Positions 1-64,000 of a stretch of 64,000 bases of DNA are shown piece after piece (position 1 is the first letter of the stretch; each line of letters starts with the position of its first letter). Both the position numbers and the translations under genes were made by a program. The notes beneath the pieces were generated by a model that saw nothing but the letters and a program-made list of their open reading frames with translations, did no database searches and had not been told where the DNA came from. The DNA comes from Pseudemcibacter aquimaris. GTDB lineage: Bacteria; Pseudomonadota; Alphaproteobacteria; Sphingomonadales; Emcibacteraceae. The DNA lies in contig NZ_CP079800.1 of the NCBI RefSeq assembly GCF_028869115.1, positions 2,294,001-2,358,000 of the forward strand. Reading direction: 5' to 3'.

Positions 1-384
1 CGTTTCTCTTTCATTTGGTTGTAGCCACGCAAGCGTTATATATTGCTGTCCCAAGGTATGGGCATTTTCAATTTCAGTTTTTAATTTATCACCGATCAAT
101 TGATCCAATATTACATGCATAGATGGCGATACAAGGCCCGTTTGATCTAATATCGTTCTTACTTCAGAAGCACTTTTTCCCAATAAGCGATAAAGCTCGA
201 CCTCTTTATACCCAAGGGCAGCAAGTTGTTCGAAAGAACGTTCCATGTTTTCACGGACCATACCGCGAATACCATATTGCTGAATGCCCGGGTTTGTAAT
301 TTTTGCCGCATTTGCGGGTGTCATTCCAAACAAACTTACTGCGCCAAAGGCGGCAGTTGTGGCTAAAAAGTTTCTTCTGTTCAT
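1..384 (-). CDS. Exported TIM-barrel sugar isomerase/epimerase family protein (partial, C-terminus outside window)
   Basis: This reading frame starts at ATG 384 and is open to the first base of the window, so only the first 128 residues are visible. The N-terminus (MNRRNFLATTAAFGAVSLFG) is a Tat-like signal with an RR pair and a hydrophobic stretch ending near ANAA. The mature part begins with QQYGIRGMV and continues GYKEVELYRLLGKS, the beta1/alpha1 pattern of AP-endonuclease-family-2 sugar isomerases/epimerases. It lies 11 bp after the second GMC gene and is probably the last gene seen of the same operon. Periplasmic proteins of this family accompany 3-keto-glycoside enzymes elsewhere; the specific reaction here is inferred only. 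Confidence 0.75.
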   Translation of the reverse strand, partial: MNRRNFLATTAAFGAVSLFGMTPANAAKITNPGIQQYGIRGMVRENMERSFEQLAALGYKEVELYRLLGKSASEVRTILDQTGLVSPSMHVILDQLIGDKLKTEIENAHTLGQQYITLAWLQPNERET

Positions 385-395
385 GAAATCACTTT

Positions 396-2093
396 CTATA
401 ATTTTCCAGCCTTAAGCTGCGTTGCGGCATAATCAACAGCACGTGCGGTCAACGCCATATATGTCAATGACGGGTTTTGACAGGCCGATGATGTCATACT
501 GGAGCCATCGGTGACAAAAACATTATCCACTTCATGGGTTTGGTTATGTTTATTAAGCACGCTTGTTTTTGGATCATGTCCCATACGCGCCGTTCCCATT
601 TCATGAATAGCAATACCCGGCGTCATGCTGCCCTGATAACCGCGGACGTTCTTAAGCCCCGCCGCTTCCAGAATTTCAATGGATGTTTTCAACATATCTT
701 CACGCATGGCTTCTTCGTTAGGGCCGTATGTACATTCAATTTCAAGCTGCGGCAGCCCCCATTGGTCAACTTTCGTTTTATGGAGTTCCACTTTATTGTC
801 ATAACGCGGCAGCATTTCACCAAATGCACCGATGGACATTCTCCATCCGCCTGGTGTTTTAAAGCTTTCCTTAAAATCAGCACCGAACCCTTTTTTATCA
901 AGGTCATCACGCCAGCCATAACGACGCGCGCCACCTTGCCAACCAAAGCCACGAACATATTTTTCTTCCTGACCATGCAGGTTTTTGAAACGCGGGATAT
1001 AAATTCCTGTGCCGCGACGGCCAATGTAATATTTGTCTTCGAAGCCGTCCAAATCACCGGACGCGCCCGTCGCATAAAGATGATCCATCAAATAATGACC
1101 AAGCGCGCCACTTCCATTGGCGAAACCATTTTGGAAATCTTCGCTGGTCGACTGAAGCATAATTTTCGTCGTGCCCAATGTGGACGCGCATAAGAAAACA
1201 ACTTTAGCCGTATGGTCGGTAACTTCTTTTGTTTTTGAATTAATAACGCGTACGCCTGTAGCTTTCTTTGTTGCCGGATCATAAAGAACACGTTCAACAA
1301 TTCTATCCGTTAATGTGGTTAGATTACCCGTCAAATTCGCCGCTGGTAATGTTGCAGACTGACTAGAGAAATATGCACCAAGCGAACAGCCACGGTAACA
1401 TTGGTTACGTGACTGACACGTGCTACGCCCCAATGATTGTTGCAGTTCTGTTGGTTTCGTTAAATGCGCACAACGGCCAATGATTAATTTCACATCTTCC
1501 ATTTTTGCTTCAACGCGCTTTTTAACCTCTTTTTCACCGCAATTAAGTTCCATTGGCGGCTGGAAAACACCATCCGGCAATTGCGACAGCCCTTCCATAG
1601 AGCCACTAATACCTGCGAATTCTTCTACATGGTCATAATATGGCTTTAAATCCTTATAACGGATCGGCCAATCAACACCATGGCCATCTTTTTTATTGGC
1701 TTCAAAATCAAGGTCGCTCAAACGGTAACTTTGACGGGCCCATTGCAATGATTTACCACCAAGGTGGTCGCCACGGATCCACGTAAACGGTTTATCTTCC
1801 GGATGGGAATATGGATGTTCGTGATCTTTCACAAAAAAATGTTTTGTGCCGTCGCGTAACGCATAACATTGCTTTTGAATTGGATGATGTTTATCGGCAT
1901 ATTTCCGGTCAACACGGTCACGATATTTTAATTCCCACGGGTCTTTATTTTCGCCAAGGTAATCTTCACCATGTTCAACATGCCTACCGCGTTCCAAAAG
2001 CAGGGTTTTAAACCCTCTTTCCGTAAATTCCTTCACGGCCCAGCCACCGGAAATACCGGAGCCAACAACGATTACATCAAATTCTTCAGTCAT
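396..2093 (-). CDS. GMC-family FAD-dependent sugar dehydrogenase, catalytic subunit (paralogue 2)
   Basis: This 565-residue protein is probably a periplasmic glucoside/sugar dehydrogenase that oxidises a sugar hydroxyl with FAD. The N-terminus has the dinucleotide-binding motif VIVVGSGISGG (about residues 7-17). The C-terminus keeps the GMC active-site His (HEMGTARMG) and Asn (SSACQNPSLTY). Cys226, Cys232 and Cys236 form a CX5CX3C set like the 3Fe-4S ligands of bacterial FAD-glucose dehydrogenases. I chose ATG 2093 because its A is also the last base of the upstream TAA (TAATG), although the frame is open 87 bases further upstream. It has no signal peptide, so export would depend on the Tat-signal small subunit at 3800-4342. 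It is a close paralogue of the next gene. Confidence 0.9.
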   Translation of the reverse strand: MTEEFDVIVVGSGISGGWAVKEFTERGFKTLLLERGRHVEHGEDYLGENKDPWELKYRDRVDRKYADKHHPIQKQCYALRDGTKHFFVKDHEHPYSHPEDKPFTWIRGDHLGGKSLQWARQSYRLSDLDFEANKKDGHGVDWPIRYKDLKPYYDHVEEFAGISGSMEGLSQLPDGVFQPPMELNCGEKEVKKRVEAKMEDVKLIIGRCAHLTKPTELQQSLGRSTCQSRNQCYRGCSLGAYFSSQSATLPAANLTGNLTTLTDRIVERVLYDPATKKATGVRVINSKTKEVTDHTAKVVFLCASTLGTTKIMLQSTSEDFQNGFANGSGALGHYLMDHLYATGASGDLDGFEDKYYIGRRGTGIYIPRFKNLHGQEEKYVRGFGWQGGARRYGWRDDLDKKGFGADFKESFKTPGGWRMSIGAFGEMLPRYDNKVELHKTKVDQWGLPQLEIECTYGPNEEAMREDMLKTSIEILEAAGLKNVRGYQGSMTPGIAIHEMGTARMGHDPKTSVLNKHNQTHEVDNVFVTDGSSMTSSACQNPSLTYMALTARAVDYAATQLKAGKL

Positions 2094-3790
2094 TAGAGCT
2101 TCCCTATTTTCATTTGTTTTGCCGCGTAATCCGCTGCACGTGCCGTAAATGCCATGTATGTTAATGACGGATTTTGGCAAGCTGATGACGCCATCGCTGC
2201 ACCGTCCGTGATAAACACATTCTCCACGTCATGGCATTGGTTGTAACCGTTTACGACCGCTTCACGCGGATCATTGCCCATACGCGCCGTACCCATTTCA
2301 TGGATACTTAAGCCAAGGCTGTCTTCGGTATTATAAGTTGTGATATTTTTAAGGCCTGCTGCCTGCATGATTTTCACTGCTTCTTCGCGCATGGCTTTTC
2401 TGATTTTCTTATCATTTTCACCAAACTTCGCATCAATATGAAGCTGCGGCATTCCCCATTTATCCACTTTGGTTTTATGCAAGGTCACACGGTTATCCGC
2501 CATTGGCAGCATTTCACCATATCCTTCAAGGCCGATTTCCCACACGCCAGGCGTTTTAAAGCTTTCTTTAAAGTCCGCACCGAACCCTTTATCAGACAAT
2601 CTGCTGCTCCAGCCAAGTCGACTACTGCCACCCTGATAAGCATAACCGCGTAAGAAATCCTCTTCATCGCGTTCAAGGTTGGTAAAGCGTGGCAAATAAA
2701 TACTGTTTGGTTTTCTGCCAATATAATAATGATCCTGAAAACCATGAAGTTCACCAGTCGCACCCGTAAATGCAAGATGATCCATCAAATAACGACCAAC
2801 CGCATCACTACTGTTGGCGAAACCATTTTGGAAATGTTCACTTGTTGAATTCAGCAGCACTTGCGCCGTGCCAAGTGTCGACGCACAAAGGAAAATAACC
2901 TTTGCGGAATATGTTCTGCCTTCCATGGTGTTGGCATCAACAACGCGAACACCCGATGCACGTTTGGTTTCATCATCATAAATAATACTGTGAACAATAC
3001 TATCAGTGGCAATTGTCATATTGCCTGTTCTATCCGCCGCTGGCAGGGTTGCCGACTGGCTTGAGAAATAAGCACCAAGCGAACAACCGCGCTGACATTG
3101 GTTGCGTGATTGACATGTCCCGCGCCCCAGTTCCATATGAACTTCCGTCGGTTCCGTAAGATGCGCACAACGCCCCGGTATCAAACGTCTGTCATCAAAC
3201 GCTTTTTCAATACGTTTTGCGAATTCTTCTTCCGCGCAGTTAAAACCAATCGGCGGCAAGAACTTGCCATCCGGCAATTGGTCCATGCCTTCCATGGTGC
3301 CACTGATGCCAACGAATTCTTCAACATAATCATACCACGGTGCCATGTCTTTATAACGAACCGGCCAGTCCGTGCCGTAACCATCACGGGCGTTGGATGA
3401 AAAATCCATGTCGCTCCAACGATAGCTTTGACGGTGCCATAATAACGAACGCCCCCCAAGATGATGTCCCCTGATCCATTCGAAATTGCGCCCTTCCGGC
3501 ACGGAATATGGATAATCCACATCGTCATTAAAGAAATGCTTCGTGCTATCCTTAAAAGCATAACAACGTTTCTGTCTTGGATATCTTTGATCCGCAAGTT
3601 TGCGGTCAACCCGGTCACGAAACTTCATTTCCCACGGGTCTTTATTTTCACCAATGTAATCTTCGCCGTGCTCCACATGACGGCCACGTTCAATCACAAG
3701 GGTTTTAAAACCTTTTTCACAAAATTCTTTGGCTGCCCACCCGCCGGAAATACCGGAACCAACGACGATTACATCAAAATCTTCGGCCAT
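2093..3790 (-). CDS. GMC-family FAD-dependent sugar dehydrogenase, catalytic subunit (paralogue 1)
   Basis: This 565-residue GMC oxidoreductase has the same length as its downstream paralogue and aligns with it without obvious gaps. It shows VIVVGSGISGGWAAKEF at the N-terminus, a CX5CX3C cluster (TCQSRNQCQRGC, Cys226/232/236) and the catalytic HEMGTARMG and ACQNPSLTY motifs. In known glucoside 3-dehydrogenases and FAD-glucose dehydrogenases this subunit pairs with a small Tat-signal subunit, which lies just upstream here (3800-4342). The substrate is inferred from the nearby 3-keto-disaccharide hydrolase. Both paralogues keep the active-site residues, so neither looks like a degenerate copy. 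Confidence 0.9.
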   Translation of the reverse strand: MAEDFDVIVVGSGISGGWAAKEFCEKGFKTLVIERGRHVEHGEDYIGENKDPWEMKFRDRVDRKLADQRYPRQKRCYAFKDSTKHFFNDDVDYPYSVPEGRNFEWIRGHHLGGRSLLWHRQSYRWSDMDFSSNARDGYGTDWPVRYKDMAPWYDYVEEFVGISGTMEGMDQLPDGKFLPPIGFNCAEEEFAKRIEKAFDDRRLIPGRCAHLTEPTEVHMELGRGTCQSRNQCQRGCSLGAYFSSQSATLPAADRTGNMTIATDSIVHSIIYDDETKRASGVRVVDANTMEGRTYSAKVIFLCASTLGTAQVLLNSTSEHFQNGFANSSDAVGRYLMDHLAFTGATGELHGFQDHYYIGRKPNSIYLPRFTNLERDEEDFLRGYAYQGGSSRLGWSSRLSDKGFGADFKESFKTPGVWEIGLEGYGEMLPMADNRVTLHKTKVDKWGMPQLHIDAKFGENDKKIRKAMREEAVKIMQAAGLKNITTYNTEDSLGLSIHEMGTARMGNDPREAVVNGYNQCHDVENVFITDGAAMASSACQNPSLTYMAFTARAADYAAKQMKIGKL

Positions 3791-3799
3791 AATAATTCC

Positions 3800-4342
3800 T
3801 TAAGTCGCCCAGGTTCTGCCGACTTTTTCAAACGGCACGCATCCTTCGTATGGTCCAGGATATTGTTCGTACCTAAGTTCTTGTTCCGCGCCGATCTGTG
3901 ATGAGAAATAACCAACGAGCGTCAATTCTTTAAACGTCTGGAAGAATGTTTTGCCCTCTTCTGCTTCTTCGTTATCTAGCTTGGTCATAATGGCATGACG
4001 TTCTGATGCTGATCCGTTCATAAATCCGCTATCAACTGCATGGAGCCCTTTCATGAATGTGGCGCGTTCATCATCATAATACCAATCACCGACAATGGCG
4101 TGGATATATTGATGTACTTTTGCGGCCTTTGCCCCCGGTGTATCCGTATCAGGAATAATCATGTCGGCCATTTCCGCTACAAGATTAAGTTCCGCGTCAC
4201 TAAAGACCGGATTATCGACGTCAATTCGTTCCTGCGCGAATGCGCCGGACATCACACCAGATACAACAGATGCAGACAACGCTCCACCCGTCATAATCGC
4301 AATATTTTTAAGAAGCTGTCTTCTATCAATTTCTGACATCAT
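3800..4342 (-). CDS. Tat-exported small (hitch-hiker) subunit, gluconate 2-dehydrogenase subunit 3 family
   Basis: This 180-residue protein begins MMSEIDRRQLLKNIAIMTGG, a Tat signal with DRRQLLK followed by a hydrophobic stretch and an AFAQ cleavage site near residue 36. The mature part (SDAELNLVAEMADMIIPDTD, then PGAKAAKVHQYIHAI) is characteristic of gluconate 2-dehydrogenase subunit 3 proteins. Family members carry the folded, FAD-loaded GMC subunit through the Tat pore and stay in the complex. The start ATG overlaps the TGA of the upstream isomerase gene by 4 bases (ATGA), which implies translational coupling. One small subunit is followed by two GMC genes, so it may serve both. Confidence 0.88.
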   Translation of the reverse strand: MMSEIDRRQLLKNIAIMTGGALSASVVSGVMSGAFAQERIDVDNPVFSDAELNLVAEMADMIIPDTDTPGAKAAKVHQYIHAIVGDWYYDDERATFMKGLHAVDSGFMNGSASERHAIMTKLDNEEAEEGKTFFQTFKELTLVGYFSSQIGAEQELRYEQYPGPYEGCVPFEKVGRTWAT

Positions 4343-5394
4343 AAAATTCCAATCAGTTTTTTGTTTAAATTCTCATCTGATCCGCCACCGGCAAAATCAT
4401 CAAAACTATATTCACTTGGGCGGATGATATGTTCATTCACGAACACTGCCCCTTCGCGGGCACCATCTTCCGGATGCTTCATGCAGCATTCCCATTCTAC
4501 CACAGCCCAGCCATCAAAGTCATGTTGGGTAAGTGCGCTGAATATCCCTTTAAAATCAACCTGTCCGTCCCCTAATGAGCGGAAACGCCCCGGACGATCA
4601 ATCCAATCCTGATAACCACCATAAACGCCACTGCGTCCGTCACAGTTTAGTTCCGCATCCTTAACATGCATCATTTTGATACGGTCATGGTAAATATGGA
4701 TAAATTCAACATAATCCATACCCTGTAAAATGAGGTGGCTTGGATCATAAAGAATATTGGCGCGTGGATGATCATCAACCGCTGCAAGAAATCTTTCAAA
4801 GCTGACACCATCATGCAAGTCTTCACCTGGGTGAAGTTCATAACAAACGTCACAACCAACCCCATCAAAGGCATCAAGAATAGGTTTCCAGCGTCGAGCC
4901 AGTTCTTTAAAACCTTCTTCCACTAGCCCCTTTGGTCTTTGCGGCCACGGGTAAACCGTATGCCATAATAGCGCGCCGGGGAATGTCGCATGCGCCGTTA
5001 ACCCCATGTGTCCGCTTGCCTTGGCCGCCATCATTAACTGCTCAGTCGCCCATTTTTCTTTGGCCTGATGATCACCACGAGCATGCTCGGGCCCAAAATC
5101 ATTAAAAAGTGTATCGTACGCAGGGTGGCAAGCTACAAGTTGCCCTTGAAGGTGTGTCGAAAGTTCTGTGACCTCCACACCATATTTAGCGCAGGTTGCC
5201 TTAACATTATCACAATAATCTTTGCTTGACGCCGCCTTTTCCAAATCAAAAAGTCTGCTATCCCAAGTCGGAATTTGAACCCCTTTATATCCAATGGACG
5301 CGGCCCATTCGACGATTGATTCAAGTGAATTAAATGGTGCTTCGTCACCCACAAATTGCGCCAAGAATAATGCAGGTCCTTTAATTTGTTTCAT
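4339..5394 (-). CDS. Cytoplasmic TIM-barrel sugar isomerase/epimerase family protein
   Basis: This 351-residue protein has no signal peptide and the fold of AP-endonuclease-family-2 (IolE/IolI-like) sugar isomerases. Probable metal ligands are Glu186 (CYELHPG), Asp217 (LYDPSH), His243 (MMHVKD) and Glu300/302 (VVEWE), the usual E-D-H-E set. GDGQVDFKGIFSAL is the conserved segment before the last strand. It lies 4 bp after the Gfo/Idh/MocA gene and overlaps the next start codon. Acting on keto-sugars made by the dehydrogenases is a reasonable inference, but the exact substrate is unknown. Confidence 0.85.
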   Translation of the reverse strand: MKQIKGPALFLAQFVGDEAPFNSLESIVEWAASIGYKGVQIPTWDSRLFDLEKAASSKDYCDNVKATCAKYGVEVTELSTHLQGQLVACHPAYDTLFNDFGPEHARGDHQAKEKWATEQLMMAAKASGHMGLTAHATFPGALLWHTVYPWPQRPKGLVEEGFKELARRWKPILDAFDGVGCDVCYELHPGEDLHDGVSFERFLAAVDDHPRANILYDPSHLILQGMDYVEFIHIYHDRIKMMHVKDAELNCDGRSGVYGGYQDWIDRPGRFRSLGDGQVDFKGIFSALTQHDFDGWAVVEWECCMKHPEDGAREGAVFVNEHIIRPSEYSFDDFAGGGSDENLNKKLIGIL

Positions 5395-5398
5395 ATTG

Positions 5399-6580
5399 TT
5401 ATCCCTGAACCTTTATTTCCGACCATTTTTCATTCGAATTGGAATTACCAACAACGGCTTCAATAAACGCCATGCCGCGAACCCCTTCATCAATACCGAT
5501 AAGGTCAGCACCACGATATTCACCGTCATAGGCGCGAATGGCTTCTGCAAACCCGGTATATAGATTTGCGAATGCCTCAAGATATCCCTCCGGGTGACCG
5601 GACGGTGTGCGGCATGCGGCATGTGCCTCCGCATATAAATTGGATTTATCAACCCCCGCCGTGATGATTTGCATCACATCACCATATGGCTTGTACTTAA
5701 GTTCAAACGGTTTCATTTGTTCCCACTCAAGCCCACCTTTTTCACCGAAGAGCTTAATTTTAAGTGCATTTTCCTCGCCAGCGCAAACCTGACTTGCGGT
5801 TAACGTGCCCGATGCACCGTTATCCATTCTGAATAAGAGCGAACCATCATCATCAAGTTTTCTACCGTCCACATAAATATTCAAATCGGCACACACATGT
5901 GTCATCGTTAGGTTGGAAATATATTCCGCCAAATTATGAGCATGGGTTCCAATATCCCCCATCGCACCTGCAACACCAGAACGGGACGGATCAGTACGCC
6001 AACCGGCTTGTTTATTATCTTCGTTACCCTCTTCAAATTGTGAAAGCCATCCTTGCGGATATTCCACCAGGATTTTTCTGATCTCACCAAGTTTTCCGTC
6101 TTTCACCATTGCGCGCGCTTGTTTGACCATCGGATAACCAAGATAGGTATGGGTTAAGCCATAAAGCAGTCCTGTTTCATGAACGATACCCCGTAATTTT
6201 ACCGCCTCTTCCAAACTTAATGTCGCAGGCTTATCGCTCATAACATGGAAGCCAGCTTTTAATGCGGCTTCTGCAGGTGGAAAATGCATATGATTTGGTG
6301 TAACGATGGCGACGAAATCCATGCGTTCCCCTTCCGGAAGGGCGGCTTCTTTTTCCATCATTTGATGAAAGTCATCATATACACGCGCAGGATCAAGAAA
6401 TAAGTCAGCACCAGCCTGTTTTGATTTTTCGGGGTTACTGCTGAATGCACCGCAGACCAATTCAATTTGGTTATCAAGTCGTGCTGCCATTCGGTGTATT
6501 TCACCGATAAAGGCACCCGGGCCGCCACCGACCATACCCATTTTTATTCGACGATGTCTGGATACACTTTTTTCAGCCAT
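5399..6580 (-). CDS. Gfo/Idh/MocA family NAD(P)-dependent oxidoreductase
   Basis: This 393-residue enzyme is the first gene of the minus-strand operon. It has an N-terminal Rossmann motif (GMVGGGPGAFIGEIH, about residues 15-29), the catalytic Lys of the EKP-type motif as DKP at 116-118, and GDIGTHAHN at 208-216 with the expected Asp and His residues. Family members interconvert hydroxy- and keto-sugars with NAD(P). In 3-keto-glycoside pathways such enzymes reduce the 3-keto sugar back to the parent sugar in the cytoplasm, which fits here by context. The start at 6580 lies 36 bp from a LacI-type operator. Confidence 0.88.
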   Translation of the reverse strand: MAEKSVSRHRRIKMGMVGGGPGAFIGEIHRMAARLDNQIELVCGAFSSNPEKSKQAGADLFLDPARVYDDFHQMMEKEAALPEGERMDFVAIVTPNHMHFPPAEAALKAGFHVMSDKPATLSLEEAVKLRGIVHETGLLYGLTHTYLGYPMVKQARAMVKDGKLGEIRKILVEYPQGWLSQFEEGNEDNKQAGWRTDPSRSGVAGAMGDIGTHAHNLAEYISNLTMTHVCADLNIYVDGRKLDDDGSLLFRMDNGASGTLTASQVCAGEENALKIKLFGEKGGLEWEQMKPFELKYKPYGDVMQIITAGVDKSNLYAEAHAACRTPSGHPEGYLEAFANLYTGFAEAIRAYDGEYRGADLIGIDEGVRGMAFIEAVVGNSNSNEKWSEIKVQG

Positions 6581-6613
6581 GTTTTTTCTCGATTCTATAT
6601 TTTGTGTGATAAA

Positions 6614-6635
6614 AAAATGTAATCAATTACATTTT
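6614..6635. promoter_or_regulatory. Putative LacI-family operator 1 in the divergent promoter region
   Basis: The core at 6616-6633 reads AATGTAATCAATTACATT, a near-perfect palindrome that extends by an A/T base on each side. It lies between the Gfo/Idh/MocA start (6580) and the lacI start (6712), so it could control both directions. An 18-mer differing at only two central bases lies before zwf (11581-11598). Size, symmetry and the adjacent regulator fit a LacI-family operator. Confidence 0.75.
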
Positions 6636-6711
6636 AATTGGCAAGCCAAATTTATAATTGTATGCTATAATGAAATTAAATCTGGAAACTGATAATTCAG
6701 GACTTATAAAA

Positions 6712-7704
6712 ATGGCAACAATTCGTGACGTATCAAAATTGGCTGGGGTGTCTGTCGCTACGGTCTCTCGTACGTTAAGCCACCCTGATAAAGTAACCGA
6801 AAAAACCCGCAAAAAAGTTCACGCAGCAATCGAAGAAACAGATTATAAACCGGATGTTCTGGCGCGGAATTTCCGCACCCGCAGGTCATCAAGCATCGTT
6901 GTACTTGTGCCCGACATTGCAAACCCGTTCTTTTCACGTGTTATTCGCGGCATTGAAAAACAGGCGCAGATACTGGGTTATTCCGTTCTTCTTGGCGACA
7001 CCCAAGGCATGCGGGAACGTGAAATCACATATACCAAAATGGTAAACACGTCACAGGCTGACGGGATCATTCAACTGGATAGTCATATTCCGTTCGAAGA
7101 CCAGAATAAAATCACAGCCCCGATTGTAAATGCATGTGATTGCGTGCGCGGCACAGATCTACCCTCAGTGCAGCTTGATAACATTTCCGCCGCCGAAGAT
7201 ATGACCGATCACCTGATTTCATTGGGTCATAAAAACATTGCTGTCATTTCCGGACCGGAAGAACATTCAATTACCAATGATCGTCTATCAGGTCATATAA
7301 AGGCAATGGAAAAAGCAGGCATTCATTTTGACACTTCAAAAGTAACCTATGGTGATTATTCAATCCAATCCGGTGTCGAGGCCGCAGAAAAAATATTTAA
7401 TATGTTCCCGCGCCCATCCGCTATTTTTTGCATGAATGATGAAATGGCTATCGGCGCTATTCATCGGGCCAAGCAAATCGGCTTTTCCGTGCCCGATGAT
7501 ATTTCCATAACAGGGTTTGACAATATCAGCTTTGCAGAATTTTGTGACCCGCCCCTTACTACGATTTCACAACCTGCCGAAGAGTTCGGCACAACGGCCA
7601 TGACCATGCTTTATAAAGTCATGCGTGAAGAAGAATTAAAACAAAAATATAAACTGCTCCCGTTTGAGCTAATAACAAGACAAAGTACAGGACCCGCGAA
7701 ATGA
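6712..7704 (+). CDS. LacI-family transcriptional regulator
   Basis: This 330-residue regulator starts at ATG 6712, because MATIRDVSKLAGVSVATVSR is the canonical LacI helix-turn-helix start; the frame is open 54 bases upstream without family similarity. The hinge and periplasmic-binding-protein-like effector domain follow from about residue 60 (SSSIVVLVPDIANPFFSRVI), with GFDNISFAEFCDPPLTTI near the C-terminus. Two matching palindromes in the window are its probable operators, before the dehydrogenase operon and before zwf-pgl-glk. Its stop overlaps the start of the downstream hydrolase gene (ATGA), so the two are co-expressed. Confidence 0.93.
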   Translation: MATIRDVSKLAGVSVATVSRTLSHPDKVTEKTRKKVHAAIEETDYKPDVLARNFRTRRSSSIVVLVPDIANPFFSRVIRGIEKQAQILGYSVLLGDTQGMREREITYTKMVNTSQADGIIQLDSHIPFEDQNKITAPIVNACDCVRGTDLPSVQLDNISAAEDMTDHLISLGHKNIAVISGPEEHSITNDRLSGHIKAMEKAGIHFDTSKVTYGDYSIQSGVEAAEKIFNMFPRPSAIFCMNDEMAIGAIHRAKQIGFSVPDDISITGFDNISFAEFCDPPLTTISQPAEEFGTTAMTMLYKVMREEELKQKYKLLPFELITRQSTGPAK

Positions 7705-8477
7705 TCAGAAACTTAATTTTAACTGCAGCTCTTTCATCATCGATGGCATTAACCGCACAGGCTGATGAAAACTGGATTTCACTTTTTAATGGTGAAAACC
7801 TTGATGGCTGGACCGTAAAATTCAGTGGATCAAAGGTCGGTGAAAATTATAAAAATACATTCCGCGTAGAAGACGGCAAACTGGTCGCAAGTTATGATGA
7901 ATATGACGAATTTAACGGTGAATACGGCCATATTTTCTATAAAGAAAAATATTCCCATTATAAAATCAAACTTGAATATCGTTTTGTTGGTGAACAAATA
8001 AAAGGTGCGCCAAACTGGGCAAAACGCAACAACGGCATTATGTTCCACACCCAATCACCAGAAAGCATGGAAATTGATCATGGCTGGCCGGTATCATTAG
8101 AATTCCAACTACTTGGTGGTTTAAATGATGGTAAAGAACGCCATACAGGAAATGTATGTACACCAGGCACCCACATCACAATTCATGGTAAGTTTGAAAA
8201 AGAACATTGCCTTGATTCAACATCAAAAACATACCATGGTGATCAATGGGTTACAGCTGAGTTAGAGGTAAAAGGCGATGAATATATCCGCCAATATATT
8301 AACGGTGAATTGGTGCTGGAATATTTCAAACCGGTTGCCGATGGAAATGACGGTGAACAACCAGCACACCCGATGAAAGATGGCATGCCTGTTACAGAGG
8401 GCTACATCGCATTACAAGCAGAAAGCCATCCGACAGAATTTAGAAATATTATGCTTCTGGATTTAAGCAGCGATTAA
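7701..8477 (+). CDS. Secreted 3-keto-disaccharide hydrolase family protein (DUF1080)
   Basis: This 258-residue protein has a signal peptide (MIRNLILTAALSSSMALTAQA), then ENWISLFNGENLDGWTVK, the hallmark start of the DUF1080 / 3-keto-disaccharide hydrolase domain. The concanavalin-like body includes GIMFHTQSPESM, SLEFQLLGG and, at the C-terminus, GYIALQAESHPTEFRNIMLL. Characterised members cleave 3-keto-glycosides, which matches the neighbouring GMC dehydrogenases. The start overlaps the lacI stop by 4 bases, and the stop overlaps that of the convergent glk gene by 3 bases. Confidence 0.9.
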   Translation: MIRNLILTAALSSSMALTAQADENWISLFNGENLDGWTVKFSGSKVGENYKNTFRVEDGKLVASYDEYDEFNGEYGHIFYKEKYSHYKIKLEYRFVGEQIKGAPNWAKRNNGIMFHTQSPESMEIDHGWPVSLEFQLLGGLNDGKERHTGNVCTPGTHITIHGKFEKEHCLDSTSKTYHGDQWVTAELEVKGDEYIRQYINGELVLEYFKPVADGNDGEQPAHPMKDGMPVTEGYIALQAESHPTEFRNIMLLDLSSD

Positions 8478-9436
8478 AGGAACATACCGGAATAATATGC
8501 CGCCGCACCGAATAGCGCCGGATATTCTTCCATAATCAGGTGTGTTTCAATATCCTTTACAAATGGCAGCTTTTCATTTTCTTCGAATTTTTCTCTAAAG
8601 TTGCTGTCGAGGAAGAAATCTTTAAGCTTGGGCAAAACGCCGCCAGCGAGATAAACGCCACCGGTCGCATTAAAGGTCCCTGCCATATCGCTTGCAAAAC
8701 TACCGAGCATACCTGAAAATATCTTGATCGCCTGCACACTATCGGGGTCATTGTCATCCGACGCCATCTTGTTAATTTCAGCAGGATGCAGCCTTAAATT
8801 ATGAGTGCCGTTTATGATGCCAAGCGCATAATAAATATTGCTGATCCCACGCCCGGAAACCATTTCTTCAATAGAGACACGGTGATATTCATCAGCAATA
8901 ATTCTGTTAATTTCTTTTTCAAGGTCACCACTTGCTGAAAAGCCTACATGACCACCTTCACTAGCGACGGCCTTCCATTTATCACCAACTGAAACAAGTG
9001 CACCAACACCGACCCCTGTTCCGGGGCCAAGCACAACCATATTACCGTTTTCGGCAACCTCACCACCACCGATTTGAACAAGTTGATCCCCTTTTAAAAG
9101 CGGCATAGAACAGGCATGAGCACAATAATCATTCATGACCTTAACTTCTTCCATGTTCAGATAACTTGCCAATTCCGATTGTTTAAATTCCCATGTTCCA
9201 TTGGTCATGGTTACAAGATCACTGTTTACCGGCCCTGCAAAAGCAATGGATGCACGCGCAGGCCTTTTACCAACATGCGACAAATAATCATTCACCGCAT
9301 CTTCAAGGTATAACCAGTTTTCCGTTGGACACATGTTGATATTATTCAAACTTATGTCATTTTCGTCATTGATTGATGCAATCGCGAAACGGACATTTGT
9401 GCCGCCAATATCTGCAACCAATAATTCAGAAGTCAT
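8474..9436 (-). CDS. glk: Glucokinase
   Basis: This 320-residue enzyme phosphorylates glucose to glucose-6-phosphate in the cytoplasm. The N-terminal phosphate-binding motif ELLVADIGGTNVRFAIA, VLGPGTGVGVGALV near residue 130 and the SEGGHVGFSASG segment are those of the bacterial Glk family rather than the ROK family. It follows zwf and pgl in the same direction, so the cluster takes free glucose to 6-phosphogluconate. A gap of 69 bp to pgl shows no clear terminator. It is probably controlled with zwf through the operator at 11581-11598. Confidence 0.92.
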   Translation of the reverse strand: MTSELLVADIGGTNVRFAIASINDENDISLNNINMCPTENWLYLEDAVNDYLSHVGKRPARASIAFAGPVNSDLVTMTNGTWEFKQSELASYLNMEEVKVMNDYCAHACSMPLLKGDQLVQIGGGEVAENGNMVVLGPGTGVGVGALVSVGDKWKAVASEGGHVGFSASGDLEKEINRIIADEYHRVSIEEMVSGRGISNIYYALGIINGTHNLRLHPAEINKMASDDNDPDSVQAIKIFSGMLGSFASDMAGTFNATGGVYLAGGVLPKLKDFFLDSNFREKFEENEKLPFVKDIETHLIMEEYPALFGAAAYYSGMFL

Positions 9437-9505
9437 TCAATCTTCCCCATTTTATTTCTTTTATTCCAGTTCAACACTAACCATTGATGATGTCAATATG
9501 ACAAT

Positions 9506-10204
9506 TCATTCCGCCCAATATAGTGTAACTGGCACTTTATCCTGATTAAGTAAATAACTAACAGGCAGTTCATCAGTTTTACCCAAACTTGCCTTTTCAA
9601 ATACTTTTAATTTTTCATCACCATAGAAAAACAAAATAACTTGTTTTGAATTCAGGATACAGTTTAACGTCATTGAAATACGGTCTACTTCGCCGTTTCC
9701 ACGAACAATCGGCGCACACCTATTAGCATTCCCCTCGTCCATTGCAACTATGGTGTCATGAACACCCGGAAAAAGTGATGCCATATGCCCGTCAGTACCC
9801 ATGCCAATTAATACAACATCAATTGGCGCAGGAAATGTGGCCAGTTTGTTTTCTGTTTTCGGCTGTCCATCACGCGGGTTATCGGGTGATGATTTTAACC
9901 CGACATAATTTGCGGATGATGCATTATTTTGCAAAAGCATATTTCTGATCAATTTTTCATTACTATCATCATGATCAGGTGCAACCCATCGTTCATCGGT
10001 TGGCGCAAACCAAACCTTATCCCAATCGAGGGTTTCTTTTGACAATTTCTCATATAATGGGCCCGGTGTAGTGCCACCAGATAGCAGCATTGATGCCTTG
10101 TTATTTTCAGAAACACCATTATTCAAAGACTGAATAATTTCGTCGTTTAAATCATTAATCAGGCTTTCACGATTTTCATATTTTTTTACTGATATATTTT
10201 TCAT
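9506..10204 (-). CDS. pgl: 6-phosphogluconolactonase
   Basis: This 232-residue protein hydrolyses 6-phosphogluconolactone to 6-phosphogluconate. It shows the NagB/Pgl-type phosphate-sugar motif MLLSGGTTPGPLYEKLS near residue 41, then WFAPTDERWVAPDHDDSNEKL and VVLIGMGTDGHMASLFPG, all typical of DevB/Pgl. The start lies 2 bp after the zwf stop, so the two are tightly coupled. No edd or eda gene is in the window, so the later Entner-Doudoroff steps must be encoded elsewhere. Confidence 0.93.
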   Translation of the reverse strand: MKNISVKKYENRESLINDLNDEIIQSLNNGVSENNKASMLLSGGTTPGPLYEKLSKETLDWDKVWFAPTDERWVAPDHDDSNEKLIRNMLLQNNASSANYVGLKSSPDNPRDGQPKTENKLATFPAPIDVVLIGMGTDGHMASLFPGVHDTIVAMDEGNANRCAPIVRGNGEVDRISMTLNCILNSKQVILFFYGDEKLKVFEKASLGKTDELPVSYLLNQDKVPVTLYWAE

Positions 10205-10206
10205 TG

Positions 10207-11553
10207 TTAATCCAGTGTTGGCCCATTTGAGCCTGCTTTATAATTTTCAATCTGTTGATTTGTTGTGGCCCATCCAGCTCTAACGGCATCAATCCACTTC
10301 CATGACGCCATGATTTCATCATCACGTACAAAATAGGTCTGATCCCCCTTGATGATTTGATGAATTAAAAATTCATAAGCCTCCGGCACCCGAATATCGT
10401 CCGCGACCAGTTTTTCATTTATTTGAAGATCATTAATATGTGATAAATTTCTAAACCGAATTTCCGGCTGAATTTCAATGAAAAGTTTTTGATCATTTTC
10501 AAGAATAATTTCCACTTCAGCTTTTCTTTCGGATAACCTTTTACCCGTACGCAAATAAAACGGCACATTCTGCCATCGATCATTTTCGATGTATGCTTTG
10601 ATGGCAACGAATGTTTCACCAGTTCCCGCTGCACTCTCATTTTTCATTTTTATTTCATCGAGGTATCCTGGCACACTTCCCCCATCCAATTCACCCGCGA
10701 TGTATTGCCCTTTAACGGTTAACTGATTGACGTTCGTTTCATCAATGACGGAAAGCCTTTTAACCGCTGCAACCTTTTGATCCCTGATCAAATCCGCCTG
10801 CATTTCATCTGGCAAATCCATGGCAACCAATGACAAAATCTGCATTAAGTGGTTTTGCACCATATCACGCAGCACACCGGCACGATCAAGAAACTCAACA
10901 CGCCCTTCAACACCGACTTTTTCAGAAACGGTGATATTAACGCGTTTAATATGATCTTTATTCCATCTGCGTTCCAATGCTGGATAATTATTTCTGATTT
11001 CCAGTATTTTTTGCAAGGCAGGTTTACCCAGATAATGATCAATTCTAAAAATTTGTTTTTCATCGAATGTGCGGCTTAGCAGATCATTGATTTCTTGCGC
11101 GCTTTTTACGTCTTCACCAAGCGGTTTTTCAACAACCAATCTTGAAAATGAAGGGTTTAATTCAAGCGATTTAATTTGTTCACAAACTGGCGCAAACATT
11201 GTTGGCGGTACAGATAGGTAATAGATTATTTCTCTGTCAGTATCAGCTTGAATATTTAGACAATCTGCTAATCCTACCCAATCCTCATCGCTTGAAAGAT
11301 CGACTTTTTTATAAATCAGGTTATTTGCAAAATCAGCATAGACAACCTCATCAAAATCATCCCCGACAAATTCCTTAAGCTTGGACTTAACAAGCCCTAT
11401 GAACTCTTCATGTGATTTCGCGGCTCTTGAAACACAGGAAATGCGAAATTCGGAAGGCATATTGCCATCGCGATATAAATAATAAAGCGACGGCAGTAAT
11501 TTTCTGAGCGATAAATCACCCACACCACCAAATATCACAAAATCAAGTTTCAT
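10207..11553 (-). CDS. zwf: Glucose-6-phosphate 1-dehydrogenase
   Basis: This 448-residue enzyme oxidises glucose-6-phosphate. It has the N-terminal nucleotide-binding segment FVIFGGVGDLSLRKLLPSLY, EKPLGEDVKSA, and the substrate-binding motif RIDHYLGK at about 170-177. I chose ATG 11553, since an AAGGA box ends 9 bases before it; the TTG three codons further upstream would sit directly on that box. The protein is slightly short for Zwf (usually 480-500) but all key blocks are present. It is first in zwf-pgl-glk and has a LacI-type operator 28-45 bp upstream. Confidence 0.93.
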   Translation of the reverse strand: MKLDFVIFGGVGDLSLRKLLPSLYYLYRDGNMPSEFRISCVSRAAKSHEEFIGLVKSKLKEFVGDDFDEVVYADFANNLIYKKVDLSSDEDWVGLADCLNIQADTDREIIYYLSVPPTMFAPVCEQIKSLELNPSFSRLVVEKPLGEDVKSAQEINDLLSRTFDEKQIFRIDHYLGKPALQKILEIRNNYPALERRWNKDHIKRVNITVSEKVGVEGRVEFLDRAGVLRDMVQNHLMQILSLVAMDLPDEMQADLIRDQKVAAVKRLSVIDETNVNQLTVKGQYIAGELDGGSVPGYLDEIKMKNESAAGTGETFVAIKAYIENDRWQNVPFYLRTGKRLSERKAEVEIILENDQKLFIEIQPEIRFRNLSHINDLQINEKLVADDIRVPEAYEFLIHQIIKGDQTYFVRDDEIMASWKWIDAVRAGWATTNQQIENYKAGSNGPTLD

Positions 11554-11580
11554 TAATTTCAATCCTTAACAATTTCCCGA

Positions 11581-11598
11581 AATGTAATCGGTTACATT
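11581..11598. promoter_or_regulatory. Putative LacI-family operator 2 upstream of zwf
   Basis: AATGTAATCGGTTACATT is a nearly perfect dyad with a central CG. It lies 28-45 bp before the zwf ATG, in the only gap between the transporter and zwf. It matches the site at 6616-6633 at 16 of 18 bases. The arrangement suggests repression of zwf-pgl-glk by the LacI protein encoded at 6712-7704. Confidence 0.75.
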
Positions 11599-11641
11599 GT
11601 TGTTGGCAACCATTTTATTTATGCCTTTAAACATTAGCTTT

Positions 11642-13201
11642 TTACCACCAGGTAATATAAATAACCGATATAACGATTAAGACCGCCACAGCGACAATAT
11701 TATAACTTTTTAATGTATGAAAATCTGCTTTTTCCATTGTATGGACTTGATCACTTTCTTCTTTCACCATCAATGATGTTAGAACAGCAAGCCCCAAACA
11801 AATGAAAAACACAAAATTCATCCGATCCAGGAACGGCACTGTCGGCCATAACACTTTAAAGACGACGGAAGCGACGAATGATCCAATCGCCGCCGCTAAC
11901 GCACCTGCAGGTGTCGTTCTGTTCCAGAACATACCAAGCAAGAAAATCACCACGATCCCCGGTGTAAAGAAACCGGTATATTCCTGAATATACTGAAACG
12001 CCTGATCAAAATTTCCAAGAAGTGGTTTTGCCGCAATCATCGCAATAATCAGCGATGAAAAACTGACCAAACGCCCAACCAACACATAATGATGTTGGCT
12101 TTTTTCCGGCTTATAATAACTATAAATATCCATGGTAAAAATGGTCGAAATGCTGTTTGTCATGGAACCCAGTGACGATACAATCGCCGCCACCAATGCC
12201 GCAAATACAAGCCCAAGCATACCAGCCGGCATCAAGGTCATTAATTGTGGGTACGCCTGATCCGAAGTATCAAGACCAGGGAACAATGAAAATGCTGCTA
12301 TACCCGGCAAAACGACGATAATCGGCATAATAACTTTTAAAACTGCCGCAAAAGCAATCCCCTTTTGCGCTTCCTGAATGCTTTTGGCCGCTAACGCCCG
12401 CTGAATAATAAACTGGTTAAATCCCCAATAACCAAAATGCAACACCCACACTGCACCAATCAAGGCAGTAATGCCCGGCAAGTCTTTATAATACGGATTA
12501 TCTTTAGACAGGATCATGTCGAATTTTTCCGGCGCCGTTTCCGTCAACGAAACAAAACCTGCGATCACGCCATTGCCATCAGATATCATATTCAATGTCG
12601 TGTAGGATAAATATAGACCACCAATCACAAGCAATACCACTTGAATGATATCAGTAAAAGCCACTGCTTTTAGCCCGCCATATAATGAGTATGCAGCCGC
12701 AAATGCACCAAGAAATAAAAGCCCATAGAAAATATCGACACCCGCCACCGTATTAATGGCAAGTGACCCAAGCCATAAGACAGATGTCAGATTGACAAAA
12801 ATATAAACCCCAATCCAGAAAATCGCCATTACCAAGCGAACATCATGATTGTATCTACTTTCCAGATACTGCGGCATTGTATAAATGCGATGTTTAAGGA
12901 AAATTGGCAAAAAGAACTTACCAACGATCATGAGTGTAATCGCCGCCAACCATTCATAGGAAGCGATCCCAAGCCCAAGCGCATAGCCAGACCCCGACAT
13001 TCCAATGATTTGTTCAGCCGAAATATTGGCAGCAATCAATGACGCACCGATCGCCCACCATGTTAATGAATTACCCGCAAGGAAATAATCTTTGGTATCT
13101 TTTTCGTGGCCTACTTTTTCTCTGGAAACCAGTGTCGCTATCAATATTAATCCAACGACATAAGCGACAAAGATTCCAATATCCAGCGTCGACAAATTCA
13201 T
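11642..13201 (-). CDS. Sodium:solute (SSS family) sugar symporter
   Basis: This 519-residue integral membrane protein has about 13-14 hydrophobic segments. It starts with DIGIFVAYVVGLILIATL and contains YFLAGNSLTWWAIGASLIAANISAEQIIGMSGSG divided between the first two spans, the SSS-family signature also seen in SGLT/vSGLT. SGAFAAAYSLYGGLKAVAFTD-like and WVLHFGYWGFNQFIIQRALA regions are also typical of sugar members. It is upstream of zwf on the same strand, with the operator in between. By context it imports the sugar or keto-sugar released outside. No operator copy is seen before its own start. Confidence 0.9.
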   Translation of the reverse strand: MNLSTLDIGIFVAYVVGLILIATLVSREKVGHEKDTKDYFLAGNSLTWWAIGASLIAANISAEQIIGMSGSGYALGLGIASYEWLAAITLMIVGKFFLPIFLKHRIYTMPQYLESRYNHDVRLVMAIFWIGVYIFVNLTSVLWLGSLAINTVAGVDIFYGLLFLGAFAAAYSLYGGLKAVAFTDIIQVVLLVIGGLYLSYTTLNMISDGNGVIAGFVSLTETAPEKFDMILSKDNPYYKDLPGITALIGAVWVLHFGYWGFNQFIIQRALAAKSIQEAQKGIAFAAVLKVIMPIIVVLPGIAAFSLFPGLDTSDQAYPQLMTLMPAGMLGLVFAALVAAIVSSLGSMTNSISTIFTMDIYSYYKPEKSQHHYVLVGRLVSFSSLIIAMIAAKPLLGNFDQAFQYIQEYTGFFTPGIVVIFLLGMFWNRTTPAGALAAAIGSFVASVVFKVLWPTVPFLDRMNFVFFICLGLAVLTSLMVKEESDQVHTMEKADFHTLKSYNIVAVAVLIVISVIYITWW

Positions 13202-13289
13202 TTTTCTTCCCTAATTTCTTTTTTAATTCATTAAGCACTAACATGAATTACAAAAACATTAAAGAAGCTTTATTAACGAGAATACGTCT

Positions 13290-13646
13290 CTAAACAGCGA
13301 CCACTTCCGGTCTTAACTGATAAAAAATATAAAGGACTTCAGATTTTTCCTGGTCCCCGATACCATTGCTATCCAATGCTTTCATCACATCATCCACAGC
13401 AGCCATATATTCATTATCGCTGATGTTCATTCCTTTATGAACCGCGAGCATCCCTTCGCCTTCGTAACAAGCAGGGCCACCTGAACCTGTAATGAAAAAA
13501 TCAGAAACCATCTTTTTTAACTTATCATGGTCACTGCTTTCAAATCGCGCCTTAATCAATGGGTTAACATTATGGTTTTCAACAATGTCATTGGAAATTT
13601 TTACTATACCGTCTTCACCACCTAATCTCTCAAATAATGATGTCAT
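13290..13646 (-). CDS. Group 1 truncated haemoglobin
   Basis: This 118-residue protein has the length and pattern of a 2-on-2 truncated haemoglobin: SLFERLGGEDGIVKISNDIV, then FFITGSGGPACYEG, then MLAVHKGMNISDNEY with the proximal haem His at residue 70. Such proteins bind oxygen or detoxify nitric oxide in the cytoplasm. It lies alone between two sugar-metabolism genes, with 88 bp to the symporter start and a terminator upstream, so a role in the sugar pathway is not implied. Confidence 0.9.
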   Translation of the reverse strand: MTSLFERLGGEDGIVKISNDIVENHNVNPLIKARFESSDHDKLKKMVSDFFITGSGGPACYEGEGMLAVHKGMNISDNEYMAAVDDVMKALDSNGIGDQEKSEVLYIFYQLRPEVVAV

Positions 13647-13710
13647 AATAATTCCTCCTTCCTTAGATTATTACGAGAAAGAGTATATATGATTCTCAAC
13701 CTAAAAACAA

Positions 13711-13745
13711 AAAAGGCATCTTGCATAATCCGCAAAATGCCTTTT
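13711..13745 (-). terminator. Rho-independent terminator after the sugar dehydrogenase gene
   Basis: Arms AAAAGGCAT (13711-13719) and ATGCCTTTT (13737-13745) pair, with an inner TTGC/GCAA pair and one mismatch. On the minus strand the stem runs into a T-rich tract. It lies 22 bp after the stop of the gene at 13767-15032. Confidence 0.75.
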
Positions 13746-13766
13746 CTGAATTATTCTAAAGAGATT

Positions 13767-15032
13767 TTATTCTTCTACTGGTGCTGTGATTTTTAAAATT
13801 TTTCTATTCGGCACATCTTGTAAAACATAAATCGCACCATCAGCACCCTGACTTACATGACGAAGACGGTGACCCGGCTCATCAAGAAGGCGTTCTTCCC
13901 CGGCTACATGGTCACCTACTAACACCAAACGTGACAGATGCATGGATGACAGCCCCGTCAAAAACAGGTTTCCTTTCCACTGCGGGAACATGTCGCCTGT
14001 ATAAAACATCATAGACGACGGTGCGAGTGACGGATCCCAGAAATAAATGGGTTGCTCTGTGCCATCTTTCATTGTGCCACTTTCACCTTCTTCCCTCTCA
14101 CGTGGCATCGGACTATATGCAACATACGGCCATCCATAATCTTTACCGGCGGCCAATACGTTAATTTCATCGCCTGTCGTTCCACCTTGATCAGCCACCC
14201 AGAAATCGCCAGTGTTTGGGTTCTTCGCAAGACTGTTTGAATTACGAAGGCCGATAACGTACGCCATATCATTTACATCATCATTGCCAATGAATGGATT
14301 ATCGCTTGGTACCGAACCATCTGTATTAAGACGAAGAACCATGCCTAGGGTATCTTTTAAATTTGGTGATCCCATTGGGCTTTTACGTTGTGTCGTGATC
14401 AATAGCTTACCGTCATCATCGAATGCCATTCGGCTAGGAACAGTTTCAAGAATTACTTTTACATCTGACAGGCTTTTCTCATCAGCAGTAAGCATTGCAC
14501 TCGCCACACGCCAACTCCCCCATGGATTAGCGGCCTTATCTTCACGGGAAAGCGCATTCCATTCTTGGCGTTCCTGCCCTGATTTTTGGTATGCCTCATC
14601 GGAATTATCCGTTTCATAGCCATCTGGTGCCGCAAGATAGCTAAAATAAATCATGCGATTATTTTCAAAATCCGGATCAAGAATGATATCATTTAAACCG
14701 CGCGATCCCCAGGCGCGAACGGCTGGCATTCCTTCAATTGGATCGGATACACTTCCATCTGGAGAAACAACGCGAATACGTCCCGGCACTTCAGTAACAA
14801 GCATATTGCCATTAGGCATATGGGCCATCGTCCAAGGTCTGTTAAGTCCAACTACGAAATCGGTGAGTTCATATCTTGCACTTTTCTTCGCTATTGGGGC
14901 ACGGGTTTGGCCATCAAAGGCCGCTTTTCCTTCGTAATTTGGCCTTTGCTGCTGCGCCGAAGCAGAAAACGCCATTGCCGATGCCGCTACCACCCCAAGC
15001 ATCATTACAGTTTTTTTACCAAACGAATTCAT
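13767..15032 (-). CDS. Exported GSDH-family (sorbosone/aldose) sugar dehydrogenase, PQQ type
   Basis: This 421-residue protein has a signal peptide (KKTVMMLGVVAASAMAFSASA), then the six-bladed propeller family opening VVGLNRPWTMAHMPNGNMLVT. RGLNDIILDPDFENNRMIYF, GLRNSNSLAKNPNTGDFW and GDEINVLAAGKDYGWPYV are typical of the glucose/sorbosone dehydrogenase superfamily, whose members oxidise aldoses with PQQ in the periplasm. No pqq genes are in the window. Being next to the sugar island suggests a parallel oxidation route, which is inference. Confidence 0.85.
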   Translation of the reverse strand: MNSFGKKTVMMLGVVAASAMAFSASAQQQRPNYEGKAAFDGQTRAPIAKKSARYELTDFVVGLNRPWTMAHMPNGNMLVTEVPGRIRVVSPDGSVSDPIEGMPAVRAWGSRGLNDIILDPDFENNRMIYFSYLAAPDGYETDNSDEAYQKSGQERQEWNALSREDKAANPWGSWRVASAMLTADEKSLSDVKVILETVPSRMAFDDDGKLLITTQRKSPMGSPNLKDTLGMVLRLNTDGSVPSDNPFIGNDDVNDMAYVIGLRNSNSLAKNPNTGDFWVADQGGTTGDEINVLAAGKDYGWPYVAYSPMPREREEGESGTMKDGTEQPIYFWDPSLAPSSMMFYTGDMFPQWKGNLFLTGLSSMHLSRLVLVGDHVAGEERLLDEPGHRLRHVSQGADGAIYVLQDVPNRKILKITAPVEE

Positions 15033-15176
15033 TAAATTTCTCCCTGTAATATTATAAACTAGCGAAAGTATAGGTGAAGTCCCCCATCAAATCAAATATG
15101 ATCACAAATCTTTTCTATATTGCACTTGCGAATAATATATTGATAATAGATACTTAAATAAAAAAAGAGAAAAACA

Positions 15177-15791
15177 ATGGCAATTTCATTACACAAAGGC
15201 GACCTGCCTGAAGACGTAAAGTTCACGGGTGCAGTCGCCATCGACACAGAAACAATGGGGCTTAATCCACATCGCGACAGGTTATGTCTGGTGCAATTAT
15301 CATCCGGTGACGGCAATGCGCATCTTGTACAAATTGCCGCAGGTCAAACGGAAGCACCAAATCTGCTTAAATTATTAGAAGACCAATCGGTCACAAAAAT
15401 ATTCCATTTTGCTCGTTTTGATGTTGCCATATTAAAGAAATATCTTAACGCGGACGTCGCCCCTGTTTATTGCACAAAAATCGCATCAAAACTGGTCAGA
15501 ACCTATACCGACCGTCACGGATTAAAAGATTTAACGCGTGAACTCTTAAATATCGATATTTCAAAACAGCAACAAAGTTCAAACTGGGGCGCCGATGAAC
15601 TTAGTCAAGCACAGCTCGAATATGCGGCATCAGACGTTTATCACTTACATAAAATGATGGAAAAACTTGATAAAATGCTCGAAGTCAGCGGTAGAAAAGA
15701 GATGGCATATAAATGTTTTGAATTTTTGCCTACACGCTGTGAACTTGACCTAAAGGGTTGGGATAATACAGATATTTTCGCCCATAGCTAA
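15177..15791 (+). CDS. rnd: Ribonuclease D-like 3'-5' exonuclease (short form)
   Basis: This 204-residue protein has the DEDDy exonuclease motifs: AIDTETMGL with Asp23 and Glu25, FARFDVAIL with Asp82, and YAASDVYHL with Tyr149 and Asp153. It lacks the C-terminal HRDC domains of E. coli RNase D (about 375 residues), which is common for alphaproteobacterial short forms. The role is probably trimming of stable RNA 3' ends in the cytoplasm. It precedes the LPS-export cluster by 168 bp. That gap has a weak hairpin at about 15829-15851 without a T-run. Confidence 0.87.
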   Translation: MAISLHKGDLPEDVKFTGAVAIDTETMGLNPHRDRLCLVQLSSGDGNAHLVQIAAGQTEAPNLLKLLEDQSVTKIFHFARFDVAILKKYLNADVAPVYCTKIASKLVRTYTDRHGLKDLTRELLNIDISKQQQSSNWGADELSQAQLEYAASDVYHLHKMMEKLDKMLEVSGRKEMAYKCFEFLPTRCELDLKGWDNTDIFAHS

Positions 15792-15959
15792 AAAACGCTT
15801 TTTCCGAACTAAAAATCATTGCTTTTACCTTGAAGCAAGGCTTCAGAAGGTCTACATTTAAAGGATGTTATTTGGGCTCCATGATTTTGCCAAATTTACC
15901 CGTTAACAATGCAGAATCATCAGGTTTTATGACAAAATAATATTGGACATTGAAATATA

Positions 15960-16619
15960 GTGAGCACACACCCGGATCAAATACTTAAATCAAATGAAAC
16001 GGTTTCATTCGATGAAAACGACCGTCAGGTACATCGGGCTGACAATTTAAAGAAAACCATCCCGGTTTTAACCCTGATCGCGCTTCTTTGCTTGATCCTT
16101 TACCCGATCCTTGCATCACGTGAAAACAGCTTCACACTGGCTATTGACCGCCTTGAGCAACGCGATGAAAAAGCAAAACTAATTAAACCCAGCTATGTTG
16201 ACGTCGATAGGAATAATAATCCCGTCAATATTTCCGCTGAAAGCGCATACCGTGAAGAGAACGAACATACGGATTATTTCTTTACCAATTTAATCGCTGA
16301 AATGTCACTACCATCCGGCGAAGGTATTGAAATCAACGCCGTGCGTGGTGCATTGAATACGGGCACACAAATTATGGATCTTGGCGGTGAAATCACCATC
16401 CTTTCTGAAAAAGGGCTGCTATTAAGATCAACAGAAGCAACATTTATAATTTCAGATAAGATTGCGACGGGTAAAAACGGGGTTACCGGTATCGCATCTT
16501 TTGGCCGTTTCAGCGCTAATAATTTCGAAGCCAATGTGGGGGAAGAAATTATTACACTAAACGGTAATGTAAAGATTAATTTTGATCCCAATAAACCACT
16601 TGATCTTTTTGGGAATTAA
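15960..16619 (+). CDS. lptC: LPS export ABC transporter periplasmic protein LptC
   Basis: This 219-residue protein begins with GTG at 15960. It has one N-terminal membrane anchor (IPVLTLIALLCLILYPILA, about residues 40-58), then an LptC-type beta-jellyroll region (KPSYVDVDRNNNPVNISAES). LptC links the LptBFG transporter to LptA and hands LPS on. Its place directly before lptA and lptB is the standard alphaproteobacterial order, which strengthens the call despite low sequence conservation. Confidence 0.88.
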   Translation: MSTHPDQILKSNETVSFDENDRQVHRADNLKKTIPVLTLIALLCLILYPILASRENSFTLAIDRLEQRDEKAKLIKPSYVDVDRNNNPVNISAESAYREENEHTDYFFTNLIAEMSLPSGEGIEINAVRGALNTGTQIMDLGGEITILSEKGLLLRSTEATFIISDKIATGKNGVTGIASFGRFSANNFEANVGEEIITLNGNVKINFDPNKPLDLFGN

Positions 16620-16634
16620 GAAAGTTATTTTAGA

Positions 16635-17162
16635 ATGAACAGTTATATTTTTTTGGGGCTTAAAAGCATATTGTTAACGGCATTGATGACCATGGCATCA
16701 TACGCACAGGTTTCAGCATTAAAAGAACATGATGTTGAAAACCCCGTTGATATTAGTGCGGACCGCCTTGAAGTAAAACAAAAGGAAAATATTGCATTAT
16801 TTACGGGAAATGTGGTTGTCAGTCAGTCTGATATGTCACTTGTATCTGACCGTATTACTGTTTTCTATGAAGGGGAAAGCAATGCTGAAAGTACATCATC
16901 CATTTCAAGACTTGATGCATCTGGAAACGTTGTCCTTACCTCACCAACAGAAACAATTCGCAGCACATGGGGTGTTTATGATTTTGCAGAAAAAATCATA
17001 ACGCTTGGCGGTCAGGTTGAATTTAATAATTCGGAAGGGCAAATAAAAAGCCCACGATTACAGGTAAATTTAACCACTGGTCAGATTACAATGGATGGCG
17101 GCCGCGTTGAGGGACAAGGTGAAGGCCGCGTCAGTGGACAATTTACCCCACCGAGTGAATAA
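16635..17162 (+). CDS. lptA: LPS transport periplasmic protein LptA
   Basis: This 175-residue protein has a signal peptide ending near SYAQ and the OstA/LptA core: PVDISADRLEVKQKENIALF, GNVVVSQSDMSLVSDRITVFY and SRLDASGNVVLTSPTETI. LptA forms the periplasmic bridge that carries LPS to the outer membrane. It lies 15 bp after lptC and 77 bp before lptB. Confidence 0.92.
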   Translation: MNSYIFLGLKSILLTALMTMASYAQVSALKEHDVENPVDISADRLEVKQKENIALFTGNVVVSQSDMSLVSDRITVFYEGESNAESTSSISRLDASGNVVLTSPTETIRSTWGVYDFAEKIITLGGQVEFNNSEGQIKSPRLQVNLTTGQITMDGGRVEGQGEGRVSGQFTPPSE

Positions 17163-17239
17163 AAAATTTATTTTCTGATATTGAAAAAATATGATTAACG
17201 CTTACATATTATTAATCAGTTGATGAGTAAAATAAAAAT

Positions 17240-18013
17240 ATGGAAAAAATAATAAAGCTTTCAACACCGGAACATCACTCGTCTTCTCTTGAAGAAGGGT
17301 TGGTGGTTGATGCAGTCGAAAAAAAATACCGCAAAAAAACAGTTCTGCGCGGCATTTCCATGCAAATCAGAAAAGGCGAAGTCGTCGGCCTTCTCGGCCC
17401 TAATGGCGCCGGTAAAACAACAAGCTTTTATACTATGGTTGGTTTGGTGCTTCCTGATTCAGGACGTATTCTTCTTGATGGTCATGATATTACACCAATG
17501 CCGATGTATCGCCGCTCTCGTCTTGGCATCGGATATCTTCCACAAGAGTCATCAATTTTCCGCGGCATGACCGTCGAAGAAAACATCTGGTCAGTCCTTG
17601 AAATTTGTGAATCTGATCCTGCAAAGCGTGCTGAAAAACTTGAAAGCTTGCTTGATGAATTTGCCATTCAGCATATCAGAACATCACCTGCGCTTGCATT
17701 ATCCGGTGGTGAGCGTAGACGTGCAGAAATCGCACGTGCACTGGCATCAGGGCCGTCATATATGCTCTTGGATGAACCATTCGCGGGGATTGACCCGATT
17801 GCTATCGCAGACATTCGTAATTTGGTATCACACCTTAAAGACAGGGACATTGGTGTACTGATTACCGATCATAACGTAAGAGAAACATTGGATATCATTG
17901 ACCGCGCCTATATCATTCATGATGGTCAGGTATTGATGTCTGGTACACCAGAAGAAATCGTCGAAAACGAAGACGTAAAACGCGTTTACCTGGGTGAAAA
18001 CTTCAGTTTATAA
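17240..18013 (+). CDS. lptB: LPS export ABC transporter ATP-binding protein LptB
   Basis: This 257-residue ATPase powers LPS extraction from the inner membrane. Walker A is [20 protein letters not shown], the ABC signature is [16 protein letters not shown], and Walker B is [12 protein letters not shown], followed by the H-loop [10 protein letters not shown]. It is closer to LptB than to other ABC ATPases and sits in the lptC-lptA-lptB-rpoN order. The N-terminus has about 20 extra residues before the domain. Confidence 0.95.
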
Positions 18014-18028
18014 GAGGAAAATTAATAT

Positions 18029-19567
18029 ATGGCATTAACGCCACGCCTTGACATTAAACAAACACAGTCGCTTGTGCTAACCCCACAATTGCAGCAAGCG
18101 ATCAAAATGCTACAACTTTCCAGTACCGAACTGGTTGATTTTGTCGCAGATGAAGTTGCGCAAAACCCGATCCTAGAATATGGGGAAAAATCTGACGGCA
18201 GTGATACCCCAGCCCCCGAAAACAATCCGGATGAAACAGCCGGACAGGAACAAACCCCAAAAACTGCAGATGATTTCTTACAGGAACACGCCCCTGTTGG
18301 CACTGATGGTGACACACCGCTGGATACCGATTTTAGCGGAATGTATGATGACAACAGTTCTTCAGATAATATGGGCACTGTGCCGGAACAAAACCTGGGT
18401 CTAAACGGCAGTAATATGATTACTGGCGGCGCTGGAAGTTTTGATTTTAGTGACACAGGTATTGATGAAAAACAATCCGACAAGCTTTCGTTAAAATCGC
18501 ATCTTGAAGAACAGCTTTTATTATTACAAGCCGCCCCCTATGAAAAGGTTATCATTCAATATCTGATCGGGTTGACTGATGAAGCAGGCTATATCACTGA
18601 AGAAACACCGTTAATTGCGGAAAGATGTGGTTGTTCAGAAGACGATATCGAGCGCATTTTCAAAATCGCACAGACAATGGAACCGTTAGGGGTTTTTGCC
18701 CGTAGTTTAAGTGAATGCTTAAAAATTCAGCAAATACAAGCTGACCGATATGACCCTGCAATGGAAACATTCCTTGATAATCTTGAAATGCTTGGTGACG
18801 GGAAACTTAGTGAACTTCGTAAATTATGCGATGTCAGTAAGGAAGATTTCCTGGATATGGTTGAAGAGATTAAATCTCTTAACCCGAAACCAGGTTTAGA
18901 ATACGGCGAGGATATTGTTTACACAGTCGTGCCAGATGTGTTTGTCAAACAAACCCCAAAAGGAAAATGGTTTGTCGAGCTGAATAATGACACGTTACCG
19001 AAAGTACTTGTAAACAACAGATACCTTAAAGAAGTGGGCGAAAACCCGCTTAAGAAAGAAGACAAAGATTATATTGATGAATGTGTTTCAAAAGCCAACT
19101 GGCTTGTAAAGGCGCTGGATCAACGCGCGAAAACCATTCTTAAAGTTTCAAGTGAGCTTGTAAAATTACAAAAGAAATTCTTAAATGACGGCATTCAATA
19201 TCTTGCCCCTATTAATTTGCGAACCATCGCAGAAGCCATTGAAATGCATGAAAGTACCGTGAGTCGCGTTACAGCCAACAAATATATCGCAACCCCAAGA
19301 GGAATTTTTGAAATGAAATTCTTCTTCACAACCGCGATTGGATCTGTGGACGGTGACAATCAACATTCATCCGTTTCAATTAAATATAAAATTAAACAAC
19401 TCATTGATGACGAGGACCCAAAAAAGATCCTTTCCGACGATAAAATCGTCGAACTGGTCAGGGCCGAAGGCATTGATATAGCAAGGAGAACCGTGGCAAA
19501 ATACAGAGAATCATTAAATATCCCATCTTCCGTTAAAAGAAGAAGAATAAAAAACCCTGCCCTTTGA
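18029..19567 (+). CDS. rpoN: RNA polymerase sigma-54 factor
   Basis: This 512-residue protein has region I with the Gln/Leu-rich activator-interacting helix (KQTQSLVLTPQLQQAIKMLQ), an acidic low-complexity linker (about residues 55-140), the core-binding domain, and a C-terminal RpoN box ARRTVAKYRE at about 485-494. It starts 15 bp after lptB. It directs transcription from -24/-12 promoters, and one such promoter is seen in this window before the flagellin gene (29050-29065). Confidence 0.96.
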   Translation: MALTPRLDIKQTQSLVLTPQLQQAIKMLQLSSTELVDFVADEVAQNPILEYGEKSDGSDTPAPENNPDETAGQEQTPKTADDFLQEHAPVGTDGDTPLDTDFSGMYDDNSSSDNMGTVPEQNLGLNGSNMITGGAGSFDFSDTGIDEKQSDKLSLKSHLEEQLLLLQAAPYEKVIIQYLIGLTDEAGYITEETPLIAERCGCSEDDIERIFKIAQTMEPLGVFARSLSECLKIQQIQADRYDPAMETFLDNLEMLGDGKLSELRKLCDVSKEDFLDMVEEIKSLNPKPGLEYGEDIVYTVVPDVFVKQTPKGKWFVELNNDTLPKVLVNNRYLKEVGENPLKKEDKDYIDECVSKANWLVKALDQRAKTILKVSSELVKLQKKFLNDGIQYLAPINLRTIAEAIEMHESTVSRVTANKYIATPRGIFEMKFFFTTAIGSVDGDNQHSSVSIKYKIKQLIDDEDPKKILSDDKIVELVRAEGIDIARRTVAKYRESLNIPSSVKRRRIKNPAL

Positions 19568-19775
19568 TTATTCATAATTTTTTGAGAGGGACATTTACAG
19601 ATAGCACAACTCTCAAAGGACAGGAAAAACGAAGCTATAGATTGAAATAGCTCGATGGAAGAAGCGGAAAAATCGTGAAAACTTGACAGATTGGCAATGA
19701 CACACTAACTTCCGCGACCTTGATGGTGTATTTATACACTTAATGCAGAGCTATCTGAGATAGGAACTGACTACA

Positions 19776-20360
19776 ATGAGAATTACTGTTACTGGAAAAC
19801 AATTAGATGTTGGCGCAGCACTTACTGAGCACGTGGAAGCACGTCTAGAAGGCAGTGTTAAAAAATATATCAGTCACACTATTGAAGGTGATGTAACACT
19901 GACAAAAGTGGCGCATTTATTCCGTGCAGATTGCAAGATCCACATCGGCCACGGTGTATATCTTCAATCAAGTGCAGAAGAGACAGAAATATATGCAGCA
20001 TTTGATTCAGCAGCAGACAAGTTAGAAACCAGATTACGCCGTTACAAGCGCCGTATCACAAACCATCACAAAGAACGCAGCAATAAAGAAGAGCTCAACG
20101 CCGTATTTAAAGCGCAATATAACGTCTTTAATGTAAACGATGACGCTCCTGCTGATGAGGGTGATGGTGAAGCAACACCAATGATTATTGCTGAAATGGA
20201 TATGGACATTCCTGAAGTAACAGTGAGTGATGCTGTGATGCGTCTGGATCTGGGTGAGCTACAAACACTAATGTTCCGAAACAGCGGCCACGGCGGCATT
20301 AACGTCGTTTATCGCCGTCCGGATGGTAATATTGGGTGGATCGACCCTAAGACATCATAA
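19776..20360 (+). CDS. hpf: Ribosome hibernation promoting factor, long form
   Basis: This 194-residue protein has an N-terminal S30AE domain (MRITVTGKQLDVGAALTEHV to about residue 105), an acidic linker, and a C-terminal dimerisation domain (DAVMRLDLGELQTLMFRNSG and RRPDGNIGWIDP). Long-form HPF makes 100S ribosome dimers in stationary phase. It lies between rpoN and ptsN as in other Alphaproteobacteria. The 208-bp gap before it holds a small dyad (GTGTAT-TT-ATACAC, 19726-19739) that may be part of its promoter. Confidence 0.94.
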   Translation: MRITVTGKQLDVGAALTEHVEARLEGSVKKYISHTIEGDVTLTKVAHLFRADCKIHIGHGVYLQSSAEETEIYAAFDSAADKLETRLRRYKRRITNHHKERSNKEELNAVFKAQYNVFNVNDDAPADEGDGEATPMIIAEMDMDIPEVTVSDAVMRLDLGELQTLMFRNSGHGGINVVYRRPDGNIGWIDPKTS

Positions 20361-20391
20361 TCCTATTAACAACGTATGAGTATGCATCTGG

Positions 20392-20841
20392 ATGGATATT
20401 TCAGATTTAATCAGTCTAGAAACTATATACCCGAACCTGAAGGCCAGCAGTAAAAAGCAACTTCTTCAGGAGCTCGGGTCTATAGCCAATTCAAAAATTG
20501 AAAAAGAACCATTTGAAATAGCAAGCATCCTGATGGAAAGAGAGCGCTTGGGATCAACGGGCGTTGGTCACGGCGTTGCTATTCCGCATGGCAGGTTCGG
20601 TGAACTCGACCATATATTCGGTGTTTTCGCAAAACTCGAAAAACCGATTAATTTTGATAGCATGGATGACCAACCAGTTGATCTTGTATTTCTGCTTATG
20701 GTTCCAGAAGAGGCTGGCGCAGATCATTTAAAGGCACTGGCAAAAGTGTCACGTGTTTTTCGTGATCAAGGCATTTGTGAAAAACTTCGCGGTGCTGATA
20801 ATAGTGACGCCATCTTTGCTATTCTGAACGCAAGCCAATAA
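20392..20841 (+). CDS. ptsN: PTS IIA-like nitrogen regulatory protein PtsN (EIIA-Ntr)
   Basis: This 149-residue protein has the EIIA-fructose/mannitol fold, with the phosphorylated histidine at His66 in GVGHGVAIPHGRFGEL. It acts at the end of the PTS-Ntr phosphorelay and regulates targets by phosphorylation state. It is 31 bp after hpf. The bidirectional terminator at 20871-20908 ends this conserved cluster. Confidence 0.94.
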   Translation: MDISDLISLETIYPNLKASSKKQLLQELGSIANSKIEKEPFEIASILMERERLGSTGVGHGVAIPHGRFGELDHIFGVFAKLEKPINFDSMDDQPVDLVFLLMVPEEAGADHLKALAKVSRVFRDQGICEKLRGADNSDAIFAILNASQ

Positions 20842-20870
20842 CTCATATATAAAATAACAGCTCATTAAAA

Positions 20871-20908
20871 AAGCCCGCATGATGAAAATCATACGGGCTT
20901 ATTTTTTA
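20871..20908. terminator. Bidirectional terminator between ptsN and the TPR-SPOR gene
   Basis: Thirteen-base arms (20871-20883 and 20888-20900, AAGCCCGCATGAT with one mismatch) flank a GAAA loop. A T-rich tract follows on the plus strand and a T-run follows on the minus strand. The genes on both sides converge here. Confidence 0.85.
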
Positions 20909-20923
20909 ATATAATCTCGCTAA

Positions 20924-22384
20924 TTAAAGCGCGCCATCCTGTGGCTGTGGCGGTAATTCTTCACGGTATTTAAATTGATCCGCAAGACGCTTATCGCTTT
21001 CTGATTCCGGAACATCACCTTCTTTAATTTCAGGTGGACGCACCCAACAATCTGTACCAAGTTCTTGAATTTTCTGACATGCGACGCGTGCCTCTTCATA
21101 ACTTGTAAGTGGACCAGCGTTCAATCGATAGAAGAAACCACTTGGATATGTACCGCGGTCACCAAAATCAATCTCAGAACGTCTTGGCTCAAGGTGGCCA
21201 ATAATGTCGAAATATTTCTTCTTAAGCTGTTCCCAACCCGGGCGAAGCTCTTCTTTTGTACGATATGCCGCAATTTGAAGCGCCCAACCTTCTGGGCCCA
21301 ATAATGCTGGTACACCATCATCTTCTGGCTCTGGCTCTTCAATAACCGCAACCGGCTCTGGTGGTACTTCCATCAGACGCGCAACCGTAATCGCCTTAGT
21401 CAGGTCATTATCATCATCATTAAACACTTCGTTTGCTGAATCCGTTAGATCTGTTTGGTCATTACCAGATTGCGAAAGAACAGAATCAAACCTGTCATCC
21501 GCTGGCATCGCTGTCAGCATACGGTAATAATTCAAGTTTTCATTTGTAAGCTCAGGCCCACTATCAATGGATAGAAGACGCGCAGACATTATTTCGTTAC
21601 CGGATAGCGCATATGCCATAGCCAGGTTTTGACGATGACTCGCACCAGCATCACGGTGCTGCGCAGCCTGTTTCAATACTGAAATGGCTTCGTCATGACG
21701 TGATTGCAAAGCAAGAGATAAACCATAATTATTCAATAGCTTCAGATTGTCCGGGTCAAGTGCAAGACCATCTTTATAAACTTCGAGTGATGCATCGCGG
21801 TGCCCTTGAATATCAAGCGCAATCGCAAGTGAGCTCATGGCTTCTACATCACCTGGGCTAACGCGGTTAGCTTGTTGCAAATATGGAAGCGCACGTGTCG
21901 GTCTATTCAGTGCAAGGTAAGCAGAACCAAGTCCCTTTAACGCGGCAGTGTTTTGGCCATTTTTGCTAACGGCCATTTCATACGCTTCAATCGCATCATT
22001 ATATTGGCCAATACCAGCAAGGCTATCACCAAGTCCGACAAGCGGCGCCGCTGAATCAGGTTGAATTCTATGGGCACGTCGATAAAGCGGAATAGCCGCT
22101 GAATGATCACCCTTATCGGCCATTTCATGCGCAAGCACTAGAAAGCTGTTATTGGCATTTGCCACTTGAACCGATCCCGTTCCTTCGTAAGAAGAACCAG
22201 CCTCAACACGTTCAACAGGTGTATATTCATCACTTGCGTTATATACACTTGTTTTATCGCTATCGAAGCCCATGTATGAACAGGCAGACATCAAAAATGA
22301 CATTGAAACCAAAGCAAGCGGGCGACTGATTTTTGCCCCCTTACCGATTGAGTTTGTATTTCCAAATCCCTTGACATTTAACAT
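20924..22384 (-). CDS. TPR-repeat lipoprotein with C-terminal SPOR domain
   Basis: This 486-residue protein has a lipoprotein signal with lipobox MSAC near residue 35. It then has about five tetratricopeptide repeats (for example AAPLVGLGDSLAGIGQYNDA, then AALKGLGSAYLALNRPTRAL), a disordered acidic section, and a SPOR domain near the end (WALQIAAYRTKEELRPGWEQ to NAGPLTSYEEARVACQKI). SPOR domains bind denuded septal peptidoglycan, so a cell-envelope or division role is likely. I chose ATG 22384, because the frame's first start at 22396 is TTG. It lies downstream of the ParA-like/RHH pair on the same strand, 40 bp away. Confidence 0.85.
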   Translation of the reverse strand: MLNVKGFGNTNSIGKGAKISRPLALVSMSFLMSACSYMGFDSDKTSVYNASDEYTPVERVEAGSSYEGTGSVQVANANNSFLVLAHEMADKGDHSAAIPLYRRAHRIQPDSAAPLVGLGDSLAGIGQYNDAIEAYEMAVSKNGQNTAALKGLGSAYLALNRPTRALPYLQQANRVSPGDVEAMSSLAIALDIQGHRDASLEVYKDGLALDPDNLKLLNNYGLSLALQSRHDEAISVLKQAAQHRDAGASHRQNLAMAYALSGNEIMSARLLSIDSGPELTNENLNYYRMLTAMPADDRFDSVLSQSGNDQTDLTDSANEVFNDDDNDLTKAITVARLMEVPPEPVAVIEEPEPEDDGVPALLGPEGWALQIAAYRTKEELRPGWEQLKKKYFDIIGHLEPRRSEIDFGDRGTYPSGFFYRLNAGPLTSYEEARVACQKIQELGTDCWVRPPEIKEGDVPESESDKRLADQFKYREELPPQPQDGAL

Positions 22385-22424
22385 ATCAAATTCCAATCGA
22401 GTTAACTGATATTAATTTTTGTTT

Positions 22425-22949
22425 TTACTTTAAACAGTTACAATCACTCATATTACACATTTTTTCGCTTTGACACAAATATTTTTGTAAAGCTTCTGAG
22501 ATAACTTCCTGGCAGCTTTTACGCGTGTGAGCCGCAAAAATCTTAAGCTTTAGATGTTCTTCGTGTTCCATCCGCAGTGTCATTGCAATTCTTTTTGACG
22601 CTTTTGCAGATTCCGCAGAAACTGTTTTATCGTCTTTTACCACTTCTGCCTTTACAGGTTCAGCGACCCTTTCAAGTGCCTGTGGCTTTTTACTAACGCT
22701 TTGAACAGCTTTGTTATACTGTCTTTGCGTTAAATTATTGATTTCTTTTACCGCATCAGCCAAGCGTTCATTTTGGTCAAGTGGTTGATGTTGCTTAATA
22801 TCACTTGCCGGTGTTTTCTTTTCAGTCGCCTGTTTAAACTGATCCATTACTTGAACATTTAAATGATGATCAATATGCGCCGGTTTTGCCGTACCTTTAC
22901 GTGCCAATAACATTCCAGAAAGGCGTGCTTCTCTTTTTACTGTACCCAT
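22425..22949 (-). CDS. Ribbon-helix-helix protein with cysteine-rich tail, partner of ParA-like ATPase
   Basis: This 174-residue protein has a basic N-terminus (GTVKREARLSGMLLARKG), a low-complexity middle, and a C-terminal segment (about 125-160) of the pattern strand-helix-helix: RIAMTLRMEHEEHLKLKIFA then RKSCQEVISEALQKYL. This resembles the RHH DNA-binding fold of ParG/CopG proteins. The last 16 residues hold four Cys (CQSEKMCNMSDCNCLK), unusual for the family. It starts 16 bp after the ParA gene. A ParG-like centromere-binding role is inferred from fold and pairing; I do not recognise the specific family. Confidence 0.6.
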   Translation of the reverse strand: MGTVKREARLSGMLLARKGTAKPAHIDHHLNVQVMDQFKQATEKKTPASDIKQHQPLDQNERLADAVKEINNLTQRQYNKAVQSVSKKPQALERVAEPVKAEVVKDDKTVSAESAKASKRIAMTLRMEHEEHLKLKIFAAHTRKSCQEVISEALQKYLCQSEKMCNMSDCNCLK

Positions 22950-22965
22950 TTGCCTATTCCTTTAC

Positions 22966-23679
22966 TTATGCTTCTACTTGACGACGACCAAATCCTGCTG
23001 CTTGTGCAGGTGCACGTCTTAATTGACTTGCTTGATGCTGGAATACAATTCTTCTGAAATTCTTTTCCAGACGGTCATTGACATATTCCCAAAGACCTTC
23101 GATCTCTTGCGATGATTTTGATTTGGGATTGATTTCCATAACGGTTCTGCCGTCAATCATGCTTGATGCAAAATCCGTACGTTGGTGAATAACAGACGGT
23201 GCGACTGTTCCGTGCTGTGAAAGCGCGATTGCAGCATCGCTAGTAATTCTTGCACGAGGGGTAGCAGAGTTAACAACAAACATAAATGGCTTGTCGCTTC
23301 TATCCGCAAGTTCAACCGTTGCACCAGCAGCACGAAGATCATGCGGGCTTGGACGCGTCGGGATAACAATTAAATCTGAAACCGCAATAACGCTTTGAAT
23401 AGCGAGGGTAATGGCCGGTGGCGTATCAATAATCGCCAATTTAAAACCCTGTTCACGCAATTGATCAAGATCCGACAAAAGTCTTGAAACATTTGTCTGC
23501 GCAAATGCAGGTGTCGGCTCTTCACGCTCATTCCACCATGCTGTTAAACTTCCCTGTGGATCAGTATCAACAAGTACTACCGGACCTGGACCCGCAAGTT
23601 CCGCCTGAACAGCCAAATGGCCACTTAATGTTGTTTTTCCTGAACCACCTTTTTGTGATGTCACTGCTAATACACGCAT
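22966..23679 (-). CDS. ParA-family (MinD/ParA/ParF-like) ATPase
   Basis: This 237-residue ATPase has the deviant Walker A motif QKGGSGKTTLSGHLAVQ with Lys10 and Lys15, Walker A' VVLVDTDPQGSLTAWW, and Walker B LAIIDTPPAITL. It lacks an N-terminal HTH and so resembles the short ParF type. Such ATPases position DNA or protein cargo in the cell. A separate genuine chromosomal ParAB pair normally lies near the origin, so this is probably a second, cargo-specific ParA. The basic tail RRAPAQAAGFGRRQVEA is unusual. A good ribosome site (GGGG) lies 7 bases before the ATG. Confidence 0.85.
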   Translation of the reverse strand: MRVLAVTSQKGGSGKTTLSGHLAVQAELAGPGPVVLVDTDPQGSLTAWWNEREEPTPAFAQTNVSRLLSDLDQLREQGFKLAIIDTPPAITLAIQSVIAVSDLIVIPTRPSPHDLRAAGATVELADRSDKPFMFVVNSATPRARITSDAAIALSQHGTVAPSVIHQRTDFASSMIDGRTVMEINPKSKSSQEIEGLWEYVNDRLEKNFRRIVFQHQASQLRRAPAQAAGFGRRQVEA

Positions 23680-23900
23680 AATTTTACCCCGCGATACGGT
23701 TTATGTTCATGTAACGATTGAAATGCCCAAAACTGAATACTAAAAAAACAACTAAAATCAATTGCTACGATTAGATGTAATTATGCACAAAACATATTAA
23801 CATTTCGTAAAATGATTAATTTCAATAAAATATATAAGTATTTGAAAATAAAGAATAAAAATTTTGAAAATTGATCAAATTTTAACCATTTCGATTAAAT

Positions 23901-25718
23901 TTAATCCATCATTAATTGAAAATTAACCCTTTGAAGCCCTCTAACCGCATTTGCGACATAAACCTCATCCGCCGATTCTATATCAGTGATGTAAAGCGGT
24001 TTTTCAATACATTTAAATTGCTGACTTTTCAGCAAATAGTCACGGTAAACACCACCGAGCAACCCGCAATTAACGGGGGGAGTATATAATATTTCGCCCT
24101 TTTTCACAAAGATATTCGTATAGCTTCCTTCCGTGATTTCACCATTTTCATTTTGAAAAATCACATCATGACAGCCATATTTTTCTTTATATTTCAAAAG
24201 CTGCTTTTGGTAAAAATCACGCAGAGTGGTTTTATGTTGCAGCAAAGTGTTATTGCTATTTATCCTTTCATCAGAAAGAACGACTATCAGGTCGGTATCA
24301 ACACAGGAATTCATCATCCGAGATTCTATCGATATATTGCCACTTGATGATACTAACAGACGAACTTTAAAATATTCATCATCCTCACATGATAAAAACT
24401 CGGCATGTTCCATTAATTCTTGTCGTATTTGTTCAATATTAATTTGATACGAAAAATAATCAGCCGATTTCTGTAATCTGGTTAAATGTTGCTCAATAAA
24501 AGGATACCCTTCATTCGGGGACCATTTAAGACTTTCTATCAAATCAAAATCAGGATGCTCTTTGGTGACGAATGATGCCTTTAACAAACATTCATCATAT
24601 TCTTTTTCCGCCTCTGAATCCGCGACAATGCCGCCCCCGATTCCGAGTTCCCCGCACCCGTCTGCATCAATTGTTAATGTTCTAATGGGTACGCTAAAGC
24701 ACATATCACCGTCTGGTGAAAAGTATCCAATCGCACCTGTATAAATACCGCGCTCTCGTTTTTCCAGTTCGGCAATTATTTCCTGCGACCTTATTTTCGG
24801 CGCCCCGGTAACCGATCCGCACGGGAAAACTGATGTCATGACGTCAACTGGATGAACATTATCAGCAACCACCGCTTTAACCGTGGATGTCATTGTAAAT
24901 AACGTTCTGTATTTTTCTACTTCGAATAATTTGGGAACATTAACGCTTCCCGCTTTCGCCGTTTTGGATAAATCATTGCGTAACAAATCAACGATCATCA
25001 GGTTTTCTGCTTTATCCTTTTCTGAATTAGAAAGCCTGTCTTTGAAAATAATATCCTCTTCGGCGTTCCTGCCTCGCGGCCCAGTTCCCTTCATTGGTTT
25101 TGCGGTTAATTCATTACCATCTTTACGAATAAACAGTTCAGGACTTAACGAAAGAACAGTTAAATCATCCGTTTCAATAAAGGCTCCATATTCAACTTGC
25201 TGCGCCTTTCTAAGAGCAGCGAAAAATGACCTGGCATTCCCTTCAAACTTAAAATCTGCTTTTTGGGTATAATTAACCTGATAAATATCACCGGATTTCA
25301 AGTAATTTTGTATTTGGTCAAAATCTGTTTTATAGGCATCCCGGTTTTTGCTTAATGATAATTCCTGCAATGAATAAAAACCATCGTCATACTGTTTCCA
25401 ATAATCATCTGTGTCTTTAGCATTCAATATTTCAGGTACTTTAAACACCCCCATCTGCAATAATGGGGTTTTAAGATTGCTAGGCAACAACGCATTCAAT
25501 TTATCTTCAAAACAAAGTCCCGCTTCATAACTGATAAATCCGGCCACATAAAACCCATCAGATAATAATGATTTTATTTTTTTGAGTGACGCTTTAAGTT
25601 CTTCAGGTGTTTTCGCAGTGATAATATCAATAGGATTGTCAAATACATACGATGCTTTACCTTTTACACCGTATTTATTATTTTCCAGCCTTATGGAAAA
25701 TTTACCTTGGTTTTTCAT
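23901..25718 (-). CDS. pabB: Aminodeoxychorismate synthase component I fused to 4-amino-4-deoxychorismate lyase (PabB-PabC)
   Basis: The protein is about 605 residues long. The N-terminal part is PabB-like, with GDIYQVNYTQKADF, KPMKGTGPRGR, NLMIVDLLRNDLS, PCGSVTGAPKIRSQEI and GIGGGIVADSEAEKEYDEC. The last 200 residues are class IV PLP lyase (IFQNENGEITEGSYTNIFVK, then NCGLLGGVYRDYLL). Together they make p-aminobenzoate for folate. The start is uncertain: ATG 25718 has AGCAGGG just before it, while ATG 25736 lies on the T-run of the preceding terminator. The GTG at 25760 is inside the terminator stem and unlikely. Confidence 0.9.
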   Translation of the reverse strand: MKNQGKFSIRLENNKYGVKGKASYVFDNPIDIITAKTPEELKASLKKIKSLLSDGFYVAGFISYEAGLCFEDKLNALLPSNLKTPLLQMGVFKVPEILNAKDTDDYWKQYDDGFYSLQELSLSKNRDAYKTDFDQIQNYLKSGDIYQVNYTQKADFKFEGNARSFFAALRKAQQVEYGAFIETDDLTVLSLSPELFIRKDGNELTAKPMKGTGPRGRNAEEDIIFKDRLSNSEKDKAENLMIVDLLRNDLSKTAKAGSVNVPKLFEVEKYRTLFTMTSTVKAVVADNVHPVDVMTSVFPCGSVTGAPKIRSQEIIAELEKRERGIYTGAIGYFSPDGDMCFSVPIRTLTIDADGCGELGIGGGIVADSEAEKEYDECLLKASFVTKEHPDFDLIESLKWSPNEGYPFIEQHLTRLQKSADYFSYQINIEQIRQELMEHAEFLSCEDDEYFKVRLLVSSSGNISIESRMMNSCVDTDLIVVLSDERINSNNTLLQHKTTLRDFYQKQLLKYKEKYGCHDVIFQNENGEITEGSYTNIFVKKGEILYTPPVNCGLLGGVYRDYLLKSQQFKCIEKPLYITDIESADEVYVANAVRGLQRVNFQLMMD

Positions 25719-25737
25719 TACCCTGCTCTTATTCATT

Positions 25738-25766
25738 AAAAAAGGCGTGGGATAAACCACGCCTTT
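25738..25766 (-). terminator. Terminator between aldo/keto reductase and pabB-pabC
   Basis: Perfect ten-base arms (25741-25750 AAAGGCGTGG, 25757-25766 CCACGCCTTT) with a 6-base loop are followed on the minus strand by TTTTTT. It lies 28 bp after the aldo/keto reductase stop and directly against the possible pabB start codons. Confidence 0.85.
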
Positions 25767-25793
25767 CCATTCTTACAACTGTTTTCTTTTAAA

Positions 25794-26732
25794 TTAAAGT
25801 GCTTCGATGAAATCAACCATTCTTTTGCGTTCTGTCTCTGTCGGAAGACGGCCACGTAAAGCGCCAACATTATCAACTACGTGATAATCATTGACAGTCC
25901 CCGGAATAATCACCGTTACTTCTTCTCGGCCCAGAATATATTTAAGGAAGAACTTGCCCCAACTATCTACCCCGAAATCTTTTGACCATTCCGGAATTTC
26001 AATACCTGCGCCAGCGGTTGGGCCAAATAATCTGCCACGGGCAAACGGAACATTGACCATAACCGCCACCCCATGTTCACGCGCCGCAGGAAGCACACGA
26101 TTTTCGATGGATTGATTAAGCAGGTTATAATGGCATTGAATGAAATCAATTTTATTGTTTTCAATAACCTTTGCAGCCTCATCATTTAAACTATCCCTGA
26201 AATGAGTAATCCCGACATATTTGACTTTCCCCTCTTCACGAAGGCCATTGATGGTATCAAGATGTGCATCCGTATCTTTTAAGTTATGAACCTGCAATAG
26301 TTCCATTTTATTGGTTCTCAAGTCCTCGAATGATTTATTATTTTGATCAATCCCCTCTTGCTTGCCCATGATACTTATTTTTGTGGCAAGGAAGCATTTA
26401 TCACGCGCGCCCAGTTCATCAAGCGCACGACCAACAACTTGTTCTGCATTGCTATAAGTTGGTGATGTATCAATAACAGTTGCCCCTTCACGGAATAATG
26501 CCGCAATCGCATTTTTGCGCTGATTAAAATCCTGACTTAAATCCCCGAACGTCATCGCTGTCCCAAGGCCAACGGCTGGGATCATTTCACCACTTGAATG
26601 GATCGGACGGTGTAAAAGGTCAGAACTTTGCGCATTTGCAACAGATGCACCAAGTCCCGTTGCCGCAAGCGCACCCGTTGCTGCCGCTGCACCCGTCAAT
26701 TTAAGAAATTCTTTTCTTGTTAAGTCAGTCAT
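25794..26732 (-). CDS. Tat-exported aldo/keto reductase family protein
   Basis: This 312-residue protein starts at ATG 26732, six bases after GGAGAG. The N-terminus (TRKEFLKLTGAAAATGALAA) is a Tat-like signal with a single Arg-Lys pair, ending near ANAQ. The body is an AKR barrel: VIDTSPTYSNAEQVVGRAL contains the Asp and Tyr, CFLATKIS the Lys, and MELLQVHNLKD the His of the catalytic tetrad. Exported AKRs of this type are found in many Proteobacteria but their substrates are mostly unknown. The 26-bp gap to the transporter gene upstream suggests co-transcription. Confidence 0.85.
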   Translation of the reverse strand: MTDLTRKEFLKLTGAAAATGALAATGLGASVANAQSSDLLHRPIHSSGEMIPAVGLGTAMTFGDLSQDFNQRKNAIAALFREGATVIDTSPTYSNAEQVVGRALDELGARDKCFLATKISIMGKQEGIDQNNKSFEDLRTNKMELLQVHNLKDTDAHLDTINGLREEGKVKYVGITHFRDSLNDEAAKVIENNKIDFIQCHYNLLNQSIENRVLPAAREHGVAVMVNVPFARGRLFGPTAGAGIEIPEWSKDFGVDSWGKFFLKYILGREEVTVIIPGTVNDYHVVDNVGALRGRLPTETERKRMVDFIEAL

Positions 26733-26758
26733 TGTTCTCTCCATACATTTTGAATTTT

Positions 26759-28051
26759 TTATTCTGTCATCTGCTTTGTTTCTTGTTCTTCATGAGACCG
26801 GCCAAGCTTCCAACCGAGTATACCCCAAAGAGCCGCTATTGGCACGCCGATGGCTGCTATTTTCGCAATTGACATTCCCATGCCGGAATTCAACAAATTA
26901 TATACCCATCCATTGGCCACATCCCCGCCACGAAAAACCACTGTGTCGATGAAATTTTTTGATTTATATTTTTGTTCTCTTGTCACCACGCTAAACATAT
27001 TTTCACGGCTTGGAACAAACATACCATATTCAGATGCACGTCTAAATATTTGGAAGATAATAAAAGTACCAATAGTCGGTGAAATAGCCAGTAGTGCAAA
27101 TCCCACAACCGTTATAATCGGTAAAATGATGATCCCTGCTTTAACCCCATAATTGGAAAGCAATGGACCTGATATAAAAAGCTGAAAAACCAAGGCACCG
27201 ATTGATACATATAAATCAATCATTCCAAATATTTTCACCCGTTCATCGGTATCCGAATATGCATTATAGATAAGATCGCCTTGTTGAAAATAAGCGATCG
27301 TCGCCGTTAACGACAATATAAACACCATTGTCGCAACACCCATCAGGTATCTGGATTTTAGGATTTCTGTGACCCCGCCAAGCATGCCCCCACCAATAGC
27401 TTTCTCACTATCAGTTTGCGTCCCTGCCAAGTCATCCTTACGCAAGCCGACAAGCTTAAGAACACAAAAAACCGAAAATACCAGAACACCTGCAGATATC
27501 AGTAAAAGACTATCCGTCCCCACTGTGCCGGTTAAAAAGGTTACTATAATCGGCCCGACAATTCCGCCGATCGTCCCGCCTGATGCAATCATGCCGAATA
27601 ACATTTTACTGTCACCGGATTTGTAAATATCAACCATGAAGCTCCAGAATACGGACACTACAAACACATTAAATACACTAAGCCATACAAAAAACACTTG
27701 TGCAACAACATCCATGCGAATGTCATTTGCAAAAAAATACCAAAACAACAATATGTTCAGGACAAAGAAAATATATACATAAGGGATAAATTTATGCCGC
27801 GGAAACCGTGATACCAACGCACCATAAATCGGCATCACACCAAGCATCACAAAAAAGGTTCCTGTGAATAACCACGGAAGGAAACCAACACCACTCGCGA
27901 TACCCATTGCATCACGAATGGGTCTTAAAATAAAATAAGCGGTTAGAATGGAAAAGAAGTATAAAAACGACCAAATGAACGCCGCGCCTTCTTTTTCGAA
28001 GACAGATTTAAAATTATTAATCGTTGTTGCAACACGTCCCTGTCCACCCAT
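26759..28051 (-). CDS. 12-TM transporter, MFS / NTP-NDP exchanger (TLC)-like
   Basis: This 430-residue protein has about 12 hydrophobic segments and begins with a short cytoplasmic end, then FLYFFSILTAYFILRPIRDA, which resembles the first span of the TLC nucleotide-exchange family. VSVFWSFMVDIYKSGDSKML and GMIASGGTIGGIVGPIIVTF also fit that family, though general MFS cannot be excluded. The substrate is unknown. The ATG follows a GGGAG box 5 bases upstream. Together with the exported aldo/keto reductase it forms a probable two-gene operon. Confidence 0.75.
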   Translation of the reverse strand: MGGQGRVATTINNFKSVFEKEGAAFIWSFLYFFSILTAYFILRPIRDAMGIASGVGFLPWLFTGTFFVMLGVMPIYGALVSRFPRHKFIPYVYIFFVLNILLFWYFFANDIRMDVVAQVFFVWLSVFNVFVVSVFWSFMVDIYKSGDSKMLFGMIASGGTIGGIVGPIIVTFLTGTVGTDSLLLISAGVLVFSVFCVLKLVGLRKDDLAGTQTDSEKAIGGGMLGGVTEILKSRYLMGVATMVFILSLTATIAYFQQGDLIYNAYSDTDERVKIFGMIDLYVSIGALVFQLFISGPLLSNYGVKAGIIILPIITVVGFALLAISPTIGTFIIFQIFRRASEYGMFVPSRENMFSVVTREQKYKSKNFIDTVVFRGGDVANGWVYNLLNSGMGMSIAKIAAIGVPIAALWGILGWKLGRSHEEQETKQMTE

Positions 28052-28167
28052 TTGATCTCCCTTTGTATTTTTATTTTATACGCAGGAACCTCCCCGAACC
28101 TTGCGCATAATGATGTTACGTTATTACAAAAGGCTAAAAAGATCAAATAACGGCTTTGTGATCAATA

Positions 28168-28995
28168 CTATCCAAACAAGTTCAAAATGGACTGCGGTGC
28201 CGAATTTGCAATTGATAACGCCTGAACGCCAAGGTTCTGTTTCACCTGCGTCGATTGTAAGTTCGCACTTTCCCTTGCCAAATCAGCATCCACCAGATTT
28301 CCGATACCTACTTCAATTGTATCGGCAATTTTTTCAGCGAATACTTTCTGGGATTCAAGCGTTTTACTGCCCGCACCAAAGCGTGTCAGCACTGCATTCA
28401 CATTGGCAAGTGAATCGTCAACATCGGTAACCGCCGCCGTAGCATCCGTGATTGTCGTGATTGATTGGGTCGCACTGATTACTACATTCGCGCCACCTAA
28501 AGTGAGGTTTTCGTGAGCAATAGTCACTTTTTGCTGCCCATCCGGACTTGTAATGGCCACAAGTTCATCTGTCCCACTGTCAATAAGGTTGGTTCCGTTA
28601 AATTCTGCATTGGCAACAATTGTCGTAATCTGATCACGTAAAGCGTTAAAATCCTGTGATAATGCTGTACGGCTTTCTGAATCCAGACCAGCATCAGCGG
28701 CGGCAACTGCTTTTTCCTTCATTTCAATAAGTAAATCCGAAATGGAACTTGCGGCCGCAAGCGCAATATCCGCCGTACTAATTGAACGGTCAATACTTTG
28801 CTTTACGGCATTATAGCCCCGTAAATCACCACGTAGTTTCTGTGCAATTGAATATACGGCAGCGTTATCTTTTGCACTGGCTACTTTTAAACCAGTATTA
28901 ATTCTGGTTTGAATTTGTTCTAGCTCCATCGTGGAATGATTTAAGTTTTGAAGCGCGCTTAACGCACTCGCATTTGTGTTAACGGAAAAAGCCAT
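28168..28995 (-). CDS. Flagellin
   Basis: This 275-residue protein has the conserved D0/D1 ends of flagellin: MAFSVNTNASALSALQNLNH with LEQIQTRINTGLKVASAKDN, and at the C-terminus DLARESANLQSTQVKQNLGV ending SILNLFG. The centre is short, as in Caulobacter and other alphaproteobacterial flagellins. It polymerises into the flagellar filament after type III export. No other flagellar gene is in the window. A sigma-54 promoter lies 55 bp upstream of the ATG. Confidence 0.95.
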   Translation of the reverse strand: MAFSVNTNASALSALQNLNHSTMELEQIQTRINTGLKVASAKDNAAVYSIAQKLRGDLRGYNAVKQSIDRSISTADIALAAASSISDLLIEMKEKAVAAADAGLDSESRTALSQDFNALRDQITTIVANAEFNGTNLIDSGTDELVAITSPDGQQKVTIAHENLTLGGANVVISATQSITTITDATAAVTDVDDSLANVNAVLTRFGAGSKTLESQKVFAEKIADTIEVGIGNLVDADLARESANLQSTQVKQNLGVQALSIANSAPQSILNLFG

Positions 28996-29017
28996 ATCAT
29001 GTCCATTTCTTGTTAAG

Positions 29018-29046
29018 TTTGTTTATCGTTATAATCAATAAACAAA
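29018..29046 (-). repeat. Inverted repeat at the flagellin transcription start region
   Basis: Nine-base perfect arms TTTGTTTAT (29018-29026) and ATAAACAAA (29038-29046) are separated by 11 bases. The repeat overlaps the expected start point of the sigma-54 promoter just upstream, so it could be an operator or a hairpin at the 5' end of the mRNA. Confidence 0.5.
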
Positions 29047-29049
29047 CCA

Positions 29050-29065
29050 TGCAAGATATGTACCA
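29050..29065 (-). promoter_or_regulatory. Sigma-54 (-24/-12) promoter of the flagellin gene
   Basis: On the minus strand the sequence is TGGTACATATCTTGCA, matching the consensus TGGCAC-N5-TTGCW with the invariant GG and GC at correct spacing. It lies 55 bp before the flagellin ATG. Late flagellar genes of Alphaproteobacteria are commonly driven by sigma-54, and rpoN is at 18029-19567. Confidence 0.85.
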
Positions 29066-29151
29066 AACACCATTATCACCTAACTCTTTGTATTATAATA
29101 ATTTTTTATTTTTTCAAGATAAAAATTACAGGGCATTTATTGCCTTGGTGG

Positions 29152-30126
29152 TCAAATCCAGACTACTTCACCATCACGCATGGTTAATCTGACTTTTGCA
29201 TGTACCAATTCAGAAACACGTTTGATATCATCCATAGTCATAGCGGAAAACGCCGTTGAAAGTGCATCTGCAGTCGTTGCATCATCAGCCAGAACCGTAA
29301 CAGAAGCATAACTTCTTGTGCTTAACCCCGTTGCAGGATTAAAGATATGATGGTTTTCGCCGCTGTCTTCAAACACGGTGCCATACCCCCCTGATGTGGC
29401 AAGCCCTCCTTTATGAAAATCCACAACATCCGCCACAGATATCTGATCAAATGGATCAAGCAGACCAATGCGCCATGGGGAACCGTCATATTGCGCCCCA
29501 GTGGCCCCATATTCGCCAATATCCACCAGCGCATGGTTATACCCACGATCATTCAGTAAACTTAACACCTGATCGGTAATATATCCTTGTGCTATTCCAT
29601 TTGATGAAATTGCCATACCTTTACGTTCGAATGATACGGATGATCCCTCAATATGTATTTTGTCTGATCCAATCAGGGGCAATATGTTAGAAACTTCCAC
29701 ATCAAAATCACTTGATCTATCGCCCGCGAAATATCTATCATAGAAATTCCATAATGGTTGCACTGTAATATCAAATGCGCCTTTGGTAATCCTGCTCATT
29801 TCTTTTGATGCATTAATAAGATCGATCATTTCCGGTGATGCATGATCAATTTTACCAGCCTCATTCAACCTTGAAATTTCTGAAGTAGGATCATAAAGAC
29901 TGAATATTTTTTCCAGTCTTTTTATTAATTCTACAGCATCCTGAATAACAGCATCAAATTCGAATTTGTCATTCCCATATAGCTGAATACTGCTGTCTGC
30001 ACCAAGGGCATATCCTTCCCAGATAAAAAGCTCCTGAGTCGTACTTTTTCTGTCACATCCATGAAGCAAAAACACCCCCATAGTCACACCAAAAGCTTTA
30101 AAAATGTCTCTTCTTGTTTGATCCAT
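29152..30126 (-). CDS. apbE: FAD:protein FMN transferase ApbE (lipoprotein)
   Basis: This 324-residue protein has a lipoprotein signal with the lipobox ending LLHGC (Cys near residue 24). The ApbE body includes WEGYALGADSSIQLYG, YDPTSEISRLNEAGKI, SNGIAQGYITDQVLSLL, ALVDIGEYGATG and the metal-binding segment LADDATTADALSTAFSAM. ApbE attaches FMN covalently to Thr/Ser of exported flavoproteins. A likely substrate, an FMN-binding-domain protein, is encoded divergently at 31626-32171. A Fur-box-like site lies in the shared promoter region. Confidence 0.92.
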   Translation of the reverse strand: MDQTRRDIFKAFGVTMGVFLLHGCDRKSTTQELFIWEGYALGADSSIQLYGNDKFEFDAVIQDAVELIKRLEKIFSLYDPTSEISRLNEAGKIDHASPEMIDLINASKEMSRITKGAFDITVQPLWNFYDRYFAGDRSSDFDVEVSNILPLIGSDKIHIEGSSVSFERKGMAISSNGIAQGYITDQVLSLLNDRGYNHALVDIGEYGATGAQYDGSPWRIGLLDPFDQISVADVVDFHKGGLATSGGYGTVFEDSGENHHIFNPATGLSTRSYASVTVLADDATTADALSTAFSAMTMDDIKRVSELVHAKVRLTMRDGEVVWI

Positions 30127-30204
30127 ATCAAAAACACCAAAAAAATGTACTTTTTCGTTAAAAAACCATTGCCAAAGTTTTTAATAATGATTATTAGTAT
30201 CGCA

Positions 30205-30223
30205 ATTATTGAGAATCATTATC
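30205..30223. promoter_or_regulatory. Putative Fur box
   Basis: ATTATTGAGAATCATTATC matches the E. coli 19-bp Fur consensus at 15 of 19 positions. It sits between apbE (start 30126) and the porin gene (start 30285). A second AT-rich dyad (AATAATGATTATT, 30183-30195) is 10 bp away. The sites could repress both directions in iron-replete cells. Confidence 0.65.
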
Positions 30224-30284
30224 AATATTAATTATACATCTTTTACAACAACTGAATTAATTTTAAAAACTAATTGGACATAAA

Positions 30285-31613
30285 ATGAAAATCCGCTCTT
30301 TAAAATCCGCATCTTCACTTCTTGCGATGTCACTTATGATGACTGCCTCCCCATCATTTGCGCAGGAAATGCCAAGCCAAGCCGAAATGTGGGAAATGAT
30401 CAAAAGACAGCAAGCCCAGATCGAAGCACTGCAAAAGAAACTTGGTGAAACAGAGCAAGTTGTCGCTGAAACAAATGAAAAAGTCGAAGAGACAGAACAA
30501 GCCCTTGAAGCAACAGTCGTTGCCATGGAAGAAGGCATGGTTGCCGCACCAGCAGCAACAGGCGCACCAGTAACAAACAATGCCGGATTAAGCACAATGG
30601 GCCCTAGAAGAACGGGTCGTTTCACATTCCCAACAGGCACATCTGTTGGTGGTTATGGTGAATTACATTGGAATGGGGGAAACGCGGACCAAATCGATTT
30701 CCACCGTTATGTAATGTTCTTCAATCATGAATTTAACGATCGTATTCGCCTATTCAGTGAAGTTGAAATTGAACATTCCCTTGCTGGTGACGGAAAACCA
30801 GGTGAAGTGGAAATGGAACAAGCCTTCATCGAAATCGATGTTACAGATAATTCATATGTTGATATTGGTCTTCAACTTGTCCCTGTTGGTATTCTTAACG
30901 AAACACATGAACCAAACACATTTTATGGTGTAGAACGTAACAACGTTGAGAAAAACATCATCCCGACCACATGGTGGGAAGCTGGTATTAAATATACACA
31001 GAATGTTGGTGACAACCTACGTTTTGAAGCAATGCTTCACTCTGGTCTTGAAACACCAATTGACAGCTTTAAAATCCGTAGCGGTCGTCAAAAAGTGGCA
31101 GAAGCAAACTGGAAAAACGCAGCATACACAGGCCGCATGACTTGGATGCCTGCATCTGGTGTTATCCTTGCCGCAACACTTCAATACCAAAGCGATCTGA
31201 CACAAAGCTCAATCACACCAACATCAGCAACACTGTTTGAAACACATGCTGATATCAAACGCATGATTTCTGATAAGAACGAATTTGGTCTACGTGCCCT
31301 ATACGCACAATGGAACCTGAACAGCGACGAAGCAGAACTTATGGGTAAAGACATCCAACGCGGTTGGTATATAGAACCATCACTTCGCCACCATATCAAC
31401 GCTGATCAGTCTATTGGTTTCTTCGTGCGTTACAGCATGTGGGATAACACAGCTGGAAGCGATATTGATACTGCCAACAAACAGACATCATTCGGTGTTA
31501 ACTATTGGCCTCATCAACGCGTTGTGTTAAAAGCAGACTATCAGATTGACAACTATGCCAATGTTGATAGCGAAGACAACCGCTTTAACCTTGGTGTTGG
31601 TTTCCAATTCTAA
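30285..31613 (+). CDS. Outer-membrane porin with N-terminal coiled coil
   Basis: This 442-residue protein has a signal peptide ending SFAQ, then a coiled-coil region (about residues 30-80: IKRQQAQIEALQKKLGETE and EKVEETEQALEATVV), then a beta-barrel (GGYGELHWNGGNADQIDFHR onward) with alternating strands ending in Phe (GVGFQF). This is the layout of OprP/OprO-like and related porins. It is directly followed, 12 bp later, by the FMN-binding protein gene. Its place by a Fur box suggests iron-regulated uptake or export, which is inference. Confidence 0.85.
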   Translation: MKIRSLKSASSLLAMSLMMTASPSFAQEMPSQAEMWEMIKRQQAQIEALQKKLGETEQVVAETNEKVEETEQALEATVVAMEEGMVAAPAATGAPVTNNAGLSTMGPRRTGRFTFPTGTSVGGYGELHWNGGNADQIDFHRYVMFFNHEFNDRIRLFSEVEIEHSLAGDGKPGEVEMEQAFIEIDVTDNSYVDIGLQLVPVGILNETHEPNTFYGVERNNVEKNIIPTTWWEAGIKYTQNVGDNLRFEAMLHSGLETPIDSFKIRSGRQKVAEANWKNAAYTGRMTWMPASGVILAATLQYQSDLTQSSITPTSATLFETHADIKRMISDKNEFGLRALYAQWNLNSDEAELMGKDIQRGWYIEPSLRHHINADQSIGFFVRYSMWDNTAGSDIDTANKQTSFGVNYWPHQRVVLKADYQIDNYANVDSEDNRFNLGVGFQF

Positions 31614-31625
31614 TAAAGGAAAAAC

Positions 31626-32171
31626 ATGAAAAAGTTAGGCATAATTGCAGCAATTTTCGTCGTACTCGGTACAGTTAACGCTAGTGCACAAGGGACATTC
31701 AAACCCGCTGAACGCGTTTACACAAAAACGAGTGATTATGTAAAAAGCTTTTTTAATGGCGAAACCCCGAAAAAAGCCACCGTCTGGGTGATCGGGGATC
31801 TTCGCGATAATATTACAGAAGTCCTTAACGGTGCCGACAGTACACCTGTTCGGTACCGTTATTGGCGCGATGGTGGCAGAACGCTTTGGGTGTTAGAGAG
31901 CGTTGCCCGTACAATGCCGATTACCGCCGGTGTCGTTGTTGAAAACGGGGAAATCTTAGATATTAGTGTACTGGTATATCGTGAGAACCGCGGTTATGAA
32001 GTGCAAGCCCGAAACCACCGCGTCCAATATGTTGGCGCAGTACTTAAAGACAGCAATACTCTTTCTAATCCGATTAACGGAATTTCCGGCTCGACACTAT
32101 CGGTTAATTCCATGAAACGTATGGCACGAATTGCCCTTCTGCTTCATAATGATGTAACATCAGATAGTTAA
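31626..32171 (+). CDS. Exported FMN-binding domain protein, probable ApbE substrate
   Basis: This 181-residue protein has a signal peptide (KKLGIIAAIFVVLGTVNASA) and one FMN-binding domain. The C-terminal motif NGISGSTLSVNSM fits the flavinylation consensus of NqrC/RnfG-type proteins; Thr157 in SGST would carry FMN. VVVENGEILDISVLVYRENR is the typical strand pair before the motif. ApbE is encoded at 29152-30126 and the porin lies just upstream. The set resembles flavinylated extracytoplasmic electron-transfer systems, several of which are tied to iron. Confidence 0.85.
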   Translation: MKKLGIIAAIFVVLGTVNASAQGTFKPAERVYTKTSDYVKSFFNGETPKKATVWVIGDLRDNITEVLNGADSTPVRYRYWRDGGRTLWVLESVARTMPITAGVVVENGEILDISVLVYRENRGYEVQARNHRVQYVGAVLKDSNTLSNPINGISGSTLSVNSMKRMARIALLLHNDVTSDS

Positions 32172-32190
32172 TGAGCACGGGGGGAATTTT

Positions 32191-33000
32191 TTGAGCCTGC
32201 TGCAAATCATAGTCCTTGCCATCGTACAGGGAATTACAGAATTTTTACCGATCAGTTCATCCGGTCATTTGATTTTGGTACCTGAACTCACCAACTGGCC
32301 TGATCAAGGTTTAATGATGGATGTGGGAGTTCATGTGGGAACACTCGGCGCCGTGATCCTTTATTTCCGAAACGAGGTCGGACGACTTTTTAAATCATTT
32401 TTCAAACTGATTACTTTCAATAAAGAATATGATGCACTTGATCGTAATCTTATGTGGATGATCATTCTTGCGACCATTCCAATTGTTGTTTTTGGCGGTG
32501 CTGCATCCGCGCTCGGATTAACCGATGTTTGGCGTACTATTGAAATCATCGGTTGGACATCAATTATATTTGGTGTGGCTCTATATTTTGCCGACACGAA
32601 ATGTGCGGACAAATTAAACCTTGATAAAATCTGTTTCGGTCATGCTTTAATTATCGGATTTGCACAAGTACTTGCCATAATCCCGGGAACCAGCCGTTCA
32701 GGCATTACCATGACAGCGGCACGTGCGATTGGCTTTAACAGAACAGATGCAGCAAGATTTTCAATGTTGCTATCCATCCCGACTATACTTGCTGCGGCAA
32801 TCTTACAGATTAAAGACCTGATCGAAGTTGGCAATGTGACCATCGGTACGGACCTGCTTCTTGGTGCGGCGCTTTCATTCGTCGCAGCCCTACTTGCCAT
32901 TGCAGGATTACTGAAATGGCTAGAGAGTTCATCAATGACACCGTTTGTTATCTACCGCGTGCTGCTTGGTATTGGCTTGCTTGCTTTCGTATACGGATAA
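32191..33000 (+). CDS. uppP: Undecaprenyl-diphosphatase UppP (BacA)
   Basis: This 269-residue membrane protein recycles undecaprenyl pyrophosphate for peptidoglycan synthesis. It shows GITEFLPISSSGHLILVP with Glu17 and the second motif IPGTSRSGITMTAARAIG, and has about eight hydrophobic segments. The start is TTG at 32191, six bases after a GGGGGG ribosome site; the nearby ATG at 32171 leads to an early stop in another frame. It ends 1 bp before the convergent hydrolase gene. Confidence 0.94.
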   Translation: MSLLQIIVLAIVQGITEFLPISSSGHLILVPELTNWPDQGLMMDVGVHVGTLGAVILYFRNEVGRLFKSFFKLITFNKEYDALDRNLMWMIILATIPIVVFGGAASALGLTDVWRTIEIIGWTSIIFGVALYFADTKCADKLNLDKICFGHALIIGFAQVLAIIPGTSRSGITMTAARAIGFNRTDAARFSMLLSIPTILAAAILQIKDLIEVGNVTIGTDLLLGAALSFVAALLAIAGLLKWLESSSMTPFVIYRVLLGIGLLAFVYG

Positions 33001-33001
33001 A

Positions 33002-33901
33002 TTATTTATCGATCCACTGCATAAAATTAACGGATGCATCAATCAGTCTGTTACGTGATTTTTCCAGAAGCGCTGCATGATCACCACCTTTTAATACCAC
33101 CCATTGTTTATGGGCATTTGGCAATTTAAGGAATAAATCCGCATGCGCATCATCATGGGTTAATGGGTCATGTTCCCCGTCCAGTAACAACACAGGCATC
33201 GGAAGTTTTGTACCGTCAACCTGATTATATTGATGCTGGTAATGCCAATCCATACGAACCGGGTCGGCCTCAAGTGAATGTCTTACATATTCATCAATTG
33301 CTTTTTGGCTGATTGAACCCGGCACGATGAAATCACTTGCTGCTGCTTCTGCGGTTGTTTTTTCACGTGGTGGTTCTGTTCCCGGAATATCTTCAGGATA
33401 TGTTGCACCAAGCGGGAATGGGTATCCAAATAATGTCAGGCTTTTGATATTATCGGGGTATTGTTGCGCTGATAAATGTCCAAGCATTGACCCCATTGAC
33501 CAACCCCATAAATGGATATCATCACCAGTACGGTCTTTTAACCATTTAATAACAAGCGAGATATCTTTTGATGATCTGTTCGGCGTATTCCAGCCTGTAT
33601 CATCACGTGGGGTTTCACCGTATCCACGCGCATCCATCGCCCATACGCTATAGCCGCGTTCATTAAATCCGTCCATTAAGGAAAGATCTTCACCGTCCAC
33701 CTGTAAATCGAAATCTGGTAAAGAGCTCCACGTCCTACCATGATGAAGCAGAATCACACCCTTTGGGTTATCAACCGATTTTTCCCATACAGCAATTGGA
33801 TGACCATCAGCCATAACCGTATGCTTTTTGGCATAATCCGCCGCCACTGCTGAGTATGTAATTAAAAATGGTAATATTAATAAAATTCTCAGCAGTTTCA
33901 T
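33002..33901 (-). CDS. Exported alpha/beta hydrolase (lysophospholipase-like)
   Basis: This 299-residue protein has a signal peptide (LLRILLILPFLITYSAVAA) and an alpha/beta hydrolase fold: GVILLHHGRTWSSLPDFDLQ, VWAMDARGYGETPRD, nucleophile elbow LWGWSMGSMLG with Ser135, acid VLLLDGEHDPLT and base His in LKGGDHAALLEKS. The substrate is unknown. It is the last of four same-strand genes starting with cytochrome b561. Confidence 0.85.
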   Translation of the reverse strand: MKLLRILLILPFLITYSAVAADYAKKHTVMADGHPIAVWEKSVDNPKGVILLHHGRTWSSLPDFDLQVDGEDLSLMDGFNERGYSVWAMDARGYGETPRDDTGWNTPNRSSKDISLVIKWLKDRTGDDIHLWGWSMGSMLGHLSAQQYPDNIKSLTLFGYPFPLGATYPEDIPGTEPPREKTTAEAAASDFIVPGSISQKAIDEYVRHSLEADPVRMDWHYQHQYNQVDGTKLPMPVLLLDGEHDPLTHDDAHADLFLKLPNAHKQWVVLKGGDHAALLEKSRNRLIDASVNFMQWIDK

Positions 33902-33919
33902 GGTTTCCCTCTCATCTTT

Positions 33920-35233
33920 TTATTCTGTGGTGTATGCCCAGTTTCTGGCTCTCATATAATTATGAATGGGCATTATATTTTCAACGACATCTTCGCCCGT
34001 ATCAATATTCAGTATCAGCACATCATTTTTATGCAGTTTATCGATATTGGCAAGTGTTCCTTTTTCAAATACGAACACTTTCGCATTTTCCATACCCTGA
34101 TCTCCAGTTTGCATTTTCTGGTTATCATTTGATGAACTAAGCGCCGCCTGGACAATCATTTTTTCATTAGAATCTTTTAAAGACTGAATATTGTCATTAA
34201 GATTATCCTGATTAGCAAGGTTGCTGCCGATCGGCCCTTCAACGGCTTTATTATTCTGTTTTAAATCACCGTCATCCGGATTTCTATAAGTCAGTGATAT
34301 TGATTTAACATCTAATTCTTCACCAATTGATACACCGACATCACCATCAACACTGGTAAATAAAGTGCAGGCAAACGTTCCAGCGTTCCCGCCACACCCT
34401 GGATATGATATTGCCCAATTAAGCGGTTTATCATTACGCGGTCTATAGGCCGTCCAATGGGTAAAATCATTGGCAGGGCGACTATACGGAAACCCACGTT
34501 CATCCGCGTCTGCCCCTTCAATAAAAGCTACGACCGTTTTTTCCAGATTAAAATAATATGATGTGATATCACGCAGTCTTATTTTTGCCTGAACACCACC
34601 AAGATTATCCGGCGCGCCGCTGTTGATCACGGCAGAACTTTCAAGATATTGAATAGTTTTGTTTTCTTCAGCGACCTTAAGAATTGAACTTTCATATTCG
34701 TCCCATTCTTCCTCGGTTGCTTGATTTAAGTAATTTTCTTTTACTTCCTCGTACATATTATCAAGTAGCGCCCAATCATCCGCAGACAGATAATTCAATA
34801 AAAGACCCGCTTGAATTTTGCCTTCACCGCGGCTTTGCTCATCAAGCAAATGAATTTGTCTGGCAAGCAGGATGTGATTGACCATGTTATCCATTGCTTG
34901 TTGCTGGGCGATATTAACGTACGCTTCAAGCTCGGGTGCATTACAGGACATGCGACGTGCAAAAATACGGGCTTCTTTTTTAAATTTTTCCACCTGATCC
35001 ATGTTGCCGGCAAAACTATTGTTCGCAAAAACGATCTGGCCGTTTAGGGCCTCTGCCTCTAATCTAGAAAGCATGGGACAATGTTGATTATATTCTTCAA
35101 CGATGACCATTGCCTGATAATTTTGGAAAAGTTGCGCCTGCTCTGCATTTTGCGCATATGATGAAACTGCCCCGGTCATAATCGTTCCCGCAATCATAGC
35201 GGAAACCATATTTTTATATTTTGCAATATTCAT
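33920..35233 (-). CDS. Exported protein of unknown function
   Basis: I do not recognise this 437-residue protein. ATG 35233 is preferred because AAGG lies 8 bases before it and a signal peptide follows (VSAMIAGTIMTGAVSSYAQ); the frame is open 54 bases further upstream. Visible features are an alpha-helical N-terminal half rich in Glu/Gln/Ala with a few Cys (EYNQHCPML, ARRMSCNAPEL), a beta-like centre (WAISYPGCGGNAGTFACTLF) with Cys that could form disulphides, and an Asn/Asp-rich linker. It lies in a probable operon with cytochrome b561. Confidence 0.7.
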   Translation of the reverse strand: MNIAKYKNMVSAMIAGTIMTGAVSSYAQNAEQAQLFQNYQAMVIVEEYNQHCPMLSRLEAEALNGQIVFANNSFAGNMDQVEKFKKEARIFARRMSCNAPELEAYVNIAQQQAMDNMVNHILLARQIHLLDEQSRGEGKIQAGLLLNYLSADDWALLDNMYEEVKENYLNQATEEEWDEYESSILKVAEENKTIQYLESSAVINSGAPDNLGGVQAKIRLRDITSYYFNLEKTVVAFIEGADADERGFPYSRPANDFTHWTAYRPRNDKPLNWAISYPGCGGNAGTFACTLFTSVDGDVGVSIGEELDVKSISLTYRNPDDGDLKQNNKAVEGPIGSNLANQDNLNDNIQSLKDSNEKMIVQAALSSSNDNQKMQTGDQGMENAKVFVFEKGTLANIDKLHKNDVLILNIDTGEDVVENIMPIHNYMRARNWAYTTE

Positions 35234-35294
35234 CAAACGAACCTTAAAATTATTGAACTCAGCAAGCTTAAAGATCAAATGTGGCAAAAATGAA

Positions 35295-35717
35295 TTAGCA
35301 CTTCATCGCGCGGGAAAGTGATGTTAATGCCTCATCCAGAAGGAAAATATCTGTAAGCAGCGCACGAATATGGATCGTCGCATTCAGATTATCAACAACC
35401 TGCGAACCGATTGATGGTAACGAAAGAACAATATCAACCGCCATTTTTGATTTTTTGGCATCTGCTCTAAGAACATCAATATATTCGCGGTAAAGCGGTG
35501 CACTTTCTTTTGCGAGATCATCAATAATTGCTTCGAAATCATCAGCAACACTGGCAAGACCAGATTGCATTTGCGTCAGGTAATCACGAATTGAAACCGT
35601 ACCACCACCTGTATATTCGACATCACGGCCCTGCGCCGCATAGGCAAGCAAAAATTCATAGCCCGCTTCGATGTCATTAATGGATGTACGTAGTTTTTCG
35701 TTTAGTTCTACACTCAT
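35295..35717 (-). CDS. Small helical protein of unknown function
   Basis: This 140-residue protein is mostly alpha-helical by eye, with no signal peptide or membrane span (SVELNEKLRTSINDIEAGYE ... LLTDIFLLDEALTSLSRAMK). I do not recognise a family. It begins 26 bp after the cytochrome b561 gene and precedes an exported unknown protein, so it may act with the redox complex encoded across the divergent promoter, for instance as an assembly factor. That role is a guess. Confidence 0.6.
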   Translation of the reverse strand: MSVELNEKLRTSINDIEAGYEFLLAYAAQGRDVEYTGGGTVSIRDYLTQMQSGLASVADDFEAIIDDLAKESAPLYREYIDVLRADAKKSKMAVDIVLSLPSIGSQVVDNLNATIHIRALLTDIFLLDEALTSLSRAMKC

Positions 35718-35743
35718 AATATTCTTTCAATCTATATAATTAA

Positions 35744-36349
35744 TTATACATTCCAGCGGTCTGGATCATGGTTCTTTTCATATTCTTCTTTTGTCATCCA
35801 ACCCTTAATCATTGACCTTAGGTACATTGCTTTTTCTGGACGAAGTGAGAAATAAACATGCATCATTACCGTACTGACAAACACAAGCGTTGAAAAGCCG
35901 TGAAGCACATATAAAACACCCCATGTATCAGCGCTAAAAATAAACGGATCACGTTCCCAAAACGGCGTATCTATTTTAAGAAGCATCAACCATCCTGTAA
36001 TAAGTGACACAAGACTTAAAACCATGATCGCAAAATGCATAAGCTTTTGTTCCAGCGAATATTTTCCACCACGAACCTTGCCACCATTTTCAATAAATTC
36101 TTTAAAATCAGAAGGGCTGATTTTCATGGCTTTTAATTTTGGAAGCGATAACGAACGCACAATATGAATAAGGACAGCAATCGTTAGTGCAACGCCCGAA
36201 ATCCAGTGCGGTTCAATCCATTCAAATTGAATACCCAGCACAGGTGATAATCCGGTAAATAAAAGCACCAGTATACTCGCTGCCATAATCCAGTGAAATA
36301 GTCGGCTTATTCCACTATGGCGAATGACTCTTTCGTTATTGTCTTCCAT
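35744..36349 (-). CDS. Cytochrome b561 / Ni-hydrogenase-type b-cytochrome
   Basis: This 201-residue membrane protein has four hydrophobic segments and conserved His for two b haems: SRLFHWIMAASILVLLFTGL, VALTIAVLIHIVRSL, QKLMHFAIMVLSLVSLITGW and YVLHGFSTLVFVSTVMMHVY. This is the pattern of formate dehydrogenase gamma and related cytochrome b subunits that link periplasmic dehydrogenases to the quinone pool. It is transcribed away from the Tat-exported molybdenum hydroxylase operon (36644 onward) and is a likely electron acceptor for it. Confidence 0.85.
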   Translation of the reverse strand: MEDNNERVIRHSGISRLFHWIMAASILVLLFTGLSPVLGIQFEWIEPHWISGVALTIAVLIHIVRSLSLPKLKAMKISPSDFKEFIENGGKVRGGKYSLEQKLMHFAIMVLSLVSLITGWLMLLKIDTPFWERDPFIFSADTWGVLYVLHGFSTLVFVSTVMMHVYFSLRPEKAMYLRSMIKGWMTKEEYEKNHDPDRWNV

Positions 36350-36643
36350 AGGTTAATTTTCGCTATAAAAATAGCGCCTTTTTTTTGTGTTGTCCCGTTA
36401 TTTTGCATCTAGACTTACTAGAATTCAAGTTATATAGTTACATTTACCTCATAACGGGAGGCGAAAAATATCTCAAGGAAAAATATAAAAATATTCAAGA
36501 GATATGAAAACATCGCATTTACAAGGGCTCTTACACCAATATCCTCAGGTTGGTGAGATTGTCTTTGTCGGGGCATTTTTTATCTCTGTTGAATATTTTT
36601 CAACAAACTGTGTAGAAATACTAATGTGGAGGAGCACACTTTT
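36350..36643. other. Divergent intergenic region (294 bp) between cytochrome b561 and the molybdenum hydroxylase operon
   Basis: This region separates divergent genes and must hold promoters in both directions. I see AT-rich stretches and a strong ribosome site GGAGGAG at 36628-36634 but no clear operator. A short open frame from 36504 overlaps the iron-sulphur subunit gene in another frame and has no family features, so I do not call it. Confidence 0.5.
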
Positions 36644-37291
36644 ATGCAAAATAAATTCAGATCAGATCGCTATGATCCGACGGGTAGCACCGAAAGGGAT
36701 GATGTTTCAAGACGTCATTTCATCAAAGGCGTAATTGCCGCTGGTGCTGTTGCGGGCACAGCGACCATGGTCACCGGCTGTGGAGGCAGCGGTGACAGTT
36801 CAGGTGGCAGTGCCGCCGGATCAGTGGAAAGACTTATTACCTTAAACGTGAATGGCATGGCCCGTAATGTGGATGTTGCCCCTAACGAAACACTTTCACA
36901 TACACTTCGTAACAAACTTGGTCTGACTGGCACAAAAATCGGTTGTGACCGCGGTTCATGCGGCGCTTGTACTGTTATGATCGATGGCACAACAGTGAAC
37001 AGCTGTTCTGTACTTACACACACAGTTCGTAACGATGAAGTCACAACAGTAGAAGGTGTCGGCGGCGGTAATGGCCAGCTTCACGCAGTGCAGGAAGCCA
37101 TGATCGAAGAACTTGCGCCACAGTGTGGTTTCTGTACACCTGGTCAGGTTGTTTCCGGTGTGGCTCTTCTTAACCGTAATCCAAACCCATCACGCGAAGA
37201 TGTTCGTCAGGCGCTTGCCGGCAACCTATGTCGTTGTGGTGCTTATAACAACTATGTTAACGCAATTGTTAAAGCAGCAGGGAGAGCATAA
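36644..37291 (+). CDS. Tat-exported [2Fe-2S] subunit of a molybdenum hydroxylase (PaoA/XdhA type)
   Basis: This 215-residue protein starts at ATG 36644, nine bases after GGAGGAG; the upstream GTG overlaps that site. The Tat signal is SRRHFIKGVIAAGAVAGTA, and a Cys follows at TMVTGC, so it may also be a lipoprotein. Two 2Fe-2S clusters are visible: a plant-type set (CDRGSCGACTVMIDG ... NSC) and the second set CGFCTPGQ with LCRCGAY. It passes electrons from the Mo site to FAD. As in PaoABC, the Tat signal on this subunit probably exports the whole folded complex. Confidence 0.93.
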   Translation: MQNKFRSDRYDPTGSTERDDVSRRHFIKGVIAAGAVAGTATMVTGCGGSGDSSGGSAAGSVERLITLNVNGMARNVDVAPNETLSHTLRNKLGLTGTKIGCDRGSCGACTVMIDGTTVNSCSVLTHTVRNDEVTTVEGVGGGNGQLHAVQEAMIEELAPQCGFCTPGQVVSGVALLNRNPNPSREDVRQALAGNLCRCGAYNNYVNAIVKAAGRA

Positions 37292-37293
37292 AA

Positions 37294-39699
37294 ATGGCTG
37301 AGAAACTAATAGGTAAAGATTTCGAGCCACAAGATGTGCGCCCGAAAGTAATGGGAACCGGTAAATATACCGAAGATTTCAGTAAAGATGGCATGTGCTA
37401 CATGAAAATGTTGCTTTGTCCGATGCCAAGTGCAAACGTAACAAATCTTGATGCATCAGAAGCACTGGCGATGCCAGGCGTTCTTGGCATTCTTACTGCG
37501 GACGAAGTGCCTCAGGTGGAAGAGCCATCATATCCGATGCTAACAATGAAGCCACGCCAACTTGGCATGCCGATTTGTGCGATCGCCGCTGAATCAGAAG
37601 CAATCGCCGCTGAAGCACTTGAAAAAATCCGTGTTTCATATGAACCACAACCATTTGTACTTGACCCACTGGAAAGTTTATATCCGGGCGGTCCAAACGC
37701 ACTTGAAAGCGGTAACGTGACTGGTGGCGGTGAAGGAAACAAGCCGATCCACACACGTAAATGGACAGCACGCGATTTCGCCGAAGCTGGTGAAGATAAA
37801 TTACCAATGGGTGAAGCACCTGTTGAATGGGCAGTAGGTGACGTTGACGCAGCATTTGCAAACGCTGCACTTGTCATTGACGAACCATTCGTAACCGCAA
37901 GTTCATCACACGCGGCACTTGAGCCACGTAGTGTTCTTTCTTACTGGGAAAATGGAAAATGCTTTATCCACGGTTCATCACAATCACAAAGTTGGATGAT
38001 GCCTGGCCTTGCACGTATGATGCAGGTTCCAGTGGATGACATTGTTTATATCGCTGAATATTGCGGCGGTGGTTTCGGCGCCAAAGCATCCCCATATCCA
38101 GTACAGGGTATGACGGCTTATATGGCGAAGAAACTTGGTCGTCCTGTTATGCTTCGTGTTACACGCGCCGAAGAATATCATCTTGGTGGTACGCGTCCAG
38201 GCTTCCAAGGACAAGTTAAGCTTGCCTTTGATGCAAACGGTAAAATGACAGCTGCTGACCTATATATCGTACAATCAGGTGGTCCACTTCGCGGTTCTGG
38301 TGACTATTCATCAGCGGCGGGTGCACTTGCACTTGTTTATACACCAACAAACATGCGTTTCCGTGGTGCAGCGGTTGTAACCAACAAACCTTGGCACGTA
38401 TCACAGCGTGGTCCTGGTCAAAACCAACTTGCAACAGTTGTTGAGCCACTCATGGACCGTGCCGCGAAAGAACTTGGTGTTGACCGTGTTGCAATTCGTG
38501 ACATTAACGCTCCGGGTCATGACGTTAAATTCTCAAACAGAAACAGTACTGTAACAAGTGTATACTTAAAAGAAGCATACAAACTTGGTGCGGAACGCTT
38601 CAACTGGGATGCCAAAAAGGCAATGTCAGGACAACGTAACGGTAATAAAGTTATCGGTATTGGTGTCGGTTCTGCTTATCACTCTGCCGGTTCAAACGGC
38701 TTTGATGGTCTGGTTTCGATCCGTCCGGATGGCAAACTTTATGTTCACTCTGGTGTTGGTAACCTTGGTACTTATTCATATGCGGGCACATGTCGTGCAG
38801 CATCAGAAGTTCTTGGTTCATCATGGGAAAATACAGTTGTTCTTCGTGGTGACAGCCGTCACGGTCTTCCGTGGACACTTGCTCAGTTCGGTAGTAACTC
38901 AACATTCACCAACACACGTACCAACTATGCAGCAGCGAATAAAGCAAAAGCAATGCTTCAGGAACTCGCAGCAATGGATCTTGGCGGTGAGCCGGGTGAT
39001 TATGATGTTGCTGATGAAAAAGTATTCAACACATCGGACAGTTCAAAATCCATGACATTCGCACAAGCTGGACAACGCGCTATTGAGCTTGGCGGTAAGT
39101 GGGATGGTTCTGAATATCCTGATAATCTGCATGATGTTACAAAATCAGCCATGAAAATCGTTAAAGGTGTTGGTCTTGTTGCTGCGGCAAAAGATGAAAT
39201 GCCAAAAGAAGGAAGTGCTGCCGGTATGGCCGCATGCTTCTGTATGATCGAACTTGATACGGATACTGGTAAATACGAACTTCTTGAAATGCAAAACATT
39301 GCCGATTGCGGTACTGTTCTTCATCCGCAAGGACTTCAGCAACAGCTTCGTGGTGGTGCCGTAATGGGTATCGGTGAAGCGGTATTTGACCGTATGGTTT
39401 ACGATCCACAAAACGGACTTTGTGCGACAGTTGGTCTTTATCAGACTAAGCCACCGAGCATTCTTGACGTTCCGTCAACAATTGAAACGGATGCTGTTAA
39501 CCAACCAGACCCACAAAACCCATTTGGTGTTAAGGGTATTGGTGAGCCGGCCATGGGTAGTGCTGCAGCAGCGCTTCTAAGTGCGATTAGTGATGCAACC
39601 GGAACATACTTCAACCGTACACCGGTTGATCCGGACATGATCATCAATGCGCTAAGCGGCCGTGCGCAATCCATTAAACCACTACAAGTAAACGTATAG
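37294..39699 (+). CDS. Molybdopterin-binding catalytic subunit of a molybdenum hydroxylase (xanthine/aldehyde oxidoreductase family)
   Basis: This 801-residue subunit begins 2 bp after the iron-sulphur subunit. The N-terminal domain (VRPKVMGTGKYTEDFS) and the Moco-binding part (IAEYCGGGFGAKASPYP; VTRAEEYHLGGTRPGFQG; RGPGQNQ) are typical. The catalytic Glu is Glu751 in GVKGIGEPAMGSA. Family members hydroxylate aldehydes or N-heterocycles with water. It has no signal of its own. The substrate is unknown; PaoABC-like aldehyde oxidation is one possibility. Confidence 0.93.
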   Translation: MAEKLIGKDFEPQDVRPKVMGTGKYTEDFSKDGMCYMKMLLCPMPSANVTNLDASEALAMPGVLGILTADEVPQVEEPSYPMLTMKPRQLGMPICAIAAESEAIAAEALEKIRVSYEPQPFVLDPLESLYPGGPNALESGNVTGGGEGNKPIHTRKWTARDFAEAGEDKLPMGEAPVEWAVGDVDAAFANAALVIDEPFVTASSSHAALEPRSVLSYWENGKCFIHGSSQSQSWMMPGLARMMQVPVDDIVYIAEYCGGGFGAKASPYPVQGMTAYMAKKLGRPVMLRVTRAEEYHLGGTRPGFQGQVKLAFDANGKMTAADLYIVQSGGPLRGSGDYSSAAGALALVYTPTNMRFRGAAVVTNKPWHVSQRGPGQNQLATVVEPLMDRAAKELGVDRVAIRDINAPGHDVKFSNRNSTVTSVYLKEAYKLGAERFNWDAKKAMSGQRNGNKVIGIGVGSAYHSAGSNGFDGLVSIRPDGKLYVHSGVGNLGTYSYAGTCRAASEVLGSSWENTVVLRGDSRHGLPWTLAQFGSNSTFTNTRTNYAAANKAKAMLQELAAMDLGGEPGDYDVADEKVFNTSDSSKSMTFAQAGQRAIELGGKWDGSEYPDNLHDVTKSAMKIVKGVGLVAAAKDEMPKEGSAAGMAACFCMIELDTDTGKYELLEMQNIADCGTVLHPQGLQQQLRGGAVMGIGEAVFDRMVYDPQNGLCATVGLYQTKPPSILDVPSTIETDAVNQPDPQNPFGVKGIGEPAMGSAAAALLSAISDATGTYFNRTPVDPDMIINALSGRAQSIKPLQVNV

Positions 39700-39711
39700 G
39701 AGGGTTAGATT

Positions 39712-40698
39712 ATGAGAGATATGATGCCAAACTTTAATCTTGTTCAACCTACTGATCTTGCGAGTGCAATCAGTACGCTTGCTGATGCTGGTGAAAATGG
39801 TTGGGCGATGGCCGGTGGTCAAGATAGCCTTGATTGGTTTAAAGATCGCATTAAACGTCCATCAACTGTTGTTGATCTTTCTGGCGTACCGGGCCTAACC
39901 GGTATTACGGAAACAGCGGACGGCGGTGTTGAAATCGGTGCGATGACAACACTGACTGACGTTGAAAACAACGACATAATCAAATCAAAATTCGGTGTAC
40001 TTGCCATGGCAGCAGGACGTGTGGCCAGCCCACAAATCCGTAACCAAGGTACACTTGGCGGCAACATCAGCCAAGATGCACGCTGCTGGTATTACCGTAG
40101 TGGTCTTGATTGTTACCGCGCAGGTGGTAACACATGTTACGCTGACACACCGGAAGGTATGAACCGCGAGCATTGCTTGTTCGGTGCATCACGCTGTGTT
40201 GCGGTAACACCATCTGATACAGCGGTTGCGGTTGCAACACTGGAAGCAGAAATGGTTATTGCAGGTCCGGGCGGTGAACGTACGGTTCCAGCAAGTGACT
40301 TTTTCATTGGCCCAGCCATTGATATCACACGCATGACTGTTCTTGAGCCAGGTGAAGTTCTGACAACAATCCGTATTCCTGGGAAATGGGCTGGTGCACA
40401 GTTCTTCTTTGAAAAGGTTGCGGATCGTAACACATGGGATTTCCCACTTGTGAACATGGCATCAGCCATGAAAGTATCAGGTGGCGTGATCGAAGACATC
40501 ACAATCACTTGTGGTGCTGTTGAATGTGTTCCGAAGCGTCTTAATGTTGTTGAAGATATCGTTAAGGGTAGTGCAACAAACGAAGAAACAGCCGAGCTTG
40601 CCGCTGGTGCTGCTTCACGTGGTGCATCACCGCTTAACTATAACCACTTTAAAATTCCACTAATGGAAAATCTGGTTAAGAAAGTGATTAGAGGATAA
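39712..40698 (+). CDS. FAD-binding subunit of the molybdenum hydroxylase, with extra Fe-S cysteines
   Basis: This 328-residue protein has the FAD-binding fold of CoxM/PaoB proteins (AMAGGQDSLDWFKDRI, then RNQGTLGGNISQDARCWYY). Between them and the C-terminal domain is an inserted loop with Cys at ARCWYY, LDCYRAGGNTC, EHCLFG and SRCVAV, which is the [4Fe-4S] segment seen in PaoB and in 4-hydroxybenzoyl-CoA reductase. It completes the three-subunit enzyme and is followed 5 bp later by a tiny membrane protein gene. Confidence 0.9.
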   Translation: MRDMMPNFNLVQPTDLASAISTLADAGENGWAMAGGQDSLDWFKDRIKRPSTVVDLSGVPGLTGITETADGGVEIGAMTTLTDVENNDIIKSKFGVLAMAAGRVASPQIRNQGTLGGNISQDARCWYYRSGLDCYRAGGNTCYADTPEGMNREHCLFGASRCVAVTPSDTAVAVATLEAEMVIAGPGGERTVPASDFFIGPAIDITRMTVLEPGEVLTTIRIPGKWAGAQFFFEKVADRNTWDFPLVNMASAMKVSGGVIEDITITCGAVECVPKRLNVVEDIVKGSATNEETAELAAGAASRGASPLNYNHFKIPLMENLVKKVIRG

Positions 40699-40703
40699 TT
40701 GAA

Positions 40704-40847
40704 ATGGAATTATTCCGTTACAGCAGAGATATGTATGGTCAGGAAACACTGCTTGGCGTGTCATGGGATCTCCTCCCCCTGTTCGCTGGCGCAGCTGCCA
40801 TCGTGATCGTAGGCCATCTAGCATATAGCTTGGTCGCCAAAAAATAA
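40704..40847 (+). CDS. 47-residue single-span membrane protein, last gene of the molybdenum hydroxylase operon
   Basis: ATG 40704 begins 5 bp after the FAD-subunit stop, with a GAGG box in the preceding stop region. The product starts MELFRYSRDMYGQETLLGVS and has one hydrophobic helix (LLPLFAGAAAIVIVGHLAYS, about 23-42), ending VAKK. Its spacing, orientation and the terminator 23 bp later make it part of the operon. I infer a membrane anchor or link to cytochrome b561 for the exported enzyme. I do not recognise a family. Confidence 0.75.
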   Translation: MELFRYSRDMYGQETLLGVSWDLLPLFAGAAAIVIVGHLAYSLVAKK

Positions 40848-40869
40848 TCTTTGCTAGATATAAATAAAG

Positions 40870-40900
40870 AAAGCCCTGCTAGAAATAGCGGGGCTTTCTT
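40870..40900 (+). terminator. Terminator after the molybdenum hydroxylase operon
   Basis: Arms AAAGCCCTGCTA (40870-40881) and TAGCGGGGCTTT (40886-40897) pair with one G-U and a GAAA loop, followed by CTTATT. A near copy lies after the next gene (42172-42199). Confidence 0.85.
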
Positions 40901-40982
40901 ATTATTAAAATTAATTTATATTTCATAAGATTTTGAATTTTGTTAATAATCAATTCTAATCAATTTTCTTGGGGGTAGTATA

Positions 40983-42152
40983 ATGATTGAATCCTGGCAT
41001 AGTACTGATGGTAATCTAAAATTTAAAGTTCATAAAAAAATTGATCACTACAGGAACAATATCATAGTAAGGTTATTTCCAAGAAAATTTGATCATATTG
41101 AATTTGAATTTCATTTTTCCTCTGATCACCCTATTAAAATAAGCACCCAAAGGTGGTATGATACACTCGCACGATTTATTGGGCTTTCCAATGAACATCA
41201 ATTAAATCATGATCAATTTGATAAATCATTTTTTATTAATTGTGAATCTGCTTCTACAATTGAAAAAATATGCGGCTCCTATGAACAAAAGCATGCATTA
41301 TTTCAATTAAAATCCATGGGAATGTTATTTTTAAAAATAAATTCTAGAGGAGCGAGAATATTTTTCAAAAAATCATCCTTAAACTTTGAAAAACTAGTAA
41401 ACACTACAAATACTGAAATTATGCATAATAATAAAGTATCGGAAGATACCTTCAAGACGATCTTAGACTATACAACAATTATTGCGAAACCCTTGAAGAA
41501 ATCAATCGATACAAGTGCAAATATGACAGAATGGTTATGGTATCTCGGATATACCATCTTTAAACTTTTTATTTTATTAATCGTCGGCATTTTCACAGAT
41601 AATGAAATTTTAGGAAACTTGTCCCCATTAGAAGAAGCAATGAATAATTGGATTTTTATATCCTTCTTTTTAACTTTTTTAAGTGTCTCTTTTTATATTT
41701 ACACCTTTCCTATTAAGTCATCCACACATAGGGCTGCTTTTTTACTGTTTCTAATTGGATGGCCAATAATTCATATTTTTGGATACCCGTTAGCAGCAAA
41801 CATTAACCGTATAGCAACAATAAACCCGTCACCAATACTATATGCTCCAATCATCGATAAAAAATCTATCAAAAGAACAGGGCGACGTAACAAAGCGACT
41901 TTATATAAAGCAATTGTAATATGGCCCAACGACAAACCGATAATTTATAAAATAGATATCAAAAGTGAAGAACATATTTTTGTTCGCCCCAATAATCAAT
42001 GCTATCAATTACAAACAGCAACCGGATTATTTGGATTAGAATATTTTTCAATTGAAGGTACAGTCAACAAAGACAAATCCGATGCATGCAACGCTATCTT
42101 CATAAACAAACAATATATAATTGATGAATACTTAAGTCTTAATACTGAGTAA
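40983..42152 (+). CDS. AT-rich orphan membrane protein of unknown function
   Basis: I do not recognise this 389-residue protein. It has a soluble N-terminal half with many Lys, Phe and His (DHIEFEFHFSSDHPIKIS), three hydrophobic segments at about residues 185-290 (IFKLFILLIVGIF; NWIFISFFLTFLSVSFYIYT; AAFLLFLIGWPIIHIFGY), and a C-terminal soluble domain. Base composition is clearly more AT-rich than the flanking operons. It starts just after GGGGG. It stands alone between two nearly identical terminators, which suggests transfer or insertion. Confidence 0.7.
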   Translation: MIESWHSTDGNLKFKVHKKIDHYRNNIIVRLFPRKFDHIEFEFHFSSDHPIKISTQRWYDTLARFIGLSNEHQLNHDQFDKSFFINCESASTIEKICGSYEQKHALFQLKSMGMLFLKINSRGARIFFKKSSLNFEKLVNTTNTEIMHNNKVSEDTFKTILDYTTIIAKPLKKSIDTSANMTEWLWYLGYTIFKLFILLIVGIFTDNEILGNLSPLEEAMNNWIFISFFLTFLSVSFYIYTFPIKSSTHRAAFLLFLIGWPIIHIFGYPLAANINRIATINPSPILYAPIIDKKSIKRTGRRNKATLYKAIVIWPNDKPIIYKIDIKSEEHIFVRPNNQCYQLQTATGLFGLEYFSIEGTVNKDKSDACNAIFINKQYIIDEYLSLNTE

Positions 42153-42170
42153 TTACTAAGCTCAAAGAAT

Positions 42171-42202
42171 AAAAGCCCCACTAAAAATAGCGGGACTTTT
42201 TG
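42171..42202. terminator. Terminator after the orphan membrane gene
   Basis: Arms AAAAGCCCCACTA (42171-42183) and TAGCGGGACTTTT (42188-42200) pair with two mismatches and end in a T-run on the plus strand. It may also serve the convergent gene at 42215-42607. The 28-base core matches the terminator at 40870-40897 at 24 positions. Confidence 0.7.
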
Positions 42203-42214
42203 TTTGAATTTGCA

Positions 42215-42607
42215 CTAATCCAGTTCAAGTTCTGAATAAAGACTTACCGATAAAATCTTTCTGATTTTACCGAGGCTCGCGAGCCAGTTTGCCCATTCTT
42301 CGCTATTTTGAATTTTTTCGGAATCCATAGCAAATGCCGACATATTTTCCCATTCAACCACAACCGCAATTGCGCCTGAACTGGATCCAGCAATAGTCGC
42401 TTGCCATGCTTTTAAAGTTCCCGAAGAATTCATACTGTTTAATAGTGCCTGCCCTTCTTTTAATTTTTCAACATAGGCTGCTGTATCTTTAGTTTGAACG
42501 ACAGTGACTTGACTTACGGCTGCAGCGCTTGTCGCGACAACCCCAAAAAGGTAGAAAACCAGAATTGTAAAAAGAGTTTTCACCTTCGATAATTTACGAA
42601 AGTTCAT
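42215..42607 (-). CDS. Small exported protein of unknown function (possible dimeric alpha/beta-barrel)
   Basis: This 130-residue protein has a signal peptide (VKTLFTILVFYLFGVVATSA). The rest follows a strand-helix-strand pattern (QVTVVQTKDTAAYVEKLKEG; WQATIAGSSSGAIAVVVEWE; SEEWANWLASLGKI) that looks like a ferredoxin-like dimeric alpha/beta barrel of the NIPSNAP/ABM kind. No catalytic residues are obvious. It is transcribed convergently with the orphan membrane gene. Confidence 0.6.
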   Translation of the reverse strand: MNFRKLSKVKTLFTILVFYLFGVVATSAAAVSQVTVVQTKDTAAYVEKLKEGQALLNSMNSSGTLKAWQATIAGSSSGAIAVVVEWENMSAFAMDSEKIQNSEEWANWLASLGKIRKILSVSLYSELELD

Positions 42608-42778
42608 AAGGTATCCCCTGTTAGAATGAAAAGTGTTTACGCGTACGCAACAAATGCAACTAGGGAAAAACAGGACATTTTATTACCATATTTGGCGAAT
42701 ATTTTCCAGCAACATTGCATTGAACAACTGCTTTGATTACTCTTTAATAAACCAAAATATTAAAACCGGAAGCAATCC

Positions 42779-43903
42779 TTGCCCTCTGTTATCAGCACAT
42801 TTGCCTATTCTGCTTTATTTTTCCATGCCGTATTTATGATCATATTACTGGTCACAAAGGATGACGAACGCCGCGATCATTTAATATTTTTAAGTGGGGT
42901 TTTTGTCACGACGGCGATGTGGTATTTAAATTTAACGCTTACAAAAACTGGCTTTTTTGAAAACTACCCTGCGCTTATTGGTTGGCCGACATTTTTGGTG
43001 CCGTTATTTGCACCAACCATTTTTTTCTACATCCATACATTAAGCACCACACGAAAATGGCATTTTAAAAATCATTCTTATTTCCATTGGATTGCGGGTT
43101 TAGCCGTCATATTGATGGACCTTCCCCATGTATTATCGCCAGCGGAAAGTAAACTCGCCAATCTGCACATGATAACGGATCAACCACACAGTCTTGATCC
43201 GGTAATTGCCGAACTATCGTATTATTCTAACGTGTGTACAGTGTTGCTTTTCGGGTTTTATCTAGTTTTAACGATAAAAAGGCTGCATCAACATGGTGAC
43301 AGAATTCAGCATGTATATTCAAATCTTGGTGATCGTACCTTAAAATGGATACAAGTGTATGTGCTTTTTGTTGTATCCTTACTCGCGTTAGGGATCAGCA
43401 ATCTTCTTCAATATTCCGATCAATACAATTGGATCCTACATATTATTTGTGTCACCGGTTTCAGCATCATGAGCCTACGACAGAAACCTGTTTTCGAAAT
43501 TTCCAATGAAAAGATCACAACTGAACAAGTTGAAACAACTGAAAAGGCTAAGAAGAAACATTTAAGCCCCGAAAGACGCGCCCTCATTGCCGGAAAATTA
43601 AGAACGGCATTTGAAAAAGATCACCTTTACCGTGACCCTGATTTAACATTAAGAAAATTAAGCGATGCAGTCGGTTTTTCCACACACCATATTTCCGAAG
43701 CGCTACGCGATGACATTAACATGAATTTCTATGATTATGTTAATAAGTGCCGCATCAATGAAGCATGTGACCTGTTAATATCCACCGACACGCCTACGAT
43801 TGATATTGCATTTGAGGTCGGTTTCAATTCCCGCTCAACCTTTAGCACTGCCTTCAAAAAACATCAAAACACCACCCCTGCCGCCTATAGAAAAGGTGCG
43901 TAA
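42779..43903 (+). CDS. Membrane-bound AraC-family transcriptional regulator
   Basis: This 374-residue protein has six to seven hydrophobic segments in its first 235 residues and a C-terminal AraC HTH domain (about 265-374: LTLRKLSDAVGFSTHHISEA; NEACDLLISTDTPTIDIAFE; FNSRSTFSTAFKKHQNTTPA). The start is TTG 42779, six bases after GGAAG. Such regulators sense signals at the membrane. A perfect dyad (43908-43927) lies 5 bp after its stop and before the MipA/OmpV gene, its likely target. Confidence 0.88.
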   Translation: MPSVISTFAYSALFFHAVFMIILLVTKDDERRDHLIFLSGVFVTTAMWYLNLTLTKTGFFENYPALIGWPTFLVPLFAPTIFFYIHTLSTTRKWHFKNHSYFHWIAGLAVILMDLPHVLSPAESKLANLHMITDQPHSLDPVIAELSYYSNVCTVLLFGFYLVLTIKRLHQHGDRIQHVYSNLGDRTLKWIQVYVLFVVSLLALGISNLLQYSDQYNWILHIICVTGFSIMSLRQKPVFEISNEKITTEQVETTEKAKKKHLSPERRALIAGKLRTAFEKDHLYRDPDLTLRKLSDAVGFSTHHISEALRDDINMNFYDYVNKCRINEACDLLISTDTPTIDIAFEVGFNSRSTFSTAFKKHQNTTPAAYRKGA

Positions 43904-43907
43904 AATG

Positions 43908-43927
43908 ACCTAATCGGACGATTAGGT
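43908..43927. promoter_or_regulatory. Perfect 9-bp inverted repeat, candidate operator before the mipA/ompV gene
   Basis: ACCTAATCG and CGATTAGGT are exact complements separated by GA. The site is 87 bp upstream of the mipA/ompV start. The two-base spacer makes an RNA hairpin less likely than a DNA-binding site. A smaller ACCGC/GCGGT repeat (43956-43971) lies closer to the start. Confidence 0.5.
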
Positions 43928-44013
43928 AACATCAATTTCGCAAATTTCATATGTAACCGCATTAACGCGGTATATGCCGTTCATCATATTGACATAAACG
44001 GAGTAACTTACAG

Positions 44014-44778
44014 ATGAACCGAATTATCATATTATTTGCTTTTTTCTTCAGTTTAATTGCACCCACTTTTTCTTGGGCACAATCTGAACCTGATGATGCA
44101 CCAAATAAAGATCAAAGTATTTTAACAATGGGCGTTTTATTTGAAGCAGGCACCAATGCCCTGATCGGAAAAGAAAGACTTTTTCCGATGCCTTTTATCT
44201 ATTATCAAAATAAGTATGTAACATACGCAACAAATTCATTAATGATCCATCCGGTTGAAACAGGCCCGTTTCAATTATCAGCAATCGGCGCATTCAGGGT
44301 TTCCGATATTGAAATGTCATCCGACGACCGTTTCGATGATTTTGAACGCGATTTCGCATTCGAAGCTGGCGGCCACGCAGAATATAGATACCGTAATTTT
44401 TCCGTATATGGTCAATACCTAACGGATGTAACCAACGCCCATGAGGGTGATGAAATCACAATCGGCGTAATCGCACGCAAAATGATAGACCGCGTACATT
44501 TATCGCTTAACAGTGGTGTACGTTACCGTTCAAGTGAACTTGTGAATTATCTTTATGGTACCACGGGTCAAAAAGGTGCACCTCTTTTCCCTGTGGTTGA
44601 ACTGGATTCCGGCTGGTTTGGGTTTGCGCGTCTGACTGCAAGCATCCATTTAAAAGACAATTGGTCATTACTTTTGACCGCGGCTGGTGAAAATCTGTCT
44701 GAATCTGTGGTACTAAGCCCCGTCGTTGATAAAGAATACACCTTACGCGGCGGCATCGGCATCACATATACATTTTAA
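44014..44778 (+). CDS. MipA/OmpV family outer-membrane protein
   Basis: This 254-residue protein has a signal peptide ending SWAQ and the MipA/OmpV barrel: GKERLFPMPFIYYQNKYVTY is a typical segment, and the C-terminus ends in an aromatic strand (GIGITYTF). Family members form outer-membrane barrels linked to murein enzymes or stress responses. It is 110 bp after the AraC-type regulator and probably under its control. Confidence 0.88.
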   Translation: MNRIIILFAFFFSLIAPTFSWAQSEPDDAPNKDQSILTMGVLFEAGTNALIGKERLFPMPFIYYQNKYVTYATNSLMIHPVETGPFQLSAIGAFRVSDIEMSSDDRFDDFERDFAFEAGGHAEYRYRNFSVYGQYLTDVTNAHEGDEITIGVIARKMIDRVHLSLNSGVRYRSSELVNYLYGTTGQKGAPLFPVVELDSGWFGFARLTASIHLKDNWSLLLTAAGENLSESVVLSPVVDKEYTLRGGIGITYTF

Positions 44779-44789
44779 AACATTTTTAT

Positions 44790-44815
44790 ATGCCCTGCGT
44801 CTTCGCGTGGGGCAT
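44790..44815. terminator. Weak hairpin between convergent genes
   Basis: ATGCCC (44790-44795) pairs with GGGCAT (44810-44815), with an inner GCG/CGC pair and a small bulge. The T-run is poor on both sides, so termination is only possible. Confidence 0.35.
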
Positions 44816-44819
44816 CATT

Positions 44820-45119
44820 TCATCCGCCGAACTGATCCAACATTAACTGGCAACCATTGCTGTTTATATTTTTGGTACATGTGACAACAACCAATGAATT
44901 GCATGTATCAAACGCCATCTTTTTCATCATTTCCATGACATCCGCTTCTGTATCCGGGTTATCTTTTTCCAATCCATCTTGTGTTTCCACGACGCATTTT
45001 TCATATGCATTTTGAAGTTGTGGATTGTCTGACATCTTTGGAATATCAGCAGAGCTACCATCCTGCCCCCCGCAATTCGAAAGAAATAACACGAAAACTA
45101 AAATAATTATATTGCGCAT
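44820..45119 (-). CDS. Small lipoprotein of unknown function
   Basis: This 99-residue protein has a lipoprotein signal with the lipobox LSNC (MRNIIILVFVLFLSNC). The mature part is acidic, with Cys at EKCVV, DTCNS, VTCTK and NGCQL that could form two disulphides. No family is recognised. It is convergent with the mipA/ompV gene. Confidence 0.65.
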   Translation of the reverse strand: MRNIIILVFVLFLSNCGGQDGSSADIPKMSDNPQLQNAYEKCVVETQDGLEKDNPDTEADVMEMMKKMAFDTCNSLVVVTCTKNINSNGCQLMLDQFGG

Positions 45120-45226
45120 TTTGGAACCCCAATTAATTGATCGTTATACTTTGGAAGTATTATTATATTCCACTTTAACGTCAAGGGAACATTGCAATAA
45201 TCACAATCATTGAGTACCATCCTTTT

Positions 45227-46390
45227 ATGACAATAAAAAAAATAATACCGTACGGGAAGCAAGACATAAATGATGATGACATCAACGCTGTTATTGATGT
45301 GTTAAAATCAGACTTTGTTACCCAAGGACCAAAAGTCCCCGAATTTGAACAATCATTAAAATATTACACTGGTGCCAGCTATGCTGTTGCGGTCAATAGC
45401 GGTACATCCGCCCTTCATATTGCTTGTCAGGCACTTGAAGTCGGCAAAGGGGATATCGTCTGGACGTCACCGATTACATTTGCGGCAAGCTCAAATGCGG
45501 CACTTTATCTTGGGGCGGATGTAGATTTTGTTGATATTGATGAAACGTCATACAATATTTCAATTGACCGCCTTAACCGTAAATTGATTGAGGCCAAATC
45601 AATCGGCCGCCTGCCCAAAGTGGTGATCCCCGTGCACCTTTGCGGCCAAAGCTGTGATATGGCCGCCATTTCCGAACTGGCCGAAAAATATGATTTCAAG
45701 ATAATTGAGGACGCATCACACGCAATTGGCGGAAAATATAAAAACGAGCCTATTGGTAACTCAACCTATTCAGATATTACGGTTTTCAGTTTTCATCCGG
45801 TTAAAATCGTCACCACCGCAGAGGGCGGCGCATGCATGACCAATGATGAAAATCTGGCAAAAAAGATGGAATTATTAAGAAGCCACGGCATTACCCGTGA
45901 CGAAAATCTAATGCAAGGGGATAGTCACGGCCCATGGTATTATCAGCAAATTGATCTTGGCTACAATTACCGCATGACGGATATCCAAGCTGCCCTTGGC
46001 ACCAGCCAAATGAAGCGCATTGATGATTTTGTTAAAAAACGTAACCAGCTTGCAGCTAGGTATGACCGGTTATTGCTCAGCGAAGATGTGACAATTCCAT
46101 TGCAGCATGACGATTGTTATTCAGCAAGACATCTTTACATCATCAAATTAAAAGATGGCTATGATCACCGCAAAATATTTGAAAAAATGCGTGATGGCGG
46201 TATTGGCGTAAATCTTCATTATATTCCGGTTCACTTACAACCCTATTATCAAAATCTTGGATTTAATCAGGGTGACTTCCCCGCGGCAGAAGATTATTAC
46301 AGCAAAGCGATCACATTACCACTTTACCCAACGCTTTCTGAAGACGATCAAGATCATGTGGTTGAGACCTTACTAAACGCCCTAAAATAG
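45227..46390 (+). CDS. pseC: UDP-4-amino-4,6-dideoxy-N-acetyl-beta-L-altrosamine transaminase PseC
   Basis: This 387-residue PLP enzyme belongs to the DegT/DnrJ/EryC1/StrS family: YAVAVNSGTSALHIACQAL, IPVHLCGQSCDMAAISELA, EDASHAIGGKYKN, and VFSFHPVKIVTTAEGG with the PLP Lys193. IIPYGKQDINDDDINAVIDV and ENLMQGDSHGPWYYQQIDLG fit PseC best. PseC makes a pseudaminic acid precursor used to glycosylate flagellin in several bacteria. The other pse genes are not in the window. Confidence 0.85.
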   Translation: MTIKKIIPYGKQDINDDDINAVIDVLKSDFVTQGPKVPEFEQSLKYYTGASYAVAVNSGTSALHIACQALEVGKGDIVWTSPITFAASSNAALYLGADVDFVDIDETSYNISIDRLNRKLIEAKSIGRLPKVVIPVHLCGQSCDMAAISELAEKYDFKIIEDASHAIGGKYKNEPIGNSTYSDITVFSFHPVKIVTTAEGGACMTNDENLAKKMELLRSHGITRDENLMQGDSHGPWYYQQIDLGYNYRMTDIQAALGTSQMKRIDDFVKKRNQLAARYDRLLLSEDVTIPLQHDDCYSARHLYIIKLKDGYDHRKIFEKMRDGGIGVNLHYIPVHLQPYYQNLGFNQGDFPAAEDYYSKAITLPLYPTLSEDDQDHVVETLLNALK

Positions 46391-46475
46391 GGGCAAAAAC
46401 CTATTTAACCCTGTACAAATCATCCTTTATCAGGCAGGCTATTCCTTTCACAAAATAAACATAAGGGGAGATTAA

Positions 46476-49400
46476 ATGACCATATCTCGCATTCATAAAA
46501 TGATTGTTTCCGCATTAGTTGGAACAGCTTTTATTATTACCTCATTTTTTACTGGCGCAATGGCCACCGAAACGGTTAATCCGTCATTATATGCCGGAAA
46601 AGAATACCGTCTAATCGGCCCATGGCGTGGTGGACGCGCCGCAGCCATTAGCGGTGTTATCGGTGATCCCCTGACTTATTATATGGGCGCTGCTGGTGGT
46701 GGTGTATGGAAAACCACCAATGCCGGCACATCATGGTTCAACGTTTCTGATGGTTATTTTACATCGGGGACAATCGGTGCCATTGCCGTATCACAGTCTG
46801 ACCCTAATGTGGTTTATGTTGGCACCGGCGAAGGGCCAATTCGCGGCGTAACCACTGCAAGTGGCGATGGTATGTATAAATCCACAGATGCCGGTAAAAC
46901 ATGGAAACATATCGGTTTACCGAATGCCGGACAAATCCCAAAGGTTCGCGTCCATCCGACCAACCCTGATATCGTTTATGTCGCCGCACAAGGCAACATC
47001 TGGGGCCCGAACGAAGAACGCGGCATTTACCGTTCCGAGGACGGCGGTAAAACGTGGGAACATGTATTAAAAATTGACCCACAGGTCGGTGGTGGCGACC
47101 TTGTGATGGATCCAACAAACCCAAGAATTTTGTATGCGGCCATGTGGGAAAATGGACGCACACCGTGGTATATCCTTTCCGGCGGTGTAAAAGGCGGCAT
47201 CTGGAAAACATCAGATGGTGGGGACACATGGGAAAAACTGGCTGGTGGCTTACCGGAAAAAATCGGTAAAGTCGGCATTGATGTGGCCGCATCAAATCCG
47301 GATCGCGTTTACGCTGTTGTCGAAGGCGACATGTACACGGATGACGGTGGTGTATATCGCAGTGAAGATGGTGGCAAAAACTGGACCAACATTAATTCAA
47401 ACCGTCTGACCCATACACGTGCATGGTATTACAATCACCTTAAGGCCGATCCTAATGATGACAACACCATTTATGTGATGAATGTGCCATTCTTAAAATC
47501 CATTGACGGTGGTAATTCATATGAAATCGTTGAAGTTGGACATGGTGATACGCACGACCTATGGATTAACCCGGAAAATAGCTTAAACATGGCGCTTGCC
47601 GATGATGGTGGCGCAGAAATCACATTCGACGGCGGCAAATCATGGTCATCAATTATGAACCAGCCAACCGCGCAATTTTACCGCGTGAATACGGATAATA
47701 TGATGCCATATCGCATTTACGGTGGTCAGCAGGACAATTCAACTGTGGCCATCACATCTGAATCTTTCACAGGTGGTATCGGTGTTGATGATTATTATTC
47801 CGTTGGTGGCGGTGAAAGTGCCCATGTTGCCTTTGATGAAAACAATCCAAAATATGTTTATGCAACAACCATTAACGGGACACTCACTGAAATTGATACG
47901 GAAAACAGACGAACACGCCCGATTAAACCGTATCCACAATATGTTTTCGGTGAAAATGCTGAAGATTTGAAATACCGTGCAAATTGGAACGCACCGGTTT
48001 CAGCATCCCCCCATGATCCGAGCATCATATATTACGGCGCGCAACTAATATTACGCAGTTCCGACCGCGGCGTTACATGGGAAGAGATCAGCCCGGACCT
48101 AACCCGCAATGAAAAAGAAAAACAACGCTTAAACGGTGGCCCATTAACAGTTGAAAATGTCGGCGCGGAATTTTACGGCAATGTTTATACCATTGTGGAA
48201 AGTCCGCATGAACGCGGTGTCATTTGGTCAGGCAGTGATGACGGGCTTGTATATATAACCCGCGATAACGCAGCAAATTGGGAAAATGTAACCCCACGCA
48301 ATGCACCAGAAGGCATGATCAACGCGATTGAGGTCAGCCCACATGATCCGGCGACGGCGTATGTGGTTGTTTCAGCATACAAAATGAATGATCCTGAGCC
48401 ATACATTTATAAAACATCAAATTATGGCGATAGCTGGGAACGTCTTGATGGCGACCTTCCGGATGGGAATTTTGTTCGTGTTGTCCGTGAAGACAAAAAC
48501 AAGCAAGGATTATTATACGCTGGCACAGAAGGCGGAATGTTTATTTCATTTGATGATGGTGAAAATTGGCAATCTCTTAAGATGAATTTACCGATTGTAC
48601 CGATCACTGATTTGATGATCCGTCAAGGTGACCTTGTGGTCGCAACACAGGGACGCGGGTTTTATGTCATGGATGACATTTCAATCTTCAGCCAGATTTC
48701 AAATGATCAGGCCGAAAAAGAAATCCATGTGATTTCACCAAGCCCAACTATGATGATCACGGGTCGCCGTGGTGGTGGCGCCAACGAGGGCAAAAACCCA
48801 CCAAATGGTGTGATCCTTAGTTATCATATTAAGGATGACCATGAAGGCCCGCTTTCCATCGACATCATGGATAAAATGGGCAATCTGGTTCGCAGTTATT
48901 CAAGCGAGGAAAGCGATCGTGATCGCTGCGTGATTGGCAATATGTCACCACGTCAAAAAAGATCACTTTCCTATCCGTCCAAGAAAAAAGGAATGAACCT
49001 TTGGAATTGGGACATGCGTCGTCATGGACTTATTTGTATTGATAACGTGTTTATGTTCTCGGGCTGGAATGGCGCCAAGGTTATGCCTGGTGAATATCAG
49101 GCCCGCATTTCCATAGGTGATGCGAGCGAGACCGTTCCATTTGAACTTCTTCCTGACCCAAGGGACAATGCAACAACCACTGAATATGAATTTCTGGAAA
49201 CAAAGCTTGTTGAAGGAACCAACCTATTCAATGAAATCATTGTTGCCCTTGATAACACCCGTAAAGCACGCGCACAGGTTAAAGCACTGATGAAAGATCA
49301 TGCAGATTTAATGTCACGCGGCAATGCGGCTATTGAGCAAATTGATACTTGGGAAAAATTAATCGATCAGGTTTATTTCCAGGTTCTTGAAGACGAGGAC

Positions 49401-49619
49401 GCATGGCCAAGTATGCTTGATGTACAAGTAAAACATGTTGTTGATGTGATGGATGGTGCGGGCGCCCCTGTTGCACGTGGTGCGCTTGATCGTCTATCTG
49501 ACCTTCAAGGCCAGTGGATGGCACGTAAAGCAGAACTTGATGCGATCAAGCGTGATCATCTTGATCCAATTAACGCATGGGCGGAACAAAATGGTGTCCG
49601 CCATGTTGTTTCCCCATAA
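46476..49619 (+). CDS. Large exported BNR/VPS10-like beta-propeller protein
   Basis: This 1047-residue protein has a signal peptide (IVSALVGTAFIITSFFTGAMA) and many Asp-box/BNR repeats of the form SxDGGxTW, for example STDAGKTWKHI, SEDGGKTWEHV, TSDGGDTWEKL, SFDDGENWQSL. The first 700 residues are thus one or two beta-propellers, as in sortilin/VPS10 and glycosyl hydrolase-like proteins. The C-terminal part has an immunoglobulin-like segment and a helical end. Such proteins are exported, but their substrates are poorly known. The gene stands alone. Confidence 0.8.
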   Translation: MTISRIHKMIVSALVGTAFIITSFFTGAMATETVNPSLYAGKEYRLIGPWRGGRAAAISGVIGDPLTYYMGAAGGGVWKTTNAGTSWFNVSDGYFTSGTIGAIAVSQSDPNVVYVGTGEGPIRGVTTASGDGMYKSTDAGKTWKHIGLPNAGQIPKVRVHPTNPDIVYVAAQGNIWGPNEERGIYRSEDGGKTWEHVLKIDPQVGGGDLVMDPTNPRILYAAMWENGRTPWYILSGGVKGGIWKTSDGGDTWEKLAGGLPEKIGKVGIDVAASNPDRVYAVVEGDMYTDDGGVYRSEDGGKNWTNINSNRLTHTRAWYYNHLKADPNDDNTIYVMNVPFLKSIDGGNSYEIVEVGHGDTHDLWINPENSLNMALADDGGAEITFDGGKSWSSIMNQPTAQFYRVNTDNMMPYRIYGGQQDNSTVAITSESFTGGIGVDDYYSVGGGESAHVAFDENNPKYVYATTINGTLTEIDTENRRTRPIKPYPQYVFGENAEDLKYRANWNAPVSASPHDPSIIYYGAQLILRSSDRGVTWEEISPDLTRNEKEKQRLNGGPLTVENVGAEFYGNVYTIVESPHERGVIWSGSDDGLVYITRDNAANWENVTPRNAPEGMINAIEVSPHDPATAYVVVSAYKMNDPEPYIYKTSNYGDSWERLDGDLPDGNFVRVVREDKNKQGLLYAGTEGGMFISFDDGENWQSLKMNLPIVPITDLMIRQGDLVVATQGRGFYVMDDISIFSQISNDQAEKEIHVISPSPTMMITGRRGGGANEGKNPPNGVILSYHIKDDHEGPLSIDIMDKMGNLVRSYSSEESDRDRCVIGNMSPRQKRSLSYPSKKKGMNLWNWDMRRHGLICIDNVFMFSGWNGAKVMPGEYQARISIGDASETVPFELLPDPRDNATTTEYEFLETKLVEGTNLFNEIIVALDNTRKARAQVKALMKDHADLMSRGNAAIEQIDTWEKLIDQVYFQVLEDEDAWPSMLDVQVKHVVDVMDGAGAPVARGALDRLSDLQGQWMARKAELDAIKRDHLDPINAWAEQNGVRHVVSP

Positions 49620-49627
49620 ATAAATCA

Positions 49628-49659
49628 AAAGGCGGCTGGATAAATATTCAGCCGCCTTT
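49628..49659. terminator. Bidirectional terminator overlapping the end of mnmD
   Basis: Eleven-base perfect arms AAAGGCGGCTG (49628-49638) and CAGCCGCCTTT (49649-49659) have a 10-base loop and a T-rich tract on the plus side. The right arm contains the last codons of mnmD (stop at 49648-49650), so stem and coding sequence coincide. Confidence 0.8.
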
Positions 49660-50304
49660 ATTTTTAAAAACCCCCGATAGCATTTCACGCTTATTGCCAA
49701 ATCCGGGCCTCTTGGACATATCATATCCTTTTTCCATCAGCCCTCTTCTGACAAAGCCCGCCGCGGTAAATGTCGCGAGCCTTGCTTCAGATGCGGAAAG
49801 CCTTGCCACTTCAGAAAAAATGTCATCCAACCACATATCAGGGTTTTTGCTTGGCGCAAAACCATCCAGGTACCACGCATTCGCTTTGAAGCTATGCTTT
49901 CTTAATTCTTCAAGGCTATCCCCCAGCAGAATGTTAAGCTCAATTCTGCCATCAAATAACTGTCCGCCATCAGGATAAGCATTTAACATTTCAGCTTTAA
50001 CATCCTGCAATTCTGGCCAATGGATGGCGTCATCAATTTCCGTCGCTTTTAAAGGATATTTTTCTGTGGAATAATAAATTAGCTTTTGATCATCCTCCGC
50101 CGTTTCCAGCCACAATTTCGCAGTCAGCAAAAAATTAAGCCCCGTACCGAAACCAAGTTCCGCGGTGATAAATTCGTCTTGACCCTGCCAAATTTCCGGC
50201 GCATCCACTCCATCCAAAAAAACGGCTGTACTTTCCCCAATGCCATCTTCAGGATAAAAATAAATATCATCAAATTCTGTGGAATATGGCGCTTTCTCCC
50301 TCAT
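49648..50304 (-). CDS. mnmD: tRNA 5-methylaminomethyl-2-thiouridine methyltransferase MnmD
   Basis: This 218-residue enzyme is the methyltransferase domain of MnmC without the oxidase domain. It shows FITAELGFGTGLNFLLTAKL (SAM site), LLGDSLEELRK, and WYLDGFAPSKNPDMWLDDIF, the MnmC/MnmD hallmark, then ATFTAAGFVRRGLMEKGYDM. It completes the mnm5s2U modification at the tRNA wobble position. Its start overlaps the GNAT stop (ATGA). No mnmC2 oxidase gene is nearby. Confidence 0.9.
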   Translation of the reverse strand: MREKAPYSTEFDDIYFYPEDGIGESTAVFLDGVDAPEIWQGQDEFITAELGFGTGLNFLLTAKLWLETAEDDQKLIYYSTEKYPLKATEIDDAIHWPELQDVKAEMLNAYPDGGQLFDGRIELNILLGDSLEELRKHSFKANAWYLDGFAPSKNPDMWLDDIFSEVARLSASEARLATFTAAGFVRRGLMEKGYDMSKRPGFGNKREMLSGVFKNKGG

Positions 50305-50807
50305 AATTCAGAAAAAACCTTATGATACTTTACCGTGCCGGATACTTTATCAAACGCCCCTGCGGATAATTCCATCGCCATAAAGGCTTCGGCTGGAACA
50401 TCATATTCGCAAGCCAGATCATATTCAGTTGATGTTTTAAAACCAAACTTTGGATAATAATCAGGATGCCCCAGCAGAACCACACCATCCATGCCTAATT
50501 TTCGGCATTCATGAAGTCCTGCTTTGATAAGGGCGCCGCCATATCCTTTGCCTTGTTCTTCTGGTGTGACGGATACGGGCGCAAGTCCCATGATTTTAAC
50601 ATCTTCACATCCGTCAATCGTTACGGGCGTAAACATAATTTGCCCAACGATGGCGCATTCATCATTTTCCGCAACAAGTGAAATTATTGGTGATGCTTGA
50701 TCACGTAACGCTTTCACCAACCTTGCTTCGCCGTCGCTCTCGAACGCCATTTTCAATATGTCTTCAACAAGGACGTGGTCCTGAATTTCTTCTTTTCTAA
50801 TTTTCAT
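50301..50807 (-). CDS. GNAT-family N-acetyltransferase
   Basis: This 168-residue protein has the GNAT acetyl-CoA-binding motif VTPEEQGKGYGGALIKAGLH and the following VVLLGHPDYYPKFGFKTS, the signature of YhbS-type predicted acetyltransferases. The substrate is unknown. It overlaps mnmD by 4 bases, so the two are translated together. Confidence 0.88.
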   Translation of the reverse strand: MKIRKEEIQDHVLVEDILKMAFESDGEARLVKALRDQASPIISLVAENDECAIVGQIMFTPVTIDGCEDVKIMGLAPVSVTPEEQGKGYGGALIKAGLHECRKLGMDGVVLLGHPDYYPKFGFKTSTEYDLACEYDVPAEAFMAMELSAGAFDKVSGTVKYHKVFSEL

Positions 50808-50873
50808 TTATCAATCTGGTAATTTTATCATCAGCGGTTATTATGATTTTAAAATAAAATAGGGATTATCATT

Positions 50874-51779
50874 ATGAAAGCATTTAATTTATTTCTTCTT
50901 GTTTGCCTTTCTTTTTCGTTCACAAATTTGGCATCTGCGGAAACTTATGATGTCACCATTGAACCCGGCAATGTTTATAATATGGCCGCTTTCCGTATGT
51001 GGACACCAGAAGGCGTGGATAAATACCGCGGTATTTTAATGCTTAATCCCGGATCAAACAGCGATGGTCGCGACATGGTGGCTGATGATTATTGGCGTGA
51101 TTTTGCCAGAAAGCATAATTTCGCATTAATGGCAACTTTTCTGCAAGACCACCTTCATGAAAACATGATGATTGAACATTACATCAAAGTATGGGATGAC
51201 AGCGGCAAAGCCATCATGAACGCCATCGATCATTTCGCCAAAGAAAGCGGCCATGAAGAACTTTCATACGCACCATTCCTGTTATGGGGCATGTCTGCCG
51301 GCGGTGAAATCAACCATGAAATCGCCAGCTGGGTGCCGGAACGTGTTATTGCCTATGTTGTAAATAAGGGCGGTTATTACTATTCATCCGTCCCACCCGA
51401 AGCCACACGAAAAACACCGGGCCTTTATTCAATTGGCCTTGATGATCTTCCATCACGTAATTTAATGATTAAAGGTATGTACCTTACCAATCGTCGTGCA
51501 GGTGCGCTTTGGACACTGGCAGAAGAAAAAGGTGTCGCCCATGAAGTCGCCGGCAGCAGAGATCTTGCAGTCGCATATTATGAAGCCATTATGGAAATGA
51601 GAATGGTTGACGGCGCCATCGGTTATAAATCCTTAAAACCTGTCACCGAAGAAATGGGAACAGTCGGCAACATTTATAATCATACCGTTGGACGTGTCGA
51701 AGAAGCACGCAAAGAAGATACAACATGGCTACCGAATGAAGATTTCGCAAAACTTTGGAAAGAACATGTTTCAAAATAA
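50874..51779 (+). CDS. Exported alpha/beta hydrolase-like esterase
   Basis: This 301-residue protein has a signal peptide (LFLLVCLSFSFTNLASA) and an alpha/beta hydrolase core: GILMLNPGSNSDGRDMV, then the nucleophile elbow LLWGMSAGGEINHE. VNKGGYYYSSVPPEATRKTP follows. The pattern resembles feruloyl-esterase/PHB-depolymerase-like proteins, but the acid and base residues cannot be placed with confidence. It is divergent from the GNAT gene by 66 bp. Confidence 0.7.
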   Translation: MKAFNLFLLVCLSFSFTNLASAETYDVTIEPGNVYNMAAFRMWTPEGVDKYRGILMLNPGSNSDGRDMVADDYWRDFARKHNFALMATFLQDHLHENMMIEHYIKVWDDSGKAIMNAIDHFAKESGHEELSYAPFLLWGMSAGGEINHEIASWVPERVIAYVVNKGGYYYSSVPPEATRKTPGLYSIGLDDLPSRNLMIKGMYLTNRRAGALWTLAEEKGVAHEVAGSRDLAVAYYEAIMEMRMVDGAIGYKSLKPVTEEMGTVGNIYNHTVGRVEEARKEDTTWLPNEDFAKLWKEHVSK

Positions 51780-51904
51780 ATAATGCAATAAATATAAATA
51801 TTTAAGCGGCTTTTAAGAAAAATAATCGCTTGCATTTTTTTACTAAACACATAAAATAAAATCCAGTGAATAGGTGGTACGGGAAAATTTAGAAGTGGAA
51901 TTCA

Positions 51905-53791
51905 ATGTCAATTGACAATGATGATGACATTTTAGACATCCTTGTAAATCGAAGTAACTTTTTCGATATCAATAAAAGCGACCTATCCCTGATTGCCGAA
52001 GATTTTTATTTGCTGATCATCGATGAAGATCACAATATCATCAAAGCCAACCGCAAATTTATCGATGATTTTAAAAATAGCAGTGATCATGATCAAAAAT
52101 GGTCTGCGGATATTAAACACAGGTCATATGCGCCCACATATTTTTTCGCCAAAAATAAAGATACCGACAAACAAAACTTACAAAAGAACGATGGCCGCTA
52201 TATCTGGGTTCAATGGCATAATTACCCTACGGAAATCGGTGGCCAAAAATACACTGTAAAATTCGGTTTTGACATCACGGAGTCAGAGCAAGCCGCACAA
52301 ATTATTTTAAAAATCAATGATCACGCAAAAATTGGTTTCTGGCGCGTGGATTTGATTGAACAATCCTTATATTGGTCTGATGAAATTTATGACATTCACG
52401 GGGTTAAAAAATCGGAATATACGCCGACCGTGGAAACGGCCATTAATTTTTATCATGAAGATGACATTCCCATCATCACAGAACGGGTCGAAAAATGTAT
52501 TGAAACTGGTGAGCCATTTTCCGTACAACTTAGGATCATTACATCATCAAGTCACACGTCATATGTTGAATCAATCGGTAAACCGGAATTTGACAACGAT
52601 AACAATATTATTGCTATTAGCGGCACATTTAAAGATCGCACCCAAACGGTACTTATCGAAGAAAGCCATGAACAGACACGGGAAAATCTGTCTAACTTAA
52701 AAAACATTTCATCACACCTTCGCCGCACGCTTGATGAACATGCCATTGTATCGGCGACAGATGAATTTGGTAAAATCCAATATGCCAATTCAAAATTTTG
52801 CGACATCAGCGGATATTCTACAGACGAGTTAATCGGTAACACCCATAACATCGTTAAATCAGGTCGCCATGATAAAGCATTTTATGATGAACTATGGCAC
52901 ACAATTAAATCAAGCCAAACCTGGCAGGGGGAAATCTGCAACCTTAAGAAAAATGGCGATAACTATTGGGTTTCATCAACGATTGTACCCTTTACCAATA
53001 GAAAAACCGGTAAACCCGAACAATTTATTTCAGTGCATACAGATATCACCCAATTAAAAGAGACACAAAGCAAACTGGATCAATTATATGTCGAGGCACT
53101 TGCCGCCAGTGATGCCAAAACAAAATTCATTGCCAATATGTCCCATGAATTAAGAACCCCTTTAAACCATATCATTGGGTTTACTGAAATTGTGCAATCA
53201 ATGAATAACGATCCCGCGCTTGAAGAAAATCTTGATATCATCAGAAACGCTGGTGATGAATTATTATCAAAAGTAGAAAACGTCTTAAAACTGGTAAAAA
53301 GCCAGTCACTGGAACAAGAACAGAATGCCCAAGTCGACCTGATTGATTTGCTGGTATCCGATATTATCCCCTTTGCCGAAAATTCCGCACGGGAAAAGAA
53401 ACAAAAAATTGTCACACGCCTGCCTGGCAAATTGCCGCATCTTGCCTGTGATAAAATCGATCTGCAGAATGCCTTGCGGCAACTGATTAAAAACGCTTGT
53501 CAGTTTTCCTTTAACGGCGACACCATCGGTATAGAAGTTACCACAAGAAAATCCAAAGTGGATATTATCGTATTTGATAACGGCCCTGGTATGCCATATG
53601 AAATCACATCAAGCCAGCTTGACCCCTTTAATATTGGTGAAAACGTGCTTACCAAAGCAAATAGCGGTATGGGACTTGGTCTTCCGCTTGCGAAAAGCCT
53701 GTGTCAAAAAAATGATGGTAAATTCTGCATCGAAACAGAAGCTGGCCAAGGCACAAAAATAATCATGACATTCTACAAAGCTGTCGTTTGA
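51905..53791 (+). CDS. Soluble multi-PAS sensor histidine kinase
   Basis: This 628-residue kinase has no signal peptide or membrane span. Three PAS-like domains (about 30-130, 140-260 and 275-395; the last with YANSKFCDISGYSTDELIGN) precede the H-box NMSHELRTPLNHIIGFTE with His414. The N-box ALRQLIKNACQFSF, G1 IIVFDNGPGMP and G2 SGMGLGLPLAKSL are intact. No response regulator is adjacent, so it is an orphan sensor. Its stop directly abuts that of the convergent EamA gene. Confidence 0.92.
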   Translation: MSIDNDDDILDILVNRSNFFDINKSDLSLIAEDFYLLIIDEDHNIIKANRKFIDDFKNSSDHDQKWSADIKHRSYAPTYFFAKNKDTDKQNLQKNDGRYIWVQWHNYPTEIGGQKYTVKFGFDITESEQAAQIILKINDHAKIGFWRVDLIEQSLYWSDEIYDIHGVKKSEYTPTVETAINFYHEDDIPIITERVEKCIETGEPFSVQLRIITSSSHTSYVESIGKPEFDNDNNIIAISGTFKDRTQTVLIEESHEQTRENLSNLKNISSHLRRTLDEHAIVSATDEFGKIQYANSKFCDISGYSTDELIGNTHNIVKSGRHDKAFYDELWHTIKSSQTWQGEICNLKKNGDNYWVSSTIVPFTNRKTGKPEQFISVHTDITQLKETQSKLDQLYVEALAASDAKTKFIANMSHELRTPLNHIIGFTEIVQSMNNDPALEENLDIIRNAGDELLSKVENVLKLVKSQSLEQEQNAQVDLIDLLVSDIIPFAENSAREKKQKIVTRLPGKLPHLACDKIDLQNALRQLIKNACQFSFNGDTIGIEVTTRKSKVDIIVFDNGPGMPYEITSSQLDPFNIGENVLTKANSGMGLGLPLAKSLCQKNDGKFCIETEAGQGTKIIMTFYKAVV

Positions 53792-54715
53792 TTATTTTTT
53801 CTTTTTCTTAACGCCCGACTTGCAAACGATAATGCCACTGATGATAAGTGCTGCACCAATGAAGTGATACATGCTTAAAATTTCACTAAAGAGTATCCAT
53901 GCAAGAATTGCGGCGACGAGCGGCTGAATTAATAATGTTACCGAACCAAAAGCCGCCGGCAAATGCGCGAGCGCATAAACAATCATGCTTTGACCGATGA
54001 CATTTGTAAACCACGCAAGCCCAAAAAGTGGCCACCAATCAACCAATGTCGTTGGGATAAAATTACCCGTTTCGCTTAACGCGATCGGCATTAAAAACAA
54101 ACTCCCAAAAAGGCTGGTCGCAAGCATAATGGATACGGTTGAAAATTTCTTGCGCGCATTGGCGCTATATATAATATAGCTGGCGTAGGCCACTGCCGTC
54201 ACCAGAGACAATAAATCACCCGGCAAATTTTCCGGTTCCAGTTCAAAACTATGCCCCATTAAGGATACGGCCCCAAATAACGCAAGCGCCATACCACCAA
54301 TAAAGGTTTTATTAAACCTTTCCCCGAAAAACAGAAAGCCACCAATGGCGGTAAACACAGCCGCCATATTGGCAAGCAATGTTGAATTGGTAACCGATGT
54401 CAATTGCACCGACCAATGCCAAAGCGTTAAATCAAGCGCAAATAAAAACCCAACGATGATGAATGTTTTAATATCTTTTTTATTCGCCCCGGGCATGGGC
54501 TGCCCAGTATTTTTCTTAATATCGATAAATTGCCATATAACCAATAATGGAATACTTAAGGCAAGACGCCAGAACGCAGACGATGACGGCGTCACATCAG
54601 CAAAACGCATAAAAATGGGCGATGTACCGATTGCAATACCACCTAGCACTAAAAGAGTGAAAGCCATAACATTGAAATGACTTTCTTGCTTTTCCTCTAT
54701 GACTTGCTCTGACAT
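53792..54715 (-). CDS. EamA/DMT-family membrane transporter
   Basis: This 307-residue protein has ten hydrophobic segments in two EamA repeats (LLVLGGIAIGTSPIFMRFAD; SLVTAVAYASYIIYSANARK). ATG 54715 is preferred over the GTG four codons upstream, as GGAAAA lies at suitable distance. The C-terminus is a Lys-rich tail (GVKKKKK). The substrate is unknown. Confidence 0.88.
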   Translation of the reverse strand: MSEQVIEEKQESHFNVMAFTLLVLGGIAIGTSPIFMRFADVTPSSSAFWRLALSIPLLVIWQFIDIKKNTGQPMPGANKKDIKTFIIVGFLFALDLTLWHWSVQLTSVTNSTLLANMAAVFTAIGGFLFFGERFNKTFIGGMALALFGAVSLMGHSFELEPENLPGDLLSLVTAVAYASYIIYSANARKKFSTVSIMLATSLFGSLFLMPIALSETGNFIPTTLVDWWPLFGLAWFTNVIGQSMIVYALAHLPAAFGSVTLLIQPLVAAILAWILFSEILSMYHFIGAALIISGIIVCKSGVKKKKK

Positions 54716-54804
54716 ACTATTTTCCACTGATTAGAGACTTGAACAATAACGCTTCTGTGATAGTCTGTTTTTGTAAATTTTAATAGTAAAAAAATGAGCC
54801 ATCC

Positions 54805-55857
54805 ATGAAGTCTTATTGCAACGATGACCTTGCCGATATTCACACACCGTTATTGTATGATTACTGGTACGTGGCGGGTCTTGCCACGGAATTCACACGT
54901 GATCTAAAAGAGCGCACAATTTTAAACAGAAGCATTGTGATGTACCGTGACGAAGACGGCGATGTTGTTATCCTGCAAAACCGATGTGCACACAGATCAT
55001 TCCCCCTTTCAGAAAGCAAACTTGAACAGGGTGGCATTCGTTGCCGGTATCACGGCATTAAATATGACCATGACGGCAATATCACCGATGTGCCTTGTCA
55101 GGATAAATGCCCGAAAACCAAAATCAGAAAATACATCACCAAGGAAATCGGCCCCGTGGTTTGGGTCTGGATGGGTGATGATGACAAAGCCAACGAGGAC
55201 GACATCCCCGAATTACCGGTTCACGATATGGATAAATGGACCCATGTTGTTGGCAAATATAATTATATGGAAGGCAGTTACATACTGCTTCATGAAAATT
55301 TATGTGATTTAAGCCACTTACCGTTTCTGCACGAAGACACATTTAAATTCCCGAAGGAATATACATCCGCCCCGATTAAGATCGAGCAGGACGGCGACGA
55401 AGTTATTTTTTACCGTGAACTCGGGGATTGGAACCTGTTAAAACCGTTCTTCCATCCGGGACTGGATTTCGGCAATAAACAAGTACTTTATAAATCCGGC
55501 GGTCATTATATGACCCCAGCGACCAATAAAGGATACGGCCTGCTTTTCCCGTTAGATGAAAATGGAAACCCGGAACAACCGACCGGCCATTACGTCAGTC
55601 ACTATCTGACACCAGAAAGCGAAGATCGCTGTCATTATTTCTGGTTCATTGCCCGCAATTACGCCCTTGATGATGAAGAATATAGTGAAAAACAAGGCAC
55701 CATGGTGCAACACGGCTTCGACGAAGACCGCGATGCTATCAAATACCTACAAGGCATATTCGATCGTGATGGCCACGATTACAAAGAAATCAGCATCAAA
55801 GCTGACAAACCCGGCATTGCCATGCGTCGAATTATTAAGAATTTAGTAAGCAAATGA
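54805..55857 (+). CDS. Rieske [2Fe-2S] aromatic-ring oxygenase (VanA-like)
   Basis: This 350-residue oxygenase has a Rieske centre with Cys61, His63, Cys80 and His83 (NRCAHRSFPLSES, IRCRYHGIKYD). The mononuclear iron site is in ENLCDLSHLPFLHEDTF. Length and motifs fit the alpha subunits of vanillate/phthalate-type oxygenases. No reductase gene is adjacent, so its electron donor is elsewhere. The substrate is unknown. Confidence 0.88.
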   Translation: MKSYCNDDLADIHTPLLYDYWYVAGLATEFTRDLKERTILNRSIVMYRDEDGDVVILQNRCAHRSFPLSESKLEQGGIRCRYHGIKYDHDGNITDVPCQDKCPKTKIRKYITKEIGPVVWVWMGDDDKANEDDIPELPVHDMDKWTHVVGKYNYMEGSYILLHENLCDLSHLPFLHEDTFKFPKEYTSAPIKIEQDGDEVIFYRELGDWNLLKPFFHPGLDFGNKQVLYKSGGHYMTPATNKGYGLLFPLDENGNPEQPTGHYVSHYLTPESEDRCHYFWFIARNYALDDEEYSEKQGTMVQHGFDEDRDAIKYLQGIFDRDGHDYKEISIKADKPGIAMRRIIKNLVSK

Positions 55858-55874
55858 TCAAAATGAATTAAATC

Positions 55875-57812
55875 TCATTCTCCAATATGAGTTTGCAAAA
55901 AGGTGATCATTTTTTCAAAAAATATTTTCTTATGATGTTTTTGCAATAAAAAATGTGTACCACTTTCAAGTTCGAGAAATTCATAATCTTTCTTTGCTTT
56001 CTTTAAGGCGCGGTCCATCATATGGCTATGCTTGATCTCTACTCGAATGTCACTATTTCCATGCACCAGAAAAATTGGAACCTTAATTTTTTTTGCCTGC
56101 TTATTAGGTGATTTTTCATTAATGTTGCCTTTAGAAGGGTTTCCGACAACCCTGTTTTTAATCATCCCTTTTTCCGGTAATATTTTAAAAGTGTCAAAAT
56201 AAGATTTAAGATCAGTAACTGGTGCAAATGAAATGGCGCACTTATAAAGATCTGGATCTTTAACAACCCCCATTAATGCTGCATACCCACCATAACTGCC
56301 ACCAACAATACATATTTTTTCAGGATCAACATTTTCGTTTCTTACCAACCACTTTACGCCGTCAGTAAGGTCATCTTGCATTTTTCCTCCCCACTCACCT
56401 TGGCTCATATTGACAAAAATATTGCCATAGCCTGTTGATCCCCTAAAATTTGGCTGCAAAACAACATATCCTCGGTTTGCGAGTAATTGCACCCATTCAT
56501 TATAATCTTGAGTATCCCTGACCCAAGGTCCTCCATGAGGTAAAATTACAGCAGGTAAAAGCTCATCAGTTTTTGTCTTTGGCCTTGTCAAGTATGAATG
56601 TATTTCAAGACCATCCCGGGAAAAATAGGTTATCGGATTGACGTCAGCCAATTCATAATTCTCAACTGCTATTGAATTTGAAGCTACTAATTTTAACCCT
56701 TCGGTTTTTCTTTCATAAATATAAAAATCAATCGGTGACACTTCATTACTAGCTGAAACAACAACATAATCCTGATTTTCACCATAACTTGAAAGAAATA
56801 TATTTTTTCCGTTAATCATTTCAGATAATTTATTATGAAGATTCTCAAGATTTTCATCAAAAAATTCATATTGCATTGTATTGTCTACATATAATGCAGC
56901 GACAACTTTTTCTTGCTGATAAGAATATATAATATCCTGAGCATCGACCTTAGGATGCTCAAATACTTTGGAGAGAATTCTTTTCCTCTTATAATCATAG
57001 TGATAAATTTTCTTTCTGCCGTGACTGACAGAAGAACTAACAAACATTGTTTCATTTGTTACACCATTCGTTAATGGCGCAAAATTACCACTTTCAAACA
57101 ATGGTTGGTCACTATAATCTCTAAATTTTTCAGCATCATGATCGTATATTAAAAGTACTTGCTTTTCATCATCATTACCATAACCCAAAAGCGGCGTTCC
57201 ATCTTTATCTACGACCCAAGATAATACTGGCTCACGTTCTTTTAAAACCAATTCGCTATCACCAGTAATTATATTAACCTTATGCAAACTCGGATAAAGT
57301 TTCTTTTTTACCGGATGCGAAATTAAGATGTGGTCATCATCTTCCGGAAGTGCATGAAGTAAAGTAGCAGGCTGGTTAGCAACCACCCTATTAACTTCAT
57401 ATTTAAGAAAAACATTTATATTATTGATGTTAGTGTCAATTAACGCCCATTCTCTAAAATATTTTTTAACCGTTCCTCTAGAGTTTTTTTCAAGCACGGT
57501 ATAAGCAACAATTAACTGATCATTATTTATCCATGCAATGTTGGATAATAATGAAATAGGCAAACTATATTCCAAGTTTATATCATTTGTCTTAAAAGGG
57601 TTTCCTTTTATCCATACTTTAGGCTGGCCAGACGATAGCGATAAAATGAAATATTTCTCCTGATCCGGTGAAATAGACACAGCATTATATTTTGAAGTTT
57701 CAATTAAATTATCAATAGGGATTTCTTGTGAAAAAGTACTACTTATCACTACCCAGGGACTAATTATTAATAACACCAAAATCAGAGCAAGTTTCTTCAT
57801 TCTCAAATTCAT
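55875..57812 (-). CDS. Exported S9-family prolyl oligopeptidase (active-type)
   Basis: This 645-residue protein has a signal peptide (LALILVLLIISPWVVISSTF), an N-terminal beta-propeller region, and a C-terminal peptidase domain with Ser506 in VGGSYGGYAALMG, Asp588 in HGNSDIRV and His620 in SGTHFLLQ. PHGGPWVRDTQDYNEWVQLL and FRGSTGYGNIF are typical of acylaminoacyl peptidase/DPP members. The start overlaps the upstream paralogue's stop (ATGA), so they are translated together. Confidence 0.9.
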   Translation of the reverse strand: MNLRMKKLALILVLLIISPWVVISSTFSQEIPIDNLIETSKYNAVSISPDQEKYFILSLSSGQPKVWIKGNPFKTNDINLEYSLPISLLSNIAWINNDQLIVAYTVLEKNSRGTVKKYFREWALIDTNINNINVFLKYEVNRVVANQPATLLHALPEDDDHILISHPVKKKLYPSLHKVNIITGDSELVLKEREPVLSWVVDKDGTPLLGYGNDDEKQVLLIYDHDAEKFRDYSDQPLFESGNFAPLTNGVTNETMFVSSSVSHGRKKIYHYDYKRKRILSKVFEHPKVDAQDIIYSYQQEKVVAALYVDNTMQYEFFDENLENLHNKLSEMINGKNIFLSSYGENQDYVVVSASNEVSPIDFYIYERKTEGLKLVASNSIAVENYELADVNPITYFSRDGLEIHSYLTRPKTKTDELLPAVILPHGGPWVRDTQDYNEWVQLLANRGYVVLQPNFRGSTGYGNIFVNMSQGEWGGKMQDDLTDGVKWLVRNENVDPEKICIVGGSYGGYAALMGVVKDPDLYKCAISFAPVTDLKSYFDTFKILPEKGMIKNRVVGNPSKGNINEKSPNKQAKKIKVPIFLVHGNSDIRVEIKHSHMMDRALKKAKKDYEFLELESGTHFLLQKHHKKIFFEKMITFLQTHIGE

Positions 57813-59860
57813 TCAATACCTGTTGCTGACGCAATATTATCTATAGTTGCTACGTCATTATGCTCTTGTAAAAATTTTTCTAACTCTAACAAAAAGGATT
57901 TACGTTGCTCATAAGTCGTGAAATCATTCCCTGCCCCTTCAATCACAACATAATTATGCGGAATATTATACTTATTTAATGCTTCAACAAAATTATCTGT
58001 GGAATCTTTCGGCACCGAATTATTAAGTTCTCCATGAAATAATAGCAAAGGAGTTTTAATATCTCTTACATTATGCTGAGGAGAAATTTTTCTAATTGCT
58101 TTATTCTTTTTCTTACCAATCATTCGTTCAGCAATATTTTTTCCTAATGCTGATTTTATATTTTTCACTAATTGATACAAATCAGCGATTGGAGCTTCAG
58201 CAATCACACAGTTGAAAAGTTCAGGATTTTGAATACTACCCATTAGAGCAATATAGCCAGCAAAATTTTTTCCCATTATGCATACTTTGCTTTTATCGAC
58301 CATACCTTCAGAAACCAAGTATTCAATACCATCAATAATGTCGTTTTGAATATTACCGCCCCATTCACCATACCCCATCATCTGGTATTGCAATCCATAC
58401 CCAGACGAACCTCTGTAATTAGGCTGAAATACTGCGTAACCTCTACTGACTAGAAATTGAATTATGTAATTATACTCATTAACATCTCTTCCATCTGGAT
58501 TGGTATGAGGCATAACAATCAAAGGTAACTTATCATTTTCATTACGATCTTTTGGCAAGGATATAAGCGCTGGAATTTCAAGCCCATCTCTTGAAAAATA
58601 AGTAATACTTTCTTGTTTGGTTAAATATTTTGGATCAAGTCTATAATTCAGTTCTCCTAGCAACTGTAACTGTTTATTTTCAATATCCATTCTGTAAAAA
58701 GCGCCGGGAAAAACATCGCTATCTGACTTAATAAGCATAAATTTATTATTATTTGTAATACTGACCAAATGATTGTTTCTATCAGGTAATGCTGAATTAA
58801 TCGCAGTCATTAGTTTTTTATAATCTTCGTCTAAATAGTATCTTTCAAGCTTATCTTCCTGATAGGTCACTGCTAGAATTTTTTTATTTATTTCAGAAAA
58901 CTCCAGACCATTTACATCAACATTCGGATGCTCATAAAGTTTATTCGTCAGAACTTCATTTACTAAGTCAAATTCATAAATTGCATATCTGCCGTTTGAG
59001 GCAGGTGAAATCACAAGAATACTGTTTTCAGTTTCACCAAAATTAACTGGCCGAAATCTGTCATCCTGAAAAATTTCTTGATCGTGTAAATTTACCCAAT
59101 CCGTTTCGCCTGCTTTTCTGGCAATCATAATTAATCGCCCATCTTCTGCCCCTACACCAAACCTGACATTACCATCATGATCCGTAATCCATTGTGTTAT
59201 TTTATCAGCAGCTGCCTGCGCTATACTCGTTTCACCGTTATAAACATTTAGATATTTTACAGTAGGAAATTGTTCTTCATTTTCGGTTGTTGAAATTAGT
59301 ATTTTGGATTCATCGTTCCAAAGCATGTCGATTTCAAAATTGTTAATCGCTTGCAAGTTATTCAAAAACAGTGGATTAAAATCATATTTATATTCGTAAA
59401 TTTTTTCTAATCCCGAGCCATTGACATCAAATCCATAAACAGTCTTTTTCAAAATGAAAGAAAAAGTCAGGTTTCGACCATCAAAACCAAAATCAATATT
59501 ATCTATACTATTTATTGTTAGAAGTACTCTAGTATCATTAACCCAAAATATTTTACCTAATAAACCTTTCGATACAGCTCCAACATAATGCTGCTCAAGG
59601 TCATCATCATCAACAGGATCAACTCTAAAAATATATTTATCGTCATTTGGATAAACATAAAGAATATGTTGACCATCTGGCGAAAGGGATATGTCATTAA
59701 ATTCAGGCTCTTGGGCAAAAAGTAAAACTGGTATGTCGCTGGCTTTGTCATATTTAAAATAATCCATTCCAGGTGCAACTTCTTGTGCATAGCTTGTAAG
59801 CCCAACTGAAGTAAGTAAACCAATTAAAATGAATAAAAAACTTTTATGCTTAAAGTACAA
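57809..59860 (-). CDS. Exported S9-family peptidase homologue lacking the catalytic triad
   Basis: This protein (683 residues if it starts at TTG 59860, after GGGGGAAGG) has a signal peptide (SFLFILIGLLTSVGLTSYAQ), a propeller region and an S9 fold like the downstream gene. The three catalytic positions are all Asn: Asn532 (GKNFAGY), Asn613 (HGELNNSV) and Asn645 (GAGNDF). Spacings between them, 81 and 32, match those of the active paralogue (82 and 32). It should not be a serine peptidase and may be a binding or regulatory partner. A TTG 15 bases upstream is a second start choice. Confidence 0.85.
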   Translation of the reverse strand: MYFKHKSFLFILIGLLTSVGLTSYAQEVAPGMDYFKYDKASDIPVLLFAQEPEFNDISLSPDGQHILYVYPNDDKYIFRVDPVDDDDLEQHYVGAVSKGLLGKIFWVNDTRVLLTINSIDNIDFGFDGRNLTFSFILKKTVYGFDVNGSGLEKIYEYKYDFNPLFLNNLQAINNFEIDMLWNDESKILISTTENEEQFPTVKYLNVYNGETSIAQAAADKITQWITDHDGNVRFGVGAEDGRLIMIARKAGETDWVNLHDQEIFQDDRFRPVNFGETENSILVISPASNGRYAIYEFDLVNEVLTNKLYEHPNVDVNGLEFSEINKKILAVTYQEDKLERYYLDEDYKKLMTAINSALPDRNNHLVSITNNNKFMLIKSDSDVFPGAFYRMDIENKQLQLLGELNYRLDPKYLTKQESITYFSRDGLEIPALISLPKDRNENDKLPLIVMPHTNPDGRDVNEYNYIIQFLVSRGYAVFQPNYRGSSGYGLQYQMMGYGEWGGNIQNDIIDGIEYLVSEGMVDKSKVCIMGKNFAGYIALMGSIQNPELFNCVIAEAPIADLYQLVKNIKSALGKNIAERMIGKKKNKAIRKISPQHNVRDIKTPLLLFHGELNNSVPKDSTDNFVEALNKYNIPHNYVVIEGAGNDFTTYEQRKSFLLELEKFLQEHNDVATIDNIASATGIE

Positions 59861-59981
59861 TATACCTTCCCCCAATGGTTCTGTATTTTAGATTTTTACA
59901 TTCCGTATTAAATGAACACTTTAGTCATTTGTCAAGCTTAGGTCATCCATTAATCATATCTTAAAATTTTCTGAAAGTGCA

Positions 59982-60437
59982 TCATACGAGTGGAAAATCG
60001 GTCTTTCTTTTTACGCGGCCGAATACGAAACTACTGTCGATGCCAGCGATACCAGGGATCGTGGAAATTTTGTCGCGTACGAACCCTTCGTAATCTTTTA
60101 AATCACGCGCAACAACATGCAGTAAATAATCAGAACGTCCGGTCATCAGGTAACATTCCATGACCTGATCCAATCTCCCTATCCCCTCTTCAAAAGTACG
60201 GATACATTCATCGGAATGGCGTTCAAGCCGGATATGCACAAACACAGTGAGCGGCAATCCATATTGTTCCTGATCAACAAGTGCTGTATATCCCGTCAAA
60301 ACACCTTGTTTTTCAAGATTCCTGACCCGCCTTAAACACGGGGATGGCGACAAGCCGACATTATCCGCGAGCTCCTGATTGGTTAGTCGTCCATTCTGCT
60401 GCAAAGCACGGATAATTTTCCTATCAATTGCGTCCAT
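59982..60437 (-). CDS. Lrp/AsnC-family transcriptional regulator
   Basis: This 151-residue regulator starts at ATG 60437, about 8 bases after AAGGA. The N-terminal HTH (DRKIIRALQQNGRLTNQELA and GLSPSPCLRRVRNLEKQGVL) and the C-terminal RAM ligand domain (LDQVMECYLMTGRSDYLLHV) are clear. It is divergent from methionine gamma-lyase, the same arrangement as the known MdeR/MdeA pair. An interrupted dyad lies between them. Confidence 0.93.
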   Translation of the reverse strand: MDAIDRKIIRALQQNGRLTNQELADNVGLSPSPCLRRVRNLEKQGVLTGYTALVDQEQYGLPLTVFVHIRLERHSDECIRTFEEGIGRLDQVMECYLMTGRSDYLLHVVARDLKDYEGFVRDKISTIPGIAGIDSSFVFGRVKRKTDFPLV

Positions 60438-60481
60438 TATTATTTCCTTAGCATTTTCTGCCAATATTTAAACAAATAACG

Positions 60482-60515
60482 CATAAATACGCAAGCACAT
60501 TGCGTCATATTTATG
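60482..60515. promoter_or_regulatory. Interrupted dyad in the Lrp/methionine gamma-lyase divergent promoter
   Basis: CATAAATACGCAA (60482-60494) and TTGCGTCATATTTATG (60500-60515) are inverted copies, with 3 extra bases in the right arm. The dyad is centred between the two start codons (60437 and 60557) and is a likely binding site for the Lrp-type regulator. Confidence 0.5.
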
Positions 60516-60556
60516 GCAAGATTTTAGTATATGTTGAAATTATTCGGAGTAAGATT

Positions 60557-61780
60557 ATGTCCACAGAAAATAAAGATTACGGTTTCGCCACCCGCGCCAT
60601 TCATAAAGGCGTAGAGGGAAGCGCAGAAAATAACGCACTTGTCCCACCAGTTTATATGACGTCAACCTTCACATTTGATAATGCGGAACAGGGCGCCGCC
60701 CTATTCGCAGGTGAAGAGCAAGGTCATTTTTACACCCGTATTTCAAATCCGACATTATCATTACTTGAAGAACGCATTGCTGATCTAGAAGGCACAGAAG
60801 CAGCCATGGCAACTGCATCCGGCATGGGCGCGATCACATCTACGATGTGGACACTTCTTGCACAGGGCGATGAAATGATCGTTGATAAAACGCTTTATGG
60901 CTGTACATTTACTTTCTTCAGCCACGGCCTTACCAAATTCGGCGTCACTATCAAACATGTGGATATGCGTGACCCTGAAAATGTACGTGCGGCCATTACC
61001 GACAAAACCAAAGTGATCTATTTCGAAACACCGGCAAACCCGAACATGCGCCTTGTTGATATTGCTGCGGTGTCCGCCATTGCAAAAGAGCATGATATTA
61101 CAACAGTTGTTGATAACACATATGCAACACCGTACCTGTGCCAACCGATCAGCCTGGGTGCTGATGTTGTTGTGCATTCTGCGACAAAATACCTTGGTGG
61201 TCATGGTGATCTTGTCGCCGGTATGGTCGCCGGTTCAGAAGAACTGCTGACCCGTATCCGCCTTGAAGGTGTAAAGGATATGACAGGCGCCGTGATGGCA
61301 CCCCTTACCGCATTTCAAATCATGCGCGGCCTTAAGACATTAGAAATTCGTATGGACCGTCATTGCAGCAGCGCAGAAATGATCGCACAGGTTCTGGAAG
61401 ACCACGCCATGATCGAAAAGGTTTATTTCCCGGGTCTTGAAAGTTATGAACAACATGAACTTGCCAAGCGTCAAATGTTAAAACCGGGCGGCATGATCGC
61501 ATTTGAACTAAGAGGCGGCATTGAAAGCGGTATTCGTTTCATGAATGAATTAAAACTGATTAAACGCGCCGTAAGCCTTGGTGATGTGGACACGCTCATC
61601 CAGCATCCAGCAAGTATGACCCATTCAACATACACCGAAGAAGAACGTCTGGAACATGGCATTTCTGACGGACTGGTAAGACTTTCAATCGGTCTTGAAA
61701 CACCGCAAGACCTGATCGATGATTTGATCGAGGCACTCAATACACTTGAGATAACAAATAGCCCTGCAAACGCAGCTTAA
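60557..61780 (+). CDS. megL: Methionine gamma-lyase / trans-sulfuration PLP enzyme
   Basis: This 407-residue enzyme of the Cys/Met metabolism PLP family starts at ATG 60557, seven bases after GGAG. It shows YTRISNPTLSLLEERIADLE, EAAMATASGMGAITSTMW, YFETPANPNMRLVDI and VVHSATKYLGGHGDLVAG with the PLP Lys. Family members split methionine to methanethiol, 2-oxobutyrate and ammonia, or act in trans-sulfuration. The divergent Lrp gene favours methionine gamma-lyase. Confidence 0.88.
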   Translation: MSTENKDYGFATRAIHKGVEGSAENNALVPPVYMTSTFTFDNAEQGAALFAGEEQGHFYTRISNPTLSLLEERIADLEGTEAAMATASGMGAITSTMWTLLAQGDEMIVDKTLYGCTFTFFSHGLTKFGVTIKHVDMRDPENVRAAITDKTKVIYFETPANPNMRLVDIAAVSAIAKEHDITTVVDNTYATPYLCQPISLGADVVVHSATKYLGGHGDLVAGMVAGSEELLTRIRLEGVKDMTGAVMAPLTAFQIMRGLKTLEIRMDRHCSSAEMIAQVLEDHAMIEKVYFPGLESYEQHELAKRQMLKPGGMIAFELRGGIESGIRFMNELKLIKRAVSLGDVDTLIQHPASMTHSTYTEEERLEHGISDGLVRLSIGLETPQDLIDDLIEALNTLEITNSPANAA

Positions 61781-61796
61781 ATCTAAAAAACAAAAA

Positions 61797-61825
61797 AAGG
61801 CCCGCGAATTTCGCGGGCCTTAAAT
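61797..61825. terminator. Terminator between methionine gamma-lyase and ompW
   Basis: Perfect 11-base arms AAGGCCCGCGA (61797-61807) and TCGCGGGCCTT (61811-61821) have a 3-base loop. An A-run on the left (61792-61798) gives a T-run on the minus strand, so it serves at least the convergent ompW gene and probably both. Confidence 0.85.
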
Positions 61826-61848
61826 TCATCTTAACTCTAATTATTCAA

Positions 61849-62484
61849 TTAGAACTTTGTACCGATACCAACACCGATGATCCATGGGTCGATTTGTACA
61901 TCAGCAGTTACAAGACCAAGATCAGTTGGGATTGTCGCATCTGTGCTTAGGAACAATTTCTTAACATCAACGTTCAAGAACATACTTTCATTAAGCTCGA
62001 TATCAACACCCGCCTGTAATGAGAAACCAAATGTATCATTCAGGTTAAAATCATTAACCGGTGTACCGGCTGCTTCTTCGCTATAGAAGAATGTGTAGTT
62101 CACACCTGCACCAAAATATGGCTTAAGTGTTTCAGACATTGGCATATGATACTGAAGCGATAGTGTTGGTGGTAATAACCATGCACTACCTAGTGGAACG
62201 TCACCCACATCTGTGCCGATTGCTGTTGCGTTATGCTTTGTTGTCGCTGCAATCAGTTCAAGACCGATATTGTCAGCAATAAAGTATGTGAAATCAATTT
62301 CCGGTACGACTTTACTGTCAATATCAGCAGTACCGCCAATTGTTGTTGTTGCGCTTGCATCCGGTGCAACATAAAGCACGCGACCACGAACAAGTAAATC
62401 ACCAGCTTGCTGCGCATTTGCAACTTCACCAGCGAAAAGTGATGCAGATAAAAGACCCAATGTGGCCACTAATTTTTTTGACAT
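61849..62484 (-). CDS. ompW: OmpW-family outer-membrane protein
   Basis: This 211-residue protein has a signal peptide ending ANAQ and the eight-stranded OmpW pattern: GDLLVRGRVLYVAPD, VVPEIDFTYFIADNIGLELI, PPTLSLQYHMPMSETLKPYF, GAGVNYTFF, ending in GIGTKF. OmpW proteins are small barrels for hydrophobic compounds or stress adaptation. A strong ribosome site (GGAGG) lies just before the ATG. Confidence 0.92.
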   Translation of the reverse strand: MSKKLVATLGLLSASLFAGEVANAQQAGDLLVRGRVLYVAPDASATTTIGGTADIDSKVVPEIDFTYFIADNIGLELIAATTKHNATAIGTDVGDVPLGSAWLLPPTLSLQYHMPMSETLKPYFGAGVNYTFFYSEEAAGTPVNDFNLNDTFGFSLQAGVDIELNESMFLNVDVKKLFLSTDATIPTDLGLVTADVQIDPWIIGVGIGTKF

Positions 62485-62608
62485 GTTTTCCTCCTGTCAA
62501 TTTAATTTGATGCCCCATCCTTACACCCTGAAAGCGCCAAAAATCTTTGACCCCGGTCAAAGAAGTTGCAATAATCAAACAAAATAAAAATTAACGAGAT
62601 TTATTAAT

Positions 62609-63415
62609 TTGAACGACCATCCTTTTATTATTATGTGTGCCCCAAACGGCGCCCGTAGAGTTAAAAAAGATCATCCTGAAATCCCCATCACCCCTTCTGA
62701 AATGGCGGATTGTGCTGAACTGATTCTTGAAAATGGCGCAAGCATTCTTCATCTGCATGTGCGTGATGATAATGGTGGTCATTCCCTTGATCCGGACCGG
62801 TACCGCGCGTCCATAAAAACGGTCCGTGAACGAGTGGGCAAGAATATGATCATTCAGGCAACCACAGAAGCCGTCGGCATATATAACCGCGAACAACAAA
62901 TGGAAATTGTCCACGATTTAAAGCCAGAGGCCGTATCACTCGCCCTTCGGGAACTATGCCCGACTGATCAAGAAATGTCAGAATTCGCAGCATTCAATGA
63001 ATGGTTAATAAAAGAACATATTTTCCCACAATATATCCTATATAACGAGGCCGATTATAAAAGGTTCATGAGTTACCAGAAACAAGGCGTTTTCCATCAA
63101 GACAATCCATTTATCCTGTTCGTCATGGGAAGCTATGCCGGGCCAACACCGGAAACTGCAAAAACATTTGAATGTGCAACATCCCATAACGGTCCATGGG
63201 CATCATGTGGCTTTGCTGACAATGAAAAAGAATGCATTGAACATAGCATCAATAATGGCGGCCATATCAGAATTGGTTTTGAAAATAACATCTGGCGCGA
63301 AGATGGCACATTGCTTGAAAACAATGGCGAAATGATCAAATATGCCGCGGATCGCTCAACAAGGTCTATTGCATCCGCAGACGATGTGCGAAATATTTTT
63401 AATTTAAGAGATTAA
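62609..63415 (+). CDS. BKACE family beta-keto acid cleavage enzyme
   Basis: This 268-residue TIM-barrel protein begins with TTG 62609 ([20 protein letters not shown]). [20 protein letters not shown] holds the metal-binding His pair, and [18 protein letters not shown] follows. These are hallmarks of the BKACE (3-keto-5-aminohexanoate cleavage) family, which cleaves beta-keto acids with acetyl-CoA. The substrate cannot be predicted. The nitrilase starts 1 bp after its stop, so the two form an operon. Confidence 0.88.
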
Positions 63416-63416
63416 C

Positions 63417-64000
63417 ATGACAAAAAAAGTATCGGTCCTTCAAATCGGATCATCCCCAGAAGGTACCCAAGCAACGCTGGACAAAATATTATCCTTTGAA
63501 AATGAAATTAAAGACGCCAACCCCGACATTCTTGTGATGCCGGAAGCGACCCTCGGCGGATATCCGAAGGGCGAAAGCTTTGGAACACAATTGGGTTTTA
63601 GATTGGAAAGCGGCCGTGATACTTTTAAAAATTATTATGATGCAGCAATTGACCTTTCCGGCAAAGAAGTAAAAACACTTTGTGACCTATCCTCACGAAT
63701 TAATGCCAATATCGTTATTGGCGTGATTGAACGTGCGGGTGGTACGCTTTATTGCACAGCCATATTCATTGATCCAAAAGACGGACTTACCCATAAGCAC
63801 CGCAAATTAATGCCTACGGGTTCAGAAAGGCTGATTTGGGGTCAAGGGGATGGATCAACATTACCGATCGTTGAAACCAATGCGGGTAAGGCAGGTGCTG
63901 CCATTTGCTGGGAAAATTATATGCCGCTATTACGCACAACCATGTATTCCAAAGGTGTTGAAATTTGGTGCGCGCCAACAGTTGATGCCCGCCCCGTCTG
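63417..64000 (+). CDS. Nitrilase / C-N hydrolase (partial, C-terminus outside window)
   Basis: The frame starts at ATG 63417 and is open to the window end, giving 194 residues. The Glu-Lys-Cys triad is visible: Glu in [12 protein letters not shown], Lys in [19 protein letters not shown], and Cys in [18 protein letters not shown]. The last two segments are typical of true nitrilases (EC 3.5.5.1), which convert nitriles to acids and ammonia. Coupling with a BKACE enzyme suggests a pathway whose product is a beta-keto acid, which is inference. Confidence 0.88.

What the first reader, a model, noticed from the sequence alone, without database searches (positions are those of the whole stretch)
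55875..59860. Paired S9 peptidases: one with the full triad replaced by asparagine, translationally coupled to an active paralogue
In the upstream protein Ser, Asp and His are all Asn (532, 613, 645), while surrounding motifs and spacings (81 and 32 residues) match the active copy (506, 588, 620; 82 and 32). Replacement of all three by the same residue with an otherwise intact frame and signal peptide argues for a maintained non-catalytic function, such as peptide binding, inhibition or hetero-oligomer formation. The stop and start overlap (ATGA), so the two are made in fixed ratio.
Basis: partly seen in the sequence, partly recalled or inferred. Interest (0 to 1): 0.75.

Follow-up and report, generated by a model that had tools for sequence, protein, structure and literature searches.

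The report
Dead peptidase paired with active twin
This bacterium carries, back to back with a working secreted peptidase, a close relative whose cutting machinery has been dismantled; some related bacteria keep the same pair and have lost the catalytic serine in different ways, which suggests that the dead copy still has a job, probably as a partner or peptide-binding subunit of the live one.

Summary
In detail: the upstream S9 protein has Asn (AAT) at all three triad positions, the downstream one has Ser/Asp/His, and the genes overlap by ATGA. Orthologues of both, 31-44% identical per domain to P0001, exist in another family of the order (one carrier is titled Kordiimonadaceae). They form a recurrent unit. 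Of eight P0001-type proteins read, seven lack the nucleophile serine (N, G, G, A, T, T, D); the eighth keeps the letters but has an extra residue in the nucleophile elbow. All seven partners readable at the triad are Ser/Asp/His. So inactivation is conserved but the Asn triad is private to this genome. A second pair type, with gene order reversed, lost the serine too (L, L, N, G, G). Pseudo-members show purifying selection about as strong as their partners', keep the fold, and in P0001 the losses fall mainly on active-site columns. Three carry a fused, TPR-like C-terminus. Adjacency survives orientation changes. One same-genus relative has both genes broken. Best reading: a maintained pseudopeptidase subunit of a periplasmic S9 pair; a physical complex is inferred, not shown. 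My literature searches listed no bacterial S9 pair of this kind; DPP6/DPP10 and M16 heterodimers are the nearest analogues.

The parts
57809..59860 (-). S9 pseudopeptidase (P0001), 683 aa; Asn at the Ser, Asp and His positions; signal-like N-terminus, beta-propeller, alpha/beta-hydrolase domain
   Evidence: Pfam PF00326 126 bits; triad columns; AlphaFold2 pLDDT 84.4, pTM 0.86, best PDB match acylaminoacyl peptidase 5l8s
55875..57812 (-). Partner S9 peptidase (P0002), 645 aa, Ser506/Asp588/His620, GGSYGGY and HGGP motifs intact
   Evidence: Pfam PF00326 146 bits; triad
57809..57812 (-). ATGA stop/start overlap of the two genes
   Evidence: read from the DNA; a 4-base overlap is also possible in L101 and L204
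59866..59874 (-). GGGGGAAGG, likely ribosome-binding site before TTG 59860
   Evidence: read from the DNA; not tested

Best explanation
P0001 is a maintained S9 pseudopeptidase. It arose by duplication of a secreted S9 peptidase and is kept next to its active paralogue P0002. Shown by sequence: the catalytic serine is lost in the orthologous clade except one member with an altered elbow; fold and frame are kept; purifying selection persists; the partner keeps the triad; the pair stays adjacent. Inferred: both are exported, and P0001 works as the non-catalytic subunit of a hetero-oligomer with P0002. In that complex its beta-propeller, relatively better conserved than the partner's in most comparisons, binds or gates peptides or tunes the partner, much as inactive subunits do in M16 peptidase heterodimers. 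The three orthologues with a fused TPR-like C-terminus fit a binding or scaffold role.
For: P0001 groups with the other pseudopeptidases (SH-aLRT 96) and P0002 with their partners (99) (quick method, no bootstrap). Nucleophile N/G/G/A/T/T/D in 7 of 8; partners Ser/Asp/His in 7 of 7 readable, the eighth masked at Ser. Profile searches of 296 genomes of the order (3-4 candidates scored per genome) give the partner type in 7 genomes above 860 bits (next 528) and the pseudo type in 6 of those 7 above 670 bits (next 567); the seventh, G005, holds an N-terminal piece. All seven partner rows and four of the seven pseudo matches were in the profiles. Adjacent in 7 of 7 loci where both genes were found intact. 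Five co-directional junctions overlap by 4 bases or abut. pN is lower in the pseudo-member in 7 of the 8 comparisons run. Of 34 columns at least 97% conserved in 125 Ser/Asp/His rows, P0001 lost 8, 7 of them in the HGGP, elbow and triad sites. Against six relatives P0001 is more similar than P0002 in the propeller (31-38% vs 23-28%) and less in the hydrolase domain (35-43% vs 43-48%), 6 of 6 each.
Against: No complex was tested or modelled. Tail-to-tail pairs in G094 and G090 rule out translational coupling there. G097 has a second, fused pseudo copy with no S9 partner in the 13 kb read. In G005 both genes are broken at an insertion element. The eighth pN comparison, the window's own pair against G005, gives 0.283 (63 codons) for the pseudo-member and 0.277 for the partner. 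Similar pseudo and partner distances (Mantel r 0.82, 32 of 5040 permutations as high) can come from the shared species tree. Over all 21 genome pairs the propeller trend holds in 16; all 5 exceptions involve a fused protein. P0001 carries only 24 of 55 residues typical of its orthologues against the partners (5 of 16 in the hydrolase domain), and the partner's usual residue at 9. One P0001-type protein, L101, still has Ser/Asp/His letters.
Confidence: 0.58

Rival explanations
1. P0001 is a stand-alone periplasmic peptide-binding or scaffold protein; it stays beside P0002 only because both serve the same peptide-scavenging route, without forming a complex.
For: Propeller relatively better conserved than in the partner in 16 of 21 pairs; fused TPR-like C-terminus in three orthologues; the second copy in G097 has no adjacent partner in the stretch read.
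Against: Adjacency is kept across families and through orientation changes; both types occur in the same 7 of 296 genomes, one pseudo copy being a fragment.
Confidence: 0.23
2. P0001 is a decaying duplicate caught before frame-breaking mutations.
For: All three triad residues and the HGGP motif are changed; long end branch (1.1); the copy in G005 is broken.
Against: 683 codons open; 116 of 145 columns invariant in seven orthologues are kept in P0001, against 108 of 160 columns (invariant in six partners) for P0002; inactivation is shared by orthologues in another family; fold predicted with confidence.
Confidence: 0.09
3. P0001 and its orthologues are still enzymes with a moved nucleophile or another chemistry.
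For: Seven of the eight keep Asp, five of those also His; L101 keeps Ser/Asp/His letters with a one-residue elbow insertion; replacements such as T or D could in principle react.
Against: In P0001 HGGP is HTNP and no triad residue remains; the replacing residue differs between relatives, unlike a new catalytic residue.
Confidence: 0.07

Closest known systems
DPP6 / DPP10 (S9B pseudopeptidases that modulate Kv4 channels; PMC4350108, passages read)
   Same: S9 fold with propeller and hydrolase domain, catalytic Ser replaced (Asp in DPP6, Gly in DPP10), Asp-His pair kept in DPP10, protein-protein role
   Different: Animal S9B proteins acting on a channel and, as I recall, not gene-paired with an active paralogue; here signal-bearing bacterial proteins nearest to acylaminoacyl peptidases, beside an active twin, and P0001 lost all three residues
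M16B heterodimers TTHA1264/TTHA1265, SPH2681/SPH2682 and mitochondrial MPP (PMC12731061, passages read)
   Same: One chain carries the metal motif, the other is a homologue; neighbouring genes in the bacterial TTHA case; the non-peptidase alpha subunit is essential in MPP
   Different: Unrelated fold and metal chemistry (recalled); complex proven there, not here
CspC:CspA pseudoproteases of Clostridioides difficile (PMC12880746, search listing and start of abstract)
   Same: Bacterial pseudoproteases acting as a pair
   Different: Subtilisin-like (recalled); germination signalling; both partners are pseudoproteases
Acylaminoacyl peptidase of Sporosarcina psychrophila, PDB 5l8s
   Same: Best sequence and fold match in the PDB
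   Different: Described as a cold-adapted enzyme with its own quaternary architecture; no dead paralogue mentioned in the titles seen

Membership tests
Peptidase family S9 (fold) | beta-propeller plus alpha/beta-hydrolase domain, Pfam PF00326 above cut-off | tested here: met
   P0001 126 bits, P0002 146 bits, cut-off 22.6; P0001 model pLDDT 84.4, best match 5l8s
Peptidase family S9 (active enzyme) | Ser-Asp-His triad with GxSxGG elbow and HGGP motif | tested here: not met
   P0001 N/N/N, GKNFAG, HTNP; P0002 has the triad and motifs
S9 pseudopeptidase, as DPP6/DPP10 | nucleophile lost with fold kept and gene maintained | tested here: met
S9 pseudopeptidase, as DPP6/DPP10 | no peptidase activity when purified | not testable with these tools
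   needs assay
Active/inactive peptidase heterodimer, as M16B | neighbouring genes, one active and one dead paralogue, conserved as a pair | tested here: met
   adjacent in 7 of 7 loci with both genes intact; partners keep the triad in 7 of 7 readable
Active/inactive peptidase heterodimer, as M16B | physical complex needed for activity | not testable with these tools
dipeptidyl-peptidase Dpp5 and lasso peptide isopeptidase (NCBIfam) | score above the curated cut-off | tested here: not met
   70 of 900 and 39 of 400 bits for P0001; 82 and 36 bits for P0002

The most novel reading that the evidence does not exclude
A bacterial family of obligate hetero-oligomeric S9 peptidases in which one subunit has been turned, in at least two pair types and by different substitutions, into a peptide-reading receptor. 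Its propeller captures or sorts peptides and passes them to the catalytic twin, with TPR fusions linking the complex to further partners.
Probability: 0.25. Interest if true: 0.8.

Novelty: new variant of a known kind. Interest (0 to 1): 0.62.

Why it matters
S9 peptidases are common in bacteria and usually treated as single-gene enzymes; a family profile gives both members here the same peptidase label. A conserved dead/live pair suggests heteromeric S9 assemblies in bacteria and offers a natural series of nucleophile replacements (N, G, A, T, D, L) in two pair types for testing how a peptidase becomes a binding subunit. It also warns against counting such genes as degradative capacity.

Tried and rejected
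Recent decay of P0001 only: rejected as the main reading because orthologues in another family share the loss. An Asn triad with its own meaning: rejected, none of the 7 orthologues read has it. One single origin of all dead members: not supported; the 71-row tree needs 8 label changes, at least 6 forced by well-supported branches. The first tree (49 rows) placed P0001 beside the G023 pair with weak support (87/47); wider sampling moved it to the pseudo clade, so the first placing was dropped. No genome was found with both pair types, but only 3-4 candidates per genome were scored in the order-wide searches and no test was run. dN/dS could not be used because synonymous sites are saturated in most comparisons; only pN is compared, in 8 chosen and partly overlapping comparisons. 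Rows dropped: near-copies, short or remote rows before the tree (list in that script), fused proteins cut to 700 residues there; L104 and the contig-cut L215 fragment left out. L102 and L103 are the same stretches as L210 and L212 and were not counted twice. The 144 distinct rows were picked as best matches, so 18 without serine is not a frequency; L101 and L072 are counted there as Ser/Asp/His.

Full report
What is there. Its relative G005, of the same genus, is the MAG titled Kordiimonadaceae bacterium SI072_bin126: contig L117 is identical to L046. The genome has 23 Peptidase_S9 matches, 15 of them above 100 bits. The pair in question is P0001 (57809-59860, -, 683 aa) and P0002 (55875-57812, -, 645 aa).

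Orthologues. Of 13 genomes of the genus (the window's own included) only G005 also shows the locus, and it is damaged. One contig carries 64 residues of a P0001 orthologue (56% identical) that run into an element; a 144-base probe of that element has 12 matches in G005, 8 of them nearly full-length, counting itself. The other contig carries a P0002 orthologue (55%) with Ser/Asp/His, cut at its N-terminus at what looks like the other end of such an element. That the element is IS3-like is my reading, recalled, not a tool result. The order-wide search (296 genomes) and the named-genome scan brought the informative relatives: P0001-type proteins in G088, G097 (two), G082, G094 and G090, all of another family of the order, and in the named Kordiimonadaceae contig L101; they are 31-44% identical to P0001 in each domain.

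State of the triad. P0001-type (nucleophile/Asp/His): window N/N/N; L202 G/D/H; L203 G/D/H; L204 A/D/H; L205 T/D/R; L206 T/D/H; L207 D/D/R; L101 S/D/H. All but P0001 have one extra residue in the nucleophile elbow (alignment). Partners: Ser/Asp/His in 7 of 7 readable, L101's partner being masked at the serine. A second pair type has the active gene first and the odd one second: L211 and L212 L/D/H, L213 N/D/G, L210 and L214 G/D/G, L072 S/D/H but with HQNP for HGGP; one more (L215) is cut by the contig end. Its upstream partners are Ser/Asp/His in 7 of 7. Five further members without serine occur in the window's genus (L035 N, L047 T, L048 H, L098 T, L099 N), at least two of them beside an active paralogue (L035, L048), and one in Kordiimonas laminariae (L120 W). 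Of 144 distinct best-matching rows, 123 are Ser/Asp/His (L101 and L072 among them), 18 lack serine, 1 is masked and 2 are cut short. Of the 73 rows from named loci L105-L179, 71 are Ser/Asp/His and 2 are cut short (L120 is counted with the others there).

Tree. With 71 rows (quick method, no bootstrap), P0001 falls with the seven other pseudo-type rows (SH-aLRT 96) and P0002 with the partners (99). The two sides meet at a node with 96; on the pseudo side two Ser/Asp/His rows, G068 and G050, branch off first (97 and 85), so the loss is derived and one duplication plausibly made pair type 1. Pair type 2 forms its own two sister clades (100 and 100, joined at 81). The dead label needs 8 changes, at least 6 forced.

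Selection and fold. Synonymous sites are saturated in most comparisons, but nonsynonymous differences are fewer (pN 0.11-0.31 for pseudo-members, 0.15-0.37 for partners). pN is lower in the pseudo-member in 7 of 8 comparisons; in the eighth, the window's own pair against G005, it is 0.283 (63 codons only) against 0.277. P0001 keeps 116 of 145 columns invariant in its seven orthologues; P0002 keeps 108 of 160 columns invariant in six partners. Of 55 columns typical of the pseudo clade against the partners, P0001 has the pseudo residue at 24 (19 of 39 propeller, 5 of 16 hydrolase), P0002 at 7. Of 34 columns at least 97% conserved in 125 Ser/Asp/His rows (a few counted twice), P0001 differs at 8, and 7 of those lie in the HGGP motif, elbow or triad, where I count 12 of the 34 columns; by hand calculation the hypergeometric chance is about 0.001, the site being named after the fact (columns). 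The AlphaFold2 model is confident (pLDDT 84.4, pTM 0.86) and its best PDB match is the acylaminoacyl peptidase 5l8s.

Where the constraint lies. Compared with the same six relatives, P0001 is more conserved than P0002 in the propeller (31.1-38.4% vs 22.8-27.9%) and less in the hydrolase domain (35.2-43.1% vs 42.5-47.9%) in 6 of 6. Over all 21 genome pairs the propeller trend holds in 16, the 5 exceptions all involving a fused protein, and the hydrolase trend in 15. This is what one expects if the function moved from catalysis to binding, but the pairs are not independent.

Arrangement. In five co-directional type-1 loci the genes overlap by 4 bases (window, L101, L204) or abut (L202, L203). 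In G094 and G090 they are adjacent but tail-to-tail, and there the pseudo gene, like the unpartnered second copy of G097, carries an extra C-terminus of about 480 residues. That extension has a weak TPR match in one of three, is predicted as mostly helical hairpins with moderate confidence (pLDDT 68, three sequences) and weakly matches TPR superhelices (best E 6e-4). In one search immediate flanks are shared within the window's genus (Lrp-type regulator, Cys/Met lyase, Rieske oxygenase, EamA) and between the close pair G088 and G097; otherwise only scattered matches appear, such as one gene upstream of the pair in L101 and L204. So across families the pair itself is the conserved unit. In 296 genomes the two types are found in the same 7 genomes, one pseudo copy being a fragment, with large score gaps to the next match; the partner profile was built from all seven partner rows, the pseudo profile from four of its seven matches plus L101.

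Mechanism. Shown: maintained, fold-intact (by prediction), catalytically dismantled paralogue, paired with one that keeps its triad. Inferred: export of both; complex formation; peptide binding or gating by the propeller of the pseudo-member. Translational coupling is plausible here but cannot be general.

Known work. In DPP6 and DPP10 the serine is Asp or Gly and their roles are protein-protein (PMC4350108, passages). M16 heterodimers, including a neighbouring-gene bacterial pair, show how a homologue without the motif can be a needed subunit (PMC12731061, passages). A survey of 91 prokaryotic genomes reports 42 inactive homologues among 966 serine proteases of five families; S9 seems not to be one of them, the term prolyl oligopeptidase occurring only in a reference (PMC2605481, passages). 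Searches returned no paper; searches listed 20 rows each of 120, 23, 280 and 7,290, and one search listed all 15. In those rows I saw no bacterial S9 pseudopeptidase/peptidase pair; subscription papers are not covered. I rate it a new variant of a known kind.

Noticed in passing
L035:3950-7713 (own genome, about 1598949-1602712): A second pair in the same genome: an active S9 gene followed, about 210 bases after its stop, by a shorter open frame (517 codons) with Asn at the nucleophile and no recognisable Asp/His; it may be truly decayed.
   Followed up: partly
L044:3230-3373 and L046:3200-3324 (G005): A multi-copy insertion element ends both remnants of the orthologous pair in a same-genus MAG; no other P0001-type match was found in that genome.
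   Followed up: partly
L205:2846-6322, L206:6282-9749, L207:8284-11751: Pseudopeptidases fused to a TPR-like helical C-terminus of about 480 residues ending in a small alpha/beta part.
   Followed up: partly
window 46476-49619 and L206:2588-5842: Sortilin/BNR-repeat protein in the window about 6 kb beyond the pair; a relative lies directly upstream of the fused pseudopeptidase in G094 and another near the pair in L211. Possibly chance.
   Followed up: no
L120:1-7941 (Kordiimonas laminariae): A further dead S9 protein (W/D/I, 1765-3759) within a tandem row of four related S9 frames.
   Followed up: no
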